Below are positions 1 through 64,000 of a stretch of 64,000 nt of DNA, piece by piece; position 1 is the first letter of the stretch; each line of letters starts with the position of its first letter. The notes under the pieces are model-generated. The model was not told where the DNA came from, searched no databases, and worked only from the letters and a program-made list of their open reading frames with translations. The position numbers and the translations under genes were made by a program. The DNA is taken from positions 3,882,412 through 3,946,411 of the forward strand of contig NZ_CP132335.1 of assembly GCF_030758295.1 (NCBI RefSeq), in the 5' to 3' direction. Source of the DNA: Pararhizobium sp. IMCC21322 (GTDB lineage Bacteria; Pseudomonadota; Alphaproteobacteria; Rhizobiales; GCA-2746425).

Positions 1-935
1 TCGCTCGCAGGTTTGATCAGCGTTCCATTGGCCGCCAACAAATGTCCCGCAGCCTGATTGTCCACCAGATCAAACAAATGCAGATCTGATGGGCGAACCT
101 CCGCAATATCCAGTTGCAGCCACTCAGCCAGTGTCGCATTGAGATAGGCAAGCCGTCCATCTGGATTGATTGACAGAAAACCAACAGGCGCATGATCAAG
201 ATAGTCAATCGCAGTCTGAAGTTCCTGAAAGATGTTTTCCTGTGACTTGCGATTGTTGCTGATGTCCGAAACCCGCCAGACCTGTAAGGGCTGACCAGCC
301 TCATCGGTGGGAAGCGGTCGGACCTGAACATTGTACCAGAACCCGTTTTCCGCGCGCATGGGAGCGATTTTCCCAGTCATCCCATTTGCGGCGCTCAGGG
401 AAACAGGGAGGCGAATCTCCTCATCAGCGGCCTGATTGGACTGAATGACCTGCCCCAGCCGGAAAATCGCATCAGCCGCATCCGGATCACGGCTGAAAAT
501 GGTCTCGACACTGCGCAGAGCGGCATCATTGTCAGCACCGGTCAGTTGTTTGTATGCCGGATTAGCGTAGACGATCCGGCCAACATTATCGGTGACACAG
601 ATACCTTCGGACAATGTGTCGACAAACTGGCGGGACAATTTGTTTTCCTCAGAATCTGTGTTCTCGCCGACAACGCCAAGCGCCCACAGAAACAGGCAAA
701 GAATGCCCAATGTAGCAAACATGCCCAGAAAGCCCATGACCAACTGGTCGGCATATTCCTGGGGAACATAGAACAGCCCGACCACACAGACGATCAACAA
801 AACAACCACCAGCGTCAGCCGCATGATGCGTTTTTGACCGAGTTCGGTCGCACCTGCTGATCCCGCCTGGCTGTAGTGTTCAGAATTTTTGTTTGAACGA
901 GAGTCTGTCACGACAATCCGGGCTTTGTTATTCAT
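1..935 (-). CDS. cckA: Sensor histidine kinase CckA, N-terminal part (3' end cut by window edge)
   Basis: The minus-strand reading frame stays open from an ATG at 935 to the window edge and gives about 311 residues. After a short charged N-terminus come two closely spaced hydrophobic segments (about residues 37-80), then a PAS domain with the stretch GICVTDNVGRIVYANPAY, then a second PAS domain containing DYLDHAPVGFLSINPDG. The HisKA, ATPase and receiver domains would lie beyond the left edge. CckA is the membrane hybrid kinase that feeds phosphate to CtrA through ChpT. In Caulobacter cckA also lies close to the fliQ-fliR-flhB genes, which supports the name. Identification rests on the PAS sequence, topology and synteny, because the catalytic half is not visible. 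Confidence 0.8.
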   Translation of the reverse strand, partial: MNNKARIVVTDSRSNKNSEHYSQAGSAGATELGQKRIMRLTLVVVLLIVCVVGLFYVPQEYADQLVMGFLGMFATLGILCLFLWALGVVGENTDSEENKLSRQFVDTLSEGICVTDNVGRIVYANPAYKQLTGADNDAALRSVETIFSRDPDAADAIFRLGQVIQSNQAADEEIRLPVSLSAANGMTGKIAPMRAENGFWYNVQVRPLPTDEAGQPLQVWRVSDISNNRKSQENIFQELQTAIDYLDHAPVGFLSINPDGRLAYLNATLAEWLQLDIAEVRPSDLHLFDLVDNQAAGHLLAANGTLIKPAS

Positions 936-1056
936 GCAGGCATATCAGTGGCTCATTGGCAGTTTTCAATGAATCACAACGTTATAGAGACTTATTTGCA
1001 GATGCCCGCTCTGTCACGAAATTTGTGCAGTTTGGGCGTGTTTCACCAATCTTGGA

Positions 1057-2118
1057 TCATTTTTTGTTCAAGCGCATCACGAAGCCAATGACCTCGGCAA
1101 CCGCCTTATAGTGATCCTCCGGAACCTGATCGTCGATCTCCACTGTCGCGTAAAGTGCGCGCGCCAATGGCGGATTTTCAACAATTGGCACGTCAGTACT
1201 CTCAGCCACTTCACGAATTTTGAGAGCCACCGAATCAATACCTTTGGCCACACAAATTGGCGCGTTCATGCCTTCTTCATAAGACAGAGCCACCGCATAG
1301 TGGGTCGGGTTGGTAATGATGACTGTTGCTTCCGGTACGCGCGACATCATTCGGGCTCGGCCACGTTCCATGCGTAGCTGCCGAATTTTTGCCTTGATCG
1401 CCGGATCACCTTCCGAATCCTTATGCTCATCACGCACCTCTTTGAGCGTCATCTTCTGCCGTTCAAAGAATTGATGTTTTTGCCACATGAAATCCAGACC
1501 GGCGATAACAGTCATCAGCAGCAGAGTGATCAGCAAAAGCTTGACAGCCATGTCATGAAACAGCGGCAGAATTGCCACTGCAGGGCTGATCAGCACACTT
1601 TCCAGGCGATCAAGTTCCGGCCAAAGCGCCGCCATGATGAGCACTGACACAAGGCCAAGCTTGGACATTCCCTTGGCAAAATTGACCAAAGCTTCCGGGG
1701 AGAACAAACGCTTTGCGCCAGCCAGAGGTGAAATTTTTGACCATTTTGGCTTAAGAGGATCTATCGACCAAACAAGTTTGTGCTGAACCAGATTGCCAAT
1801 TGCTGCCGCAAGTACCAGAAGAAGAAACGGGACTGCAAGCGCGGTGGCAAGGTCACGCCCGGTTTGCATCCACAAGCCGGCCATGGCGCCCCGATCGAGG
1901 GAAAGAGTATGCGCATTGGACAGATAGCCACGCAGCAATCCGCCAAGGTGAGCTGCGCTGATGGGCGCCAAAAAGGCAATCATCAGCGTTACCATCAGCA
2001 GCACAAACCATGTGTTGACCTCCTGGCTCTTGGCAACTTCCCCGCGTTTGTGGGCATCTTCCAGCTTTTTGGCGGTGGGGTCTTCGGTTTTTTCTGATTT
2101 ATCCGGTTGATCAGCCAT
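1057..2118 (-). CDS. flhB: Flagellar type III export switch protein FlhB
   Basis: This 353-residue protein is an inner-membrane part of the flagellar type III export gate and switches substrate specificity from rod/hook to filament. It has the typical basic, acidic N-terminus (DKSEKTEDPTAKKLEDAHKRGE), four hydrophobic segments between residues 35 and 210, and a cytoplasmic domain. The self-cleavage motif NPTH is intact at residues 270-273. Length is normal for the family. It begins 12 bases after fliR ends, in the same orientation, so the two are co-transcribed. Downstream, 121 bases separate it from cckA. Confidence 0.97.
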   Translation of the reverse strand: MADQPDKSEKTEDPTAKKLEDAHKRGEVAKSQEVNTWFVLLMVTLMIAFLAPISAAHLGGLLRGYLSNAHTLSLDRGAMAGLWMQTGRDLATALAVPFLLLVLAAAIGNLVQHKLVWSIDPLKPKWSKISPLAGAKRLFSPEALVNFAKGMSKLGLVSVLIMAALWPELDRLESVLISPAVAILPLFHDMAVKLLLITLLLMTVIAGLDFMWQKHQFFERQKMTLKEVRDEHKDSEGDPAIKAKIRQLRMERGRARMMSRVPEATVIITNPTHYAVALSYEEGMNAPICVAKGIDSVALKIREVAESTDVPIVENPPLARALYATVEIDDQVPEDHYKAVAEVIGFVMRLNKK

Positions 2119-2130
2119 AGCCCCTCCTTT

Positions 2131-2892
2131 CTATTGCGCCAGAAATCGGCCGAGCAGCGTGGCAAAATACTCGTGATAGACCGCCATCATTGTGCTCAGG
2201 AGAAGTGCCAGAAGCACAAATCCAAGCAGAATGGATGCGGGCATTGCGATGAAGAAAATCTGGATTGCCGGCATCAATCGGCTAAGCACGCCAACACCCA
2301 CATAGAATATCAGGCCGAACACCAGAAATGGTGCCGCCATACGAACGCCCAATGAAAACGCGTCCGACATGGACATGACAGCCATCATGGCCATGTCGCT
2401 GGTCGGAGGAATGATTCCGGGTTTAAACAGGATGTAACTATCGTGAATAGCCGCTATCACCAAGTGATGCATATCAGTGACGAACACCAATGTAACTGCA
2501 AGCACGCCTAAAAAGTTGGCGAATAAAGCACCCTGAATTCCCTGTGTCGGGTCAACACTTTGTGCAAGTCCCAATCCCATCTGGTTGGCAATCGTGCTTC
2601 CGGCAACGGAGGTCGCCATAAGAATCATGCGAACGGTCAGGCCGATGAACAGACCGATCAGAACTTCCTTGATCATCGGCACCAAAGCACCAATCGGCCA
2701 TGTTTCCGCAGCAAATCCCGGCAATTCCACCAAGGGCACCATGAGCAATGTCAACAACAGCGCAAAAGCAAGCCGTATGCGCGTTGGAATACCATTTTGG
2801 CCAAAGCCTGGCAGCAGCATCACCAGAACGCCGACCCGCGCGAAAACAAGCATGAAGCGATAGGCCAGATCAGGAGCAAGAGAAATATCCAC
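2131..2892 (-). CDS. fliR: Flagellar export gate protein FliR
   Basis: FliR (253 residues) packs with FliP and FliQ in the membrane core of the flagellar export gate. The protein is hydrophobic over almost its full length, with the family N-terminal pattern RFMLVFARVGVLVMLLPGFG and the segment SVAGSTIANQMGLGLAQSVDP that is typical of FliR. The length is ordinary. It lies between fliQ and flhB in the common fliQ-fliR-flhB order. The 100-base gap upstream to fliQ is longer than the other spacings in this operon and could hold a weak internal promoter, but no clear motif was seen. Confidence 0.96.
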   Translation of the reverse strand: MDISLAPDLAYRFMLVFARVGVLVMLLPGFGQNGIPTRIRLAFALLLTLLMVPLVELPGFAAETWPIGALVPMIKEVLIGLFIGLTVRMILMATSVAGSTIANQMGLGLAQSVDPTQGIQGALFANFLGVLAVTLVFVTDMHHLVIAAIHDSYILFKPGIIPPTSDMAMMAVMSMSDAFSLGVRMAAPFLVFGLIFYVGVGVLSRLMPAIQIFFIAMPASILLGFVLLALLLSTMMAVYHEYFATLLGRFLAQ

Positions 2893-2992
2893 CTAGGCCG
2901 AACCTTGCGAGCGCAAAATCGGTTGTTTTGAGTGATCAAAAGCGGATTCGGGTTGGCTGGCTATCATACCGGATCATCCAGACCCGGCATCA

Positions 2993-3259
2993 CTAACGTC
3001 CAGCGACAATATGATCGGCGACCCTATCCATGAAGCTGTTAAGCGTCTGGCCCATAAACGGCATGGCGATCAGCATAGCCACAAAGATGGCAATGATTTT
3101 CGGTACGAATACCAGTGTCATTTCCTGAATTTGGGTCAACGCCTGAATGAGTGCAATAATGACCCCGACACCAAGACCAACCAGCATAACAGGTGCACTG
3201 ATTGCCAACAGTGTCGTGATTCCATCACGGGCAAAATCCAGCACTTCCGGTCCGGTCAT
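2993..3259 (-). CDS. fliQ: Flagellar export gate protein FliQ
   Basis: FliQ is a small two-helix membrane protein of the export gate. The 88-residue product has the family layout: a short N-terminus (MTGPEVLDFARDGI), one transmembrane segment with GLGVGVIIALIQALTQIQEMTLVFVPKI, and a second hydrophobic helix. The loop motif QALTQIQEMTLVFVPK is strongly conserved in FliQ and SctS proteins. It sits between fliE and fliR in the usual alphaproteobacterial order. Confidence 0.96.
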   Translation of the reverse strand: MTGPEVLDFARDGITTLLAISAPVMLVGLGVGVIIALIQALTQIQEMTLVFVPKIIAIFVAMLIAMPFMGQTLNSFMDRVADHIVAGR

Positions 3260-3294
3260 ATCAGCTTCTTTCAGGTTACCAGGTCAAATGCCAT

Positions 3295-3621
3295 TCAGAT
3301 CGGCATCCGCATAATTTCTTCATATGCGGAAATGACTCGGTCCCGCACGGAAACCATAGTCTGCAGTGCAAGTTCCGTTTCTGCAACAGCCGTTACCATT
3401 TCAACCATATTGGCAGTTGGTTGACCGGTCGCAAATGCCATGCTGGCCTGTTCGCCTGCCTTGCCTGTTTCAGCAACATCTGTCGCCACCTGCGATACCA
3501 TAGAGGCGAAGGAATTATCCGCCGAAGGCGTAATTTCCTGGGCCTTGGCAGGCAATTGACTGACGGACTTCGAAGCGGCGGAATAAGCGTTTACAGCCCC
3601 CAAGGCGGTGTTGATAGCCAT
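3295..3621 (-). CDS. fliE: Flagellar hook-basal body protein FliE
   Basis: FliE connects the MS ring and export gate to the proximal rod and is itself exported. The 108-residue product carries the C-terminal signature: MVEMVTAVAETELALQTMVS followed by VRDRVISAYEEIMRMPI. It lies 6 bases downstream of flgC and 35 bases upstream of fliQ, so it belongs to one flgB-flgC-fliE-fliQ-fliR-flhB transcription unit. No oddities in length or composition. Confidence 0.96.
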   Translation of the reverse strand: MAINTALGAVNAYSAASKSVSQLPAKAQEITPSADNSFASMVSQVATDVAETGKAGEQASMAFATGQPTANMVEMVTAVAETELALQTMVSVRDRVISAYEEIMRMPI

Positions 3622-3627
3622 TACAAA

Positions 3628-4038
3628 TTAGCCCCTCAGGATATCGAGCGTACGCTGCATCATCGTGCGCGTACTTTGGATAACATTCAAATTGGCTTCA
3701 TAGCTGCGCTGAGCTTGTCGCATATCCACAGTCTCAATCAGAGTGCTGACATTGGGCAGTTTTACATAGCCTTGATCATTGGCTGCCGGGTGACCAGGCT
3801 CAAACCGCGTCTTGAATTCTGAGCGATCCTGGCGAATCGGACCCATTTCCACAACTGAAACACCGGTTTCCCGATCCAATGCAGTTTTGAAACTTGGCAT
3901 TTTACGCCGATAGGGATCAGCGCCTTGCGTCGTTGCCGTGCTATCGGCATTTGCAATGTTTTCAGCAATTATGCGCATACGCCCGCTTTGGGCGCGCAAT
4001 CCCGATGCTGCGACTTTCATAGAGTCCAGGAAGTCCAT
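3628..4038 (-). CDS. flgC: Flagellar proximal rod protein FlgC
   Basis: FlgC (136 residues) is a proximal rod subunit. The N-terminal rod motif SGLRAQSGRMRIIAENIANADST and the C-terminal helix with TVDMRQAQRSYEANLNVIQS are both present. These are the paired helices by which axial proteins polymerise. It starts 22 bases after flgB and ends 6 bases before fliE, consistent with one operon. Confidence 0.96.
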   Translation of the reverse strand: MDFLDSMKVAASGLRAQSGRMRIIAENIANADSTATTQGADPYRRKMPSFKTALDRETGVSVVEMGPIRQDRSEFKTRFEPGHPAANDQGYVKLPNVSTLIETVDMRQAQRSYEANLNVIQSTRTMMQRTLDILRG

Positions 4039-4060
4039 GCAAAATTCCTTTCAAAGTTTC

Positions 4061-4477
4061 TCATCGACCAATGGCGATTCGGAAAAGGCCCATAGTCTTG
4101 CTGTAAAGCGATGTCGCGGCCTGATAATCGAGTTGGTTGGACGTGACTTTCATCATTTCTTCTTCCAGAACCACTTCGTTTCCCAGTGGCGTGATCTCAA
4201 ATGGCGTATCGATGCCAGAGCTCATGGAGGTTTTCAGTGGTGCCATAGCTGCCGAAATATGCTCTGGATGCGTTGTCGCTGCGATCGGTGTCATCTGTGA
4301 GCCACGCTCGGATGCCGCGCTGGCCATTTGTCCAAAATCCGGCTTTTTCAAATCCCGCACGCGATAGCCTGGCGTATCAGCATTGGCTACATTTTCGGCC
4401 AACAGGCGCTGTCGGGATTCGTGCCAATGCATCTTCGATTTCAGGGCCGAAAGAATGCTTATATCACCCATTCCCAT
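4061..4477 (-). CDS. flgB: Flagellar proximal rod protein FlgB
   Basis: FlgB is a proximal rod subunit of 138 residues. It shows the axial-protein signature SRQRLLAENVANADTPGYRVRDLKKPDF near the N-terminus and the C-terminal NQLDYQAATSLYSKTMGLFRIAIGR. It is the first gene of the leftward operon flgB-flgC-fliE-fliQ-fliR-flhB and diverges from fliO across a 207-base spacer that contains CtrA-type boxes. A second in-frame ATG lies two codons downstream, so the exact start could be 4471. Confidence 0.95.
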   Translation of the reverse strand: MGMGDISILSALKSKMHWHESRQRLLAENVANADTPGYRVRDLKKPDFGQMASAASERGSQMTPIAATTHPEHISAAMAPLKTSMSSGIDTPFEITPLGNEVVLEEEMMKVTSNQLDYQAATSLYSKTMGLFRIAIGR

Positions 4478-4550
4478 GACTGGCCCTCATGTCCAAATGC
4501 CTCGTGTGCTTCGCAAATTAGTTGATGAAGTATTAATGAGGCAGGCATGG

Positions 4551-4574
4551 TTAACAAAACCTTAACCCCCTTAA
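4551..4574. promoter_or_regulatory. CtrA-type binding boxes between flgB and fliO
   Basis: TTAA-CAAAACC-TTAA at 4551-4565 is an exact match to the TTAA-N7-TTAA consensus bound by phosphorylated CtrA. A third TTAA follows at 4571-4574, five bases after the second. The site is in the middle of the divergent flgB/fliO intergenic region, where it could control both units. CtrA regulation of early flagellar genes is known in Caulobacter. Its use here is inferred from motif and position. Confidence 0.7.
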
Positions 4575-4684
4575 CAATTTCCTAACTGTGTTGGCTGCAT
4601 TCTGCCGCAATTAGATAGCAGGATTCTCGGCGTGGAATGGCGTTTGCGCCGTTTCGATGCTGGATTAGAAGTTAGGGGCGCATA

Positions 4685-6340
4685 ATGCGTGAGTATTTGT
4701 TGCAGTTCATGGGCGAAGAAGCGGCCATGGGTGTGCAGTTCATAGTGGCACTTTTGGCAGTTTTGATGCTGTTTGGTGTTTTTGTTTGGTTTTTGCGCCT
4801 GATCACAGGCAAAGGCAGGCGTAAAGTCGTATCCCAGGACAGTCGCCTGGCCATTCTGGATAGAACCCAGATCGACGACACCCGCAGTCTTGTGCTGGTG
4901 CGGCGTGATGAGGTGGAACATCTTGTCATGATCGGGGGGCCCAGTGATGTGGTCGTCGAATCGAATATCGGCCAATACGCCGATGAGAACGACAGACATT
5001 CAGAACATCCTCTTCCCGGCCATGAGATTGCGCGGCGCGTGATTGCACAACGCCCTTTGCGCACAATGTCGCTCACCGGCTCTGCAGCAACTGTTGCTGA
5101 AAGCATCGGCCTTGCAGCGGCCAGCCGGCCAGAAGTTTCCCTTGCACCACCACCACCAGCGCCTGAAAACAGCACGGTTCACGAAGAACCATCCTTTGAA
5201 GCTGCTGAAGCTCAGCCGGAAATTGTGATTGAGCCTCAATCCGCAGAAGAAGCGCATCCGGTTGTGATCCCTCCCGAACCACCTCAGCCAGACGTGCCAG
5301 TTGAGCCTGAAGCACCTGCGCCGGCGCCAGTTATTGCTGCGGCTCCTGTCGCCGCGCCACCTGTAGCACCTGTTCCTATAGAACCTGCTCCTGCGGAACC
5401 TGCCCCCGCAGTTATGGCGCCCGTAGTTTCAACGCCTGCGGCAGCAGTGCCAATAACAGAAGTGCCTGTAACAGAAGTGCCCGTATCAGAAGTACTTGCA
5501 CAGGTTCCCGAAATGGTGGCCCAACCTGCACCGGCACCAGAGCCCGCACCTCTGCCAGCACCCGAACCGGTACAAAACACAGAGCCAGTGCCGGCACCTC
5601 AACGGGAAGCGGCTCCCCAACCCGTTCCGCTGCCTGTCCCCGTTCCTGCAGAACCTGTGGCTGCAGTTCCTGTATCAGCTCCCGTTGCGACCCCGGTTGC
5701 TGTAGCTCCTCTGGCACCAATCCCTTCCCCCGAACCAGCAGCGATGGAGCCAGCACCAAAATACGTGCCACAACCGGCACCAGTTCTCACAGCACCACCA
5801 CAGCAAGCGCAGCCCGTGCCTGCTCCTGTGCCTGCTCCAGTACCTGAGGCAAACACCAGAGACTTATCTGCAGAAATGGAAAACGCGCTCATGCAGGAGC
5901 TGGAACAGGCGCCCTCAAACCTGTCACGCGTCAACCATGTGGCCCGTCAGGAACAACCAGCCATCAGTACACCAGCTGCAAGGGAGGCGCCTGCACCAAC
6001 GGTTACGCCGCCAGCAGCCAACCAGACACAGCAGGATATCGATCTGTCTGCAGGTCTTGCGGAGGCAATGGGTCTGGAACCCGAGGCACCAGCCAACCCG
6101 CAATACAGTGAAGCGCAAAGAGCACAGGACGATTTGGCGCTTGAGGATGCAATTGCTGGAATGCTCATCAATGATCAGCCGCAAAATGGCACTACTGACC
6201 CTGCAGAAAGTAGCGTATATTCGGCGTCAGAATCAGTGCCAGAAGGCCCTGAACGGCCTGTCGATACAACACGACCGGGCCGGGTTGATGACGAGATGAG
6301 CCGATTGCTTCAGGAACTGGCGATACCAAGCCGCGCATAA
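4685..6340 (+). CDS. fliO: FliO-domain flagellar biosynthesis protein with long Pro/Ala-rich tail
   Basis: FliO is a scaffold that helps the FliP ring assemble. Residues 1-100 match it: one transmembrane helix (about 17-37), then the small cytoplasmic domain (RLAILDRTQIDDTRSLVLVRRDEVEHLVMIGG). The rest of this 551-residue protein is unusual. Residues 150-390 are a low-complexity Pro/Ala/Val/Glu region with a TEVPVTEVPVSEV repeat. Short predicted helices follow (MENALMQELEQ, LAEAMGLEPE, MSRLLQELAIPSRA). Classical FliO proteins are usually close to 100-150 residues. It is followed by fliP, the expected partner, which supports the name. Confidence 0.85.
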   Translation: MREYLLQFMGEEAAMGVQFIVALLAVLMLFGVFVWFLRLITGKGRRKVVSQDSRLAILDRTQIDDTRSLVLVRRDEVEHLVMIGGPSDVVVESNIGQYADENDRHSEHPLPGHEIARRVIAQRPLRTMSLTGSAATVAESIGLAAASRPEVSLAPPPPAPENSTVHEEPSFEAAEAQPEIVIEPQSAEEAHPVVIPPEPPQPDVPVEPEAPAPAPVIAAAPVAAPPVAPVPIEPAPAEPAPAVMAPVVSTPAAAVPITEVPVTEVPVSEVLAQVPEMVAQPAPAPEPAPLPAPEPVQNTEPVPAPQREAAPQPVPLPVPVPAEPVAAVPVSAPVATPVAVAPLAPIPSPEPAAMEPAPKYVPQPAPVLTAPPQQAQPVPAPVPAPVPEANTRDLSAEMENALMQELEQAPSNLSRVNHVARQEQPAISTPAAREAPAPTVTPPAANQTQQDIDLSAGLAEAMGLEPEAPANPQYSEAQRAQDDLALEDAIAGMLINDQPQNGTTDPAESSVYSASESVPEGPERPVDTTRPGRVDDEMSRLLQELAIPSRA

Positions 6341-6387
6341 GCAACTTCCAATCGTTCTTTCGAGCAACCAGGGCCATTCGGCCCTGG

Positions 6388-7110
6388 TTGCTCGGCCTGA
6401 TCGTGAGCACGGCTGCCAGCACTGCTTTTGCCCAGGACATCTCTATCGGCTTCGGTGACGGTACCGGGGTCAGCGAACGTGCGGTTCAAATTGTCGCGCT
6501 CATTACTGTTCTCAGCCTGGCACCCTCCATTCTTGTCATGGTCACCAGTTTCACCAGGATTGTGGTGGTCTTGTCCCTGTTGCGGTCCGCTATTGGCCTG
6601 CAGACCGCACCACCCAATTCAGTGATGATCAGCCTTGCGCTGTTCCTGACTGCCTTCATCATGGCTCCGGTCTTTGAGACAGCCTATAATGAGGGCGTTG
6701 AACCGCTTATTCAGGGCGAATTGGAGTTTGCGGAAGCATTCGAAGCAACATCAGCCCCATTTCGCACCTTCATGTTGTCGCATGTCCGGGAAAAGGATCT
6801 GCAATTATTCGTAGATCTGTCACAGAGTGACGAACCGGCGACGCCAGAAGACGTAAGCCTGCGCGTTCTGGTACCCTCATTCATGATAAGCGAGCTCAGG
6901 CGGGCTTTTGAAATTGGGTTTCTGATCTACCTGCCATTTATCATCATTGATCTGGTTGTTGCCTCGGTGCTGATGGCAATGGGCATGATGATGCTGCCAC
7001 CCGTCGTTATCTCGCTGCCCTTCAAACTGATTTTCTTTGTGTTGGTGGATGGATGGAGCCTGCTGGCAGGTTCACTGGTGGAAAGCTTTCAGACACCAAT
7101 ACCCATATAA
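6388..7110 (+). CDS. fliP: Flagellar export gate protein FliP
   Basis: FliP forms the core of the export gate. The product has a cleavable signal region, the segment LAPSILVMVTSFTRIVVVLSLLR, the characteristic PPNSVMISLALFLTAFIMAPVF, and the C-terminal GMMMLPPVVISLPFKLIFFVLVDGW. The start is uncertain. The chosen TTG at 6388 gives a signal peptide with no positive charge, while in-frame codons just upstream would encode RATRAIRPW, a better n-region, but contain no ATG, GTG or TTG. A rare start (for example ATT at 6376) or a later one is possible. It follows fliO by 47 bases. Confidence 0.94.
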   Translation: MLGLIVSTAASTAFAQDISIGFGDGTGVSERAVQIVALITVLSLAPSILVMVTSFTRIVVVLSLLRSAIGLQTAPPNSVMISLALFLTAFIMAPVFETAYNEGVEPLIQGELEFAEAFEATSAPFRTFMLSHVREKDLQLFVDLSQSDEPATPEDVSLRVLVPSFMISELRRAFEIGFLIYLPFIIIDLVVASVLMAMGMMMLPPVVISLPFKLIFFVLVDGWSLLAGSLVESFQTPIPI

Positions 7111-7134
7111 GTCGGCACAAAACGGTTTGCGCAA

Positions 7135-8193
7135 TCACCAGACCTGCCCACGGGCCGCAACCCGTTCCTTGCGGTCGATCACATCACCGCGCATAAGAAT
7201 CACATGATCAAGCATGTTTGAAACCACACAGGCATGGTTGGGGATAATTCTCACCTGTTGACCAACCTCAAGGTCAATCGGTGCGGTACTGATAATGCGG
7301 CCATGCTCTTCGCTCAACTGATCAACAACTACATCTTCATAGCCAACAACATGGCCATATCCTTCAAGCCCCAGCAGATCTGACGTCAGCACTTTGGAGC
7401 CGGCATCAATGATGGCCCGGTTCGGGGTCGGGACAGAGACGACCGTCGCAAGAACAGTAAGCGCACAATCGGAAATGTCACATGTGCCGCGCGCAACGAG
7501 CGAGCGATCATTATAGGCATAAGTTCCTATCCGATATTCCGTTGCGACAGGCATTTGATGAGCCTGCCACATGTCAGGTGAGCCACCGGATGAAATGATT
7601 CCGACCTTGAGACCACCGCCTTCAATCAGATCGATTGCCGATGAGAGCCATTCGGCAACCTGATCGGCGCGGCCAACAGGCGGATAGGTCATGAGACCGG
7701 CAAAGCACAGCCTGGGAGACGCCGCCACTGCAGCCGCCAGATCCGCTGCCTGCTCCGGGGTGGAGACACCACACCGATCCGCACCCGTGTTACATTCAAT
7801 CAGCACCGGCAGGGGCTGTGGCGCATCAGCAAAGCCCGCGCTCAGACCATCAATGACCGCTTGACTGTCAGCCACGACAGATAAGGTAACGCGTTCTGAA
7901 AGCGCGCGTAATCTGGCAACTTTCTCAGCGCCCATGATGTTGTAGGTAATGAGGATATCGCCAACCGCTCCACCTGCCACCATTGCCTCTGCTTCGCTTA
8001 CCTTCTGGCAGGTGAAGCCGATTGCACCCTGAGCCAGCTGATATTGCGCAAGGGCCGGCAATTTATGGGTCTTGATATGCGGCCGAAGGCGCAGATTGTG
8101 CTGATCGCAATAACGCTGAAAATCACGAATATTTTTCTCCGCGATATTCAGGTCTACCAGAACGGCTGGCGTATCAATTGGGAGCACGTTCAT
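7135..8193 (-). CDS. DSD1/D-threonine aldolase family PLP enzyme
   Basis: This 352-residue fold-type III PLP enzyme belongs to the family of eukaryotic-type D-serine dehydratase and D-threonine/D-hydroxyaspartate enzymes. The PLP lysine lies in LRPHIKTHK (about residue 40), and the C-terminal metal-binding His-x-Cys motif is present as PNHACVVSN. The family acts on D-beta-hydroxy amino acids by retro-aldol cleavage or dehydration. The nearby RidA gene, whose family hydrolyses reactive enamines and imines released by PLP dehydratases, favours a dehydratase, but the substrate is not shown. It diverges from an amino-acid ABC transporter over a region with putative IclR boxes, and it is convergent with fliP. 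Confidence 0.85.
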   Translation of the reverse strand: MNVLPIDTPAVLVDLNIAEKNIRDFQRYCDQHNLRLRPHIKTHKLPALAQYQLAQGAIGFTCQKVSEAEAMVAGGAVGDILITYNIMGAEKVARLRALSERVTLSVVADSQAVIDGLSAGFADAPQPLPVLIECNTGADRCGVSTPEQAADLAAAVAASPRLCFAGLMTYPPVGRADQVAEWLSSAIDLIEGGGLKVGIISSGGSPDMWQAHQMPVATEYRIGTYAYNDRSLVARGTCDISDCALTVLATVVSVPTPNRAIIDAGSKVLTSDLLGLEGYGHVVGYEDVVVDQLSEEHGRIISTAPIDLEVGQQVRIIPNHACVVSNMLDHVILMRGDVIDRKERVAARGQVW

Positions 8194-8315
8194 GTCTGTC
8201 TTCCTTCAGCCTGTTTCCACGCAGCCACAGCAGCTTTGTTGAATTACGCATGTCTTTCAGCAGCTTGCCATTCATTTTCCCAACAGTGTTGACAAAATCA
8301 TTTCCCTTCGTCAAC

Positions 8316-8359
8316 GTTATTCCACAATACAGATATTAATTCCAATATAATGGAATAAC
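8316..8359. promoter_or_regulatory. Putative IclR-type operator upstream of the amino-acid ABC operon
   Basis: GTTATTCCA at 8316-8324 is repeated inverted as TGGAATAAC at 8351-8359. A further ATTCCA at 8339-8344 forms a six-base inverted pair with TGGAAT at 8351-8356. TGGAA/TTCCA half-sites resemble boxes known for some IclR-family regulators, and an IclR gene lies at the end of the operon. The site is 20 bases before the binding-protein start, a position suited to repression. Binding is inferred. Confidence 0.6.
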
Positions 8360-8378
8360 GCCAGCAAGGAGAGAAAAC

Positions 8379-9212
8379 ATGCTGAGAAGTCTGTCTAAAT
8401 ATGGAATCGCCGCAGCTCTGCTATGCGCATCAGGAAGCATCGCATTTGCAGATAAATTGCAGGATGTACTTGATCGCGGATATCTGATCGCCGGGTCAGG
8501 AAGCACCAACGCGCCCTGGCACTTTAAGGACGAGAACAACGATTTGGTTGGTTTTGACATCGACATGTTGCGTCTGATCGCAAAAGGTCTGTTCGATGAT
8601 CCGACCAAAGTCGAGTTCGTCAATCAGTCCGGGGATGCGCGCATCCCCAATCTGGCGACTGACAAGGTGGATGTTGCCTGCCAGTTCATGACTGTCACCG
8701 CAGGTCGCGCCCAGCAGGTCGAATTCACTATTCCCTATTATCGCGAAGGTGTTGGCCTGATGCTGATGGCCAATGGCGACTATAAAAGCCACGATGAACT
8801 TCTGGCTGCGGGCGACGATGTGACCGTTTCAGTTCTGCAGAATGTATATGCCGAAGAAATGGTGCATGCAGCCCTTCCCGACGCAAATGTTGATCAATAT
8901 GATAGCGTTGATCTGATGTATCAGGCGCTGAATTCAGGCCGCTCTGCAGCGGCCGCAACCGATCAATCCTCGCTGAGCTGGTTCATGGCCCAAAACCCGG
9001 ATAGGTATCTGGATGCTGGCTATGGCTGGAACCCGCAAAGCTATAGCTGTGCTGTGAAGCCAGGTGACCAACGCTGGTTGAACTTTGTGAACTCTGTACT
9101 GCATGAAGCCATGACCGGTGTTGAATTCAACACCTATGCGGCATCGTTCAAACAATGGTTTGGCGCTGAATTGTCTCCGCCGCAGATCGGATTCCCGGTA
9201 GAGTTCAAGTAA
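8379..9212 (+). CDS. Amino-acid ABC transporter periplasmic binding protein
   Basis: A 277-residue type 3 solute-binding protein with an N-terminal signal peptide ending near ASGSIAFADK. The segment VGFDIDMLRLIAKGLF and the later DVACQFMTVTAGRAQQVEFTIPYYREGVGLM are hallmarks of polar amino-acid binding proteins. A ribosome binding site (aaggagag) lies before the ATG. It is the first gene of a five- or six-gene rightward operon with two permeases, an ATPase, RidA and an IclR regulator. The ligand is unknown. The adjacent DSD1-like gene suggests a D- or hydroxy-amino acid. Confidence 0.93.
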   Translation: MLRSLSKYGIAAALLCASGSIAFADKLQDVLDRGYLIAGSGSTNAPWHFKDENNDLVGFDIDMLRLIAKGLFDDPTKVEFVNQSGDARIPNLATDKVDVACQFMTVTAGRAQQVEFTIPYYREGVGLMLMANGDYKSHDELLAAGDDVTVSVLQNVYAEEMVHAALPDANVDQYDSVDLMYQALNSGRSAAAATDQSSLSWFMAQNPDRYLDAGYGWNPQSYSCAVKPGDQRWLNFVNSVLHEAMTGVEFNTYAASFKQWFGAELSPPQIGFPVEFK

Positions 9213-9239
9213 CAGATCAACGAATTTCGAGGGCGCTCG

Positions 9240-9902
9240 GTGGAGTACGATTTCAACTTTGCAGCGGTATGGCGGGACTTTGATCTGCTGATGGCAGGTC
9301 TTGGATTGGGATTGATCCTGGCCGTTATATCCATTGCAATCGGTTGTCTGATTGGTCTGCTGGCTGCCTTCGGAATGTTGTCGAGGAACCGGATCATCCG
9401 GTTCGCCTCGACGGCCTATGTATCAGCAATACGGAACACACCAATTCTCGTGCTGATCCTGTTTACCTTTTTCGCTTTGCCACAACTCGGCATCCGCTTT
9501 GGCAAAATTGAATCTTTCATTATCACGCTATCAGTCTACTCGGGCGCATATCTCACAGAGGTTTTCCGGGCCGGTCTCATAGCCCTGCCCTCCGGATTGC
9601 GCGAAGCCGGCCTGTCAATCGGGCTGACAGAGTTCCGCACCAAGCTCTACCTCATCGTGCCGGTGATGTTTCGCAATGTCCTGCCGTCACTCAGCAACAA
9701 TTTCATTTCGCTGTTCAAAGACACTTCACTTGCCGCCGCAATCGCGGTGCCTGAACTGACATTCTACGCGCGCAAGATCAATGTGGAAACATTTCGGGTG
9801 ATTGAGACCTGGCTGGTCGCGAGCCTTCTATATGTGGTTGCCTGCTATGTCATCGCCGCGATCCTGAGACGGATCGAAACACGACTTGCGATTCCAGGAT
9901 AG
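9240..9902 (+). CDS. Amino-acid ABC transporter permease (first)
   Basis: This 220-residue membrane protein starts at a GTG, 27 bases after the binding-protein gene. It has the HisM/GlnP-type layout of five or so helices and the ATPase-contacting EAA loop GLREAGLSIGLTEFRTKLYLIVPV. The N-terminal AIRNTPILVLILFTFFALP segment is typical for the polar amino-acid permease family. It probably forms a heterodimer with the next gene product. Confidence 0.93.
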   Translation: MEYDFNFAAVWRDFDLLMAGLGLGLILAVISIAIGCLIGLLAAFGMLSRNRIIRFASTAYVSAIRNTPILVLILFTFFALPQLGIRFGKIESFIITLSVYSGAYLTEVFRAGLIALPSGLREAGLSIGLTEFRTKLYLIVPVMFRNVLPSLSNNFISLFKDTSLAAAIAVPELTFYARKINVETFRVIETWLVASLLYVVACYVIAAILRRIETRLAIPG

Positions 9903-9912
9903 GGCTTGAGCG

Positions 9913-10575
9913 ATGGAACTCATTCAAGCATCAGAAGCCATATGGGGCGCACGCTGGCCAATCGTGGAAGGCATAGGAAACACACTCTTCATTTCACTGA
10001 TTTCAATTCTGGTCGGCACCATTCTGGGCGTTGTGGTGGGGCTGCTGCTGACATATGGCAGTACATTCATTCGCTTTTTCGTGCGCCTGTATTCCGACTT
10101 TCTACGCGGAACACCCGTCTTTGTGCTGATCCTCGCCTGCTTCTACATTCTGTCTGTCATTGGCATTCAACTGACGGCCATTCAGGCAGGTATTTTTGCG
10201 CTAACACTGTTTTGCAGCTCACATGTTGGAGAAATTGTACGTGGCGCGCTGCAGGCTATCCCACGCGGACAAACCGAAGCTGCCAAATCGGTTGGACTGA
10301 CGTTCCGCACAACATTCTTCTCTGTCCTGTTACCGCAGGCCCTGAGACAGATACTGCCCACATGGGTCAACACAGCCACAGAGATCGTCAAAGCGTCCAC
10401 ATTGCTGTCGATCATTGGCGTCGTGGAATTGCTGCTCTCCGTCCAGCAGGTGATTTCCCGAACCTATCTCAGTCTTGAACTCTATTTCTTCGCCGGTTTC
10501 ATGTTCTTCCTGATCAATTTTACGATTGAGAAGATCGGGCGATTTGTAGAGCGCAAAGTCGCAATCCCCACTTAA
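9913..10575 (+). CDS. Amino-acid ABC transporter permease (second)
   Basis: Second permease subunit, also 220 residues, starting 10 bases after the first. The segment DFLRGTPVFVLILACFYIL and the coupling loop PRGQTEAAKSVGLTFRTTFFSVLLPQAL are diagnostic for HisMQ-type permeases. The two permeases are similar in length and layout, as expected for paralogous subunits of one transporter. Confidence 0.93.
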   Translation: MELIQASEAIWGARWPIVEGIGNTLFISLISILVGTILGVVVGLLLTYGSTFIRFFVRLYSDFLRGTPVFVLILACFYILSVIGIQLTAIQAGIFALTLFCSSHVGEIVRGALQAIPRGQTEAAKSVGLTFRTTFFSVLLPQALRQILPTWVNTATEIVKASTLLSIIGVVELLLSVQQVISRTYLSLELYFFAGFMFFLINFTIEKIGRFVERKVAIPT

Positions 10576-10584
10576 GGTACCCTG

Positions 10585-11352
10585 ATGTCTGCTCCGGTCC
10601 TGGAAATAACAAACCTGCACAAACGGTTTGGCGACTTGGAAGTGTTGAAAGGCATTGATCTGACGATGCACAAGGGCGATGTCGTCAGCCTGATCGGCTC
10701 CAGCGGATCAGGTAAGACCACGCTGCTGCGTTGCGTCAATCTGCTGGAACAGTATGAAGATGGAACTGTGTCAATTGGCGGAGAGCAGATTGGCTACACC
10801 GTGAAAAACGGCAAGCGCACGCTGCTGCCGGAAAAGCAGATCGCACGGCAAAGGGCCATGACCGGCATGGCCTTTCAGCATTTCAATCTGTTTCCTCATA
10901 TGACCGCCATTGGCAATGTGATGCTGGGTCTTATCAAAACCCGTGGCATGGACAAGGATCAGGCATATTCCACAGCTGAGAAATGGCTGCAAAGGGTTGG
11001 AATGCATGAAAGGCGCGACCATTTCCCGGGACAGCTGTCAGGTGGTCAGCAACAACGGGTGGCCATAGCCCGGGCAATCGCAATGAACCCGCAATTGATG
11101 CTGTTCGATGAGGTCACGTCTGCGCTGGATCCCGAATTGGTGAATGAAGTTCTGTCAGTGGTCCGCGACCTTGCAAATGACGGCATGACCATGCTGCTTG
11201 TGACCCATGAAATGCAGTTTGCCCACGATGTATCAAGCAAAGTTATCTTCATGCAGGACGGAACTATCGGTGAGGAAGGTCCTCCGGAGAAACTCTTCAA
11301 ACACCCAAAGTCAGAGCGACTGGCTGCGTTCCTCAAGAGCTCAAAATTCTGA
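10585..11352 (+). CDS. Amino-acid ABC transporter ATP-binding protein
   Basis: A 255-residue ATPase of the GlnQ/HisP group. Walker A (GSSGSGKT) is at residues 38-45, the Q-loop is in [13 protein letters not shown], the signature LSGGQQQR is near residue 152, and Walker B runs into [14 protein letters not shown]. The D-loop and switch His (LVTHEM) follow. The insertion around [22 protein letters not shown] is seen in some HisP relatives. All nucleotide-binding elements are intact, so the transporter should be functional. Confidence 0.95.
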
Positions 11353-11366
11353 TAAGGAAGACAATA

Positions 11367-11756
11367 ATGACAATCAAACGGTACGGAGTTGACGAAGCTA
11401 AGGGATCCGGGCAGCAAAAGTTGCCATTCGCCAAGGCAACGAAAGCAGACGGTTGGCTGTATGTCTCAGGACAAACACCAATGGTGGATGGCGAGATTAT
11501 TGATGGCGGCATTGTTGCGCAGGCAAATCAGGCCATCCGCAATATGATAGAAATTCTTGAGACGGCTGGTTACACGACGGCAGATATTGTCCGCATTGGA
11601 GTCTGGCTGGATGATTCCAGGGATTTTTGGAGCTTTAACAAGGTCTTTGCGCAGTATTTTGGAGACCACCCCCCTGCACGCGCCTGCGTACAGTCGGCTA
11701 TGGTGGTTGATTGCAAAGTCGAAGTCGATTGCATTGCTTACCGCAAGACAAGCTGA
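11367..11756 (+). CDS. RidA family enamine/imine deaminase
   Basis: A 129-residue Rid-family protein. The conserved features include GWLYVSGQTPMVDGEI near residues 30-45, QANQAIRNMIEILETAGYTTADIVRIGVWL, and the substrate-binding Arg in PARACVQSAM. The C-terminal VEVDCIAYR is standard. Rid proteins speed hydrolysis of 2-aminoacrylate and related enamines. The gene follows the ABC ATPase by 14 bases and lies in the same unit as an amino-acid transporter, with a PLP enzyme divergent, so it probably detoxifies or completes a step in the degradation of the imported amino acid. Confidence 0.9.
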   Translation: MTIKRYGVDEAKGSGQQKLPFAKATKADGWLYVSGQTPMVDGEIIDGGIVAQANQAIRNMIEILETAGYTTADIVRIGVWLDDSRDFWSFNKVFAQYFGDHPPARACVQSAMVVDCKVEVDCIAYRKTS

Positions 11757-11801
11757 ATTCTACAACCTATACTGTATGGGGCTGAATTCGATAGGGAGAA
11801 C

Positions 11802-12608
11802 GTGTTGCCGCAGACACCAGCAACCACAACAAAGAGCCGTGCCAGAGGGCTGGAACGGGCTTTTGCCATTATTCACTATCTGCATCTGGGCAAAGAGCCC
11901 AAGCGGCCGATTGAGATTGCAGTTGGCATGGAAGCGCCGAAATCATCGGTCTATGAATTGGTTGGCATCCTGACCAGCCTGGGTGTTCTGGAACGGACAG
12001 ACACTGAAGGCCGCGTGTTTCTGGGCCGCAAGCTGCACCATTGGGGATTGAGCTACATCGAGAATTTCGATCTCACCCGATTTGCCCAGCCCATGCTTGA
12101 ATTCATAACAGAGAAAACCAGAGAAACCTCGCAACTATGCATGGTTGATGGTGACAAATATACGGTCGTCATGATGAATGAAGGCAGTCGGCAGTTTCGC
12201 ATCAGCGCCGATGTCGGTCAGCGGATTCCCCTTCCCTGGACGGCCTCCAGCCGCCTGCTTCTGGCTCATCTGTCAGATGCAGAAATTCTGGACTTTGTTC
12301 CTGATGAGGATTTCGTTCTGCCGGATGGTTCCACACTGGAAACACAGGATTTCATCAGCAGTATCAGATCTGCGCAGAACGATAGTTTCTTCTCATTTGA
12401 CAGCCTGGCCGACACATACACCCATTGCTTTGCAGCCCCCGTTTATGACGGCTCGGGCCAGTGCATGAGCACGTTATGTCTGATCGCACCAAAGCAGGAT
12501 GCGACGTCGAATTTTCAGATGTATCGGGATGTACTTACACGGGCCGCAAGCGATCTGACCAACGCATTGAAATCAGGACCTGAACAGAACATTCAGGCAG
12601 CTGAATAG
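11802..12608 (+). CDS. IclR family transcriptional regulator
   Basis: A 268-residue regulator starting at GTG 11802 behind agggagaa. The N-terminal winged helix-turn-helix covers residues 10-75 (RALERAFAIIHYLH then PKSSVYELVGILTSLGVLER), followed by an IclR effector domain with QRIPLPWTASSRLLLAH in the position of the family signature. It closes the amino-acid uptake operon and is the natural candidate to bind the TGGAAT-type repeats before the binding-protein gene. The short palindrome tatactgtat (11768-11777) lies just upstream of its start. Effector unknown. Confidence 0.9.
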   Translation: MLPQTPATTTKSRARGLERAFAIIHYLHLGKEPKRPIEIAVGMEAPKSSVYELVGILTSLGVLERTDTEGRVFLGRKLHHWGLSYIENFDLTRFAQPMLEFITEKTRETSQLCMVDGDKYTVVMMNEGSRQFRISADVGQRIPLPWTASSRLLLAHLSDAEILDFVPDEDFVLPDGSTLETQDFISSIRSAQNDSFFSFDSLADTYTHCFAAPVYDGSGQCMSTLCLIAPKQDATSNFQMYRDVLTRAASDLTNALKSGPEQNIQAAE

Positions 12609-12626
12609 AATGCTGAGCGGTGCCGC

Positions 12627-15600
12627 TTAAACGGCGCCGTCCACTGCAAGACCTTCTTCGTTTTGCATAGTGGCGTCCCGCGACGGACCGTCCGGAGAAT
12701 CCGTGCTCCGCGCTGCCAGCCTGCCATCGGGTGGTGCAATATACCGTCTGCGATAATCGCTCAGGAACGAGCGCATTGCGTCTGATGTGGTAAGCTGCTG
12801 GGAAACAGTTCGGAATTCCAATCCCTGACCTTCCAGAGGGGTTGTCACCACATCGAAGGCACCTGCATCTTCGCTATCGCCCATTTTCTCCGCAAATTTT
12901 CCGCGCAAACGTTGCTGCCCAAGACCATCTCCGGCCAGGGAGTAGCCAATTCCGGCTTTCAGGACAGCCTGTCGCTGGAGCGCAGCCAGAGGCCCTTCAT
13001 CTGACCAGCTATCGGCGGCAACGCGTTCATAGGATTCAGCTGCGGCCTGCCAGTTTTGGGCGTCCCATTGGATGTCCCCAATCAGACGCTCTGCGTCATT
13101 TCCCTGCAAATTCTTGACCAGCGTCACCGCCAAATCCGGCTTCCCGGTGTCGGCAAGGGCTTTCGCTTCAAGAAGACGCCTTTGACGATCAAGCAGATTG
13201 GGGAGTTGAGCCTGCTGCGTCCGCCGTATGGCTTGAAGTGCGCGATGTGGCTCTTTGTTGAGAATATGGACGAAAGCAAGATCAGCGGCGATTTGCGCAC
13301 GTGCAGTGCCACGCAGGCGGTTATCAACCTGATGAGCAAGCAGTTCGGTTGCCTGTGACAGCAGATCAACATCGATCAGACGTGCGGCCAGCTTGCGCAC
13401 CATCTCGTCACCTTTGACGCCAATGGGCGTCAACTCGCGGAAATCATAGTACAGCGCCAATGCCTCTACAGGGTCCAGTGCGGAAGCACCTCCGTGAAGA
13501 AACAGATCTTCAAACCGACCGTTAATGTCATCCTGCAAGGAGCGCGTTGTCTCCGACTTCCTGTCAACCAGAACCGCTGATTTCATAGTCTGGAACGATT
13601 TACGGTACTGGGCATCATCTGCGTAAAGTCTGGAAAGAAGACGCAGGCTTTTCAACTCAATCTCGTCACCGCGCCAACGCAATGAAAGTCCGGCGAGTTC
13701 CCGCAGGACATCTTCACTGGAGATTTGACCGCTCTGATGAAGATGCTGCAACGTCAGGAAGTCAACTTCGGCGCTTTGTGGCCTTTGGCCCAGCGCCTTT
13801 GCCTGAGTCCATGACCGCATGGCGCCTTCAGTATCACCCGCCTGCATGGCAATGCGCCCACGCAACAGAAAATATCTTGCAAGATGACCGGATGTCAAAG
13901 CACCAGGATTAATCTCTGTTAAGAGCGTGTCGGCAAAGGCCCGGTCATTATACTCCAGGGAAGATTCAGCGGCGGATAGCAGGAAATTGTGTTGAACCGT
14001 TGGTGGGTAGGCGCCCAGAACCACACGCCCGCGCTTGATATTTTCGTAACTGACATCCCACTCCCGCATATCAGCTGCAGCAATGGTACGCCAGAAGGCT
14101 GCATCTGCGTTATCTTCAAGCCGTCGATGTGAGAGAATACGGCCCGCCTCATCAGAGCGTTGGGCCATTGCATTCGCAGCAGCATTCAACATCAGATTGG
14201 CAGGATCATTTTCAAACGAGGGCTGCTCGGTCATTGCCAATCGGATCATACCGATGGCTTCATGAGGCATGTTGTTGGCCAGGTAGAACCTGGCTGCTTC
14301 CAGGCGCAAAGTCGGGCGTTCACTGTGCTCGGCCAAGGCCACACGCCGAAAAATGGCGTCCGCCGCCCGGCGATAAGGCTCACCCGGTTCCGAGCGAGCA
14401 CTCAGCAAAGTTCGCGCAAACGAAATCGTTTCATTGTCAGATACATTGCCGCCCAAGCGGTCCGGCGTCAGCTGAAATCCCCGACTTTGAGCCTTCGAGG
14501 AAAGTGACAAGCCGGTTTCCCGGCCAAACAGTGCGTGATCAGATGCAGAACTCACTTCAAGATCATCAATTCGCGATGTAACAGCAAGACCGTGAGTGGT
14601 GGCAAGGAAGCCCAACTCAGCAAATTGTTGTCCGCGCAACAGGCTTTGGCTTGGTCCAAAACTTGTGACGACTGTCAGGACATCACCCACTGTTTCATCA
14701 TAGATCTCATGGACGCGCCCAACTGCATTGAGAGGCACTTTGATCTGCGCCAGACCTTCTTTGTCAACAATCGGATTCAGGGTCAGTGCAAGGCTGGGCT
14801 CATAAATTCTATCGCCCAGGGACATAATCCAATCTGTTCCGCTTTTCGACAGATTCGTAAATAAGGGGCGCGGCAGGTTGAGGCGAATAACAGTCATGTC
14901 GCCAGAGATAATCTGGGTCATGTTGGCGTCAAAACTGTCAGCAACAGATTTTGCCAGACCCAGTTCTATCGGCTCAATGCTGTCAAATACAATCCATAAG
15001 ATGTTTGCGCGGCTGAACATTGCGGCAGCAACATCTTCCCGGTACTGGAATGCAAACGTTGCTGTGCCCTCATTTACTGTGGCATCAACGATCATGACCG
15101 ATGAATCATCAACGTCATCATCCCGAAAGCTGGCTTCCGGTACAGGACGCGGAGGCGCTTGCTGGCGCTGCTGTTCGCCCTCATTGGGTTCAAGCATTGC
15201 TTCTGAAGGGTTATATGTGGCCGACTCGATAACGACTTCAGCGAGTCGCTCCTGTCTATTATTGTGGACGCCCAACGACGCCTCACGTGCCGGATCCAAC
15301 TGAGTGGCGTTCACGTCCATCACGCCCTTGGATTCCGAGACCTGACTGGCTCCATCAGGTGTATTTGGAACGTCCGAGCCAACATTACCCCCGAGCAATG
15401 CTGTTTGCGGGCGACCAGCATCATCAAGCCCGGTCAGCGCTGAGCCCGCCTCCGATTTAGGTGTGGTGACATCCATCACATAGACTTCACCATCACGAAA
15501 CGCCCGCACATCTGACATGTCATCCACAGTCAGAACAACGTTCAGCTTTTCGTCCAGCACAAAGCTTTCAGCATGTTCGATCCCCTTGGGCAGATTGGTC

Positions 15601-16250
15601 GTGATATCCGTAAGGTCCAACGGAGCCGCAGTATCGAAGTTGATGGCAACATTTTTTCCGTCGCGCACAAATGCAGCGTTGTAACCAGTATTCCAGCCAA
15701 ACGACAATCTGGTGAAGCTTGGGTGTCTGCCCACGCGCATCTCCACCCGGGGGCGTAACACGCCGACAACACCGGCTTGCTCAGCTGCGCGGGCGGCCTT
15801 GAAAGCACGCTCCGCGCGCTCAGCAAGCGCACGGACCACATCCTCCGGCAGAGTTGGTGGCAAGCCAACCCATCCGCCAGGAAGGAAGTCGACAAACAGC
15901 TTCTCACCCGCTTCCTGAATGTTTATGCGCGTGCCCCGCGTCAGGGAAAATCGCAATCCCTTGCCATTGGGATCAAGCCGCGCGACGCCAACATAGTCTT
16001 GCAAAGTAACTGCGATTGAATCAATGCTGGTTTCAACATTGTCTTCAAACTCGATAACCATAACATTGTTATTGGAGGAGGATGTGTAGGATGGAACCAG
16101 GTTTTCGCCATCAAAAGTGACCACCATGCGTCCGTAGCCGGCGCTGTTTTCCGCGACAATAGAAGCCGGCATCGCAAACAATGGCGACAGGCCGGAAAGA
16201 AAAAACAGGATCACCAACGACGTTCGCCGAAGCCAGACTCTCATAAACAT
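12627..16250 (-). CDS. Very large exported TPR-like repeat protein linked to motor genes
   Basis: A 1,207-residue protein with a signal peptide (basic MRVWLRR, hydrophobic core, ending near LFAMPAS). Residues 25-270 are beta-rich (GRMVVTFDGENLVPSY, RLSFGWNTGYNAAFV), somewhat like AMIN-type modules. Residues 340-400 are a low-complexity linker, and roughly residues 650-1120 are helical repeats resembling TPRs (EAARFYLANNMPHEAIGMIRLAM, HLARYFLLRGRIAMQAGDTEGAMRSW). It is last in the leftward fliL-fliM-DUF6468-motE unit, 118 bases after motE. The position suggests a periplasmic role at the motor or stator, but the function is not known to me. An in-frame ATG two codons later is an alternative start. 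Confidence 0.8.
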   Translation of the reverse strand: MFMRVWLRRTSLVILFFLSGLSPLFAMPASIVAENSAGYGRMVVTFDGENLVPSYTSSSNNNVMVIEFEDNVETSIDSIAVTLQDYVGVARLDPNGKGLRFSLTRGTRINIQEAGEKLFVDFLPGGWVGLPPTLPEDVVRALAERAERAFKAARAAEQAGVVGVLRPRVEMRVGRHPSFTRLSFGWNTGYNAAFVRDGKNVAINFDTAAPLDLTDITTNLPKGIEHAESFVLDEKLNVVLTVDDMSDVRAFRDGEVYVMDVTTPKSEAGSALTGLDDAGRPQTALLGGNVGSDVPNTPDGASQVSESKGVMDVNATQLDPAREASLGVHNNRQERLAEVVIESATYNPSEAMLEPNEGEQQRQQAPPRPVPEASFRDDDVDDSSVMIVDATVNEGTATFAFQYREDVAAAMFSRANILWIVFDSIEPIELGLAKSVADSFDANMTQIISGDMTVIRLNLPRPLFTNLSKSGTDWIMSLGDRIYEPSLALTLNPIVDKEGLAQIKVPLNAVGRVHEIYDETVGDVLTVVTSFGPSQSLLRGQQFAELGFLATTHGLAVTSRIDDLEVSSASDHALFGRETGLSLSSKAQSRGFQLTPDRLGGNVSDNETISFARTLLSARSEPGEPYRRAADAIFRRVALAEHSERPTLRLEAARFYLANNMPHEAIGMIRLAMTEQPSFENDPANLMLNAAANAMAQRSDEAGRILSHRRLEDNADAAFWRTIAAADMREWDVSYENIKRGRVVLGAYPPTVQHNFLLSAAESSLEYNDRAFADTLLTEINPGALTSGHLARYFLLRGRIAMQAGDTEGAMRSWTQAKALGQRPQSAEVDFLTLQHLHQSGQISSEDVLRELAGLSLRWRGDEIELKSLRLLSRLYADDAQYRKSFQTMKSAVLVDRKSETTRSLQDDINGRFEDLFLHGGASALDPVEALALYYDFRELTPIGVKGDEMVRKLAARLIDVDLLSQATELLAHQVDNRLRGTARAQIAADLAFVHILNKEPHRALQAIRRTQQAQLPNLLDRQRRLLEAKALADTGKPDLAVTLVKNLQGNDAERLIGDIQWDAQNWQAAAESYERVAADSWSDEGPLAALQRQAVLKAGIGYSLAGDGLGQQRLRGKFAEKMGDSEDAGAFDVVTTPLEGQGLEFRTVSQQLTTSDAMRSFLSDYRRRYIAPPDGRLAARSTDSPDGPSRDATMQNEEGLAVDGAV

Positions 16251-16368
16251 GCGGACACCGATCAGACTGCAACTCAGACAGACAATATCTGTCAGTAGGT
16301 CGAGTATAGCGGTTCTTCTGTTAAAGAGAGGTTACATTAACCGTCGAAACTGTAGCGTTTACGGGGCT

Positions 16369-17037
16369 TTAGCCGCCAATTTTGGGAAGTTGGTCAATGC
16401 CACTTGGTGTATCCCGGCGTCCCACTTTTGCCATTTCGATGGTGAGCCGTTGCGCAGCTTCCGGGTTCATACTCGCAAGAACAGACGCCATTTTTCGCGG
16501 ATTCATGGCAAGTACGACATCAATCAGGACATCCATCTGAAGGCGATCGAAGATGCGGGCAGCTTCTTTGGGCTTCATGGTTTCATACATCGTCACAAGC
16601 CCGCGCAATTCCTCCTTGCGCGCGCCCAACTCAGCCTCGGTCGCGGCCTGCAGGCGTTGTTCCAAAGCCTCCAATTGCCCAATGCGGCTCTCCAAACGAC
16701 CTTCCGCTGCTTCAATGAGGTTTTCGCGAAGTTGCAGTTCCTCTTCGCGCTGCATCAGCTCTTTGCGCCGACCGCGCAAGCTTTCAAGGATTGACAATTC
16801 AGTGTTACGGGCCGGCAGACCTTCTACAATGGATGCCTCCATACCCGGCACCATGGTCATATCACCAGTCGCGTCTGCCTGATCTGCCCCAGCTTCAGCT
16901 TCCTGCGCAAACACATTCGTTGTGCCAGCAAATTCTTGCCACACAGATCCTGGCAAGTTTATAAAACCCAGAAACTTAAGCGCCAGCATTGCTGAGCATG
17001 CCACCATCAGGATTGGCAACAGACGGACATCTTTCAT
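16369..17037 (-). CDS. motE: MotE-like motor protein with MgtE N-domain
   Basis: The 222-residue product has an N-terminal membrane anchor or signal (residues 7-27), an acidic linker, a long coiled coil (about 80-150, rich in RRKELMQREEELQLRENL), and a C-terminal MgtE intracellular N-domain-like segment (MKPKEAARIFDRLQMDVLIDVVLAMNPRKMASVLASMNPEAAQRLT). In Sinorhizobium MotE is a periplasmic chaperone for MotC. The same architecture next to fliM in other alphaproteobacteria is also annotated as MotE. Its start overlaps the end of the upstream gene by four bases, indicating coupled translation. Confidence 0.8.
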   Translation of the reverse strand: MKDVRLLPILMVACSAMLALKFLGFINLPGSVWQEFAGTTNVFAQEAEAGADQADATGDMTMVPGMEASIVEGLPARNTELSILESLRGRRKELMQREEELQLRENLIEAAEGRLESRIGQLEALEQRLQAATEAELGARKEELRGLVTMYETMKPKEAARIFDRLQMDVLIDVVLAMNPRKMASVLASMNPEAAQRLTIEMAKVGRRDTPSGIDQLPKIGG

Positions 17038-17498
17038 TGCTGTGCTCTTGCAGACAGGCGGAGAGCAGATTCACGCAGATTGGCGAAAGCCGGGCTGACC
17101 GCAACAGAGGCTGTTTCCGATTTTGATCCTGTCGCAGCCAGTTGCTCAGCTTGTTCGCGTATAGTGGCTTTGGGCGCAGCCGGGATTGGAACACCGGCAG
17201 CCCCAAGACGAGAGAGCGCTGTATTGCTTCGCTCTGTTGCCTGATCAAGCCGCCCGGTCATTGTTTCTGCTTCCATCAAACGTGCCTTCAGCACAGCATC
17301 GGAAGTTTCGGCCATCGCCCGCAACTCCTTCAAGGCGCGGTCCGCCAGAGCAGAGCTGTTTATCAACTCCTGCACCGTGGCGCGCATGATGTCTTCTTCA
17401 TCACGAAGACGTTTCAGACGTCTGTTCAGCACAGCAGCATAACCAATGGTAACAACCAAAAGAACGGAAACCAGGATATCAATCGCAAGGCCCATCAT
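17034..17498 (-). CDS. DUF6468-like membrane-anchored protein of the motor operon
   Basis: A 154-residue protein with one N-terminal transmembrane helix (residues 5-23), a basic flank NRRLKRLRDEE, and a long helical region (ATVQELINSSALADRALKELRAMAETSD). The layout and its place between fliM and motE match a small alphaproteobacterial family I recall as DUF6468. It starts 5 bases downstream of fliM and overlaps motE by 4 bases, so it is probably made together with motor proteins. Its biochemical role is unknown. Confidence 0.7.
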   Translation of the reverse strand: MMGLAIDILVSVLLVVTIGYAAVLNRRLKRLRDEEDIMRATVQELINSSALADRALKELRAMAETSDAVLKARLMEAETMTGRLDQATERSNTALSRLGAAGVPIPAAPKATIREQAEQLAATGSKSETASVAVSPAFANLRESALRLSARAQQ

Positions 17499-17503
17499 AG
17501 AAT

Positions 17504-18661
17504 TTATCCAACCTCAGAATTGGTTTGTGCTGCATTCTCAAACGCTGCAAGGGACATTTTAGGACGTTTCAGACTACGTGAAATTTTCAGCGAAATAGCA
17601 TCGTCAATCCGCCCCATAATACCTTTTGTCAAAGCAGCATCGCCGCATTTGATTTCAATCGGATCCTGAGGCGAAACATCAAACATGACCGTATGGCCAG
17701 GTTGCAGCGCCATGACATCGCGCAACGACATTTCCTGTTCCACCAGAACAGCGTCCACTTCGATTTCCGCAGCGTAGACCTCAGAGGCCAGATGGCCCTC
17801 CCAGATCGCATCACGCCCGAATTTCTCACCCATGAACATCTGCAGGAGCAGATCTCGGATTGGCTCAATTGTGACATAAGGCAGCAGCATCTGCACGCGG
17901 CCACCGCGGTCTTCCATATCCACCCGCAACTCAACAAGAATCGCTGCGTTGTTGGGGCGTGTGATGGCCGCAAAGCGCGGGTTCGTTTCCAACCGTTCCA
18001 AATTGAGTTTCACAGGCGTCAACGGTTGAAACGCATTTTCGGCATCGCCCAGAATAATCTCTATCAGTTTGCGAACGATGTTCATTTCAATCGTCGTGTA
18101 GGGACGCCCCTCCACGCGAACAGCCTGCATACCCCTACCACCGCCCAAAAGGGAATCTATGATCGAGTAGATCAGGTTGGAATCGACAGTGATCAGCCCA
18201 AAATTATCCCATTCCTCAGCGCGGAAGACAGACAGGATTGCTGGCAATGGAATTGAATTCAGATAGTCATCAAACCTGACCGAAGATATTGACTCCAAAG
18301 AGACTTCGACGTTATCAGACGTGAAGGTACGCATGCTTGAAGTGGTCAAACGCACCAGACGATCAAACACAATCTCCAGCATCGGAAGACGTTCATAGGA
18401 CACCAGCGCGGAATTGATCAGCGCGCGTATGCCGTTTTGTTCGCCCAGCACACCGTCATCCGGCGAAAAGCCGAGAAGATTGTCTATTTCTTCCTGGTTG
18501 AGAATGCGCTCCGCGCCACGTTTGGTAGGCGCATCGTCCTCGCCCTTATCGACAAGATCGGCCCAACCGCCCTCTTCACCACCATCTGCTTCAGCGCCCT
18601 GTTCGGTCAGCGCCTCATCCCAGTCGGACATATCATCTTTTTTTTGGGCTTTTTCTTCCAT
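17504..18661 (-). CDS. fliM: Flagellar motor switch protein FliM
   Basis: FliM (385 residues) forms the middle of the C-ring and binds CheY-P. The switch motif RILNQEEIDNLLGF is present but preceded by an acidic extension of about 50 residues. The middle domain contains MLEIVFDRLVRLTTSSMRTFTSDNVEVSL and the GG motif LLGGGRG. The C-terminal SpoA-like domain holds AEIEVDAVLVEQEMSLRDVMALQPGHTVMFD. No fliN or fliG is in the window. An 8-A run lies a few codons into the gene (18638-18645), and an in-frame ATG just after it (18631) is a possible start. fliL ends 12 bases upstream. Confidence 0.93.
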   Translation of the reverse strand: MEEKAQKKDDMSDWDEALTEQGAEADGGEEGGWADLVDKGEDDAPTKRGAERILNQEEIDNLLGFSPDDGVLGEQNGIRALINSALVSYERLPMLEIVFDRLVRLTTSSMRTFTSDNVEVSLESISSVRFDDYLNSIPLPAILSVFRAEEWDNFGLITVDSNLIYSIIDSLLGGGRGMQAVRVEGRPYTTIEMNIVRKLIEIILGDAENAFQPLTPVKLNLERLETNPRFAAITRPNNAAILVELRVDMEDRGGRVQMLLPYVTIEPIRDLLLQMFMGEKFGRDAIWEGHLASEVYAAEIEVDAVLVEQEMSLRDVMALQPGHTVMFDVSPQDPIEIKCGDAALTKGIMGRIDDAISLKISRSLKRPKMSLAAFENAAQTNSEVG

Positions 18662-18673
18662 AACCAGCAGACC

Positions 18674-19177
18674 CTATTGGATCAGAATTTCCTTAAACAG
18701 AATGTCGTTGATTTTGGCTGGGTGAATTGCCAACTCGATGCGCCTCTGCAACTCTTCTTTCAGCAAGAAGATGCCAGCAGAACCTTCAAGGTCACTTGTC
18801 CGCAACTCCCGCAGATAGACCTGAAAGGCATCAAGCACACGTGGCATGAAGGGTTCGATCGCCTGGAGAGTGGCTTTGTCGGCAACTTCCAGTGACACGG
18901 ACAGTTTCAGAAACTGAGCGCGTTGCTCCACTGATGAAAGGTTAACGGTTAAGTCGGGCAAATCCAGAAAATAAACCCGCTTCGGTGGCTGAGGCGTATC
19001 CGCAGTCATCGACGATCCACCATCGAACACACCCATCATATAGGCACCGCCGCCGCCCAGCAGAAGCACAACAGGCACCGCAATCATAAGGATCTTCTTG
19101 AGTTTACCGCCCTTTGGGGGTGTTTCCTCATTACCTTCTTCTGCGTCATCAATAGCGTCGGCAGTAACGTCGCTCAT
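18674..19177 (-). CDS. fliL: Flagellar basal body-associated protein FliL
   Basis: FliL (167 residues) associates with the stator and supports torque and swimming. It has a cytoplasmic N-terminus, one transmembrane helix (about residues 31-51, MIAVPVVLLLGGGGAYMMG) and a periplasmic domain with YFLDLPDLTVNLSS and AQFLKLSVSLEVADK typical of the family. The C-terminal INDILFKEILIQ agrees with alphaproteobacterial FliL. It is the first gene of the leftward fliL-fliM-DUF6468-motE unit and diverges from flgF. Confidence 0.93.
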   Translation of the reverse strand: MSDVTADAIDDAEEGNEETPPKGGKLKKILMIAVPVVLLLGGGGAYMMGVFDGGSSMTADTPQPPKRVYFLDLPDLTVNLSSVEQRAQFLKLSVSLEVADKATLQAIEPFMPRVLDAFQVYLRELRTSDLEGSAGIFLLKEELQRRIELAIHPAKINDILFKEILIQ

Positions 19178-19225
19178 CAGATCTGAGTCCCCAATTGCAT
19201 CCTTTTGTTTATGCGTAAAAAATCG

Positions 19226-19240
19226 TTAACAAAGTCTTTA
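19226..19240. promoter_or_regulatory. Imperfect CtrA-type box upstream of fliL
   Basis: TTAA-CAAAGTC-TTTA at 19226-19240 differs from TTAA-N7-TTAA by one base. It is 49 bases upstream of the fliL start. It is weaker evidence than the perfect boxes before flgB/fliO and fliX/flgI, but the position in a divergent flagellar promoter region is the same. Confidence 0.4.
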
Positions 19241-19352
19241 TGGTAAACGTCGATCGGCAATTTTTGCCGAGCAAATATGGCAACTTGCACCATTTTGCCG
19301 GGTTAAAAAGCCAATCTAAAATCTAAGTCATTGATTTTAAACAATTATCTAT

Positions 19353-19369
19353 TTGGCACGATTTTCGCT
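19353..19369 (+). promoter_or_regulatory. Sigma-54 promoter of the flgF operon
   Basis: TTGGCACGATTTTCGCT matches the sigma-54 consensus YTGGCACGRNNNTTGCW at every defined position except one (TCGC instead of TTGC). The invariant GG and GC pairs are correctly spaced. The GC pair lies 36 bases before the flgF ATG, which puts the predicted transcript start near 19380. In Caulobacter late basal-body genes use sigma-54 with FlbD and FliX. FliX is encoded 4 kb away here. Confidence 0.8.
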
Positions 19370-19403
19370 TAAGAAAAGGTGAACATGTGCTTGGGGGTAA
19401 CAA

Positions 19404-20138
19404 ATGGAAAACGCAGAACTCATCGGTCTGTCACGGCAAACTGCCCTGAGACGACAAATGGATGTTGTCGCCAATAATCTGGCGAATATCAGCACCAGCG
19501 GGTACAAGGCCGAGCGCTCCCTGTTCTCCGAATACATCATGCCGGTGGCCGAAGCGACCAGCTTCGGTATGGGAGATCGTGATCTGTCATATGTCTGGGA
19601 TCGCGGGACAATGACTGACTTTGCATCCGGTTCTGTCAAACTCACCGGAAATCCGTTGGATGTTGCGCTGTCTGAAGATGCATTCTTCGTGATCGAAACC
19701 GAAGCTGGCCTGCGATACACGCGCAACGGAGCATTCCAGATCAACCCGGAAGGGTTTCTCACCAACAGTGAGGGCATGCCCGTCCAGGGTGAAGGCGGCC
19801 CCATCACCTTTAACAATGACGAAACTGATATCAGCATCGCAGCAGATGGAACGATCTCCTCCAGCGCGGGTGTGAAAGACAAGCTGCAGGCTGTCACATT
19901 TGACTCCCCTCAATTGCTGTCACGTGAAGGCAACAGCCTGTTCGCTGGTGAAGGCGCAAATCCCGCTCAGGCAGCATTCACGCAAGGGGCGCTTGAGGGT
20001 TCCAACATCAAGGGTGTGACCGAAATCACCGAGATGATCCAGGTCAGCCGTGCCTACCAGTCACTCGCCAACATGTTGAAACGGATTGATGACCTGCGTC
20101 AGGGCGCAGTTCAAAAGCTTGGCAGCGTTCAAGCATAA
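19404..20138 (+). CDS. flgF: Flagellar proximal rod protein FlgF
   Basis: FlgF (244 residues) is a rod subunit. The N-terminal axial motif QMDVVANNLANISTSGYKAERSLF and the C-terminal TEITEMIQVSRAYQSLANMLKRIDDLRQGAVQKLG are both clear. The mid-protein LTGNPLDVALSEDAFFVIET is a strong FlgF/FlgG marker. It is shorter than FlgG and precedes it, as is common. It is first in the flgF-flgG-flgA-flgH operon behind a sigma-54 promoter. Confidence 0.96.
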   Translation: MENAELIGLSRQTALRRQMDVVANNLANISTSGYKAERSLFSEYIMPVAEATSFGMGDRDLSYVWDRGTMTDFASGSVKLTGNPLDVALSEDAFFVIETEAGLRYTRNGAFQINPEGFLTNSEGMPVQGEGGPITFNNDETDISIAADGTISSSAGVKDKLQAVTFDSPQLLSREGNSLFAGEGANPAQAAFTQGALEGSNIKGVTEITEMIQVSRAYQSLANMLKRIDDLRQGAVQKLGSVQA

Positions 20139-20181
20139 AATGATGATCTCAGGCACAAACGGTACGGTTTAGGAAAGAGTT

Positions 20182-20967
20182 ATGAAAGCCCTCAGCATCG
20201 CAGCCACAGGAATGTTGGCCCAGGAATTGAACGTAGAAGTCATTTCCAACAACATTGCTAATATGCGCACGACCGGCTTCAAACGCAGCCGCGCCGAATT
20301 TCAGGACTTGCTATACCAGAACCTGCGTCGCCCTGGCTCCAGCACATCCGACGCTGGAACCATGGTTCCAGCGGGCGTGGAAATTGGGTCTGGTGTCAAG
20401 ACCACAGCCACTCCGCGTATCATGTCTCAAGGCAGTGTCCAGGCCACCGAGCGCGAATTGGATGTTGCCATTCGTGGCGAAGGTTTTTTTACAATTACGC
20501 TTCCTGACGGTCGGACTGCCTATACCCGAGACGGTTCTTTTGAGCGGGATGCGACGGGCACCATCGTCAATGTGAATGGTTACACGGTGGGAAGTGGCAT
20601 CGTCATTCCGGAAAACTCACGCGGGGTAACAATTAATTCGCAAGGTGAAGTACAGGCGTTTTTAGACAATGACGTTTCGGCAACAACGCTCGGCACAATT
20701 CAGTTGGTCAATTTCACCAATAAGGTCGGATTGGAAGCGATTGGCGACAATCTGTATTTGGAAACGGATGCCAGCGGAACAGCTCAACTTGGAAATCCGG
20801 AAGACCCCGGATACGGGAATTTGATTCAGGCGCATCTGGAAATGGCAAATGTGAACGCCGTCACCCAGATATCGGACCTCATTGCCGCTCAGCGTGCCTA
20901 TGAAATGAATTCACGGGTTATCAAAGCCGCTGATGAAATGCTCTCTTCCACCGCAAACTTGCGCTAG
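20182..20967 (+). CDS. flgG: Flagellar distal rod protein FlgG
   Basis: FlgG (261 residues, the family's standard length) forms the distal rod. Signatures are MLAQELNVEVISNNIANMRTTGFKRSRAEFQDLLYQ at the N-terminus and NVNAVTQISDLIAAQRAYEMNSRVIKAADEML at the C-terminus. A ribosome binding site (aggaaag) lies before the ATG. It is 43 bases after flgF and 7 bases before the flgA start used here. Confidence 0.97.
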   Translation: MKALSIAATGMLAQELNVEVISNNIANMRTTGFKRSRAEFQDLLYQNLRRPGSSTSDAGTMVPAGVEIGSGVKTTATPRIMSQGSVQATERELDVAIRGEGFFTITLPDGRTAYTRDGSFERDATGTIVNVNGYTVGSGIVIPENSRGVTINSQGEVQAFLDNDVSATTLGTIQLVNFTNKVGLEAIGDNLYLETDASGTAQLGNPEDPGYGNLIQAHLEMANVNAVTQISDLIAAQRAYEMNSRVIKAADEMLSSTANLR

Positions 20968-20974
20968 GTTCGAC

Positions 20975-21985
20975 ATGAAAATTATCTACTGCCTCCTCAG
21001 TCTCCTTGCCGCCACCCTCGCCTCACTTGTGTCAATCAGTGTCGTGCGTGCAGAGAGCATCGCCGTTCTGAAGCCCGTCGTGACTGTTGCCTCGGAAATC
21101 GTGACATTGGGCGATCTGTTTCACGATGCTGGTCTGTATTCTGAAACCGCCGTTTTTCGGGCGCCGGATCTTGGTAAGAGCGGGACGGTGGATACCCACA
21201 CAGTGACGATGGCAGCTGCCCGCGCCGGTTTGTCTGATGTGGATGTTGCAGGTATTCAGGAGGTTGAGGTTCGGCGCGAGGCGCGCATGATCACCTCGCA
21301 GGATATCAGCGTCATCCTTCAACTGGAAATCGCAAGGCGGCTCAACATCGCAAACTGGGAAGACATTTCCATGCGGTTTTCAGACGCAATCTGGTCCGTC
21401 CCCGCTGATGCCTTGTCAGCAGAGCCTGTCAGCATTGTATCCCTCAATCTGAGCAGCCCGCTAACCAGCCAGAACGGCCTCAGCCGGTTTGAAGTGCTTC
21501 TGAGCATTGATCAGGGCAACCGCCAGCAGAAACACCGGCTGCGCGGAACCGCATTGCCTATGAGTGAAGTCACCGTACTCACCCGTCCCATTGCCCGTGG
21601 TGAAGTCATTCGCCGCGGTGATCTGGAAACCCAGCGCGTGCCACGATCCCGCGCCCAGCGCATGGAGCCAGCTTTCCCTGACAATCTGATCGGCTTTGAA
21701 GCGCGCCGCGCCATGCGCCCTGGCGTTCCGATTTCCGCAAATGATGTGCGCCCTCCAACTCTGGTGGCCCGCAATGATCGGGTCGTCATCGAATTGCGCA
21801 CCGGTCGCCTTGCAATTTCTGCCGATGGCCGGGCGATGGAAGCCGGTGCCGAAGGTGACACAATCAGCGTGATCAATTCCCATTCCAAACGCGTGATCGA
21901 TGCCAAGGTGATTGGCCGTGGCCGCGTTGAACTGAAGCTCCGTAAACCAACAAATCTTGCAAATCTGAGAGAGGTCGCCCAATGA
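20975..21985 (+). CDS. flgA: Flagellar P-ring assembly chaperone FlgA
   Basis: FlgA is the periplasmic chaperone for FlgI (P-ring). The ATG at 20975 begins a good signal peptide (MKIIYCLLSLLAATLASLV), while an upstream in-frame ATG lies inside flgG and is rejected. The 336-residue product has the SAF/ChapFlgA C-terminal part: TVLTRPIARGEVIRRGDLE, NLIGFEARRAMRPGVPISANDV and VELRTGRLAISADGRAMEAGAEGD. It is longer than enterobacterial FlgA (about 220) because of an N-terminal region common in alphaproteobacteria. Its stop overlaps flgH by four bases. Confidence 0.94.
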   Translation: MKIIYCLLSLLAATLASLVSISVVRAESIAVLKPVVTVASEIVTLGDLFHDAGLYSETAVFRAPDLGKSGTVDTHTVTMAAARAGLSDVDVAGIQEVEVRREARMITSQDISVILQLEIARRLNIANWEDISMRFSDAIWSVPADALSAEPVSIVSLNLSSPLTSQNGLSRFEVLLSIDQGNRQQKHRLRGTALPMSEVTVLTRPIARGEVIRRGDLETQRVPRSRAQRMEPAFPDNLIGFEARRAMRPGVPISANDVRPPTLVARNDRVVIELRTGRLAISADGRAMEAGAEGDTISVINSHSKRVIDAKVIGRGRVELKLRKPTNLANLREVAQ

Positions 21986-22725
21986 CCCGTATTTTTCGAA
22001 ACCTGGCGACGCTCGCCCTTGTCTCCACAGCCCTTGCGGCCTGCGGCACTGCGGATAGACTGGCACAAATCGGCCAGGAACCGCCATTGTCAGCCATTCA
22101 GGATCCAACAACGCAAATCGGCTATCAGCCGGTTCAAATGCCGATGCCAACGCCGACATTGGCCCAATACAGCCCCAATTCATTGTGGCAGTCAGGGCGC
22201 AGAACCTTCTTTGATGATCAGCGCGCCGGACAAATTGGCGACCTGGTTACAGTGCTGGTCAGCATTACGGATACGGCGGCTATCGCCAACAGCACCGAAC
22301 GCGCACGCAATGGCAGCCAGTCGATGGGTGCATCAGGCGCTGTAGGAAGTCTGTTGAATAAAGTGTTGCCAAGCGGTTCGGAGGCTTCAGCCGCCATCGA
22401 TCTGTCCGGCACTGGAAGTTCCAGCGGCAGCGGCACCGTGAACCGGTCTGAAACCCTGAGCACGCGCGTTTCTGCGGTTGTAACCCAGGTACTGCCAAAC
22501 GGGAATCTGGTGATTGAGGGCAGACAGGAAGTTCGCGTCAATTTCGAAGTTCGCGAGCTTATAGTGGCCGGTGTTGTAAGGCCGCAGGATATCGCAGCGA
22601 ACAACACCATACCATCAGAGAAAATCGCCGAAGCGCGCATTTCATATGGTGGCCGAGGTCAAATTACAGATGTTCAACAGCCTCGCTACGGCCAGCAGGT
22701 GCTGGACATCGTTCTTCCATTCTAG
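21982..22725 (+). CDS. flgH: Flagellar L-ring lipoprotein FlgH
   Basis: FlgH (247 residues) forms the outer-membrane L-ring. A lipobox LAAC with the acceptor Cys at residue 21 follows a short signal sequence. Family signatures are SLWQSGRRTFFDDQRAGQIGDLVTVLV and the C-terminal VVRPQDIAANNTIPSEKIAEARISYGGRGQITDVQQPRYGQQVLDIVLPF. The start overlaps flgA by ATGA, indicating coupled translation. A strong bidirectional terminator follows its stop. Confidence 0.97.
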   Translation: MTRIFRNLATLALVSTALAACGTADRLAQIGQEPPLSAIQDPTTQIGYQPVQMPMPTPTLAQYSPNSLWQSGRRTFFDDQRAGQIGDLVTVLVSITDTAAIANSTERARNGSQSMGASGAVGSLLNKVLPSGSEASAAIDLSGTGSSSGSGTVNRSETLSTRVSAVVTQVLPNGNLVIEGRQEVRVNFEVRELIVAGVVRPQDIAANNTIPSEKIAEARISYGGRGQITDVQQPRYGQQVLDIVLPF

Positions 22726-22729
22726 CAAT

Positions 22730-22763
22730 AAAAGGGCGCTCTCACACAGGAGAGCGCCCTTTT
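22730..22763. terminator. Bidirectional terminator between flgH and dksA
   Basis: A perfect 14-bp inverted repeat (22730-22743 with 22750-22763) encloses a 6-base loop. The stem begins with four A and ends with four T, so it can end transcripts from both the flgF-flgG-flgA-flgH operon and the convergent dksA gene. Confidence 0.92.
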
Positions 22764-22789
22764 ATAACTGTTCTGGAAAAACAACCGGG

Positions 22790-23206
22790 TTAATCGTCGC
22801 GATAAACACGTTCCCGACGCTCATGGCGTTCCTGTGCCTCAACGGACATAGTTGCAATGGGACGGGCATCCAGCCGCTTCAGAGAAATACGTTCGCCGGT
22901 TTCTTCGCAATATCCATAACTGCCATCTTCGATACGCGCGAGAGCGGCATCAATTTTGGAAATCAGCTTTCGTTGACGATCACGGGCACGCAGTTCAACG
23001 GCACGATCAGTTTCCGAAGAGGCGCGATCCGCCAAATCCGGGTGGTTTGAATTTTCCTGCTGGAGAGTATCCAACGTTAACTGGCTTTCACGAAGAATAT
23101 CTTCTTTCCAGTCATTCAACCTACGTTTGAAATACGCCTTTTGGCGGTCATTCATGAAGGGTTCGTCCTCAGATGGACGATAATCAATATCAGCAACTGC
23201 AGACAT
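22790..23206 (-). CDS. dksA: DksA/TraR-type RNA polymerase-binding protein
   Basis: This 138-residue protein is a DksA relative that binds in the RNA polymerase secondary channel and cooperates with ppGpp. It contains the coiled-coil region with DLADRASSETDRAVELRARDRQRKLISKID and the zinc-finger remnant YGYCEETGERISLKRLDARP. Only one Cys (YCEE) of the usual four is present, the pattern seen in alphaproteobacterial DksA. The start at 23206 (MSAVADIDYRPSEDEPFMND) matches homologues better than an upstream in-frame ATG at 23269. Confidence 0.92.
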   Translation of the reverse strand: MSAVADIDYRPSEDEPFMNDRQKAYFKRRLNDWKEDILRESQLTLDTLQQENSNHPDLADRASSETDRAVELRARDRQRKLISKIDAALARIEDGSYGYCEETGERISLKRLDARPIATMSVEAQERHERRERVYRDD

Positions 23207-23363
23207 TCGCTTGACCTTAATTCTAGCCCCGATTGGCCGGACTATACCTATAGGTCTTTTCGGAAACAACAGGATTGACGATTACATTAACTTTAAGTTT
23301 TCACTTGTCTTAAGCCGCTGTTATTGAACGATAATTTCCAACATAAATCAAAAATTATACAAC

Positions 23364-23771
23364 TTAAAGTCCACGTTTTGCCAATTCAACACGCACGCGT
23401 AGATCGATTTCACGCAGAATCGGATCAAGGCGATCATCGCCAGTCTTTTGTAAGTCGGGCAGTCGCTCTTTCAACTCCACAAGGCGTTCTGCAATGTCAT
23501 CGCCGCCCAAAAGCGCTGCTTGCAGCTGTGACAGATCCTTCAACAGGGAATGCCCTTTTGCCGTCGCCCTACGCTCAACTGTATCCATGTCGGATGATTG
23601 GAGCGAGAGCAAAGCTCCCAGCGAGACGCCCTGTTGCGCAGCCGTGCCACCAACATCTCTGGCAGAACTGGCATCGCTTGTGTCACCAATTGAGAAGGAC
23701 AAGCCACTGCTTTTGGTTTTGGCGCGCATCGGGGCGGAACCGGGTATGAGCCCATAAGCGTCAATGCGCAT
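23364..23771 (-). CDS. fliX: Flagellar assembly regulator FliX
   Basis: FliX couples basal-body assembly to activation of FlbD and late flagellar promoters in Caulobacter. The 135-residue product starts MRIDAYG and contains GGTAAQQGVSLGALLSLQ and a helical C-terminus (LLGGDDIAERLVELKERL, LREIDLRVRVELAKRGL), matching FliX. It is divergent to flgI, as in Caulobacter. An ATG seven codons upstream is less likely. Its presence predicts an FlbD-type sigma-54 activator elsewhere in the genome. Confidence 0.88.
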   Translation of the reverse strand: MRIDAYGLIPGSAPMRAKTKSSGLSFSIGDTSDASSARDVGGTAAQQGVSLGALLSLQSSDMDTVERRATAKGHSLLKDLSQLQAALLGGDDIAERLVELKERLPDLQKTGDDRLDPILREIDLRVRVELAKRGL

Positions 23772-23819
23772 CGCAAATCCTAATGTTAGCAAGTTGTTAA
23801 GTATTTTTAACGATTATCC

Positions 23820-23834
23820 TTAACCAAGAGTTAA
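23820..23834. promoter_or_regulatory. CtrA-type box between fliX and flgI
   Basis: TTAA-CCAAGAG-TTAA is an exact TTAA-N7-TTAA match, 22 bases before the flgI ATG and 49 bases from the fliX start. A second, imperfect pair (TTAA-N6-TTAA) lies at 23797-23810. Two boxes in an 85-base divergent spacer suggest that both genes belong to the CtrA regulon. Confidence 0.7.
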
Positions 23835-23856
23835 AGTTATTCATTGGATCGCATTT

Positions 23857-25032
23857 ATGGCCCAAAACTGGAAAATGAGGCACAGATACTGCTCTCAAGC
23901 CATGCCGTCTTCCGGTCTGTGGCTGCGCATAGTCCTGTCCGTTGCGATGCTCAGCATCGGGATGACGCTTTTGATAGGCTCGGCTGGCGCTGTCTCGCGA
24001 ATCAAGGATATTGCCGATTTCGAAGGCGTTCGCGAGAACCAGATGATCGGATATGGTCTGGTTGTCGGTCTGAATGGGACCGGAGATTCGTTAAATAACT
24101 CGCCTTTCACACGTCAAAGCCTTCAATCCATGTTGGAACGGATGGGCGTCAATACTGTTGCCGAGGAGCTTCGGACAGCAAATGTAGCGGCCGTTATGGT
24201 GACGGCAAACCTACCTTCGTTTGCAACGCCGGGCACGCGAATTGACGTCAATGTCAGCGCGCTTGGTGATTCGGCAAGTCTGCAGGGCGGAACACTCCTC
24301 GTGACCCCCATGATGGGTGCCGACGGGCAGACATACGCAATAGCCCAGGGGTCTTTGGCCATTGGTGGTTTCGCTGTGCAAGGCGATGCAGCGTCTTTGA
24401 CACGCGGTGTACCAACATCAGCACGCATTTCAAACGGGGCGCTGGTGGAGCGTGAAGTCGGCTTTGAACTGGCAACACTTGAGACGCTGCGCATTGCTCT
24501 CAGAAACCCGGACTTTACCACTGCGCGACGTGTCGCTCTGGCCATCAATGATCTCATGGGGGAGCCTATTGCTGAACCCAAAGATCCGGCCACCGTTCAG
24601 CTGTATCTGCCCAAAACATTCAACGGTAATATTGTGGACCTGATTACCGACATCGAACAATTGCTCATTGAACCGGACTTGCCCGCCAAGGTCGTCATTG
24701 ATGAAGACACTGGCGTCATTGTCATGGGGCGTGAGGTGCAAATTTCAACGGTTGCGGTGGCCCAGGGAAACCTGACGGTCATGGTCAGCGAATTTGCTGA
24801 TGTATCACAGCCTGCGCCTTTCAGCGACGGACAAACCACGGTCATTCCGAACACAGAAATAACTGCTAACGAGGAAATAGAAGCTCAATTGGCCGTGATC
24901 AGCTCCGGTGTTTCCCTGCAGGAACTCGTGGACGGCCTGAACATGCTGGGCATCGGCCCAAGAGATATGATCTCAATTTTGCAGGCTATCAAAGCAGCAG
25001 GCGCCCTACAGGCAGAAATCGAGGTCATGTAA
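23857..25032 (+). CDS. flgI: Flagellar P-ring protein FlgI
   Basis: FlgI (391 residues as called) polymerises into the periplasmic P-ring. The mature region begins about residue 46 with SRIKDIADFEGVRENQMIGYGLVVGLNGTGD, the family signature, followed by RQSLQSMLERMGV and NVSALGDSASLQGGTLLVTPM. The C-terminal SGVSLQELVDGLNMLGIGPRDMISILQAIKAAGALQAEIEVM is standard. The N-terminal 45 residues hold a signal sequence preceded by a longer than usual n-region, and an internal ATG at 23902 could be the true start. It overlaps the next start by one base. Confidence 0.96.
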   Translation: MAQNWKMRHRYCSQAMPSSGLWLRIVLSVAMLSIGMTLLIGSAGAVSRIKDIADFEGVRENQMIGYGLVVGLNGTGDSLNNSPFTRQSLQSMLERMGVNTVAEELRTANVAAVMVTANLPSFATPGTRIDVNVSALGDSASLQGGTLLVTPMMGADGQTYAIAQGSLAIGGFAVQGDAASLTRGVPTSARISNGALVEREVGFELATLETLRIALRNPDFTTARRVALAINDLMGEPIAEPKDPATVQLYLPKTFNGNIVDLITDIEQLLIEPDLPAKVVIDEDTGVIVMGREVQISTVAVAQGNLTVMVSEFADVSQPAPFSDGQTTVIPNTEITANEEIEAQLAVISSGVSLQELVDGLNMLGIGPRDMISILQAIKAAGALQAEIEVM

Positions 25033-25328
25033 TGGATAGTATTACTCCAACGGCTGCCCAACAGCCTCGCATTCAGACCCTTCCAGTGCCCAACAACCCA
25101 ATGCGGGAAAAAGCGCAAGAGTTTGAGGCTGTCTTTTTGAATGTCATGCTGGCTTCAGCATTTGAAGGGCTGGGCGAGGACGATGAATTCTCCAGCCAGG
25201 CATCTGATACATGGCGCAGCATGCAAGTGGAGCAATTTGCCAAAGCGATTTCGGAAAGCGGCGGCATCGGCATCGCTGATCAGATTTACGCTGAACTACT
25301 GCAAATTCAGGAGCAGGCAGAGCAATGA
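25032..25328 (+). CDS. flgJ: Rod-binding protein FlgJ (N-domain only)
   Basis: A 98-residue protein matching only the rod-capping N-domain of FlgJ: NPMREKAQEFEAVFLNVMLASAFEGLGEDDEF and AKAISESGGIGIADQIYAELL. There is no muramidase domain, which is normal for alphaproteobacteria, where a separate lytic enzyme is used. The start overlaps the flgI stop (TAATG) and the end overlaps the next gene by four bases, so the three genes are translationally coupled. Confidence 0.9.
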   Translation: MDSITPTAAQQPRIQTLPVPNNPMREKAQEFEAVFLNVMLASAFEGLGEDDEFSSQASDTWRSMQVEQFAKAISESGGIGIADQIYAELLQIQEQAEQ

Positions 25329-25723
25329 CGCCCCCCAACAATTGCGACATGACAGCTTTGATCAGTAAGCTCAGCGCTGTGCTGGATCAGGAAACCAAAT
25401 TGGTAAACTCTGGAGACTTTGACGCCTCATTTGCCCTGCAGGCGGAGAAAAACCAGTTGATTGCGGACTTCCAGTCTCAGGTCGGCCAGTTGGACAAAGG
25501 AACCAAATCCGGGTTGGCCGACGCATTTAAAGACCTGAACCGCCTGCTGAGCGCCAACATGTCGGCACTAGGGATGGCACGTGATATAAGCACTGGCATC
25601 ATCAAACGCGTTGCGGATGTGGTGAACGGTCCACGCGCAACCAACTCCTATGGTTCAAACGCTATGAAGCCAACAGGGCCATTGCCAGCCAGACGCGGCA
25701 TTGCGGTCGACAAAGGCTTCTAG
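25325..25723 (+). CDS. FlgN-like flagellar export chaperone candidate
   Basis: A 132-residue, mostly helical protein (SKLSAVLDQETKLVNSGDFDASFALQAEKNQLIADFQSQV) without signal peptide or membrane segment. The length, helical nature, E/K-rich core and coupling to flgI-flgJ fit FlgN-type chaperones, which guard hook-junction proteins. The similarity is low, so the name is tentative. It overlaps flgJ by ATGA. Confidence 0.6.
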   Translation: MTPPNNCDMTALISKLSAVLDQETKLVNSGDFDASFALQAEKNQLIADFQSQVGQLDKGTKSGLADAFKDLNRLLSANMSALGMARDISTGIIKRVADVVNGPRATNSYGSNAMKPTGPLPARRGIAVDKGF

Positions 25724-25831
25724 GGTCCGAATCCAGATCAAAGATTCTGATTCCTTTAGTGATGCCTGCAAAAACCGTTAAAGTTTTAAGAACATTCACG
25801 ACTAAATCCTAAAACTCCCTGTGTAAGTTCA

Positions 25832-25869
25832 CCAATGGCGGAGTGTCAGAAGCGCTCCCGTGCCATTGG
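25832..25869 (+). other. Leader hairpin before the FlaG-like gene
   Basis: CCAATGGC at 25832-25839 pairs with GCCATTGG at 25862-25869, and the inner GGAG can pair with CTCC, leaving an 11-base loop and a small bulge. There is no T-run, so it is not a standard terminator. It ends 16 bases before the strong ggaggg ribosome binding site of the next gene and may act in RNA stability or translation. Confidence 0.5.
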
Positions 25870-25897
25870 AAGAAACCAACCCATGGAGGGTCCAATC

Positions 25898-26341
25898 ATG
25901 GACATCTCATCAAGTATAGTCGGCGCACCGCCTCCCCTTGCGGTGACAACACCTGCCAAGGCTCCCGCGCGTGAAAGTGTGCCTCCGGTCGAAACAGAAA
26001 CCTCACGACCCAAAAGTGTTCCGGCAGAAACGGCCGCTGACAAAGCAGGCGAGCGCCGGGATGACAAGACGGCGGCCAAGGCCGACAGAGATTCAATCGG
26101 TCAGGAAAAAAGTTTCAATTCGGAAGCAAACAGGCCGCAAGTCGATCGCTTGTTTGAAGTGGAACCGGAGACGGAGACCCTGGTCTATAAAGCCGTCGAT
26201 CCCGATGATGGAGATGTTGTCCGTCAGGTGCCTGAGGATATCATCCTGAAACTGCGGGCCGCCTATAACGGTAGCCAACAGTCGCAGAATCCAGAAGATA
26301 TAGCAGCGAAATTGTCCGCGCCGTTTGATCGCATCGCATAA
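25898..26341 (+). CDS. FlaG-like small flagellar protein
   Basis: A 147-residue protein. The ATG at 25898 is chosen because ggaggg lies 8 bases upstream. In-frame ATGs at 25835 and 25883 lie before or overlap that site. Residues 1-100 are disordered (Pro, Ala, Lys, Glu-rich). The C-terminal TLVYKAVDPDDGDVVRQVPEDIILKLRAAY resembles the FlaG pattern, in which a short beta hairpin (V-D-x-D-D-G-x-V-x-R-Q-V-P) is followed by a helix. FlaG proteins affect filament length or assembly in other bacteria. It closes the flagellar block and is convergent with an amidase gene. Confidence 0.6.
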   Translation: MDISSSIVGAPPPLAVTTPAKAPARESVPPVETETSRPKSVPAETAADKAGERRDDKTAAKADRDSIGQEKSFNSEANRPQVDRLFEVEPETETLVYKAVDPDDGDVVRQVPEDIILKLRAAYNGSQQSQNPEDIAAKLSAPFDRIA

Positions 26342-26370
26342 TTCCAATGCTTTAAGCTCTCGCAGGCGCT

Positions 26371-27171
26371 CTAAGACTGGGCCTGCAGGGCTGAGAGCAA
26401 TTCATGCAATGTGGCGATTGTAGACTGATCAGCAATTCCATCTACCAATTCAGGCCGAAAATGGCGCTGAAAAGCGCGAACGACTGCGCATGTCAATTCA
26501 CAAAAGCGCCCAGTTTGCGGACAGCCATACCCATAAAGCTGAAACATCGCCTGCAAAGCAGCGACTGGCTCACCTTGGTCTCCCAGCTGAAAAAAGCGTC
26601 CGTCTCCCAGAGGTTTAGGCGCTGAGAAATGGCCGATTCCATTCTCGGCAAAATAGGGCCATGGAAAAAACTCGCCCGGATCCTCCTTGCGATCAGGCGC
26701 AATATCTGAATGCGCAAGCACGTGTTCGGGACGTATGTTGTGCCGAGGGATAATTTCCTGGCAAAGACCTTTTACCGCCTCAATCTGAACATCCGGGAAG
26801 GCGTGATACCCGTAATTGTGGCCTGGATTGGCAATTTCGATACCAATTGAACACGAATTGATATCAGTTATCCCCTGCCAGCTTGCAACCCCGGCGTGCC
26901 ACGCACGCTGCCATTCCGAAACCAGCTGAAGGATCTGGCCATCCTGATGAACGTAATAGTGGCAGGAAACCTGAGACGTCGGGTTTTGCAGCCATGACAG
27001 GGCCTGATCATCGTCCGGCATTCCGGTATAATGCAAAATCAGCAAATCGGCTTGTTGACCGTCCGGCCTTGGCCCGAAATTTGGCGAAGGAGCAAGCGTC
27101 GCAGATGCATATTCGGGTATGGAAAGCATCGGATCGGTCACGAGCTTCTCATCCGGCCAATCTGCTCCCAT
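26371..27171 (-). CDS. N-acetylmuramoyl-L-alanine amidase, AmiD/AmpD type
   Basis: The 266-residue product is a zinc amidase of the Amidase_2 family, which cleaves the bond between N-acetylmuramic acid and the stem peptide. Zinc-ligand motifs are LLILHYTGM (about residue 47) and HVLAHSDIAPDRKEDPGEFFPW (about residues 150-170). A C-terminal peptidoglycan-binding domain follows (ALQAMFQLYGYGCPQTGRF). The start at 27171 overlaps the upstream DnaJ-type gene by 34 bases, and the ATG at 27129 would avoid the overlap. No signal peptide is visible, which favours a cytoplasmic or AmpD-like recycling role. Confidence 0.9.
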   Translation of the reverse strand: MGADWPDEKLVTDPMLSIPEYASATLAPSPNFGPRPDGQQADLLILHYTGMPDDDQALSWLQNPTSQVSCHYYVHQDGQILQLVSEWQRAWHAGVASWQGITDINSCSIGIEIANPGHNYGYHAFPDVQIEAVKGLCQEIIPRHNIRPEHVLAHSDIAPDRKEDPGEFFPWPYFAENGIGHFSAPKPLGDGRFFQLGDQGEPVAALQAMFQLYGYGCPQTGRFCELTCAVVRAFQRHFRPELVDGIADQSTIATLHELLSALQAQS

Positions 27172-27845
27172 GCCAGATTGATAGCAGCCATTCTGTCATT
27201 TGCGATTGCAATGAATTCCGGCGGCACACCTCTGGCAATCATTCGATCAGGATGGCATTCAGAAACCTTGGTGCGATAGGCCTTCTTGATGTCCTGAAGA
27301 TCCATGTCTGGAGACACACCAAGCACCTGGTACGGATCTGCTTTTCCCAAATCAACATGACGCAGTTCAATGGCTTCATAGGCAGAACTGTCAAAACCGA
27401 ATATTTCGGCAACGTGCTGCAAAAAGGCGCGCTCCCCCTCATGCAACACACCATCGGCCTTGGCGATGTGAAACAGACCATCCATAATGTCTTCAAGGGT
27501 TTGCAGATCTTCATCATACAAGCGGGCGATGCGTGCAGCATATGCTTCAAAGCCTGCAGTATCTTGTTTAGCAAGGTCAAACAGCCGCGCAACATTCGTC
27601 CGCTCCGCCTGAGGGATCTCAAACAGATCGCGGAAGGCATGGATCTCGTCCAGTGTCACAATGCCGTCTGCTTTTGCCATTTTGGCGGACAGAGCTATCA
27701 TGGCAATAGAAAACGCAGCCTGACGCCGTGCCTTGGGATCAGTCAGCCCTGATATGGCTTTGGTAATGCGGTCAAGAAACGCACCGCCGGCATCGACGCT
27801 GCTTTCCACCCACTCTTGCAGTGTTAGAAAAATACCCATACCCAC
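27138..27845 (-). CDS. DnaJ-domain protein with TerB-like domain (DjlA type)
   Basis: A 235-residue protein. Residues 40-165 resemble a TerB domain (RQAAFSIAMIALSAKMAKADGIVTLDEIHAF and LFHIAKADGVLHEGERAFLQHVAEIFGF). Residues 168-235 are a J domain with DPYQVLGVSPDMDLQDIKKAYRTKVSECHPDRM, including the intact HPD motif that stimulates DnaK. DjlA of E. coli has an N-terminal membrane anchor. Here the N-terminus is only mildly hydrophobic. It overlaps the amidase gene and is probably co-transcribed with it. Confidence 0.9.
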   Translation of the reverse strand: MGMGIFLTLQEWVESSVDAGGAFLDRITKAISGLTDPKARRQAAFSIAMIALSAKMAKADGIVTLDEIHAFRDLFEIPQAERTNVARLFDLAKQDTAGFEAYAARIARLYDEDLQTLEDIMDGLFHIAKADGVLHEGERAFLQHVAEIFGFDSSAYEAIELRHVDLGKADPYQVLGVSPDMDLQDIKKAYRTKVSECHPDRMIARGVPPEFIAIANDRMAAINLAWEQIGRMRSS

Positions 27846-27884
27846 CGTTTAAAGTATTTTTCCCAAAACGAAAACGACCATCCT

Positions 27885-28763
27885 ATGCCCACGCCAATGT
27901 CCACCGAAAAAACTGGCCTGGGGCTTTTGCTCGGCCTTGTTGGCGTTGTTGTATTTGGCGGCACACTGCCATTTACCAGCTTGGCAGTCGCGGATATGTC
28001 ACCCTCCTTTGTGACCTATGGTCGCGCAGTCGTGGCAGCTGGTTGTGCACTGATTCTGCTTTTGATTATGGGGCGCAGGCCATTTGTGAAGGCAGATTTC
28101 CTGCCGCTTTTCATCTCGGCCTTGTGCCTGGTCATTGGATTTCCGTTTTTTATGGCCCTTGCGATGACAAATGTGCCAGCCTCTCATGGCGGCATTGTGT
28201 TGGGGATTTTGCCAATTACGACAGCGTTGTTCTCTGCAATTTTGAACAAGGAACGGCCAAGTGTCTGGTTCTGGATACTCAGTCTGATTGGATGTGGTCT
28301 GGTTATCACCTTCGCCCTGCGCGATGGGCCAGACGGCATTGGGCCGGGAGATGGCTGGCTGCTCGCCGCGGCACTTTTTGCGTCATTTGGCTATGCAATA
28401 TCCGGCCAATTGTCGCGCAGCATGCCAGGTTGGGAGGTCATTAGCCGTGGGCTGCTTCTGTGCCTGCCACTTTCAATTATTGGCAGTATTCTGAGCTTCC
28501 CAGATGCGATAGGCAGCATCTCGACATCAGCCTGGATCGGCTTTGCTTATGTCAGCCTGTTTTCCATGTTCATCGGGTTTGTTTTCTGGAATGCAGGGCT
28601 GGCTCTTGGCGGAGTTGCACTTGTGGGGCAAACCCAATTGTTGCAGATATTTGTAACTTTGGTGCTGTCTCAACTTGTGCTTGGAGAAGCTGTCGGACCC
28701 GAGGCATGGCTGGTCGCAAGCCTGATTGTCTGCATCATCTTTTTTCTGAAGAAAACGCGCTAA
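27885..28763 (+). CDS. EamA/DMT family transporter
   Basis: A 292-residue membrane protein with about ten hydrophobic segments and two EamA repeats, the usual drug/metabolite transporter layout. The first repeat contains VVFGGTLPFTSLAVADMSPSFVTYGRAVVAAG, and the second begins near LLAAALFASFGYAISGQLSR. The substrate cannot be told from the sequence. It is divergent to the DnaJ-type gene and convergent with the next. Confidence 0.88.
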   Translation: MPTPMSTEKTGLGLLLGLVGVVVFGGTLPFTSLAVADMSPSFVTYGRAVVAAGCALILLLIMGRRPFVKADFLPLFISALCLVIGFPFFMALAMTNVPASHGGIVLGILPITTALFSAILNKERPSVWFWILSLIGCGLVITFALRDGPDGIGPGDGWLLAAALFASFGYAISGQLSRSMPGWEVISRGLLLCLPLSIIGSILSFPDAIGSISTSAWIGFAYVSLFSMFIGFVFWNAGLALGGVALVGQTQLLQIFVTLVLSQLVLGEAVGPEAWLVASLIVCIIFFLKKTR

Positions 28764-28794
28764 TCATCTGAATTGAATCCTGGCTTCTTCCGGA

Positions 28795-28820
28795 CTGAGC
28801 GTTGGAAATATCCAACTCAG
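28795..28820. terminator. Possible terminator in the convergent spacer
   Basis: GTTGGA (28801-28806) pairs with TCCAAC (28811-28816) around a 4-base loop, and the flanking CTGA/TCAG can extend the stem past a 2-base bulge. It lies between two convergent genes. No strong T-run is present, so the call is weak. Confidence 0.3.
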
Positions 28821-28822
28821 CG

Positions 28823-30280
28823 CTACCCCGCGGGCGCTGGAAACCAGCCCGTAAGAATAATGAACATCACAGAGAATACGGCATAACACATCAGCGCATA
28901 GACCCCGTTCCAGCGCCAGGTCAGCGTGGTTGGCGGAATATTGGTAACGCTGGAAACCAACAGGGTTGCTGATGCATTTGGTGAGGCTGTCATACTCATG
29001 GCCCAACCGGCCCCCAGTGCAAACACAATGAGATTTGGATCTGCTGGCAACACCGGCAATGCGTTGATGATGGCGCTTAGAAACACCACGATCAATATCG
29101 GGGACAACGCAATTTGGCCGCCCAGACTGATCAAAACCGGTAGGGCCATCAGGAACAGCCAATCCGGCATGTCCACCCGTTCAAGAGAATGCGCAACCAA
29201 GCCCACGGGTGCCAGTTTTGCCGCAGCCTCGCCAATGAAACCCGCCGCCCCCAGCATGAACGCACTTCGGCCCATGCTGATGGAAGAATGGGACAGTATG
29301 TTCCAAACAGTTGTGATGGTCGACGTCACAACGCGTTTACCGTGTGCGTTGAACTGTTGCGCAAAAATCCAACCGACCATTAACATTGGCGCAACCAGCA
29401 TCAAGGCAATTGCTGCGGACACACCGGAGATCAGAAAGACACAAAAGGTCAATCCAATCAGCAGCGCGCAGACGACCCCGAATCGGAGGGCAGATTGAAC
29501 AGGTAATCCCTGCGTTTGAGCCACCGACGGCAACTGAACATTGCGCCAGCGCAGCCGATCTTCAAATCGGCCGATCAGGATCATGACAATGGCCGCCCCG
29601 ATGCCGAGAGCAATTGTGGTGGATTGATCAACGGCTGGGAAAGTTGTGAAGAGCACCGCCTGGGTCAACGCAGTGGGAGACCACATGATCATCCAGGAGA
29701 AGCCTCTGAGCAGAGCGGAAATCTGCTGTTGCTCGGCGCGTCGAACCGCTTGAGGATCGTCACTGGCTTTTCTGGCGCCCCGCTGAATCAGCGGCGTCAA
29801 AAGGCTGACGGCACCGAAATTCAGCAATACACCCATTAGGTGGCCGCCAACCGCCAAGCCATAATAGCGCCGACCACGCGGCTGACGTGTTGTGTATAGA
29901 CCCAATTCCAGCACTGAGCCGGAACGCTGCGCCGCCTCTTTCAACAAAGTCACCAGATAGATGAACGCACCAAAAAAGGCCGCCCTGTCCAGTGCGAGTA
30001 GAATTGCCGGCATATCGTGATTTCGCAGCACCAGCCCGACCGCCAATGCCACGGCGAGCAGTGTCAGCAACCATTCCCGCAGCTTGAAACGGGATACGAT
30101 GCAAAAGCACAAAGCGAGAAACGCAAAGCGTGCAATCACAAGCCCTGTCGATGAACCCAAGAACTGATGCGCCAGCGTTGACAAGGACAGGACCGCAAGT
30201 ACGATTGCTGCGATCGCGCTTTTCTCAAGCGTTTCACCATCGATCTCTGGAATTGCTGACGTCATTTTGTCATCCGGCAT
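28823..30280 (-). CDS. Multi-pass membrane protein, possible solute permease
   Basis: A 485-residue protein with some 11-13 hydrophobic segments after a short polar N-terminus (MPDDKMTSAIPEIDGETLEKSA). The central region GVLLNFGAVSLLTPLIQRGARK and the mirrored late region LISLGGQIALSPILIVVFLSAIINALPVLPADPNLIVFALGAGWAMSMTASPNASATLL recall the re-entrant loops of ion-transporter superfamily permeases. I do not recognise the family with certainty. It neighbours a cupin gene and TRAP transporter genes, so transport of an organic acid is plausible but unproven. Confidence 0.6.
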   Translation of the reverse strand: MPDDKMTSAIPEIDGETLEKSAIAAIVLAVLSLSTLAHQFLGSSTGLVIARFAFLALCFCIVSRFKLREWLLTLLAVALAVGLVLRNHDMPAILLALDRAAFFGAFIYLVTLLKEAAQRSGSVLELGLYTTRQPRGRRYYGLAVGGHLMGVLLNFGAVSLLTPLIQRGARKASDDPQAVRRAEQQQISALLRGFSWMIMWSPTALTQAVLFTTFPAVDQSTTIALGIGAAIVMILIGRFEDRLRWRNVQLPSVAQTQGLPVQSALRFGVVCALLIGLTFCVFLISGVSAAIALMLVAPMLMVGWIFAQQFNAHGKRVVTSTITTVWNILSHSSISMGRSAFMLGAAGFIGEAAAKLAPVGLVAHSLERVDMPDWLFLMALPVLISLGGQIALSPILIVVFLSAIINALPVLPADPNLIVFALGAGWAMSMTASPNASATLLVSSVTNIPPTTLTWRWNGVYALMCYAVFSVMFIILTGWFPAPAG

Positions 30281-30326
30281 CGTTTATCAATATCAGCGCA
30301 ATTCCTGAAACCCTGACCCTAAAAAC

Positions 30327-30354
30327 TTGGCACTCAAAATTTGGCACTCAAAAT
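30327..30354. repeat. 14-bp perfect tandem duplication before cupin gene
   Basis: TTGGCACTCAAAAT occurs twice head to tail (30327-30340 and 30341-30354), directly upstream of the cupin start at 30375. It may be a recent slippage duplication or a repeated regulator site. Because of it, an upstream in-frame ATG-less start (TTG at 30327) reads through the repeat and is not preferred. Confidence 0.7.
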
Positions 30355-30374
30355 CTAGTATTGGAATTCTGGCA

Positions 30375-31004
30375 ATGACCAAACTGTTTATGTCTCTCTA
30401 CCGGCATTCTTTTACGCCGCATGATCGGTTCGAAACGCCAGATTGTCATCAGGCAATCTGGGTGGATAGTGGCAGTGTTGATGTTAGCGGACATGCCGTT
30501 TCTGCAGGTGAAGGACATTATGTGGCTCCCAATGACATTATCAGCGCAACCAAATCCAGCAAATTCATCCGTTTGGAAATTGCGGCCTCGGAAAGCAGTT
30601 CTGCCGCTCCGGGGCCATCGGAAATGGTGTTGCGCAGTGAACTTATGCTCGACACCGGCCCTGTCTTTCTGCGGCTGGACCAGGTGACCTTTCCGGCCAA
30701 GGCCCGCGCTTACCGCCACATTCATCCCGGTCCTGGCATCAGATATCTGATTTCTGGTGCGCTTGAAATCAAATCAGACACACACACTGACATCATGCAG
30801 CCCGGTCAGGCCTGGTTTGAGGACGCCAATTCGCCGGTTCAGGCCACTGCACAGGACATGGATACATCGGCTTTTGTCCGTGCCATGGTTCTGCCGCTAG
30901 CCTATGAGGGCAAACCTACGATCAAGCGGCTGAATGCGGACGATCTGCAGAAACCTGCGCTGCAAACCAATAAGCGTTTTTTTGACCAACGCATTATTCT
31001 GTAG
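30375..31004 (+). CDS. Cupin-domain protein (two cupin-like halves)
   Basis: A 209-residue cytoplasmic protein without signal sequence. The ATG at 30375 is chosen over an upstream TTG inside a tandem repeat. Two beta-rich halves are visible. The second has a clear cupin motif (AYRHIHPGPGIRYLISGALEIKSD then QPGQAWFEDANSPVQATA), with two His in RHIHPG as metal ligands. The first (HQAIWVDSGSVDVSGHAVSAGEGHYVAPNDII) is degenerate. Function is unknown. It may be an isomerase, dioxygenase or sensor linked to the neighbouring transporters. Confidence 0.75.
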   Translation: MTKLFMSLYRHSFTPHDRFETPDCHQAIWVDSGSVDVSGHAVSAGEGHYVAPNDIISATKSSKFIRLEIAASESSSAAPGPSEMVLRSELMLDTGPVFLRLDQVTFPAKARAYRHIHPGPGIRYLISGALEIKSDTHTDIMQPGQAWFEDANSPVQATAQDMDTSAFVRAMVLPLAYEGKPTIKRLNADDLQKPALQTNKRFFDQRIIL

Positions 31005-31014
31005 CCTACAAAAA

Positions 31015-31512
31015 TCAGTTGGCTCCCTTCTCAACATCAGACAAATAGGATCGCGTCCAGTCAGGATCGATTGAAACAGGTTCTGAGGCAAAGCCAGCGC
31101 TATGGATCGCGCCGATTGCACAATATTCATCTTTCTCGGACGTATCGCCACTAATGCCCACAGCGCCAATCGTGTAGCCTTCCTCATCTTCAATCAGCAC
31201 CCCACCCGGCACGGGAATGAATTTTCCGTCAGCGGCTGTTGCCAGAGCACTTTGAAAAGCAATGCGTTGTGACAATCTGTCCCTGATCAGCCGACTGGAA
31301 ATACCCATGCCCAATGCCCCTGAGGCTTTGCCAAGGGCAATGCCAAAACGCAAAGTTCCAGAGCCATCGTCGCTTTTGCAGGCAATCACCTTGCCACCAA
31401 CATCCAGCACCACAACTGTGAGCGGATGCATGTCTTTCTCCCTGCCGATAGCAAGGGCTTTGTCGACAATGTGTGCAGCCTTTTCCAGCGGCAGGACGGT
31501 TTTCAACTTCAT
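31015..31512 (-). CDS. HbpS/GlcG family protein
   Basis: A 165-residue protein of the GlcG/HbpS (DUF336) family, with LTVVVLDVGGKVIACKSDDGSGTLRFGIALGKASGALGMGISSR and the C-terminal GGVLIEDEEGYTIGAVGISGDTSEKDEYCAIGAI typical of it. Members bind haem or cobalamin or accompany glycolate and glycerol use. Its exact role is unclear. It starts 2 bases after the TRAP large permease gene and so is the last gene of that operon, which suggests it acts on the imported substrate. Confidence 0.85.
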   Translation of the reverse strand: MKLKTVLPLEKAAHIVDKALAIGREKDMHPLTVVVLDVGGKVIACKSDDGSGTLRFGIALGKASGALGMGISSRLIRDRLSQRIAFQSALATAADGKFIPVPGGVLIEDEEGYTIGAVGISGDTSEKDEYCAIGAIHSAGFASEPVSIDPDWTRSYLSDVEKGAN

Positions 31513-31514
31513 GA

Positions 31515-32837
31515 TCAGCCTCTCATCAAATCTGGCAGCCAGGTCACGATCTCCGGGAAGATCAGCAACAGGGCAATGGTAACAACATCAGCCACGAAAA
31601 ACAGCGCAATCCCCCTGAACACATCGGTCAATGGGATATCGGGCCGAACCCCATTAACAACGAAACAATTCAATCCAATTGGCGGCGTAATCAGGCAGAC
31701 TTCTGCCATTTTTACAACGATGATACCGAACCAGATTGAGTCAAACCCAAGCGCAATCACCGCCGGATAAACCACCGGAAGCGTCAGCAGCAGCATGCCG
31801 ATTGCATCCATGAACATGCCCAGTACGGCATAGGCCAGAAGAATGCAGATCATGATCACCATAGGGGATGCATCCAGTCCGATGATCCACTCGGTAAAGG
31901 CTTCCGGAAGACCGGAGAAACCAAGAAAGCGCACAAAGATCAACACGCCCCAGATAAGCGAGAAGATCATGACCGTCAGCTTGGCCGCTTCCATCAGCGC
32001 ATTTTTCATCGTGTGAATTTTGGTGCCGCGCGCCAGCGCAAGAACAAAAATCACGAAGGCACCCAGCGCCCCGGCCTCGGTTGGCGTGGCCCAGCCATTG
32101 TAGATCGCCGACATGATGATGAAGACAACAATGACAATCGGGGAAATACCTGGAAGCGTCATAACACGCTCCTTCCAGGAATAGCCTGATACCGATGGCC
32201 CCGCATCAGGTCGGTACAACGCCCAGATGATGATGATTGCAGCATAGACCAGAGCAGACACGGCACCTGGCAGGAAGCCAGCTAGCAATAATTCGCCAAC
32301 AGATTCTTCCACGATGATTGCGTAAATAATCAAAATAGCGGATGGCGGAATAAGGGACGCAAGCGTGCCACCGGCAGCCACCACACCCGCTGCCAGCCGT
32401 TTGTCATAGCCGTATTTCAGCATTTCAGGGATGGCAACACGTGAGAATACTGCAGCTGTCGCGGTTGATGCGCCGGAAACGGCAGCAAAGCCGGCTGTTG
32501 CAAAAACGGTTGCAACGGCCAATCCACCAGGTACCCAACCGACCCATTTGCGGGCGGCATCAAACAATTGCTGCGTCATGCCTGCATGGAAGGCAATAAA
32601 ACCAATGAAAATGAACATCGGCAACACGCTGAGCGCATAGGTGGAGGATTTGGAGTGCGGGATGGTCCCCACAATGCCTGCTGCCGGGCCCCAACCCAGC
32701 AATTCCACCAACCCTAAAAGACCGACAATGGCGGCGGCAAACACAACGCGCACGCCAATCACCACAAACAGAAACAGCAGGCCAAGACCAATCAGGCCAA
32801 CCAGGAACGGGTCGTCAAAACCAATACCGATAATCAT
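31515..32837 (-). CDS. TRAP transporter large permease (DctM type)
   Basis: A 440-residue membrane protein with about 12 helices. Family features are VLPMFIFIGFIAFHAGMTQQLFDAARKWVGWVPGGLAVATVFATAGFAAVSGASTATAAVF and EMLKYGYDKRLAAGVVAAGGTLASLIPPSAILIIYAII. It is the main ion-coupled channel subunit of a TRAP system. Its start overlaps the small permease gene by 4 bases, and the HbpS-like gene follows 2 bases later. Confidence 0.95.
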   Translation of the reverse strand: MIIGIGFDDPFLVGLIGLGLLFLFVVIGVRVVFAAAIVGLLGLVELLGWGPAAGIVGTIPHSKSSTYALSVLPMFIFIGFIAFHAGMTQQLFDAARKWVGWVPGGLAVATVFATAGFAAVSGASTATAAVFSRVAIPEMLKYGYDKRLAAGVVAAGGTLASLIPPSAILIIYAIIVEESVGELLLAGFLPGAVSALVYAAIIIIWALYRPDAGPSVSGYSWKERVMTLPGISPIVIVVFIIMSAIYNGWATPTEAGALGAFVIFVLALARGTKIHTMKNALMEAAKLTVMIFSLIWGVLIFVRFLGFSGLPEAFTEWIIGLDASPMVIMICILLAYAVLGMFMDAIGMLLLTLPVVYPAVIALGFDSIWFGIIVVKMAEVCLITPPIGLNCFVVNGVRPDIPLTDVFRGIALFFVADVVTIALLLIFPEIVTWLPDLMRG

Positions 32838-33490
32838 TTGTCTGACTTTCCGTCTGTCACATCCAGATCAGAAGTACCGTCGCCCAACACGTCATGAATC
32901 TCTTCACGCGCGTGTTCGGCAGCATCCATAATTTTGGCGATTCCAATCGGCTCCAGCTCCGGACGCAGGAACAGTCTGAACGATCCAGACAATTGGATCA
33001 GAAGGCGCAAAAACCAGAAAGAAAATGCGATGGGCACCAGCAATTTTGACGGCCAGACGTGATATTCGGCGTCAATGGTGGTGTCGCCAAGCTGATAGGC
33101 ACGCAGGAAATGACCCCAGCTGTACCAAATCAGGACGCCGATGATGCCGAGGGCTGCCAGCGTTCCCAGAATTTCAGCAAACCAAAGGGCCCTTCCCTGC
33201 AGCTTGCCAATCAGCAACTCCATGCGGATGTGAGCGCCAAGCCGCTGACAATAGGCCGCGCCCAGAAACGCCATGCTGGCCATCGACAACTCAACGAGAT
33301 CGATATAGCCCGCAATTGGCGAATTGAGCACTGAGCGTAGAAATATCTGGGCAGTGCCAAGCAGCATCAGCATGAGAATTGCAAAGGCCGCTATCAGGTT
33401 CAATGAATCTTCAAAGGGGGACAATTTGCGATCTGCGGTCGCAATTGCGATACCGGCGCTGTCCGAGGGCGTGGCGGGGGAAACGGTCAC
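32834..33490 (-). CDS. TRAP transporter small permease (DctQ type)
   Basis: A 218-residue protein with four transmembrane helices, as expected for DctQ subunits. The conserved patch DLVELSMASMAFLGAAYCQRLGAHIRMELLI matches the family. The N-terminal 30 residues and the C-terminal 35 are polar. It lies between the binding protein and the large permease, with a stem-loop upstream that may lower its expression relative to the binding protein. Confidence 0.92.
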   Translation of the reverse strand: MTVSPATPSDSAGIAIATADRKLSPFEDSLNLIAAFAILMLMLLGTAQIFLRSVLNSPIAGYIDLVELSMASMAFLGAAYCQRLGAHIRMELLIGKLQGRALWFAEILGTLAALGIIGVLIWYSWGHFLRAYQLGDTTIDAEYHVWPSKLLVPIAFSFWFLRLLIQLSGSFRLFLRPELEPIGIAKIMDAAEHAREEIHDVLGDGTSDLDVTDGKSDK

Positions 33491-33524
33491 GTGCCACCTC
33501 TATGTCTGGGTTTAGATCGAACAA

Positions 33525-33547
33525 GGACGGCGCATAATGCGCCGTCC
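33525..33547 (-). other. Intercistronic stem-loop between TRAP binding protein and permeases
   Basis: GGACGGCGC (33525-33533) pairs with GCGCCGTCC (33539-33547) around a 5-base loop, a perfect 9-bp GC-rich stem. Only a short T-rich stretch follows on the minus strand. Such structures often give partial termination or protect the upstream message, so that the binding protein is made in excess of the permeases. Confidence 0.65.
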
Positions 33548-33584
33548 TGATGAATCGTAACCAGGGTAGAGACCCTGGAAATGC

Positions 33585-34634
33585 CTATTTGGCAGCTTCA
33601 GCTTCTTTAGCGTAGGCAAAGACAGCGTCAAAAACGCCTTGGGCGTCGAATTTGTCTTTGTTGGCTTCAATCCACTCGTCCCAAACCGGCTGACCGGCGA
33701 CTTCCCGGAATTTGGCAAGCTGTTCTTCCGAGTAAACAATTTTTTCCATTGTCTCTTCAAAGATCGGAAGATTTTTTTCGTCCTGAGCTGCGTAGGATGC
33801 AAGCTCGGTGTCCATCACAAGATCACGATTATCCATCAGGAATTTCTGATATTGCGGTGGCAAAGCATCGTAGGATTTTTTATTGAACACCCAACCGCAT
33901 TCAGACGTGCCTGGTGCCAGATTGCTGGTGTACCAGTCGGCTTCGTCAGAGATTTTGAAAGCCACGTGAGCGTAAGTGTACGGGAACGCCGCTGCATCCA
34001 GCGCGCCGCGCTGAAAAGCTGTCGAGGTTTCACCGGCAGGCAATGTCTGCTTTACAGCGCCCAGTTTTTCCATGGCCGTACCAAGCCCGCCTCCGGCACG
34101 CACCCGAAGACCGTCCCATCCCTCAAGGCTTGTTGGCGCAGGGCCTTTTCCAAGAATTTCGTACTGTGGAAGCAAGCCGGAGACATATGGCATGGCGTTC
34201 CATTTTTCCATGTCAGCAATAATTGCCGGATGTTCAAACATCTTTGAACGCACATATTTATCAATTTGCGGATCCCCTAGCGGCAGGAATGGCAGTGAAA
34301 ACACCATCCATGCAGGGTTTTTACCCGGATGATAGAAGTTGCAGATGGCGGCGCCCTCAAAGGCATTCAGTTTGATTCCGTCCAGGTTTTCGCGATTGCT
34401 GGACAATTGTGCACCATAGAAGATTTTGATCTCAAAATTTCCATCGGTCTCTTCCATGGCTTTCTTGGCCATGGCTTCCATGCCATCGGACAACGCTCTT
34501 GGATTGCCCCACATGGAGATTTTCCAGAATACTTTTGGTCCGTCAATCATGGCTGCATTTGCAGCACTTGTGGTCACCATTGCGGCTGCAGCTGCAGCCA
34601 TCAAAAATTTGGAACCTGTTCGAAAATAGCTCAT
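33585..34634 (-). CDS. TRAP transporter periplasmic binding protein (DctP type)
   Basis: A 349-residue protein with a signal peptide (MSYFRTGSKFLMAAAAAAMV, cleaved about residue 28). The DctP-family features include ISMWGNPRALSDGMEAMAKKAMEE, EGWDGLRVRAGGGLGTAMEKLGA with the Arg that usually binds the substrate carboxylate, and ALDAAAFPYTYAH. It heads the leftward operon with the small and large permease and the HbpS-like gene. The ligand is unknown but is probably a carboxylic acid. Confidence 0.93.
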   Translation of the reverse strand: MSYFRTGSKFLMAAAAAAMVTTSAANAAMIDGPKVFWKISMWGNPRALSDGMEAMAKKAMEETDGNFEIKIFYGAQLSSNRENLDGIKLNAFEGAAICNFYHPGKNPAWMVFSLPFLPLGDPQIDKYVRSKMFEHPAIIADMEKWNAMPYVSGLLPQYEILGKGPAPTSLEGWDGLRVRAGGGLGTAMEKLGAVKQTLPAGETSTAFQRGALDAAAFPYTYAHVAFKISDEADWYTSNLAPGTSECGWVFNKKSYDALPPQYQKFLMDNRDLVMDTELASYAAQDEKNLPIFEETMEKIVYSEEQLAKFREVAGQPVWDEWIEANKDKFDAQGVFDAVFAYAKEAEAAK

Positions 34635-34780
34635 AATGATCCTCCCAGTTTATCATTTTGTGCGGTTCCTGAATTGAACCCCAACAACCAATTTCAGGGA
34701 CACTATGGTTGATTTCGAAATATTCAGCAATAAATAAACGGTATTTTCCTGTAATTATCAAAATTGTCGATTTTTCTTGC

Positions 34781-34800
34781 ACCGAACTGACCGGTTCGGT
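34781..34800. promoter_or_regulatory. Inverted repeat in the divergent TRAP promoter region
   Basis: ACCGAAC (34781-34787) and GTTCGGT (34794-34800) are perfect inverted repeats separated by six bases, in the 250-base spacer between the DctP and TAXI operons. The geometry fits a dimeric repressor such as a TetR or GntR member. No such regulator gene is adjacent. Confidence 0.55.
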
Positions 34801-34884
34801 TAATGCTAGAGAAACACTGGCTTTCGACAAGAGCTTCATTGCTCTTTCAATCACACTCGTGATCATCAACTGGGAGGATGAATT

Positions 34885-35817
34885 ATGCATTTCACATCAC
34901 TTATCCGGACTGCAGCGATAGCCGCTGCCATGGTCCTGACCGCAGGTTCAAGCTATGCAAATGAATTGCGCATCGGCACGGCAAGTCAGGGCGGTGCATT
35001 CTATCCGGTGGGTCAGGCAATCTCGTCGCTGGTCAATAATTATGCCGATGGTCTGACCATGGTCCCGGTCGTAACAGCTGGCTCTGTCGGCAATCCGCGC
35101 CTGATCAACAGTGGCGAGGTGGATATTGCCATTACAAACAACAATCTGTCTGTTCTGGCTAACAAGGGCGTTGGTCCTTACAAAAAAGCAGGCGCAATGA
35201 ACTTGCGGGCCATTGGCTCGCTGCATTTCAGCATTCTGCATATGATGACACTGGACGGGTCTGACATCAGCACCATTGCGGATCTGAAAGGCAAACGGAT
35301 TGCAGTCGGTCCTGCCGGTGGCGGAACCATTCCATTTCTGGGACAAGTGCTTGGCCTTGCGGATCTGACAATCGATGACATTACGCCGAGCTTCCTGTCT
35401 TATGGGGACGGTTTCAGCCAGTTGGCTGACGGCAATGTTGATGCAGCCTTTGCGCTGAGTGGCTACCCAGCCGGTGCTGTCATGCAGGCCCAGGCCAACA
35501 AAAAACTGAAGTTCATTCCGATTACCGAAGAACAGATGGCCACAGCCTTGGGAAAATACCCCAACTACAATGAAGTGGTCGTTCCAATGGCAACTTATGG
35601 AACAGACACTGATGGCAGAGTGCTTGGCGTCAACAACATGCTGATCGTCGATGCAGGCATGGATGAGGACGTTGCCTACAAGATCACAAAGGCAATCTAC
35701 GACAATATGAATGAATTCCGGGCTGAAAATGCCTATGCGAAACAGATCGTTCCAGAAGCATCGCTGGAGCTGAAAATTCCGCTTCATCCAGGTGCAGCGA
35801 AATACTTCGCTGAATAA
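34885..35817 (+). CDS. TAXI family TRAP binding protein
   Basis: A 310-residue TAXI-type solute-binding protein with a signal peptide ending near SSYANELRIG. The family pattern GTASQGGAFYPVGQAISSLVNN, the later DIAITNNNLSVLANKG and LKGKRIAVGPAGGGTIPFLGQVLGL are all clear. TAXI proteins pair with fused 4TM-12TM permeases, and one follows here. A strong ggagg ribosome binding site precedes the ATG. The ligand is unknown. Co-occurrence with an oxoprolinase suggests 5-oxoproline, hydantoin or a related compound. Confidence 0.93.
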   Translation: MHFTSLIRTAAIAAAMVLTAGSSYANELRIGTASQGGAFYPVGQAISSLVNNYADGLTMVPVVTAGSVGNPRLINSGEVDIAITNNNLSVLANKGVGPYKKAGAMNLRAIGSLHFSILHMMTLDGSDISTIADLKGKRIAVGPAGGGTIPFLGQVLGLADLTIDDITPSFLSYGDGFSQLADGNVDAAFALSGYPAGAVMQAQANKKLKFIPITEEQMATALGKYPNYNEVVVPMATYGTDTDGRVLGVNNMLIVDAGMDEDVAYKITKAIYDNMNEFRAENAYAKQIVPEASLELKIPLHPGAAKYFAE

Positions 35818-35842
35818 AAGCCCTCATCTGACCAACCAACAT

Positions 35843-35879
35843 TTCTTGCGGATGAAAGCCTGTCTTCCATCCGCAAGAA
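35843..35879 (+). other. Intercistronic stem-loop after the TAXI binding protein gene
   Basis: TTCTTGCGGATG (35843-35854) is perfectly complementary to CATCCGCAAGAA (35868-35879), a 12-bp stem with a 13-base loop, between the binding protein and permease genes. It mirrors the stem-loop in the opposite TRAP operon and probably lowers downstream expression or stabilises the upstream message. Confidence 0.7.
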
Positions 35880-35912
35880 TTTATCAGGCTCCTGACGGAA
35901 TGGAATGACGCC

Positions 35913-37775
35913 ATGGACAGACTGTTCAAACACGCGATTCTGATCGTGGCATTTGTGGTCGGGCTGTTCCATCTGCTGAACGTTGCTGGCCTTCTCGTTC
36001 TGTCGACCCGGGACATCCGCGTATTTCATCTGATGATGATGCTCGTCCTGCTGTTCCTCACAAACCCCACCCTGCCAAGATTTGAAGACGCGTTTTTTGA
36101 CAAGATAGTGCGCCTCGGCCTTGTGTTCCTCAGCTGCGCCACGAGCCTTTACATAATGTCGCGCTGGAAAGACATTGCCATGAGTGGCGGTGAAACCGAG
36201 GCGCTGGATGCCTGGGTTGGGCTGCTGCTGATTGTTCTGGTATTGGAGGGCGCGCGACGAGGCGTTGGCCTGGTGCTGTCAATTATCTGCCTCGCCTTTT
36301 TTACCTATCCATTCTACAGCGAATTCCTGCCCGGCGCACTGGCCAGTCGCGGCTACAGAGTCACGCGCATGTCGGAACTTCTGACCACCACCTCTCAGGG
36401 TATTTACGGCATCCCGTTGGGCGTATCAGCCACTTACATCATACTTTTCTCGATCTACGGATCATTCCTGAGCGTCTTTGGTGCTGGCGACTTCTTCTTC
36501 CGTCTTGCCAACCGGCTGACTAAAAACATGCGAGCGGCAGGCGCAAAGACCGCGGTCATCTTCAGTACATTGCTTGGCATGATTTCCGGCTCCGCCGCAG
36601 GCAATGTTGCAGTGACAGGTACCTTGACCATTCCGATGATGAAGAAGGAAGGCTACGCGCCGCATCAGGCCGGTGCCATTGAAGCTGTCGTATCGACCGG
36701 TGGACAACTCATGCCACCAGTTATGGGTGCCGCTGCTTTTATCATGGCCGAAATCGTCGGCATTCCATATTCCGACGTCATGCAAGTTGCGATTATTCCC
36801 GCATTGCTGTTTTTTACCTCACTGTTTTTCGTGGTTCATTTACGCGCTGCCAAGAGCAATATCCAGCCGCTGGAACAGCCAGAAGACGATGATGAACCGC
36901 TCTGGATGATCATCGTCAAAGGTGGCCAATACATCATTCCATTCGGCACGCTTATTGCCATGATGCTGAACGGGTTTTCGCCCTTCAAAGCGTCATTCTA
37001 TTCCATTCTGGTGTTGCTGGTTTTGCATGTTGTCTGGGAGCGCCGCATTTCATTCGAGATGGTGCGCAAATCGGCAGAAGCCATTACCGAAGGGGCCAAA
37101 AGCGTTATTCCAATCGCGATTGCCTGTGCCGCTGCCGGCATCATTGCCGGCACACTTGGCACCACCGGCCTTGGTTCCAAAATCTCCGGTCTGATCATTT
37201 CAGCTTCCGGAGGATTCACATTCCTGGCCTTGGTGTTCACCATGCTGACCGCCATTATTCTGGGTATGGGTCTGCCAACCACGGCGGCCTATCTCATTCT
37301 GGCAACAGTGGTTGCCCCCGCTCTTGCGAAAATGGGCGTGCCTTTGCTGACTGCCCATTTGTTCGTATTTTTCTATGGCTGTGTGTCCACCATAACGCCT
37401 CCGGTGGCATTGGCGTCCTATGTGGCAGCGGGCATAGCTAAAGCCAACATCAACAAGGTTGGATGGACGGCCTTTGCTTATGGCATCACCTGCTACATTC
37501 TCCCCTTCATGTTCTTCTACGGCCCTGCGCTGCTGATGCAGGGACCCTGGAGCGAGATTGTATTGGCGGTTATCAGCGGCGGCTTTGGTGTTTTCTGCAT
37601 TGCCGCCTTTGTGGTTGGGCAGTTCCGTGCACCGCTGATCTTGCCAATGCGTGTGCTTGTTGGCTTGGCTGGAATTGCTTTGCTGCATCAAGGAATTCTC
37701 ACTGATGCTATCGGCCTTGCAGCCATAGCTGTAGTCTGGACACTCACCAAACCTGCTCAAGTTTTGAACACCTAG
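35913..37775 (+). CDS. TRAP transporter fused permease (4TM-12TM)
   Basis: A 620-residue membrane protein with some 16-18 hydrophobic segments, in which the small and large TRAP permease are fused as usual for TAXI systems. Characteristic sequence is TAVIFSTLLGMISGSAAGNVAVTGTLTIPMMKKEGYAPHQAGAIEAVVSTGGQLMPPVMGAAAFIMAE and, in the second half, LGMGLPTTAAYLILATVVAPAL. It follows the TAXI gene by 95 bases across a hairpin and precedes the cupin and oxoprolinase genes. Confidence 0.95.
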   Translation: MDRLFKHAILIVAFVVGLFHLLNVAGLLVLSTRDIRVFHLMMMLVLLFLTNPTLPRFEDAFFDKIVRLGLVFLSCATSLYIMSRWKDIAMSGGETEALDAWVGLLLIVLVLEGARRGVGLVLSIICLAFFTYPFYSEFLPGALASRGYRVTRMSELLTTTSQGIYGIPLGVSATYIILFSIYGSFLSVFGAGDFFFRLANRLTKNMRAAGAKTAVIFSTLLGMISGSAAGNVAVTGTLTIPMMKKEGYAPHQAGAIEAVVSTGGQLMPPVMGAAAFIMAEIVGIPYSDVMQVAIIPALLFFTSLFFVVHLRAAKSNIQPLEQPEDDDEPLWMIIVKGGQYIIPFGTLIAMMLNGFSPFKASFYSILVLLVLHVVWERRISFEMVRKSAEAITEGAKSVIPIAIACAAAGIIAGTLGTTGLGSKISGLIISASGGFTFLALVFTMLTAIILGMGLPTTAAYLILATVVAPALAKMGVPLLTAHLFVFFYGCVSTITPPVALASYVAAGIAKANINKVGWTAFAYGITCYILPFMFFYGPALLMQGPWSEIVLAVISGGFGVFCIAAFVVGQFRAPLILPMRVLVGLAGIALLHQGILTDAIGLAAIAVVWTLTKPAQVLNT

Positions 37776-37788
37776 AAAGGAATTGTCC

Positions 37789-38319
37789 ATGTCGCAGAAA
37801 TTCAGACGCGTCGTTACCGGCCATGATGAGAACGGCGTCGCAACCGTCATTTCTGATGAGGAGGCAAGCTGCATTCTGAGCCGCCCAAACCGCCCCGGCG
37901 TCACACTGATTAATCTGTGGATGAACGACAAGACACCGGCGGCAATGGAACTGCATGGTGACCCGGTCACCGGGCCCCTCATCCTGCATCCTCCGAAAAA
38001 TGGCTCCGTGTTTCGCATTGTTCAGTTCGATCCGGAAGATCCGGAAGTTTTGGCTAAACTGGATGGAAAGTCAGCCTTTGCCGAAATGGGTGCGGGCGCA
38101 AACATCGTGGAAAATGCCCGCCATCCCTTTATGCATCGCACGGATTCGCTCGACTATACGGTGGTTCTGAGCGGCGAAATTTACATGATGATGGATGAAG
38201 ACGAGTATCTGCTGAAGGCAGGCGACACAGTTGTTCAACAGGGTACGAACCACGCCTGGTCCAATCGCGGCACCGTACCATGCCTGATCGCATTCATTCT
38301 GGTTGATGCTGAAAAATAG
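37789..38319 (+). CDS. Cupin-domain protein of the oxoprolinase cluster
   Basis: A 176-residue single-domain cupin. The ATG at 37789 has aagga 11 bases upstream and is preferred to a TTG two codons before it. Metal-ligand motif 1 is degenerate around HRTDSLDYTVVLSGEIYMMMDEDE, and motif 2 is LKAGDTVVQQGTNHAWSNRGTVPCLI with the conserved His. The protein resembles cupins found with hydantoinase and other ring-opening operons. It may be a racemase or isomerase acting before hydrolysis, but this is inference. Confidence 0.8.
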   Translation: MSQKFRRVVTGHDENGVATVISDEEASCILSRPNRPGVTLINLWMNDKTPAAMELHGDPVTGPLILHPPKNGSVFRIVQFDPEDPEVLAKLDGKSAFAEMGAGANIVENARHPFMHRTDSLDYTVVLSGEIYMMMDEDEYLLKAGDTVVQQGTNHAWSNRGTVPCLIAFILVDAEK

Positions 38320-38441
38320 GCGAAAGCCAAGCTTACGCATACCGGTTTGGAACACACCGATCAGCGCTGCCAGACTTGCCGCTGCGCATGAAAAAGCCTA
38401 GGCCATAGACCCTGTGGGTCTGACAAAGGCAAGAGGCATCA

Positions 38442-41400
38442 ATGAGCGGCAAGACATTTGGAAAATGGGACTTCTGGATCGATCGCGGCGGCACCTTCAC
38501 CGACATCGTGGCCCGAAAACCCGATGGATCGCTGCAAGCTCACAAGCTGCTTTCCGAAAATCCCGAGCAATATCGTGATGCTGCCATACATGGCATTCGA
38601 GAGCTCATGGAAGTCGCGGCCAACGACGCCATCCCCGCCGATCAAATAGCCAATGTAAAAATGGGAACAACGGTTGCCACCAACGCGCTGCTGGAGCGCA
38701 AAGGTGAGCGCACTTTGCTGGTGATCACCAAAGGGTTTCGCGACGCATTGGAGATTGGTTACCAGGCCCGCCCTGACATTTTCGCAAGAGAAATCATCAA
38801 GCCCGAATTGCTTTATGAAGCAGTTGTGGAGGTGGATGAGCGTATTCGGGCCGATGGCGCGGTTGAAAAGGTCCTTGATCAGGCCAGCGCCCGGCAAGAT
38901 CTGCAGTCTGCATTTAACAGCGGCATCCGCTCAATTGCGATTGTGCTGATGCATTCCTGGCGCGCGCCAGAGCATGAGCAGTTTTTAGCCGATATCGCCC
39001 GGGACATTGGATTTTCTCAAATATCCGTCAGCCACGATGTGTCGCCCTTGATGAAACTGGTTGGACGCGGAGATACCACAGTGGTGGACGCATATCTGTC
39101 GCCGATCCTGCGGCGTTATGTGGACCAGATTGCAAGCGAGTTGAATATTGGCGCTGGCGACACACGACTGATGTTCATGCAGTCCTCCGGTGGCCTGACA
39201 GCTGCAGACATGTTTCAGGGAAAAGATGCAATCCTGTCCGGGCCTGCTGGCGGTGTGGTTGGCGCGGTGGAAACTTCGGCGCTGGCGGGACATCACAAGG
39301 TCATTGGCTTTGACATGGGTGGCACATCAACCGACGTCTCACATTATGACGGACAGTTGGAGCGCGCTTTTGAAACTGAAGTCGCCGGCGTGCGCATGCG
39401 CGCACCGATGATGATGATCCATACGATTGCCGCAGGCGGCGGGTCCATTCTGCATTTCGACAAGGGCCGCTTTCAGGTCGGGCCTGATAGTGCCGGGGCC
39501 AATCCTGGACCGGCCTGCTATCGGCGCGGTGGTCCACTAACGGTGACCGATGCAAACGTAATGCTTGGCAAATTGCGACCAGAGTTCTTTCCAGCTATTT
39601 TTGGCGAAACAGCGGACCAGCCCTTGGATATTGAGGCCGTCCGAACAGGCTTTGAAACTCTTGCAAACGAAATCGGTGATGGTCGCTCTGGGGAGGAAAT
39701 TGCGGAAGGGTTTTTGCAGATCGCCGTTGAAAACATGGCGAACGCAATTAAGAAAATTTCAGTTCAACGCGGCTATGATGTCTCGGACTACGCCTTGACC
39801 TGCTTTGGCGGGGCTGGCGGCCAGCATGCTTGCGCCATTGCCGACACGTTGGGCATGGAAACCGTGATCGTCCATCCATTCTCCGGAATTCTTTCCGCTT
39901 ATGGAATGGGGCTGGCGGACATTCGTGCAAACCGTAATAAAACCATTGCCTTGGAGTTGAACCCCGACTCTGAATCAGAACTTGAAGTTGCTCAGAAATC
40001 ACTTGAACAACAGGTCCGCAATGAGATGATCCGGCAAGGCGTGGAAAGCGCCGAAACCCAAATCAACAGTTTTGCCCACATCCGTTATGATGGAACGGAC
40101 AGCGCCATTCCCGTTCGCTTGACAAACAGCGACCAGATGCGTTCGGAATTCGAGACAGCCCACAAAAAGCAATTCGGCTTTGTTTTTGAAAATAAAATTC
40201 TGGTTGTCGAGTCCCTTGAAATCGAAGGCGTTGGCGGCGGTGCAGAAATCGACGAAGCCGATCAACCATTGTCAGAACAATCTGCGCAGATGGACCGGCA
40301 ATTCGATGTCTTTGTCGGCGGCGCGATACAAAGCACAGGTATTTATCCGCGCGCCAACCTTGCTCATGGAAACAGCATCAAAGGCCCTGCCCTTATTATC
40401 GAACCGCATCAGACCATTATGGTCGAACCGGGCTGGACGGCCCAAATCAATATCAAGAACCACGTCATTCTGAACCGCACCGACAAGCTGGATCGCGGCT
40501 TTGCCATTGGAACCGAAGCAACCGACGGCGGCGCGGATCCGGTTCTGCTGGAAATTTTCAACAATCTGTTTATGTCCATCGCCGAGCAAATGGGCGTAAC
40601 GCTGCAGAACACGGCCTATTCGGTAAACATCAAAGAGCGGTTGGATTTCTCCTGTGCTGTGTTCAGTGGCGTGGGCAGCCTGATTGCCAATGCTCCACAT
40701 ATGCCAGTGCATCTGGGCTCAATGGACCGGTCGGTCGAGACTATTATTCGGCTCAATAAAGGTGCGATCAAACCTGGAGACGTGTTTGCACTCAACGCCC
40801 CTTACAATGGTGGCACCCACCTCCCGGATATTACGGTCTGCACACCTGTTTTCGATGAAACCAACAGCTTTGTCCGCTTTTGGGTCGCCAGCCGCGGTCA
40901 CCATGCCGATGTCGGCGGGTCAGCCCCGGGTTCCATGACACCGCTTGCCACCAATGTGGATGAGGAAGGTGTCCTGTTTGATAATTTCAAACTGGTCGAT
41001 CAGGGAGCGTTTCAGGAAGAGGCTCTGGTCCGCTTGATGACAGACCACCCCTACCCCGTTCGCAACATTGTCCAGAATGTTGCAGATCTGAAAGCTCAGA
41101 TCGCGGCCAACGAAAAGGGCGTGCAGGAACTTGCGAGAATGGTGGATCAGTTCACGCTTCCGGTCGTGGAAGCCTATATGCGCCATGTTCAGGACAATGC
41201 AGAAGAAAGCGTGCGCCGGGTTATTGAGGTGCTGAAGGATTCCAGCTTTGAATACAAAACCGATCAGGGCGCTGTCATCAAGGTCAGGATCACGGTAGAT
41301 CGGGAAAAGCGCGAAGCCACCGTTGATTTTACCGGAACAAGCCCGGTGCAGGAAACCAATTTCAATGCACCGGAACCTGTGACACGTGCCGCCGTATTAT

Positions 41401-42062
41401 ATTGTTTCCGCGTGATGGTGGATGGAGACATCCCGATGAATGCGGGCTGCCTGAAGCCCCTCAACATCATTATTCCGGATGATTGCATGCTGCGGCCAAG
41501 CTACCCCGCTGCCGTTGTGGCGGGTAATGTTGAAACCAGTCAGCATGTCACCAACGCCTTGTTTGGTGCGCTGGGTGTGATGGCCGCGTCACAAGGTTCC
41601 ATGAACAACCTCACCTTTGGAAACGACATCTACCAGTATTACGAAACAATCTGCTCCGGCTCTCCTGCCGGGCGCGGCTTCAATGGCACATCCGGGGTTC
41701 ATGTCCATATGACCAATTCGCGGCTGACAGACCCGGAAATTCTGGAATTCCGTTTTCCAGTCTTGCTGGAAGATTTTCATATCCGCAAGGGGTCGGGTGG
41801 AAAAGGCAAATGGACAGCGGGCGATGGCACAAAACGCACAATTCGCTTTTTGGAAGAAATGGACTGCGCCATCCTCTCCTCTCACCGAACCATTCAGCCC
41901 CATGGGCTGGAAGGCGGCGCGCCGGGAGAACTGGGAAGCACCTTTGTGAGGCGGCTTGATGGACAGATTGAAGAACTGAAAGGCTGCGACCAGACCATAT
42001 TGAAAGCCGGAGAAGCGGTCACGATTATCACGCCCACGGCCGGTGGTTTTGGGGAAAGCTGA
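38442..42062 (+). CDS. Fused hydantoinase/5-oxoprolinase (HyuA-HyuB)
   Basis: A 1,206-residue ATP-dependent amidohydrolase with both halves in one chain. Residues 1-680 are HyuA-like: [34 protein letters not shown], and [18 protein letters not shown], which are ATPase-fold motifs. Residues 690-1206 are HyuB-like: [55 protein letters not shown] and [17 protein letters not shown]. The family opens 5-oxoproline, hydantoins or N-methylhydantoin with ATP. The fused form resembles eukaryotic-type 5-oxoprolinase. It ends the TAXI-permease-cupin cluster and is probably the catabolic enzyme for the imported solute. Confidence 0.93.
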
Positions 42063-42110
42063 TCACTACCTGCCAACTAAGGCTTGCACCCCAAATTGAA
42101 ATGACCTAAA

Positions 42111-42132
42111 GATATAAAGATATTGTTATATC
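42111..42132. promoter_or_regulatory. Operator-like inverted repeat before the ArsR-methyltransferase gene
   Basis: GATATAA (42111-42117) and TTATATC (42126-42132) are perfect inverted repeats around eight bases, ending 13 bases before the ATG. This is the size and AT-rich character of ArsR-family operators, so autoregulation of the ArsR-methyltransferase-metF unit is likely. Confidence 0.65.
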
Positions 42133-42145
42133 ATTTGGAAAGACG

Positions 42146-43168
42146 ATGCGGGAACCGAAAACAATTGGGTTGGATCAACTGGTGGAAGCGCTGCGCGGCG
42201 CTGGCGAAACCACACGATTGCGTCTGTTAGCCCTGCTGCAAAGCGGTGATCTGACGGTCAAGGATTTGACGCAGATTCTCGGTCAGTCCCAGCCTCGGGT
42301 GTCTCGTCATTTGAAGCTGCTGGTGGAAGCCGAATTAATCGAACGCTTCCCCGAAGGCTCCTGGGTCTATTACCGCCCGTCAAAAAGCGCTGTTGGCCTG
42401 ACCACACAAACCTTGCTGGAGACGCTCAACCCTTCAGACGGTGTTCTGCAACGGGATCAGGAGCGGTTAGCCGAAGTCAAATCCCGCAATGCGGAAAGTG
42501 CGGCACGCTATTTTGCCCAAAGTGCGCAACACTGGGACAAGATCAGAAGTCATCACATATCAGAGCAAGCTGTTGAAAAAGCCTTGCTGGAGCTTGTCGG
42601 CGAAAAACCGTTTGGTACGCTTTTGGATGTGGGAACCGGCACCGGTCGTATGCTGGAACTCCTGCAAAATCATTATGCCGATGGCGTTGGCATTGATTCC
42701 AGTCTGGAAATGCTGGCCGTCGCGCGCGCCAATCTGGACGCCAGTGGCACATCCCATGCGCAGGTCCGTTTTGGCGATATTTTCAACCTGCCCGTAGCCC
42801 GCAACACATTTGATGTTGCAGTGGTCCATCAGGTTCTTCACTTCCTTGATGATCCAGGACGGGCTATAAAGGAAATTGCACAGGCATTGCGTCCGGGTGG
42901 ACGCCTGCTGATTGTTGATTTCGCGCCGCATGAACTTGAATTCCTGCGCAACGAGCACGCCCACCGCAGGCTTGGGTTTGACGAAGCGCAAATCGCAAAT
43001 TGGGTCGATGAGATCGGTCTTGATCTTATCTCAACGACGCATCTGGCCCCTGAAAAGCCACGTGCCGAAGCCTTGACTGTCAATATCTGGCTTGCGCAGG
43101 ATCCACGTATTCTAATGGCCGGTGACACAGCCAATGCCCTATCAACCATCAATCCGGAAACAGTCTGA
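42146..43168 (+). CDS. ArsR-type regulator fused to a SAM methyltransferase domain
   Basis: A 340-residue two-domain protein. Residues 10-95 are an ArsR winged helix (TTRLRLLALLQSGDLTVKDLTQILGQSQPRVSRHLKLLVEAELI). Residues 110-310 are a class I methyltransferase with the SAM motif LLDVGTGTGRMLELL and the later FDVAVVHQVLHFLDDPGRAIKEIAQALRPGGRLLIVDF. No Cys metal-sensing motif is apparent. Proteins of this form next to metF or metH are thought to sense S-adenosylhomocysteine or SAM and control the methionine cycle (the SahR idea). Its stop overlaps the metF start, so the two are co-translated. Confidence 0.88.
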   Translation: MREPKTIGLDQLVEALRGAGETTRLRLLALLQSGDLTVKDLTQILGQSQPRVSRHLKLLVEAELIERFPEGSWVYYRPSKSAVGLTTQTLLETLNPSDGVLQRDQERLAEVKSRNAESAARYFAQSAQHWDKIRSHHISEQAVEKALLELVGEKPFGTLLDVGTGTGRMLELLQNHYADGVGIDSSLEMLAVARANLDASGTSHAQVRFGDIFNLPVARNTFDVAVVHQVLHFLDDPGRAIKEIAQALRPGGRLLIVDFAPHELEFLRNEHAHRRLGFDEAQIANWVDEIGLDLISTTHLAPEKPRAEALTVNIWLAQDPRILMAGDTANALSTINPETV

Positions 43169-44082
43169 TGTCCATTGTAGCAAACCTTCGATCCCATCAG
43201 AAACGCGCCAAACGCATTTCATTCGAGTTTTTCCCGCCCAAATCGGATGCAGGTGAAAAACAGGTCTGGTCGGCAATCAACCGGTTGAGCCTGTTTGGCC
43301 CATCCTTTGTGTCCGTCACATATGGTGCCGGTGGCAGCACCAGAGAGCGCACACACCGCACAGTTGCTGAACTCGCGAAAAACGCATCCATGCGCCCTGC
43401 TGCACATTTGACCTGTGTCGATGCGACGAGAGACGAAGTCGATGCCGTGGTGGATGGCTACGCCAAAGCTGGTGTGAAACACATTGTTGCCTTGCGCGGA
43501 GATGTACAAAACGGTGAAAGCCATTTCGTCCCCCACCCGCAAGGATACCAGAACGCGGCTGATCTGGTGGGAGGCATCTCGAAACGTGGTGATTTTGAAA
43601 TTTCAGTCGCCGCCTATCCTGAACGCCACCCGGACAGCCCTAGCTGGGACCATGAGCTGGACAATCTGAAACGGAAGGTTGATGCAGGGGCTAACCGCGC
43701 CATTACGCAATTCTTCTTCGACAATGATCTGTTTGAAGCCTTTGTCGAGCGGGCGCGGGCAGCGGGAATTTCAATTCCAATCGTCCCGGGTTTGCTCCCG
43801 GTCTATAAATTCTCACAAACCCGCTCTTTTGCAGAGCGTTGCGGCGCTAACGTACCGTATTGGCTAAAACTTGCCTTCAATGGTCTGGATGATGATCTGG
43901 ACACACAAAGACTGGTCTCTACCGCTATCCTTGCCGAGCAGGTTTTTGATCTGGCCGAACGCGGTTTCGAGGATGTGCATTTCTACACATTGAACCGCTC
44001 GGAAATCGTGTTTGCGGTGTGTCATTTGATGGGCCTTGGCCCGGAACTTCAGGCCGTGGAAACCGATACTCAGGCGGCCTGA
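43168..44082 (+). CDS. metF: Methylenetetrahydrofolate reductase
   Basis: A 304-residue FAD enzyme that reduces 5,10-methylene-THF to 5-methyl-THF for methionine synthesis. Signatures are ISFEFFPPKSDAGEKQVW with the catalytic Glu, FVSVTYGAGGSTRERTH, and HLTCVDATRDEVDAVVDGYAKAGVKHIVALRGD. The C-terminal VPGLLPVYKFSQ and EDVHFYTLNRSEIVFAVCHLMGL are standard. The start overlaps the upstream regulator by one base (TGATG). No metH follows in the window. Confidence 0.96.
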   Translation: MSIVANLRSHQKRAKRISFEFFPPKSDAGEKQVWSAINRLSLFGPSFVSVTYGAGGSTRERTHRTVAELAKNASMRPAAHLTCVDATRDEVDAVVDGYAKAGVKHIVALRGDVQNGESHFVPHPQGYQNAADLVGGISKRGDFEISVAAYPERHPDSPSWDHELDNLKRKVDAGANRAITQFFFDNDLFEAFVERARAAGISIPIVPGLLPVYKFSQTRSFAERCGANVPYWLKLAFNGLDDDLDTQRLVSTAILAEQVFDLAERGFEDVHFYTLNRSEIVFAVCHLMGLGPELQAVETDTQAA

Positions 44083-44323
44083 TATCCAATCACGTTCAAA
44101 TTTGAAAACAGTGAAAATGCCCAACCGCTTTTCTGTGCTTTGATCTATTAGATCGGCAGCACTTAAGCGGCACCTCCCAATTTTCTGGCTGAAACGACAA
44201 ACCTGCTTCTCATCAACTTGAGATCAGGCGCGTTTGTGCCGCCCACACCATCCGGACTGACCCATCCGGGGGATATTGCAGGACGCTGTCATGGTCCACT
44301 CTGGTTTTGGGGGAAAACCAAAA
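44083..44323 (+). promoter_or_regulatory. Leader/promoter region of the lanthipeptide operon
   Basis: This 241-base spacer separates metF from the precursor gene and must hold the promoter for the locus. A perfect 13-base palindrome gatcta-t-tagatc lies at 44142-44154. No terminator after metF and no convincing -35/-10 pair was seen. A run of G residues (ggggga at about 44309-44314) sits 9 bases before the ATG at 44324 and probably serves as its ribosome binding site. Confidence 0.4.
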
Positions 44324-44713
44324 ATGGAAAAGATCATGAACAAATCAAAATCCACAAGCGCCATACTGGCACTGGCGGTCGCTTTGCCAAATTTCATCAC
44401 GCCAGTGATTGCAGCGCAAAACACCGGCGCAACTGTTATGCCTGTCGCGGAAAAGCGTGTAGCGCCAACGCAGAAAATGCAGACCAAGAAGGCAGAGCCT
44501 GCTGAACTCAAAAAAATGCTGAACGAGGAACTTGAGAGAATGACACCTGCTGAAAAAAAGCAGATTGGTCAGGCAAGGATCAACCAGCTCAAAGCTCTTA
44601 CCGGAGATGAGATCGCACGCGGCGGATGCTTTACACAAGGTGTCGGTTGTCAGGGAACCAGTGGTTTTACCAGCGGTGTGCTCTGCTGCGTGATCATAAG
44701 GACCGGTATCTAG
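44324..44713 (+). CDS. lanA: Class II lanthipeptide precursor with Sec-like N-terminus
   Basis: A 129-residue precursor (125 if the ATG at 44336 is used). Residues 1-32 resemble a Sec signal peptide: basic MNKSKS, a hydrophobic stretch SAILALAVALPNFITPVIAA, then AAQ. Residues 33-97 form a charged, helical leader (AELKKMLNEELERMTPAEKKQIGQ). A double-glycine site ARGG is followed by a 28-residue core (102-129) with four Cys, four Thr and two Ser, starting CFTQGVGCQGTSG and ending CCVIIRTGI. A LanM gene is next, 140 bases downstream. The core and LanM make the assignment good. The signal-like start is unusual and may be an export signal or a false resemblance. Confidence 0.83.
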   Translation: MEKIMNKSKSTSAILALAVALPNFITPVIAAQNTGATVMPVAEKRVAPTQKMQTKKAEPAELKKMLNEELERMTPAEKKQIGQARINQLKALTGDEIARGGCFTQGVGCQGTSGFTSGVLCCVIIRTGI

Positions 44714-44852
44714 CCATTCCCTTTGACGATTTATGCGCCGCCGAAAGACCGCAAGCAGTTTTATTGCCGGCGCATGAAATCCTCTTGGCTCGTTGTGAGG
44801 TCAGGCGTCTTGGCGCTGGCCGGGCGAGCGTACCAAAAACCTGGACAAGAAG

Positions 44853-47819
44853 ATGACCTCCCAAAGCAATGCTGAGAATGTGAGTTTCGCAGAATGTGAA
44901 CGACACGCATCATGGGAAGTTTTTTTTGACGATGCATTTGCCAGCTCATCTGCGCAGGAACGCTATTCGCTACCTGGGGAAGGACGTGAATTCGCCCACG
45001 TTGCATGGCCGCTCATTGAGCTGTCGGCAAAACCAATCGGTCAAAAAATCACAGAACTTTGGCGACTCGAGATTATTGCCCCCGAAAACATAAGCTCCAT
45101 TTACGCTGCGATGGTCGCCACCCTTTGGGAGAGTATTTTTTCCAAGGTGTCGCGTTGTATTGTCATGGAATATGCCGCCGCGCAATCCACTGGCCTGCTT
45201 GATACAGACAGCGGCAGTGACAGCTACGCGATGTTTGCTGAATGCCTTCAGGATACGGAGTTTTCTGAAGCGCTCTTGAAACGCAATCCCCACCTGTGTG
45301 AATTGACGAGTGTCATATGCCAGAATTGGCGTTCCGCTTCATTGGAGTTTCTTGAGCATCTACATGCTGATTGGGGCACTCTCAAGCACCATTTCTCCTG
45401 TGCGCCTGACGATAAAATCACGTCCATCCAATCCTCATTGGGCGATACGCACCGCCACGGACGATCTGTTAAGATTGTTGAATTCAGCAGCGGGCAGAAA
45501 CTGGTCTATAAGCCACGCAGCCTGGCAGTTGAGGTGCATTACGGGCGTTTTGCATCCTGGTTCAACACCGCTGCTGGCGAAGAAATGATACGCTATGTTG
45601 ATGCGTTGAATATGGAGACACGCGGCTGGTGCGAACACATTGATCATCTGCCTGTTTCAGATGCAGATGGTCTTGCAGACTACTTCAAGCGGCTTGGGGC
45701 ATTAATGGCCGTAGCGCGCGTGCTGGGGCTAACCGACCTGCACAGTGAAAACCTGATTGCACAGGGCGATTGGCCCGTCATCATTGATCTTGAGACCCTG
45801 TTTCACCCGTTGGCTGGAGACCTGCGTCCGGATGACACCCAACCACCCGCCTCAAAAGCTCTGCGCAAAATCCATGACAAATCTGTTGCCGCAACAGGGC
45901 TCCTACCCATTCGCAAGGCCTTGTCGAATGCGCCTGACAAAGCAATCAATCTGGCTGGAATGTCCGACACGGCAGGCCAGAAGACACCATTTGAGGTGCC
46001 AATGTGGCACAATGCCGGATCCGATGAGATGCGGCTGGTGGAAGAGCATCAAACACTGACAGGCGACGCCAATGTCCCGGTGCTGGATGGTCAGAGAATC
46101 TCTCCCGAGCGGTATTTGGCACAGGTAATGGAGGGCTTTCGTAAAGCATATGCCATTCTTGAAGATAATCGGGAGACGCTGCTGGCAGCAACAGGCCCGC
46201 TTGCAGACTTTGGTGACGACCCGATACGCGTCGTCATTCGTGCAACCCAAACCTATTTGTTCCTGTTGGCTGACGGATCACATCCTGATCTTCTGGAAAG
46301 TCGGGAAAAGAAGGAGAGCTGGTTCAGTAATGCGCTAAAGGAAGCAAACCAGTCTCATATTCTGACAACACTGCGCCAGTCTGAAATGGCCGCCCTTTGG
46401 CGCAATGACGTTCCCTATCTTGAAACAACGGTGAACAGCCAGGATATCATGACATGCGACGGTCAGTTGATGGAACAAATTTTGCCACGGACGGGCCTGG
46501 CAATCACCCAAGAGATTATTGCCGAATTGGGTCCTGAAGATCTGCACCGCCAATGCTGGTTGACAGAAGTCGCATTGACGACGGCGGATCACCCGAAAGG
46601 GTTCCCGATTGCATCTACGAACAGCCACTCCTCCGGAAAGCTGCCTCAAAACGGCGTTCAAGAAGCTGCATTGGCGATCGCGCATCGCGCCGCAATGGAT
46701 ATTTGCGAGCACGCGATTATCACAGATGGACATGCAACATGGATGACTGTGCAGGAAGGGAGCGGTGGCGCTTTAACAGCCCAGTTAGCCGGTCTTGATC
46801 TGTATAGCGGCCTGCCGGGCATTGCTCTGTTTCTATCACGTGCCGGCCGCGTGCTTGATGATGCGCATATTCAGACAGTTGCGAAGGCAGCAGCATGTGA
46901 GCTTCTGTCTGCACTCTCCTTGCAAAAAAACACCGAGATGACAGTTGGCGGTTTTTCCGGAACCGGAGGCTTGTTTTTTGCGCTTCACATTTTGGCCAAT
47001 GAACACCCCGAGCTTGAGTGCGCTAAAGCCAGTCAGCAGATATTGTCGAACATCACCACCGTGGGGCTTTCTGCAGCATCTTTGGAATTGGTTGACGGTC
47101 TGGCAGGGCTGCTGCTCGGAGCCGGGCATATTCAATCCAGTGGCCCACTTCAAAGATCGATCTGCTACGAGATAATAAACAGGCTTGAGCAGGCGATTGA
47201 GAACAGGGGGTCAGTTCATCAGCTATTTGCCGCCACAGGAATGGCACATGGTGTTGAAGGTTTGCAATTCGCATTGGCCCGATCAAGCCAAAATAACGAC
47301 CACGAATTAAAGGTATTATGCGCTAACGCTCTTGGTCTGCTCAAGGAGCATGTACCAGCCGCGCCCGAATTTGAACTGAAAAACATCCAGGAAGCGCCAA
47401 TTGCATGGTGCAACGGTCTCACCGGAAATCTGTTCGCAAATGATGTAAGCGGGCAGGAACACGCGGAAACAATCGCTCGGGAACTGACTGCAAGACTGGA
47501 AGCGCAAGACTACTCAGATGACAGCCTGTGTCACGGTGCGATGGGCGCCCTTCAGGCACTACAGCATATGGTGCCCGCTCTGCCGGACGGCAATGCAGGC
47601 GAAATCGGAAGGCTGACAGAAATCGTCCTGACACGGTTGATGAAGAATGGCGCACAATGCGGCACCATCAATGGCGTTTTTTCCCCTGGCCTGATGGACG
47701 GCATGGCAGGCATCGGCATGGCAGCGTTGGGTATTGCAAACCAGCAGCCAACATCAGTGATACCACTCATGTCATACAATTCCGCGCCAAGAGCAACCAG
47801 CCGAGCGATAAGGCCATGA
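44853..47819 (+). CDS. lanM: Class II lanthipeptide synthetase LanM
   Basis: A 988-residue bifunctional enzyme that phosphorylates and dehydrates Ser/Thr in the precursor and then forms thioether rings. The kinase-like dehydratase domain (about 130-560) has Lys220 in LVYKPRSL, the DLHSEN motif (Asp295, His297, Asn300) and DLE (Asp312, Glu314). The LanC-like cyclase domain (about 640-970) has the zinc ligands Cys853 (AWCNGL), Cys893 and His894 (SLCHGAMG). Cyclase GxxG repeats (YSGLPGIALFLSRAG, GFSGTGGLFFAL) are intact. Length is normal for LanM. The last codons overlap the next gene by ATGA. Confidence 0.95.
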   Translation: MTSQSNAENVSFAECERHASWEVFFDDAFASSSAQERYSLPGEGREFAHVAWPLIELSAKPIGQKITELWRLEIIAPENISSIYAAMVATLWESIFSKVSRCIVMEYAAAQSTGLLDTDSGSDSYAMFAECLQDTEFSEALLKRNPHLCELTSVICQNWRSASLEFLEHLHADWGTLKHHFSCAPDDKITSIQSSLGDTHRHGRSVKIVEFSSGQKLVYKPRSLAVEVHYGRFASWFNTAAGEEMIRYVDALNMETRGWCEHIDHLPVSDADGLADYFKRLGALMAVARVLGLTDLHSENLIAQGDWPVIIDLETLFHPLAGDLRPDDTQPPASKALRKIHDKSVAATGLLPIRKALSNAPDKAINLAGMSDTAGQKTPFEVPMWHNAGSDEMRLVEEHQTLTGDANVPVLDGQRISPERYLAQVMEGFRKAYAILEDNRETLLAATGPLADFGDDPIRVVIRATQTYLFLLADGSHPDLLESREKKESWFSNALKEANQSHILTTLRQSEMAALWRNDVPYLETTVNSQDIMTCDGQLMEQILPRTGLAITQEIIAELGPEDLHRQCWLTEVALTTADHPKGFPIASTNSHSSGKLPQNGVQEAALAIAHRAAMDICEHAIITDGHATWMTVQEGSGGALTAQLAGLDLYSGLPGIALFLSRAGRVLDDAHIQTVAKAAACELLSALSLQKNTEMTVGGFSGTGGLFFALHILANEHPELECAKASQQILSNITTVGLSAASLELVDGLAGLLLGAGHIQSSGPLQRSICYEIINRLEQAIENRGSVHQLFAATGMAHGVEGLQFALARSSQNNDHELKVLCANALGLLKEHVPAAPEFELKNIQEAPIAWCNGLTGNLFANDVSGQEHAETIARELTARLEAQDYSDDSLCHGAMGALQALQHMVPALPDGNAGEIGRLTEIVLTRLMKNGAQCGTINGVFSPGLMDGMAGIGMAALGIANQQPTSVIPLMSYNSAPRATSRAIRP

Positions 47820-48100
47820 GAGTATCAATCATCATGATGTTAGCGGTTTTTTGGGGCCTGGTAACCATTACAGCGGACAAACAGGCAGGGGCAGCGGCCT
47901 GCAATCCCCTCACGGTCACGAGCAGCGGCACGGCAACGTCGCAGCGTATAGCTGTACGCAATGCAAAAGTATCGTTGATGGCACAATTGGAGGATCTTTA
48001 TCCAGGCGAGTTCAGATCAAGAATGATGGGACCAGTTGAATATGACTGCAAGAACCCATTATTGTGGCGGTGCGCGGCCAAGGTGAAAATCTGCAACTAG
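47816..48100 (+). CDS. Small exported four-cysteine protein coupled to lanM
   Basis: A 94-residue protein starting at the ATGA overlap with lanM. Residues 1-27 are a Sec signal peptide (MRVSIIMMLAVFWGLVTI, cleavage after AGAA). The mature part has four Cys, CNPLTV near its start and the C-terminal EYDCKNPLLWRCAAKVKIC, which could form two disulfides, and a helix-forming SQRIAVRNAKVSLMAQLEDLYPGEF. I recognise a general resemblance to small exported proteins of alphaproteobacteria but no named family. Coupling to LanM suggests immunity, a periplasmic partner of the lanthipeptide, or a second product. Confidence 0.7.
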   Translation: MRVSIIMMLAVFWGLVTITADKQAGAAACNPLTVTSSGTATSQRIAVRNAKVSLMAQLEDLYPGEFRSRMMGPVEYDCKNPLLWRCAAKVKICN

Positions 48101-48163
48101 CGGATTGGCAATCCGCCACCTTGTTAAATCAGGGCCTGCACTCAATTGGGAAGCGTCTGTGAC

Positions 48164-48676
48164 ATGAGCATCCAAGCCCCCGTATTGCGGCTGAAAAGAC
48201 CGTCTGAAATGCAGCCCTTCCGGTGGTCTGTTTTTCTGTTTTCACTTTGTGTGTCCGGTTCAGTCATGTTTGTGGTCGGGCTCACCATGGACAATGGGTT
48301 ACGCGTGTTCGGCATCGGAATTTCGTCCTGGTTCGACTCCTTGTGGGACTCGTTTCTCGGCATTTTTTTCGCGACCTTCATTGCACCGTTATTCTGGCGC
48401 ATTGGACTGGTCACATTTCCGCAATATCTGCTGGGCGCTTTTGCCTTGGCTGCGCCCATAACAATCGTATCGGTCTTGGTACTGTCGCGGTTTTATGATG
48501 TCAGAATTGAAGTGCCGGGGATTAATTCTTCAGCGTTTCCCGATCAATCATTCGCTATTTCCGCCTATGTCAGGCTTATCCGCGCCGTTGTATTTATTCC
48601 TGTTTTTCTCTGGGTGTTTTACTGGGTTTTTCACATTTGTTTTGGAATGGCGCCCAAGAGCTTCAAGCATGACTGA
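48164..48676 (+). CDS. Membrane protein of unknown function upstream of sensor kinase
   Basis: A 170-residue protein starting at ATG 48164. Four hydrophobic segments are visible: WSVFLFSLCVSGSVMFVVGL, FLGIFFATFIAPLFWRIGL, LLGAFALAAPITIVSVLVL and VVFIPVFLWVFYWVFHICFG. The loop between the third and fourth is polar. No family recognised. Its 3' end overlaps the kinase gene by eight bases, which points to joint expression and perhaps a shared sensing role or lanthipeptide immunity. Confidence 0.7.
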   Translation: MSIQAPVLRLKRPSEMQPFRWSVFLFSLCVSGSVMFVVGLTMDNGLRVFGIGISSWFDSLWDSFLGIFFATFIAPLFWRIGLVTFPQYLLGAFALAAPITIVSVLVLSRFYDVRIEVPGINSSAFPDQSFAISAYVRLIRAVVFIPVFLWVFYWVFHICFGMAPKSFKHD

Positions 48677-50564
48677 ATACGGCAAAAAAGCAGCGTCCAT
48701 ACGGTTTTCTCCGCAACTTCCCAAGAAGATATTTCTTCTCAGCCAGGCAGACCGTCCTGCTGAAATTAAACTGGCGCTACTTGAATCAGCGGTTTTTGAC
48801 GGTTGGATAGGTATGTTGATTAACATCAACACGGCCATATTTGTCGGGTTGATTGCCGTCACCGCAGGATTTGGCCCAATAGCTTCACTGACATTTTTGA
48901 CCGTGCAAATCATATTCACGATTATCGGCACCGTCATTTTGCTGTTCCTGCAAATTCGGCAGCAATCCAATCGTGCGGTTCAATCAAATATCGCGGAGCG
49001 GCTGATCATCTTTGCAGATTTGCTTGTGATGTTCGGTTGGGGATTTTGCATATTGTTGTTCATGTCGCCGCTGATCTATGAGCGCATGCTTCTGATCATA
49101 GTCTTGACGACGGCTGCGGGCATCGGCTCAGCGACTTTGAATTCGCGGCTTCTGCCTGCATTGATTCTGGGCCGCATCATTCTTTTTCTGCCCAGCATTG
49201 CGTATTGTTTCTGGGAGCAGCCCCCGTTCTGGGGCCTTCTGATTTGCACCTTGCTGTTTGCAACAATTGTTTCGATCGGCATTGGCTACGCCATCCACAT
49301 TCAGCACCTCAACGAAGCCAATCTTGCCTACAAATTGCGGGAAACCAGCGTGTTGCTTGAGCAACAATCATTCGCATTGGAGCGTTCGCTTTCCCAGGAA
49401 AATCAAGCGCAGGAGCGCGTGCTTAAGGAGACAAAACTTCGGGAAAGCTTTTTGCACTCGATCAGCCATGATCTCAGCCAGCCATTGAGTGCCCTTGGTC
49501 TCCACCTCAACAATCTGGCACATCAGCGCCTGCCAAGGGTTGCCGACGCTTCGACTGCTGCTGCCCAGCAGTGCCTGCGTTCGGCAAAGGGTCTTATTGA
49601 AAGCGTTTCGCAGTTGGCGTGGATCAAGGAAAACCTGCCTGCCCCGAAGCTTGAGAGTACAGATATTCATGCTCTGATCAGCAGGCTTGTGGACGAGTTG
49701 CGTCCGGTTGTCGAAGATGCAGGGTTGCAACTGACATATGTGCCCACATCGGTATTCGTGCGCGCTGATCCGGAGTTCCTGGAGCGGGTTCTGCGCAATC
49801 TCGCTTACAATGCGGTTCAATATACAGCCAAAGGGCGGATTTCAATTGGTGTCCGGCGACGCCCGGGAGGATTGGCTGAGATCATCGTCGCCGATACTGG
49901 ACTGGGTATATCGCCCGGTGAGCAACAACACATATTCAACGCATTCTATCAAATCGATGATCTCAGGGTGCGCCAATCCGGCAATGTCGGGCTGGGGCTT
50001 TCCATCGTCAGCGACTTGGTGAGCGCAATGCATGGCCGAATAACGCTTCAAAGCCACGAGGGCAAAGGCTCCCGATTTGGCGTTGTACTGCCTCTAGCTG
50101 CAGACACATCACAACTCCAGAGACAGGAATCCGAGGGTTCAGCAGCCGTCACAAACAGCGCCAGTTTGACCAAACAGCGTATATTGCTGGTAGAAGATAG
50201 CCTGCAGTATCAAACCAGCATCGCGGCCATGATTCAAAGTCTTGGTTACAACGTCGAAATCATTGGCGATCGATCTGAGATCATGGGCGTTTCGGATGAC
50301 CAGCTGAAAAACTGTGATTTTCTGATTGTGGATTTTGATTTGGGTGGGGGCCTGACAGCTTTTGATTTCCTGGCCCGGAGCTCCTCAAATCTGATGCCAA
50401 AATGTGTGATCATTTCGCAATATGCCAATCCAGACATGATACTTCACATCAAGGACCAGGGCGGGCGCTTTCTAAAGAAGCCATTTATGTCGGAAGACCT
50501 GGCAATGGCCTTGCGTGTTGTTGAAAAAAGCTGGCAACGAAACGACGACAGCACTGTCAGCTAA
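48669..50564 (+). CDS. Hybrid sensor histidine kinase with membrane sensor domain
   Basis: A 631-residue kinase. The ATG at 48669 overlaps the upstream stop. Longer starts at 48495 would run through the neighbouring gene. Six hydrophobic segments cover residues 45-215, a coiled coil follows, then HisKA with His267 (FLHSISHDLSQPLSALGLHLNN), an HATPase domain with NLAYNAVQYTAKG, ADTGLGIS and GNVGLGLSIV, and a C-terminal receiver with the likely phospho-acceptor Asp555 (LIVDFDLGGG) and Lys in FLKKPF. All catalytic motifs look intact. It is the likely partner of the convergent LuxR-type regulator. Confidence 0.92.
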   Translation: MTEYGKKAASIRFSPQLPKKIFLLSQADRPAEIKLALLESAVFDGWIGMLININTAIFVGLIAVTAGFGPIASLTFLTVQIIFTIIGTVILLFLQIRQQSNRAVQSNIAERLIIFADLLVMFGWGFCILLFMSPLIYERMLLIIVLTTAAGIGSATLNSRLLPALILGRIILFLPSIAYCFWEQPPFWGLLICTLLFATIVSIGIGYAIHIQHLNEANLAYKLRETSVLLEQQSFALERSLSQENQAQERVLKETKLRESFLHSISHDLSQPLSALGLHLNNLAHQRLPRVADASTAAAQQCLRSAKGLIESVSQLAWIKENLPAPKLESTDIHALISRLVDELRPVVEDAGLQLTYVPTSVFVRADPEFLERVLRNLAYNAVQYTAKGRISIGVRRRPGGLAEIIVADTGLGISPGEQQHIFNAFYQIDDLRVRQSGNVGLGLSIVSDLVSAMHGRITLQSHEGKGSRFGVVLPLAADTSQLQRQESEGSAAVTNSASLTKQRILLVEDSLQYQTSIAAMIQSLGYNVEIIGDRSEIMGVSDDQLKNCDFLIVDFDLGGGLTAFDFLARSSSNLMPKCVIISQYANPDMILHIKDQGGRFLKKPFMSEDLAMALRVVEKSWQRNDDSTVS

Positions 50565-51165
50565 GCCCGTGCGAACGCGCAAAATCTATCGCTTCAATAC
50601 GGTTTGCGACATCGAACCTTCGATAGATATCTCGCAGATGGGACTTTGTTGTTTCCGGTGAGATTGTCAACAGCCTTGCGACTTCCTTGTTTGACAGGCC
50701 CTTTGACACGAGAACGAGAATCTCCAGTTGCCGGGGCGTCAGTTCAAACCGTTTCGCCAACAAGGTGGTGGCAGGCGTCACATTGGCTGGAATCTTGCCG
50801 TTCAAAAGCGATGAAACAGCATCGACCAGAACGAGTGGATCCACTGCTTTGCTAAGAAAAAGATCTGCACCTGCATCCAGGGACTGACTCTCGTCAGATG
50901 GATTGATAGAGGCGCTCACAATGAGTATTTTGCAGGCTGGCAGATCGCCGGATAACTGCGCTATGAGGTCCGGCACATTGCATCCCGGAACATAGAAATC
51001 CATGATGACAAGATCGGGGCTGTTCGCAGAATCCTGCAACGCCTTCAATAACTCGCCAGCTTCATCAAAAGCCTTGCAGTCAATTTCATCGCTAATTGAG
51101 CCCAGCAAGAGCTTTAGTCCCGTCAAAAACAGCTTGTGGTCATCGAGCACAAAGACGGATTTCAT
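50557..51165 (-). CDS. LuxR/NarL-type response regulator
   Basis: A 202-residue regulator beginning at ATG 51165 behind an aaagg site. The receiver domain has the acidic pair Asp8-Asp9, phospho-acceptor Asp56 (DLVIMDFYVPG) and Lys in LFLSKAVDP. The C-terminal GerE/LuxR helix-turn-helix is LTPRQLEILVLVSKGLSNKEVARLLTISPETTKSHLRDIYRRFDVANRIEAI. Its 3' end overlaps the kinase gene by eight bases on the other strand. It probably answers to that kinase and may control the lanthipeptide promoter, but no site was identified. Confidence 0.9.
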   Translation of the reverse strand: MKSVFVLDDHKLFLTGLKLLLGSISDEIDCKAFDEAGELLKALQDSANSPDLVIMDFYVPGCNVPDLIAQLSGDLPACKILIVSASINPSDESQSLDAGADLFLSKAVDPLVLVDAVSSLLNGKIPANVTPATTLLAKRFELTPRQLEILVLVSKGLSNKEVARLLTISPETTKSHLRDIYRRFDVANRIEAIDFARSHGLS

Positions 51166-51439
51166 AGCAGTACCTTTGGTCAAAATCGGAAAATCAAATC
51201 AAGTGTATTGCCCGTACTGGAAGTAATGCCTTCTAAACCAGGCACGGTCCAGTTGGAATGGAGCTTGAGCTTCTAGAGCATGATTTGGCAATATATAGGC
51301 AGACCATCACTTATTTCGAAGACAGTACAGACAGATTGTTTCCATTCAAGAGACAATGTGTTGCGTCGCGCAAGTATTCCAAAATGCTGGCAACAGCCCC
51401 AATTGCCTTTCATCGCAATTCACCGATGAAGGCAATAAA

Positions 51440-52030
51440 ATGAAAAACACGATTTTGGAAGTCAACGCCTCTGCCCGCCATGAAGGATCAGTCAGCAGAC
51501 AACTCGTTTCAGAGTTGGTACAGTCTTTTGGTGAAACGACTGCTACACAAATCATTCGCCGCGACGTTGCATCCGGCATCGCAATCGTAAATGATGACTG
51601 GATTGCAGCCAGCCAAACACCAAAGGAAGCGCGCACGAAGCAGCATGTTTCGGCGCTGGATATGTCAGATGCACTCATTGAGGAGATCAGGCAGGCTGAT
51701 ACATTGGTGATTGGTGTTCCGATATATAATTTTGGAATTCCGGCCAGTCTCAAAGCTTGGATTGATCAGATTTGCCGTGCCGGAGAGACCTTTTCCTACA
51801 CCGAGAATGGGCCTGTTGGCCTGCTATACGGCAAACGCGCCTATTTGATCATAACATCAGGTGGTGTGGTCAGTGGATCTGATCTGGATTTTGCTACAAA
51901 TTACATGAAGCATGTTCTTGGGTTCATTGGCATACACGATGTGGAAATCATCGCCGCAGATCGCCTGATGTTCGAGAGTGAAGAAAAAATCTCTGCTGTT
52001 CGAAAGACAATCCAAAGCATTGCCGCCTGA
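51440..52030 (+). CDS. azoR: FMN-dependent NADH-azoreductase (AzoR type)
   Basis: A 196-residue flavodoxin-fold quinone/azo reductase. The ATG at 51440 is chosen because gaagg lies 7 bases upstream and MKNTILEVNASARHEGSVSRQL is the family start. FMN-binding loops are NASARHEGSVS, VPIYNFGIPASLKAWIDQICRAGETFSYTENGPVGLLYGKRAYLI and TSGGV. The enzyme reduces quinones and aromatic azo compounds with NADH. It is divergent to the response regulator and is followed by a terminator. Confidence 0.9.
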   Translation: MKNTILEVNASARHEGSVSRQLVSELVQSFGETTATQIIRRDVASGIAIVNDDWIAASQTPKEARTKQHVSALDMSDALIEEIRQADTLVIGVPIYNFGIPASLKAWIDQICRAGETFSYTENGPVGLLYGKRAYLIITSGGVVSGSDLDFATNYMKHVLGFIGIHDVEIIAADRLMFESEEKISAVRKTIQSIAA

Positions 52031-52058
52031 CTTCATACCATGGCGGTGTTGGATAAAG

Positions 52059-52088
52059 AAAAGGCCGGGCGTTTTGCCCGACCTTTTC
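52059..52088 (+). terminator. Rho-independent terminator after azoR
   Basis: A 12-bp stem with one mismatch (aaaaggccgggc with gcccgacctttt) encloses a short loop and ends in a T-run, 29 bases after the azoR stop. A-rich bases on the left side could also terminate leftward transcripts of the small gene at 52147. Confidence 0.85.
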
Positions 52089-52146
52089 CGCCCAGACTAT
52101 GGGAAACCCTTTATAAGGCGCCCCGATGCGGAGTAGCTATTGCTGC

Positions 52147-52239
52147 CTAGACGGCACCCAGCACAATAGCCCCGATAAATAGAAACGCGGCACACAGAAG
52201 AGCAAAATTGGTTGCTCTTAACGCATTTGACTTAGTCAT
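52147..52239 (-). CDS. 30-residue single-pass membrane protein
   Basis: A minus-strand ORF from ATG 52239 to TAG 52147 encodes 30 residues. It starts MTKSNALRATN and continues with one hydrophobic helix ending GAIVLGAV. A strong ribosome binding site (ggagg) lies 8 bases before the ATG, which is far better than chance for such a short frame. No known family is recognised. It is flanked by the azoR terminator and the amidase gene. It may be a small membrane regulator or complex subunit. Confidence 0.65.
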   Translation of the reverse strand: MTKSNALRATNFALLCAAFLFIGAIVLGAV

Positions 52240-52433
52240 CTTTCAATCCTCCGCTGTAAAGCGTGAGACGAAGTTTTTGCCAAATCAGCCATATTGAAAA
52301 GAAAAAAATGTGCTGCACTGCGAAGAACACAAATTGAGGCCTCGATATTTCGCCTCTACCGCGTTGCGGCCCTTGAACTTTTCCCGGTCAAATTATGCAA
52401 GATCGTCTTCTATAAGACCATCAAAAAAGGGCA

Positions 52434-53705
52434 TCACAAAGCCCGCCAAAGATAGTCAGCCGCGCTTAATAATCTGTCTTCCTGGCCCGATTTGCCCACG
52501 AGTTGAAAACCAATCGGCAGTGCTGATTCGGTTTGATAAGCTGGCAGATGAATGCAGGGCACGCCCATCAGCGTCAAAAATCGATTGAATATGGATGTAC
52601 CTGTGCTGTTCAGGGTTTCAGGCGCAACATCTGGAGCAGAGGGCGTAATGATCACATCCACTGTGTCCTGTGTTCTCGCAAGTGCCCGACGCGCGCGCTC
52701 TGCAATCTGCTGTGCCTCCAGATATGCGGTTCGGGTGACAAAACGGCCCTCACTCAAACATTCCATGAGGACCGGGCTGAGCTTGTCAGGATGCACATCC
52801 ATTTCCCAGGCAAGCGCCCGGCAACCTTCGTAATCATGAATGGTCTTATGGGCATCAAATGCCTGGCTGTACAAATCCGTCCAGGCAATTGTTGTGGCGT
52901 TGACACCTTTCGAAACCCAGGCTTCGGTCGCTTTTGCAATAGCTTCTTGAGCATCAGCCGATGCCTCACCCCAAACATTTGGCTGTAAAATGCCCAGATT
53001 CAGCGGTTTATCCGGTGTTCTCAATGGCTCTGCTGACTGCATGAGCGCGGACCAGAAGAGATGCATATCAGGCACCGAAGGCGCATAAAGGCCAAGGGTA
53101 TCCAGGCTCCACGAAAACGTTTTGGTGCCCACTGTTGGTAATGCATCAAAGCTTGGTTTAAAGCCGAAAGTGCCGCAATAGGCTGCAGGGCGGATAATGG
53201 AACCACCAGTTTGCGTACCAATTGCAAATGGCAACATGCCTGACGCCACTGCAGCGGCAGACCCGGAAGACGAGCCCCCGGGAGTATGATTGAGATTTTG
53301 GGGGTTACGGGTTTTGTTTGGTTGCAGAAAGGCAAATTCAGTGGTGACCGTCTTATGTGCTACCTGCCCGCCAGCGCGTTTCACAAGACGCACAATGGCC
53401 GCATCTGCACGCGGTTGATGCCCTTCATAAATGGTGGACCCATGTTGTGTTGGCAATTCTGATGTATTGATAATGTCCTTCGCACCAACCGGCAGACCCA
53501 ACAAAGGCAAATCAAAATTGCGGCCCACATCGGCAAGCGGAATTTGCGAGGTAAAAGCCTTGATATCCGGGTCTTTTTCAGCAATAGAAGCCGCACCTTG
53601 TGCGATCAAATCCTGAATATCGGATTCGGTAGCACGACCATTTGAACGATGGCCGTTCAATGCAGTCAGCGAGTATGTCTGATTGGGTTGGAACTTCGTA
53701 AGCAT
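52434..53705 (-). CDS. Amidase signature family protein
   Basis: A 423-residue amidase (start MLTKFQP; an upstream ATG at 53747 is less likely). The Ser-cisSer-Lys triad is present: Lys in LLGLPVGAKDIINT, cis-Ser in TPGGSSSGSAAAVASGM, and the nucleophilic Ser in IGTQTGGSIIRPAAYCGTFGFKPS. These enzymes hydrolyse amides or act as GatA-like transamidases. The absence of gatB/gatC nearby and the divergent C-terminus favour a catabolic amidase. Substrate unknown. Confidence 0.92.
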   Translation of the reverse strand: MLTKFQPNQTYSLTALNGHRSNGRATESDIQDLIAQGAASIAEKDPDIKAFTSQIPLADVGRNFDLPLLGLPVGAKDIINTSELPTQHGSTIYEGHQPRADAAIVRLVKRAGGQVAHKTVTTEFAFLQPNKTRNPQNLNHTPGGSSSGSAAAVASGMLPFAIGTQTGGSIIRPAAYCGTFGFKPSFDALPTVGTKTFSWSLDTLGLYAPSVPDMHLFWSALMQSAEPLRTPDKPLNLGILQPNVWGEASADAQEAIAKATEAWVSKGVNATTIAWTDLYSQAFDAHKTIHDYEGCRALAWEMDVHPDKLSPVLMECLSEGRFVTRTAYLEAQQIAERARRALARTQDTVDVIITPSAPDVAPETLNSTGTSIFNRFLTLMGVPCIHLPAYQTESALPIGFQLVGKSGQEDRLLSAADYLWRAL

Positions 53706-53832
53706 AGTCAGATGGCTTTCTTCGCGTGATGTAAGCGGCGGACGCAATTGTCGTTAAAAAGACGCCTTTTGGCCACAAATGCAAGCCAAACGAATTATGT
53801 AAGATCGACAAGCGAAAGTGAATCACCTCGGC

Positions 53833-54894
53833 ATGCAAAAGAAGACGGCCCTCACACGACTGCTGCTGACCGCAATCCTGCTATCCTCTGCAATCGTGAT
53901 CGTGGATGAACCAGCGGCTGTCGCTCAGCAGACTGGCGAGCGCGGCAACTCTGTGATTGGCATCTTCAAACGCTTGAAGGGAGAGATCAATGGAGTCCGC
54001 GGCCAGAGGCCAAAAAGCCAACAAAAAGCCGCAGCGGCAAAAAGACCTTCAGTCAGCGCTCGCATTTCCGGTCCCGTCCCCCGTCCCCGCCCCAATCTGG
54101 GATCACGTACACGGGCTAAACTAAACGCCAATCCAAGCTCAAATTTAAGCCAGGTCTCCAAAACCAGGAAATCTGGAAACAGTCTTGGCCAACGACTTTC
54201 TGCACTTGCCTTTGCGCCCCAACGTCCGCCTCAACCTCTGACGGGGGTCAAACCAAAAGCAAAAACAGTCGCTCCGGCACCGCGCAAAAAAATTCGCAGA
54301 AAACCATTGGAAAGACTTGCGGCGGTCAGGCCCGTTCTGCCGAAAAGAACCAACAAAACAAGAGTGGCTGCACCACTGGTTTTGACAAAAGTTTCGTCAT
54401 CCGCACTGCGCAGTTCTTGCCCCAAACGGCAATTGGTTGGATTAGCCGGCATCCGTGCTCCTCAAACTGTTAAGCTCTATCCTCAGGCGAATGTTCAGCG
54501 AACTGTTGGGCTGGCGACTGCAAAGTGGGTGGAGACCGTTGTTCAACCGGCAGCCAGAAAGCATTTTGGCAGTAACATTGCGCAATTGCGTGTTGCGGCC
54601 TCGTTTGCATGCCGCAGCCGCAATGGTGTGAAAGGCGCAAAACTATCCGAACATGGTTACGGCAATGCAATTGACATAAGCGTCTTCACGCTAGCCAACG
54701 GCAAAAAAATCAAAGTTGCCAGCGGTTGGAATGGAAAGCGGGCAGAACGTCGGTTCCTAAGGGAAGTCAATGCTGGCGCTTGCCAATATTTCACCACGGT
54801 TCTGGGGCCGAACGCGGATCGTTATCATCTAGACCATTTTCACCTGGACCTCGGCAAACATGGCAAATCTGGCACCTACCGACTGTGCAAGTAG
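53833..54894 (+). CDS. Extensin-family exported protein
   Basis: A 353-residue protein from ATG 53833 (358 from GTG 53818). A signal peptide ends near AAVAQQ. Residues 50-210 are basic, disordered and rich in Pro, Lys, Arg and Ser. The C-terminal domain (about 210-353) matches the bacterial extensin-like domain: SEHGYGNAIDISVFTLANGKKIKVASGWNG, ERRFLREVNAGACQYFTTVLGPNADRYHLDHFHLDLG. The HGYGNAID and HxDHFHxD motifs resemble the metal sites of the LAS peptidase fold, so a cell-wall peptidase activity is possible. Confidence 0.85.
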   Translation: MQKKTALTRLLLTAILLSSAIVIVDEPAAVAQQTGERGNSVIGIFKRLKGEINGVRGQRPKSQQKAAAAKRPSVSARISGPVPRPRPNLGSRTRAKLNANPSSNLSQVSKTRKSGNSLGQRLSALAFAPQRPPQPLTGVKPKAKTVAPAPRKKIRRKPLERLAAVRPVLPKRTNKTRVAAPLVLTKVSSSALRSSCPKRQLVGLAGIRAPQTVKLYPQANVQRTVGLATAKWVETVVQPAARKHFGSNIAQLRVAASFACRSRNGVKGAKLSEHGYGNAIDISVFTLANGKKIKVASGWNGKRAERRFLREVNAGACQYFTTVLGPNADRYHLDHFHLDLGKHGKSGTYRLCK

Positions 54895-55244
54895 GACCCC
54901 CGTCTGATCGTCATCAGGACAATTGAATATCCGGGCCGGTCAGCCAAAACTCAAACGCCCCTCACTTGATCAACAACCAAACCACAATTCGGGCTTCGAC
55001 TTTTTCGACTTTGTCATAAAGAGCCTGAATCTAAATCTCAACTTTGATCAGCAAGCGCTTGAAGCGACTCAGAAAATCCGGCCGCCGCATGGGCACACAA
55101 TTCGACATTCGGATTGGCCCCCCAGGGATCGTCACGCCCTCGTTTCGCATTTACGGGTCAAAATTTTACTTTGGCAACACGGCCCGATATCGACTGGATG
55201 AAAAGAGCTCGACCACCTGCTGGAAACAAATAGCCAAACTCACC
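54895..55244. other. 350-base intergenic region with no confident gene
   Basis: This spacer lies between the extensin-like gene and the convergent GNAT gene. Short open frames occur on the plus strand (for example from 54923 and 55044), but none has a convincing ribosome binding site or recognisable protein features. A short direct repeat of ttcgacttt occurs near 55000. No terminator hairpin was identified. Confidence 0.4.
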
Positions 55245-55847
55245 TCAGAGGGGCTTGAACAGCAATTCCACATCGCCCGAATAGTAAGGCTGGTAAGTTT
55301 GGGACAGAACGGGGCTTTGGGCTGAAAACTGATAGCCAATACGGCTACACAATTTTACTGCATCCTTGTTATGCGCGAGATGCTGGATGCTCATATTTGT
55401 AACGCCGAGGCCTCGAGCCCGTTGCTCAGCGGCCACTAACAGACGACTTCCGACACCGCATCGGCGCCAGCCTGGCAACACAGCGAGTGCATCAATGTAA
55501 TAGGTTCCCGCCGATTGCTGTTCGAGAGCAACAAAGGGCCACGCAAGGTCCGGCAAATTGGCTGGATCTTGGTTTATCTCCTCATCGGGTTGCTCCACAA
55601 TGTATCCCAGCATCATGCCGACCACCAAACCTTCGGCCTCGGCGACCAAAGCATTGCGGTAGGAAAATCCCCCCACGTCGCGAGAAACCCTCGCCTGCCC
55701 CACATCCAGCGCCGATTGCCCGGGCTCCGCCATGTTACTCCAAAGCAGGTTTGGAATGCCCTCACCTGCAATATCTATCAGCCTGGCCATGGCGCGCGCA
55801 TCCTCAAAACAGGCAGGCCGTATCGTGTATTCTTTCGCCGTATTCAT
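55245..55847 (-). CDS. GNAT family N-acetyltransferase
   Basis: A 200-residue acetyltransferase. The N-terminal YTIRPACFEDARAMARLIDIAGEGIPNLLWSNMAEPGQSA is typical of a GNAT subgroup, and the acetyl-CoA loop is clear in YYIDALAVLPGWRRCGVGSRLLVAAEQRARGLG, with the pattern R-x-x-G-V-G. The later SIQHLAHNKDAVKLCSRIGYQ is the conserved C-terminal GNAT segment. The acceptor is unknown. It diverges from an MFS gene. Confidence 0.88.
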   Translation of the reverse strand: MNTAKEYTIRPACFEDARAMARLIDIAGEGIPNLLWSNMAEPGQSALDVGQARVSRDVGGFSYRNALVAEAEGLVVGMMLGYIVEQPDEEINQDPANLPDLAWPFVALEQQSAGTYYIDALAVLPGWRRCGVGSRLLVAAEQRARGLGVTNMSIQHLAHNKDAVKLCSRIGYQFSAQSPVLSQTYQPYYSGDVELLFKPL

Positions 55848-56057
55848 TTGTGCATCTTTCGCTTGCGTCGCTGACGGTTGGCAAACATCAGGAGTAGAGA
55901 TTCCAACTCAACCAGCAGACCGGGTTTTCACAACTGTTACGCGGCAGGTTTCGAATAAGGGTTCAGCAAAAGCGAAGTCTCATCAATTTAAAGAAATTGC
56001 GCTCACAGCACAGCAAGTGCAATAGCTCACCCCTTGAACCCGATATCAGGAAGATTC

Positions 56058-57257
56058 ATGGGACCCAGCATCACAATACTCGCGCTTGGCTATGTCATGA
56101 GCCAATTTTACCGCGCGTTTCTGGCGGTCCTTGCAGATGATCTCAGCAATGATCTGGGTGCCACGCCAACGGAGCTGTCGCTGGCATCCGGCGCATGGTT
56201 TGTCATGTTTGCGCTGGCGCAGTTCCCTGTGGGAATATGGCTTGACCGGTTCGGCCCACGACGGATGACAGCGGCACTCTTCACCTTTGGCGCAGGAGGC
56301 GGCGTTCTATGGCTAGCCCTTGCCACCACACCTGAGCACCTGATTGGGGCAATGGGCCTGATTGGAATTGGGTGTTCACCGGTGCTGATGGCGCCGATCT
56401 TCATATTTGCCAAAGCATTTCCAGCCGTGCGTTTTGGTCTTTTGTCAGCTTGGTTTGTTGCATTTGGCTCCATTGGAAATGTTGCCGGTGCAAAGCCGCT
56501 GGAACTTCTGGCCACTCAGTTTGGCTGGCGGTCCGTCATGTTCGGTTTGTTTGTACTGACCATCGCAATTGGTCTTGCCATTTACCAGTTTGTCAAAGAT
56601 CCGGTTCGGGAAACCACAGGCGACAATCCGTCAGATCGCGGCTCATTCCTCACGCTCTTGAAGTTGAAAGCTCTCTGGCCAATTTTTCCAATTATGGCCG
56701 TTGTCTATGCCATCCCTGCCGGGCTCAGAGGTTACTGGATCGCGCCCTATTTGTCGGATGTCTACGGTTTGGACTCAGCGGCAATCGGAACACTCACCTT
56801 GTGGATGGCACTTGCCATGATTGCCGGTAGCGTTGCATACGGTCCGCTCGATCGTTGGTCACCATCCCGCAAATGGTTGAATGTCTGCGGTGGCGCAATT
56901 GTGATTGTTTGTGTGTTTGTACTTGCAATCTGGACCGCTTCAAGCCTGTACCTGACCACCGCGATGCTTATTTTATGCGGATTTGCAGGTATGGGATATC
57001 CGGTGTTGATGGCCCATGCGCGCCAATTTTTCCCACCTCATGCGGTCGGACGTGGCGTCACGCTGCTAAATTTCTTTTCTGTCGGCGGTGTCGGTGTCAT
57101 GCAATGGACGACAGCAGCCATCATTCGCGATGAAACCATTCAGAACACACCAATTCACGCATTCCAGACCTTATTCTGGTTTTATGCTATCTGCCTGACT
57201 TTGGTTCTGGCCCTCTATCTAGCCGCCAAAGAGCGGCCAGAAGACGTTGCGGTCTAG
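56058..57257 (+). CDS. MFS transporter
   Basis: A 399-residue transporter with 12 hydrophobic segments. ATG 56058 is preferred over a TTG at 56034 because aggaag lies just upstream. The loop 2-3 motif (GIWLDRFGPRRMTAALF) and the central cytoplasmic loop (KDPVRETTGDNPSDRG) are typical of MFS. The family resembles sugar-phosphate/NarK-like alphaproteobacterial MFS, but the substrate is not identifiable. Its stop codon shares the palindrome CTAG with the stop of the convergent ettA gene. Confidence 0.88.
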   Translation: MGPSITILALGYVMSQFYRAFLAVLADDLSNDLGATPTELSLASGAWFVMFALAQFPVGIWLDRFGPRRMTAALFTFGAGGGVLWLALATTPEHLIGAMGLIGIGCSPVLMAPIFIFAKAFPAVRFGLLSAWFVAFGSIGNVAGAKPLELLATQFGWRSVMFGLFVLTIAIGLAIYQFVKDPVRETTGDNPSDRGSFLTLLKLKALWPIFPIMAVVYAIPAGLRGYWIAPYLSDVYGLDSAAIGTLTLWMALAMIAGSVAYGPLDRWSPSRKWLNVCGGAIVIVCVFVLAIWTASSLYLTTAMLILCGFAGMGYPVLMAHARQFFPPHAVGRGVTLLNFFSVGGVGVMQWTTAAIIRDETIQNTPIHAFQTLFWFYAICLTLVLALYLAAKERPEDVAV

Positions 57258-58909
57258 CGGGAAAATGGCTTGTATTTGATACGACGTGGATTTTCTACGG
57301 CGTCAGCTCCAAGACGACGCTTCTTATCTTCCTCATAGTCAGCGTAGTTGCCTTCAAACCACTCCACATGGCTGTCCCCTTCAAAAGCCAGCATGTGGGT
57401 CGCCAGCCGATCAAGGAACATGCGATCATGGGAAATAACCACGGCGCAACCGGCAAAATCTTCCAGCGCATCTTCAAGTGCGCCAAGGGTTTCGGTATCA
57501 AGGTCATTGGTTGGCTCATCGAGCAGCAAAACGTTTGAGCCTGATTTCAGCATCTTTGCCAAATGCACGCGGTTGCGCTGACCACCAGACAAAGACCCGA
57601 CCCTTTGTTGCTGGTCACCACCTTTAAAGTTGAAAGCACCAACATAGGCACGGCTGTTCATTTCATGCTTGCCCAGTTTGATAACTTCGTCACCACCGGA
57701 AATTTCTTCCCAGACATTCTTGTCCGCGTCCAGCGTGTCGCGTGATTGGTCGACATAGCCAAGCTTGATGGTTTCTCCCAATCGCACAGTGCCAGAATCA
57801 GGCTCCTCCTGCCCGGTAAGCATACGGAACAAAGTGGTTTTACCCGCGCCATTGGGGCCAATAACACCCACAATGCCGCCCGGAGGCAGATTGAATGACA
57901 AATCATCGATCAGCAGCCGCTCACCATAGCCTTTGGAAACACCTTCCATCTCAATAACGATCTGCCCCAGTCGTTCACCGGGCGGAATGAGAATTTGGGC
58001 TTGCCCCGGCTTGCGAGCTGCACTGCGTTCCACCAACTCATCATAGGCTTTGATACGCGCCTTGGATTTGGTCTGACGTGCTTTCGGACTGGCTGCTATC
58101 CATTCCCGTTCCCGCTCCAACGCGCTGTGACGGGCTTCATCTTCACGCCCTTCCTGCGCCATACGCTTGGATTTGGCATCCAGATAGGCAGAGTAGTTGC
58201 CCTCATAGGGAATACCATTGCCACGGTCGAGTTCCAGAATCCAGCCAGTCACATTATCAAGGAAATACCGATCATGGGTGATGATCAGTACAGACCCCTT
58301 AAAGGCGACAAGATGTTTCTCCAGCCAGGCTACTGTCTCGGCGTCCAGATGGTTTGTCGGCTCATCCAGCAGCAACAAATCCGGTTCTGCCAACAGCAAC
58401 TGGCAAAGAGCAACCCTGCGTTTTTCACCGCCGGAGAGATTTTCTACGGAAGAATCTCCCGGCGGGCAGCGCAGAGCTTCCATCGCCATTTCGACCTTGC
58501 TGTCCAGATCCCAAAGATCCTGGGCATCGATCATGTCCTGAAGCTTGGCGCCTTCATCAGCGGTCTCGTCAGAATAGTTCATCATCAGTTCGTTGTAGCG
58601 ATCTATGATCGCCTGCTTCTCTGCAACGCCTTCCATGACATTGCCCAGAACATCCTTGGATTCATTCAGTTCCGGCTCCTGGGGCAGATAGCCAATTTTT
58701 GCACCCTCTGCTGCCCACGCCTCGCCCGTATAGTCTTTGTCCAGACCAGCCATAATGCGCAACAAGGTCGACTTACCGGAACCATTTGGTCCAAGCACAC
58801 CGATTTTCGCATCCGGGTAAAACGACAAGTGAATATTGTTGAGCACCTTCTTGCCGCCGGAATAGGTCTTTGAAAGCCCGCTCATATGATAGATAAATTG
58901 CCGCGCCAT
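57254..58909 (-). CDS. ettA: Energy-dependent translational throttle protein EttA
   Basis: A 551-residue ABC-F ATPase with two nucleotide-binding domains. The first Walker A is GPNGSGKS (residues 40-47) and its signature is NLSGGEKRRVALCQLLLAEPDLLLLDEPTNHLDAETVAWLE. The second is GPNGAGKTTLFRML with SLSGGQRNRVHLAKML and LLLDEPTNDLDTETL. EttA-specific features are the MARQFIYHMSGLSKTY start, the arm between domains, and the C-terminal NPRRIKYKPFSR. It binds the ribosome E site and gates elongation by ATP/ADP. Its terminal CTAG is shared with the opposite MFS gene. Confidence 0.95.
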   Translation of the reverse strand: MARQFIYHMSGLSKTYSGGKKVLNNIHLSFYPDAKIGVLGPNGSGKSTLLRIMAGLDKDYTGEAWAAEGAKIGYLPQEPELNESKDVLGNVMEGVAEKQAIIDRYNELMMNYSDETADEGAKLQDMIDAQDLWDLDSKVEMAMEALRCPPGDSSVENLSGGEKRRVALCQLLLAEPDLLLLDEPTNHLDAETVAWLEKHLVAFKGSVLIITHDRYFLDNVTGWILELDRGNGIPYEGNYSAYLDAKSKRMAQEGREDEARHSALEREREWIAASPKARQTKSKARIKAYDELVERSAARKPGQAQILIPPGERLGQIVIEMEGVSKGYGERLLIDDLSFNLPPGGIVGVIGPNGAGKTTLFRMLTGQEEPDSGTVRLGETIKLGYVDQSRDTLDADKNVWEEISGGDEVIKLGKHEMNSRAYVGAFNFKGGDQQQRVGSLSGGQRNRVHLAKMLKSGSNVLLLDEPTNDLDTETLGALEDALEDFAGCAVVISHDRMFLDRLATHMLAFEGDSHVEWFEGNYADYEEDKKRRLGADAVENPRRIKYKPFSR

Positions 58910-59064
58910 AGGGCTGATCGTTCCTTCAATGTCGATTGAGATTTGAGCACCTTCTACGACAGATCGCCATGTGCTCGCAATTACTGATAGCCGGATTTGT
59001 TAAGTTTTTACAGCAGCAAAACTTATGCGAACACCATCTGTTTTGAACACCAGACAACAAAAAA

Positions 59065-59094
59065 AGCCGCCAGCACCGGGAGGTGCTGGCGGCT
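59065..59094 (-). terminator. Terminator of the fasciclin gene
   Basis: A perfect 13-bp stem (59065-59077 with 59082-59094) has a 4-base loop and, on the minus strand, is followed by a run of T (AAAAAAA on the plus strand just to its left). It lies 63 bases past the fasciclin stop and is a typical rho-independent terminator. Confidence 0.9.
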
Positions 59095-59156
59095 CACATT
59101 CTATTCAGTCGACTGCAGGGCGAGAGGGGGAGTTCGTCCTGAGACCGAATACAATA

Positions 59157-59645
59157 TTACATGGTTGGGAGAAGTACTTTGTCGATCACATGAATGACGC
59201 CGTTTGAGGCTTCAATGTCTGCGGTCACGACAGTTGCATCATTGATCATGACGCCGTCCATTGCGTTCACATCAATTTCCGAACCCTGAACAGTTGCGGC
59301 CATCATTTCCTTGCCTGCAATGTCCGCGGCCATCACTTTGCCGGGCAGAACATGGTAAGTCAGGACAGCGATCAGCTTGTCCTTGTTTTCCGGCTTCAGA
59401 AGATCTTCAACGGTACCAGCTGGCAGTGCTGCAAACGCTTCATCTGTCGGTGCAAACACTGTAAACGGGCCTTCGCTTTTCAGCGTATCCACAAGATCGG
59501 CAGCCGTAACCGCGGCAACCAGAGTTTCAAACGAACCAGCATCGACGGCAGTATCGACGATATCTTTGCTGTGACCTGCAGCGTGAACGGACGCGCTGAA
59601 TGCGAGTGCGAAAATGCCGGCCATTACAGTTTTAAACAGTTTCAT
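59157..59645 (-). CDS. Fasciclin-domain exported protein
   Basis: A 162-residue exported protein: signal peptide to about VHAAG, then a single FAS1 domain. The FAS1 box 1 is [53 protein letters not shown] and box 2 is [28 protein letters not shown]1 proteins mediate adhesion or bind small ligands. Its length is ordinary for single-domain bacterial members. It is preceded by an 18-bp palindrome and followed by a terminator, so it is monocistronic. Confidence 0.93.
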
Positions 59646-59682
59646 TTGGAATGCTCCCTGAGCAATTGAGTTTCAAAATTTA

Positions 59683-59700
59683 ACATCAAGCGCTTGATGT
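59683..59700. promoter_or_regulatory. 18-bp perfect palindrome upstream of the fasciclin gene
   Basis: ACATCAAGCGCTTGATGT is a perfect palindrome centred 47 bases upstream of the fasciclin start. A symmetric site of this length in a short promoter region is a strong operator candidate for a dimeric regulator. No regulator gene is adjacent. Confidence 0.65.
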
Positions 59701-59775
59701 GGGAGTTACGCAGGTCATTCCGTTACAGATTACATTCAGTCAATTAACTATTGTTAATGTTGGGTTTTCTAAAGC

Positions 59776-60645
59776 TCAGTCTGCCTGCAATCGAAAGCTG
59801 AGAGAGGCCCAAAGGCTTTGCCAAACAGGGATACGGCCATTCACAGCCTCCGCAGACTGCTTTGGATCAATCGCTTCCATCTGCACTGCGCTGACAAGAA
59901 AAAACCCGCCGCTATCGATCAGGATGTCAGCAATACCATTTGCGTCGCTGCGCGTTAGACGCCTGGAAACAGACCCATCAATGTTGCGCTGAAACGTAGC
60001 GATCTGAATGTTCTCCAAAGGAAGCCCGGATCTCAACAACTGCACTTCCAAACGCTCACGACCTGGCTCAAAAGGAGAATTCATCGCAACAAGTTCAATC
60101 GGCAAACCGACCGCTTGGTCGGCGCTGGAACCGTCAGATTTGTATGGCCCAACCTGAACGAGGGATTTGGCAAACCGGGTATAGTTTTCTCTGAAATTCT
60201 TTGATGGCAAGCCGCGCTCTTTATGCGTGTCCAGCACCCAATCCAGTCCCTCATAATCCAGAAATTGCTGAAATTTTTCTGGACTTGCATAGGTCAGGCC
60301 CTCAATTTTGGACTGATATGCGATGATTTGAAGGCCAGGGTCCTCGATGCGCATTTGAAGGGCAGGATTATCGCCAACCCGGCTTTCCACTGGTTTGGTC
60401 GAACCGCCCGCAGTTATGGTGAATCGCTCAAATCTTGGCGGAAGATATGAATAGGTACTGCCTGAAAGGTCCTGCCCGACATTCAAAGTGGCAGTAAATC
60501 CCTCTCCAACTGCGATTTGTGACGTATCAGGTTCGATCCAGAATTCATGCGCTAGCGTACCCTCAATGGATGCAGTCATGATTCCAACTATCGAGAAAAC
60601 ACGAAGAAGACGAAATTTGATTGCAGAACGCGCTACGCAGTGCAT
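59776..60645 (-). CDS. DUF4198-like exported protein
   Basis: A 289-residue protein from ATG 60645 (306 if an upstream ATG at 60696 is used). The signal peptide ends before AHEFWIEPDTSQIAVGEG, the typical start of DUF4198 (NikM/CbiK-like) proteins. The central part has beta-rich sequence, and the C-terminal RSGLPLENIQIATFQRNIDGSVSRRLTRSDANGIADILIDSGGFFLVSAVQM resembles the immunoglobulin-like domain of that family. Such proteins often accompany metal uptake. It diverges from a HupE/UreJ-type gene, and the two probably form one metal-related pair. Confidence 0.8.
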   Translation of the reverse strand: MHCVARSAIKFRLLRVFSIVGIMTASIEGTLAHEFWIEPDTSQIAVGEGFTATLNVGQDLSGSTYSYLPPRFERFTITAGGSTKPVESRVGDNPALQMRIEDPGLQIIAYQSKIEGLTYASPEKFQQFLDYEGLDWVLDTHKERGLPSKNFRENYTRFAKSLVQVGPYKSDGSSADQAVGLPIELVAMNSPFEPGRERLEVQLLRSGLPLENIQIATFQRNIDGSVSRRLTRSDANGIADILIDSGGFFLVSAVQMEAIDPKQSAEAVNGRIPVWQSLWASLSFRLQAD

Positions 60646-60729
60646 AAGATTTTTACTCCAGAGGCACCTGGCCTCAAATTGGTTATTCCGGAACACAAAA
60701 TGCTAAAATTTCGACCTGCTGCTTACACA

Positions 60730-61932
60730 ATGACACACAAAATTAAGCTCATCCTAGCCAACAAATTCAATCCATATTCCCGACTTTATATCAATCTAGT
60801 GCCTGTAATACTGGTTCTCCTAATTACAATTGCATCATTTACGGCATTGACCGGCACTGCCCGCGCTCATGAAATTCAGCCGGCCATTGCTGATCTTGTC
60901 TTTGCTCCGGATGGTTCCGCGTTTGAGCTTGATATTGCACTTAACCTTGAAGCAGCACTTGCTGGCATCGGGTCAGAACATGAAGACACGGACCAATCGC
61001 CCCAATCGGAGCAATACAACACGCTCAGGGCGCTTTCAGCAGATGATCTGCAAGCGCGGGTCGCTGCAAATCGTGAAGCATTTCTGGGTCAAATTACAAT
61101 TTCCGCCGATGAAAATCCCCTTGAGACATCAATCGACAACCTGTCGGTGCCTGACATTGGAGACCTTTCGGTACCTCGTATCTCGCGGCTTAAATTAAAG
61201 GGTGAATTGCCTGCCAATGCGCAAAACATGACAGTTTCATGGGATGAGTCGCTGGGCGCAATTGTGCTACGCGGGCCATTAAGTGACAATGGCGAAGGCT
61301 ATACCGGCTACCTGCAGAATGGCGCCACCAGTGATCCCATATCAATCCGGGGCATCACCTCCCAGAGCACGTGGCAGGTAATATCTGATTATGTTGTTAT
61401 CGGCTATGCCCATATCATCCCCAAAGGGCTGGATCATATTCTGTTTGTGATCGGATTGTTTCTGCTCAGCACACGCCTGTCGCCGCTGTTCTGGCAGGTC
61501 ACAGCCTTCACGCTGGCTCACACCATCACTCTGGCATTGGGGATGCTTGGACTTGTCACGGTTCCTGCCAGTATCGTTGAGCCGCTGATCGCCGCTTCAA
61601 TTGTCTATATCTGCGTCGAAAACCTGTTCATGAATCATCTGAGCAAGTGGAGACCCTTTGTCATTTTTGGGTTCGGCCTTCTGCATGGTCTCGGCTTCGC
61701 CAGCGTTCTGACCGAAATCGGCCTTTCCCGATCTCACTTCGTCACAGGGTTGATATCGTTCAATATCGGCGTCGAACTTGGCCAGATCAGTGTTATTCTG
61801 CTTTGCTTTCTGGCTGTTGGCTTTTGGTTCCGCAGCAAGGATTGGTACAGAGCGGTGATTGTCATTCCAGGGTCACTGATCATCGCAGCGATAGGAGCTT
61901 ACTGGTTTCTGGAGCGCACAGTGTTGGCCTGA
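60730..61932 (+). CDS. HupE/UreJ-type membrane protein
   Basis: A 400-residue protein. The ATG at 60730 gives an N-terminus with a basic region and a signal-like helix (LVPVILVLLITIASFTAL) before AHEIQPAIADLVF. Upstream in-frame ATGs at 60700 and 60640 are alternatives, the latter overlapping the divergent gene. Residues 30-220 are a periplasmic domain. The C-terminal half has about six helices with the HupE/UreJ motif GYAHIIPKGLDHILFVIGLFLL and SFNIGVELGQISVILL. The family is linked to nickel or other metal uptake. Confidence 0.85.
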   Translation: MTHKIKLILANKFNPYSRLYINLVPVILVLLITIASFTALTGTARAHEIQPAIADLVFAPDGSAFELDIALNLEAALAGIGSEHEDTDQSPQSEQYNTLRALSADDLQARVAANREAFLGQITISADENPLETSIDNLSVPDIGDLSVPRISRLKLKGELPANAQNMTVSWDESLGAIVLRGPLSDNGEGYTGYLQNGATSDPISIRGITSQSTWQVISDYVVIGYAHIIPKGLDHILFVIGLFLLSTRLSPLFWQVTAFTLAHTITLALGMLGLVTVPASIVEPLIAASIVYICVENLFMNHLSKWRPFVIFGFGLLHGLGFASVLTEIGLSRSHFVTGLISFNIGVELGQISVILLCFLAVGFWFRSKDWYRAVIVIPGSLIIAAIGAYWFLERTVLA

Positions 61933-62042
61933 AGGACTGGCAAACCTGTCACTGAAGCAGGTGAAAAATCGCATCTGCGTGACTGGACATTTTCCGAATT
62001 GAAGCGCTTGATGCGGCGAAATGACATGAGTCACAGGCCGCA

Positions 62043-63281
62043 ATGCCACTAGCCCTGCTCCCCCTTCTCATTGCTGCGGGCATTTTGCTCGCCGGCAACG
62101 GCCTCCAAGGCACGCTCATTACCTTGCGTGGAACCTCGGAAGGCTTTTCAGCACTTGATATCGGGCTGATTGGCGCGAGCTATTCGACCGGTTTTCTGCT
62201 GGCCTGCATCTATGCACCGCGTCTTCTTCAATCAGTCGGCCATATCCGAACTTTTGCGGCACTGGCAGCATTATCAGCGGTCTGCACCCTGTTAATGGTC
62301 CTCGCAATTGACTCCATTCTTTGGGTCGCGCTGCGATTTGTCATGGGTTTTTGCTTTTCCGGGCTGTTCACAACGGTTGAAAGCTGGATCAATTCAAAAG
62401 CAAAAAAACAAAACCGAGCCCGTGTCCTTTCGCTCTACAGGATGATTGATCTGCTTGCTGTCACCGGCAGCCAGTTTCTGATCCCGGCCTTCGGCGTCAT
62501 GAGTTTCGCGATCTTCTCCGTGGCGGCCATGCTGTATTGCCTGTCCATCGTGCCAATTTCCCTGTCGGACAGATCAAGTCCTAAACCACCTGAGAATTTC
62601 AAATTTGATCTAAAGGCCATTTGGGCGATTTCGCCATTGGCATGCTTCGGCTGTTTTACCATCGGCCTTACCAATTCTGCCTTCCGAAACATCGGGCCAC
62701 TTTATGCACAGGATGTCGGGTTTGATGAAACGGGCATCGCTTTGTTCATGAGTGTTGGCATTGCTGGCGGCATTTTGCTGCAATATCCGTTGGGCTGGCT
62801 GTCCGATAGGTTCAACCGCCGCATGTCTCTCATGATTGCGACCTGTGGCGCCATAGCAGCCAGTATTACCCTGTCCGCACTCGGCACCACATCGCAAACG
62901 GGTAGCCTGATCGGCATTTTTGCCTTTGGAGCATTTGCCATGCCCCTTTATGCCTTGTCCGCAGCTCATGCCAATGATCAGGCTGAAGATGACCAATATG
63001 TGCTGGTGGCTGCCGGGTTGATGTTTTTCTTTTCGGCCGGCGCTATTGGTGGCCCGTTCTTTGCAGCCGTGTTTGCCGAACAATTCGGCTCACCGGCGAT
63101 ATTTGTCTACACAAGCCTCATGCATGGGATGCTGGTGGTGTTTACGATTGTTCGCTCGCTTGCAAGACCCGGCCTGTCACCAAAGCCCGACAGACGGTTC
63201 GTGGCACTGATCAGAACATCCCCGCAATTCCTGCGGCTGGCCAACAAAACCGCAAAACCGCCGAAAGAACCCAAAAGCTGA
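62043..63281 (+). CDS. MFS transporter (YcaD-like)
   Basis: A 412-residue membrane protein with 12 hydrophobic segments. The sequence LLLIAAGILLAGNGLQGTLITLRGTSEGFSALDIGLIGASYSTGFLLACIYAPRL followed by FTTVESWINSKAKKQNRARVLSLYRMIDLLAVTGSQFLIP and GILLQYPLGWLSDRFNRR is characteristic of the YcaD group of major facilitators. The substrate is unknown. It ends 1 base before the convergent ABC ATPase gene. Confidence 0.88.
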   Translation: MPLALLPLLIAAGILLAGNGLQGTLITLRGTSEGFSALDIGLIGASYSTGFLLACIYAPRLLQSVGHIRTFAALAALSAVCTLLMVLAIDSILWVALRFVMGFCFSGLFTTVESWINSKAKKQNRARVLSLYRMIDLLAVTGSQFLIPAFGVMSFAIFSVAAMLYCLSIVPISLSDRSSPKPPENFKFDLKAIWAISPLACFGCFTIGLTNSAFRNIGPLYAQDVGFDETGIALFMSVGIAGGILLQYPLGWLSDRFNRRMSLMIATCGAIAASITLSALGTTSQTGSLIGIFAFGAFAMPLYALSAAHANDQAEDDQYVLVAAGLMFFFSAGAIGGPFFAAVFAEQFGSPAIFVYTSLMHGMLVVFTIVRSLARPGLSPKPDRRFVALIRTSPQFLRLANKTAKPPKEPKS

Positions 63282-63282
63282 A

Positions 63283-64000
63283 TTACTCAGCTGGTTCCAA
63301 CTCGCCGGATTCCTTGTCGCTGCTCCCTTTGTTGCGAAAAACCGGGAGCATATTGTTCAGCGTTTCTTGGCTCAAATGGCACAGAATCTGGTGCCCGCGC
63401 AGCTGTTCTTCATCCTTGAATACCGTTCGGACCGGCGGAACTTCCGTATCGCATAATCCATCAATCTTGTACTGGCACCGGGTTGAGAAAGGACACCCTT
63501 TTGGCGGATTAAGCGATGATGGTAATTCGCCCTGCAGCACAATTTTTCGCTTCTCGATAGACGTATCGGCCACAGGAACTGCCGACAACAATGCTTCGGT
63601 GTAAGGATGATAGGGAGGCGAAAAGATTTCATCCGTGCTCCCCTGCTCCATTATCTGCCCCAGATACATGACAATAATGTGGTCTGCGAGATATCTGACA
63701 ACCGATAGATCATGACTGATAAACAACAGGGTTGTGCGATGATCACGTTGAATGTTCATCAACAACTCTGTCACTGCAGCCTGTACAGACACATCCAGGG
63801 CCGACACAGGTTCATCCGCAATTACCATAGATGGATTACCCGCAAACGCACGCGCGATGCCAACCCGTTGCTTTTGACCACCTGATAATTGCCTTGGTCG
63901 GCGTTTGGCAAAATCGCGGGGCAACTTGACAGTATCAAGGAGCTCCATGACCCGGGCTTCAACCTTCGCCGGATCCTTCTCAACGCCGAATTTTCTGATG
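63283..64000 (-). CDS. Oligopeptide/dipeptide ABC transporter ATP-binding protein (5' end cut)
   Basis: The frame is open to the right window edge, so the N-terminus with Walker A is missing. About 239 residues are present. The signature QLSGGQKQRVGIARAFAGNPSMVIADEPVSALDVSVQ, the switch His in LLFISHDLSVV, and the C-terminal oligopeptide domain (HPYTEALLSAVP, GCPFSTRCQYKIDGLCDTEVPPV) identify the OppD/OppF-type ATPase. The rest of the transporter is probably to the right. A C-terminal tail after the domain is unusually long and acidic. Confidence 0.93.
   Translation of the reverse strand, partial: IRKFGVEKDPAKVEARVMELLDTVKLPRDFAKRRPRQLSGGQKQRVGIARAFAGNPSMVIADEPVSALDVSVQAAVTELLMNIQRDHRTTLLFISHDLSVVRYLADHIIVMYLGQIMEQGSTDEIFSPPYHPYTEALLSAVPVADTSIEKRKIVLQGELPSSLNPPKGCPFSTRCQYKIDGLCDTEVPPVRTVFKDEEQLRGHQILCHLSQETLNNMLPVFRNKGSSDKESGELEPAE

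Follow-up and report, generated by a model that had tools for sequence, protein, structure and literature searches.

How might a class II lanthipeptide leave the cell when its gene cluster holds no recognizable exporter of its own? A LanT transporter with a C39 peptidase domain is typical of class II systems, if not obligatory, and the question is raised by a locus in a 64,000-nucleotide stretch of Pararhizobium sp. IMCC21322 (contig NZ_CP132335.1, positions 3,882,412 to 3,946,411), here called the window. We propose, with a probability of roughly 0.6, that this locus is a class II lanthipeptide cassette in which the general Sec pathway takes the place of a dedicated LanT exporter.

Layout of the cassette

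The cassette opens on the forward strand with a precursor gene (44324-44713) encoding 129 amino acids, in which a GG junction, ARGG, is followed by the core CFTQGVGCQGTSGFTSGVLCCVIIRTGI. It adjoins lanM (44853-47819, forward strand), whose 988-residue product was identified as a class II lanthionine synthetase with DUF4135 and LanC domains by Pfam, NCBIfam and an alignment to LicM2. The Pfam scan gave 365 bits for DUF4135 (PF13575) and 123 bits for LANC_like (PF05147), and TIGR03897 (lanti_2_LanM) matched at 641 bits against a cut-off of 304. The LicM2 alignment (6st5) showed the motifs LGDTHRHG, DLHSENLIA, DLETLF, RVVIRATQTY, AWCNG and SLCHG to be kept, and these we take to have catalytic or zinc-ligand roles.

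Three further forward-strand genes follow. The start of the first (47816-48100) overlaps the lanM stop, and its product is a small exported protein with a hydrophobic N-terminus and a beta-alpha-beta-beta domain. The second (48164-48676) encodes a membrane protein with four predicted long helices, which we infer to be an immunity or sensing partner; its structure model (pLDDT 46) was too poor for use. The third (48669-50564, start codon picked in this analysis) overlaps the end of the membrane protein gene and encodes a membrane-bound hybrid histidine kinase with a receiver domain. Convergent with it on the reverse strand is the gene of a LuxR/NarL-type response regulator (50557-51165), assigned by Pfam and NCBIfam. 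The overlaps at the lanM/small protein and membrane protein/kinase boundaries suggest a single operon. An MTHFR gene and an azoreductase gene flank the cassette. A fold search with the model of the small protein (pLDDT 70) gave no match at E <= 0.001; among its loose hits are the channel YbiO and dodecins. PHROGs and Pfam yielded nothing convincing for the precursor, the small protein or the membrane protein.

The arrangement given in the preliminary description, a complete LanM amid a precursor, a small exported protein, a membrane protein, a hybrid kinase and a LuxR regulator, was thus recovered in full, and its assignment to class II agrees with the LanM domains and motifs and the adjoining precursor with leader and Cys/Ser/Thr core. 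Its view of the gene set as atypical holds for the missing LanT. The two-component part is in itself less unusual than was claimed, because two-component control (LanRK) is usual for lantibiotics; a hybrid kinase with a NarL/LuxR-type regulator is an unusual form of it.

Upstream of the precursor gene, the forward-strand DNA block TGACCCATCCGGGGGATATTGC (44258-44279) has only two variable columns among the three species that carry the cassette. It occurs once in the window at up to 3 mismatches, against 0.00 copies expected, and is possibly a promoter or regulator site. A sigma-54 reading of this block does not fit its spacing, judged by eye.

Missing export genes and the precursor N-terminus

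Pfam scans of 30 proteins encoded between 27.9 and 63.9 kb, that is, 16 kb to either side of lanM and 12.8 kb beyond the cassette end, revealed no LanT, LanFEG or LanP. The proteins scanned comprised 28 of the 31 ORFs of at least 90 amino acids in this range and two smaller genes. The preliminary observation that all three are missing from the cluster was therefore borne out, and a conserved LanT within a few kb, which it had named as contrary evidence, was not found within 16 kb of lanM. It had also proposed a genome-wide search for a C39-peptidase ABC transporter. This search (PF03412, Peptidase_C39, E <= 0.001) gave a single match in the window genome, an HlyB-like exporter that adjoins an HlyD-like gene at genome position 1.13 Mb and has no Cys in its first 145 residues. 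At the same threshold, PF03412 had no match in the two other carriers, G002 (one contig, completeness 100) and G003, nor in two further LanM genomes, G295 and G741. Since the G741 precursor has an ordinary acidic leader, absence of C39 alone does not point to Sec.

Overlooked in the preliminary description is the Sec-type N-terminus of the precursor, which offers an explanation for the missing LanT that it had left unexplained. Residues 1-31 (44324-44416), MNKSKSTSAILALAVALPNFITPVIAAQ, resemble a Sec-type signal in hydropathy, charge, conservation and dN/dS; its start is M44324 or M44336, and signal peptidase likely cuts after A30 or A31. From the second Met, the precursors of all three species have a basic n-region, no acidic residue among the first 30, and a hydrophobic stretch scoring 2.09-2.31 (Kyte-Doolittle, 12 residues), which is only about the upper quartile of 62 window ORFs (75th percentile 2.14), the G002 precursor at 2.09 lying slightly under that mark. 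By the same measure, scored precursors from other LanM loci range from -0.58 to 1.22, and a Sec-type signal was missing in 9/9. Residues 15-34 are invariant in the three species, and dN/dS of the signal region is 0.04-0.11, based on few changes; this purifying selection indicates that the N-terminus is translated and kept.

The remainder was divided by the three-species alignment and dN/dS into a leader with a GG end (residues 32-101, 44417-44626) and the core with the stop codon (residues 102-129, 44627-44713). Junction ARGG followed by Cys is common to all three species, as are four Cys, four Thr and one Ser of the core, and dN/dS of core codons is 0.03-0.08. The conserved residues permit ring spans of 6 residues for T104-C109, 6-7 for T116-C121/C122 and 9-11 for T112/S113-C121/C122. 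No Pfam family matched the precursor above its cut-off, and no NCBIfam family matched.

Under the proposed Sec route, LanM would dehydrate the core in the cytoplasm and close small thioether rings, and SecYEG would then pass the precursor post-translationally. Signal peptidase I might cut after A30/A31 and a putative second envelope protease at or near GG, releasing a peptide that may act in or from the envelope. It could be sensed by the membrane protein, kinase and regulator, or these could give self-protection, and they could also control the operon. Whether nature exports ringed lanthipeptides through the Sec translocon more generally, by alphaproteobacterial Sec-type LanA peptides with a single core here and tandem cores in the distant locus described below, is a tentative matter, to which we give slightly less than an even chance.

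Combining lanthionine rings with export by Sec is regarded as difficult. Excerpts of one study report that nisin could not be sent via Sec in Lactococcus lactis and that Sec-fused precursors combined with NisBC or ProcM were displayed largely unmodified (PMC5686179), so ring formation may be at odds with passage through Sec. The precursor described here, a natural one of class II that bears a conserved Sec-type signal in a locus where LanT was not found, allows this compatibility to be tested directly, as to what sizes of ring SecYEG admits and whether LanM acts before SecA or after it. If true, the proposal would provide a simple export route for LanM-modified peptides in Gram-negative laboratory hosts.

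Distribution of the cassette and a distant LanM locus

The cassette is kept in 3 of 5 genomes of the genus, and the loci of the two relatives, G002 and G003, retain the small protein, membrane protein, kinase and regulator. The conservation check that had been suggested thus recovered the same gene set, and not homologous loci that all carry LanT and lack the kinase and small protein. The kinase (E <= 1e-60) is present in the three LanM genomes and absent from the two genus genomes without LanM, G001 and G004; the small exported protein occurred, among 382 genomes of the order, only in the three carriers. The exact cassette is carried by three species of one genus, which counts against the Sec reading.

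The window LanM was matched in at least 6 of 397 genomes of the order and at least 8 of 385 of the class, its own genome included, both lower bounds because the query was one protein. This rarity accords with the earlier remark that class II systems are uncommon in alphaproteobacteria. In tblastn searches of plasmids, LanM matched 191 records, each less than 60% identical, and the precursor two, at E 4; the small protein, the membrane protein and the G658 precursor matched none. Viral contigs searched with the LanM and precursor alignments gave no match. Genome contigs searched with the LanM alignment and two short peptide patterns gave four LanM loci, namely those of the two genus relatives, that of G658 and a cyanobacterial one with an ordinary acidic GG-type precursor. 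Over 372 class genomes, the precursor profile found the window and two weak places only, both taken as chance: G701 (E 1.3e-6), where examination of the locus placed the match within an 806-aa open frame, and G045 (E 0.0038).

G658 is a distant LanM locus with a possible multi-core Sec-type precursor, a single ORF broken by the contig end, in which 28-residue cores, each with one Cys, would be repeated in tandem. A C39-type LanT was found neither in the G658 genome nor in the window genome, G002 or G003. G658 was the only LanM match (E <= 1e-30) among 10 sampled genomes of its family, and likewise of its order. Its leader and the window leader gave a BLASTP E of 0.14, and a profile comparison aligned 24 columns, MLNEELERMTPAEKKQIGQARINQ with ALKAEMLGLSPAEKLAIAGDRLGS, at E 0.012 and 3.7% probability. 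In a local alignment, whose segment differs from the profile match, the observed score was equalled or exceeded in 49 of 5000 shuffles. Homology is only suggestive, and the two leaders are not assigned here to one family. The grouping of the window and G658 LanM proteins as a clade was neither supported nor rejected (p-AU 0.49 in a 22-row tree, four rows dropped), and the 26-row LanM tree is weak at its base.

Alternative readings and comparison with known systems

Could the hydrophobic N-terminus be an uncleaved anchor by which the precursor is recruited to membrane-bound LanM, with a product that stays inside or in the inner membrane? This would account for the missing LanT and spare the rings passage through SecYEG, but the c-region TPVIAAQ is invariant and fits a signal peptidase site by the usual rule, and an anchor with a basic n-region in the usual orientation would presumably leave the core outside anyway; we consider it quite unlikely. 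According to the excerpted account (PMC5686179), modification did take place on a peptide that was retained at the membrane and whose C-terminus lay in the cytoplasm. It also appears improbable that an unlinked exporter, for example the HlyB-type protein at 1.13 Mb, exports the peptide and that the hydrophobic stretch is incidental. The window genome does encode an HlyB/HlyD-like pair; however, G002 and G003 carry the cassette without a PF03412 match (E <= 0.001, a search addressing C39-like domains only), and HlyB-type exporters read C-terminal signals, which a 28-residue core would hardly offer. A parallel for such a route is a gammaproteobacterial class II cluster that adjoins hlyBD and has a proposed periplasmic leader peptidase, as described in part of one report (PMC7691419).

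Compatible with Sec export, as it concerns function, is the idea that the peptide serves chiefly in signalling, as a modified and exported autoinducer sensed by the hybrid kinase, and not as an antimicrobial. In its favour, LanM is co-inherited with the kinase and the membrane protein, the core hardly varies from species to species, like a ligand with a fixed receptor, and LanFEG was not found at 27.9-63.9 kb. Lantibiotics that kill are usually under two-component control, too, and we regard this function as doubtful. Loss of an exporter from a decaying locus, with LanM and precursor left over, would likewise explain the missing LanT, but it is very improbable in view of cassette ORFs that are open in three species and a precursor under purifying selection.

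The cassette shares with class II lanthipeptides of the lacticin 3147 and lichenicidin type the general features of this class, a LanM with DUF4135, LanC and a Cys-Cys-His zinc motif and a precursor with a GG-ended leader and a Cys/Ser/Thr core. It differs from them in that no LanT, FEG or P was found and an N-terminal Sec-type signal is present. The class II lantibiotic of Wenzhouxiangella AB-CW3 is similar in being a Gram-negative LanAM system with a proposed periplasmic leader peptidase, but its neighbour is a type I secretion system (hlyBD), its presumed exporter, and a Sec signal is not mentioned in the portion of the description considered here (PMC7691419). For cinnamycin-type lantibiotics, the consulted sections of two papers propose a role of signal peptidase I in leader removal (PMC12837462, PMC2843593), a likeness to the present proposal. 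In those peptides the leader is cut at the AxA site (AFA), whereas here the junction is GG and the Sec-type signal occupies the very start of the precursor, some 70 residues ahead of the core. The bufferins, MNIO-modified RiPPs whose precursors bear an N-terminal Sec signal, are, according to the part of the account used, the only RiPPs with Sec export shown in the natural host (PMC12452194). The window precursor may carry such a signal as well, judging from composition, conservation and selection. Bufferins bind copper and are modified by MNIO enzymes and not by LanM, and no MNIO (DUF692) Pfam match occurred among the 30 proteins at 27.9-63.9 kb. Moreover, in bufferins the Sec signal replaces the typical leader, whereas in the window precursor the leader comes after the Sec-type signal.

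A complete LanM within a conserved cassette

In a genome of 5.25 Mb on one contig, the window spans positions 3882412-3946411 and carries a LanM gene (44853-47819) whose product is complete, with DUF4135 and LANC_like domains by Pfam and a TIGR03897 score of 641 bits. It holds the only LANC_like match of the genome at E <= 0.001. Among relatives of solved structure, it is matched by sequence to LicM2 (E 3e-66, residues 90-971) and CylM (E 2e-43), and it keeps the catalytic and zinc-ligand motifs LGDTHRHG, DLHSENLIA, DLETLF, RVVIRATQTY, AWCNG, and SLCHG. Judged by its enzyme, the system is a class II lanthipeptide system.

The six cassette genes (precursor, LanM, small exported protein, membrane protein, kinase, and convergent regulator) stand in the same order in the window and in two further species of the genus, G003 and G002, and are flanked in all three by the same genes (MTHFR, azoreductase, and amidase). 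Three of the five genus genomes have both LanM and the kinase (E <= 1e-60), and the other two have neither; among the 382 genomes of the order searched, the small exported protein was found in the three cassette genomes and in 0 of the 379 others. The preliminary description had read this gene set correctly. Identities to the window copies (G003/G002) are 81/72% for LanM, 91/76% for the precursor (91/77% in the three-species alignment), 91/73% for the small protein, 92/86% for the kinase, 93/85% for the regulator, 97/89% for the membrane protein, and 100/97% for the MTHFR protein. LanM, precursor, and small protein thus diverge faster than the MTHFR or membrane protein, with kinase and regulator in between.

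The small exported protein (47816-48100) has a predicted beta-alpha-beta-beta fold and four cysteines in its mature part; it resembles an unnamed but widespread group of small exported proteins in alphaproteobacteria, a likeness for which the databases gave no hit. The kinase comprises HisKA, HATPase, and receiver domains, and its nearest NCBIfam model is of the NahK/ErcS type (210 bits, below the cut-off of 400). Together with the LuxR-type regulator it probably controls the operon.

Counting the window genome, LanM matches were found in 6 of 397 genomes of the order, 8 of 385 of the class and, at a stricter cut-off, 6 of 398 of the phylum. A 26-row tree places the window LanMs outside a supported group. 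Of the 18 other proteobacterial rows, 15 belong to that group and three (G658, G853, and G1022) do not, nor do the rows from cyanobacteria, Streptomyces, and Lactococcus; the 26-row tree gives no firm order for the lines outside the group, and a second tree was similar. This position suggests that LanM was acquired by transfer from a distant source. The cassette genes have a G+C content of 49-53%, close to that of the window (52%). In G003, about 2.7 kb separates the cupin and hydantoinase genes (L010:879-3555), versus 0.1 kb in the window (38320-38441).

A precursor with a Sec-type N-terminus

The precursor ORF (44324-44713) encodes 129 residues, or 125 counted from the second Met, and its alignment falls into three parts: an N-terminus, a more variable leader ending in ARGG, and a core. 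The N-terminus, MNKSKSTSAILALAVALPNFITPVIAAQ, is invariant in the three species at ORF residues 15-34, and the core, CFTQGVGCQGTSGFTSGVLCCVIIRTGI, has four Cys, four Thr (104, 112, 116, and 127), and one Ser (113), likewise invariant. When translation is taken to start at the second Met, the composition of the N-terminus is that of a Sec signal: its net charge is +2, the first 30 residues include no acidic one, a hydrophobic run reaches 2.09-2.31 across the three species (Kyte-Doolittle mean over 12 residues), and the ending is V-I-A-A-Q. Its hydropathy is only at about the upper quartile among 62 window ORFs, membrane proteins included. For residues 1-31, dN/dS is 0.04, 0.11, and 0.07 in the three species pairs, with few changes counted, so this segment is translated and under selection as protein. 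As sequence, the Sec-type signal is well supported.

Upstream of the precursor, at 45-66 bases from its start, is a block of 22 bases in which two columns vary. The 5' part of the mRNA (44295-44327) can fold as a hairpin in the three species, with a GGGGG ribosome-binding stretch near the loop and the start codon at the base; of its 12 consensus pairs, none is changed on both sides and two are broken in one sequence.

Outside the genus, LanM was located at 19 places, and the surroundings were viewed at 16 (L025-L034, L050, and L058-L062; L009, L019, and L021 were left out). A precursor was recognised by eye at 11 (L025, L028, L031, L032, L033, L034, L050, L058, L060, L061, and L062; least certainly at L058) and none was found by eye at L026, L027, L029, L030, and L059. 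Nine served as scored controls, without L025 and without L062, a near relative of L061; starts were set by eye for L028, L033, L058, and L061. All nine N-termini are acidic or mixed and non-hydrophobic (-0.58 to 1.22). In two related genomes of the same phylum (L061:6216-10975 and L062:8595-13372), LanM has as neighbours a kinase and a regulator that look RegB/RegA-like by eye; a small upstream ORF ends in CTTTMSVVNHCLCC in L061 and in CTTTVSVINHCLCC in L062. Precursors beside the seven plasmid LanM genes (L069-L075) were viewed as annotation only. On a Rhizobium plasmid (L069) and a Mycetohabitans megaplasmid (L073), the LanM-like genes cluster with YcaO, TfuA, and ThiF/MoeB or MoaD genes, so at least the rhizobial match viewed, L069, belongs to a mixed azole-type cluster rather than a simple lanthipeptide locus.

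The exception is L025, in the distant genome G658, where a divergent ORF 63 bases from LanM starts with MSNNRLFSFLGAVLATPSLTASMAPAMQ (hydropathy 1.78). It continues into 28-residue repeats, of which there are three copies spaced 84 bases apart (identity to the reference copy, 79%), each with one Cys (as TNTDIPECHSPSMGAKGSGATGFGTAPR), and is truncated by the contig end. It looks like a putative multi-core precursor with a Sec-type signal, but the similarity of its leader to that of the window precursor is weak.

Export genes and a possible route of export

Pfam scans of the 30 proteins at 27.9-63.9 kb found no C39 exporter, LanFEG, or subtilase, in agreement with the earlier statement that LanT is missing. 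Two ABC proteins lie in this range, one of ABC-F type (57254-58909; two ABC domains and an ABC_tran_Xtn linker) and the other an oligopeptide-transporter ATPase truncated at the window end. The single PF03412 match of the genome at E <= 0.001 is in a 720-residue HlyB-like exporter whose first 145 residues contain no Cys and whose gene adjoins an HlyD-like gene; the carriers G002 and G003 have no PF03412 match at E <= 0.001. Among other LanM genomes, C39 matches, by profile alone, are strong in G261, G429, G557, G654, G711, and G530, and weaker ones occur in G386 and G658. Since G295 and G741 also have no match at E <= 0.001, C39 absence alone does not mark a Sec-type system. The Sec-type signal, which the preliminary description had missed, may account for the absent LanT.

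The weaker match in G658 is a stand-alone C39 peptidase of 197 residues that has a catalytic-type Cys (WDTSCGAAAM) and whose N-terminus is hydrophobic. Its gene lies in the region L041:71-2116, between a GG-motif peptide gene (MDGVVGG) and a gene weakly matching outer-membrane proteins. A double-glycine peptidase in the periplasm would be a fitting partner for a GG precursor exported through Sec, though this gene is on another contig than the LanM of G658.

The locus combines a complete LanM with a precursor whose three parts are under selection, and we infer that the Sec-type signal is used for a ringed peptide. LanM would dehydrate core Thr/Ser residues and close small thioether rings, possibly T104-C109 (6 residues), T116 to C121 or C122 (6 or 7), and T112 or S113 to C121 or C122 (9 to 11). 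The precursor would then cross the inner membrane through Sec, signal peptidase I would remove residues 1-30 or 1-31, and a putative envelope protease would free the core at GG. Against this mechanism stands the view, found in passages of PMC5686179, that Sec does not let peptides with lanthionines through. As a counter-argument, across an energised membrane Sec can reportedly translocate proOmpA that carries a disulphide loop of roughly twelve residues, so rings of the proposed sizes may be small enough.

Comparison with known systems

Unlike the usual class II form, the window system has no LanT and has a Sec-type signal. Among the papers listed by text searches of mostly open-access literature, titles and abstract openings showed no lanthipeptide whose precursor carries a Sec signal, and the term 'signal peptide' occurs nowhere in the main text of the two large lanthipeptide mining papers PMC7268733 and PMC11251773. 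For cinnamycin, excerpts of PMC12837462 and PMC2843593 postulate leader removal by signal peptidase I. Excerpts of PMC12452194 mention that Sec signals have been suggested for enterocin P and cinnamycin, and describe Sec signals shown to work in the bufferins, RiPPs of another enzyme class. Cinnamycin and the bufferins are the nearest precedents for the window system.
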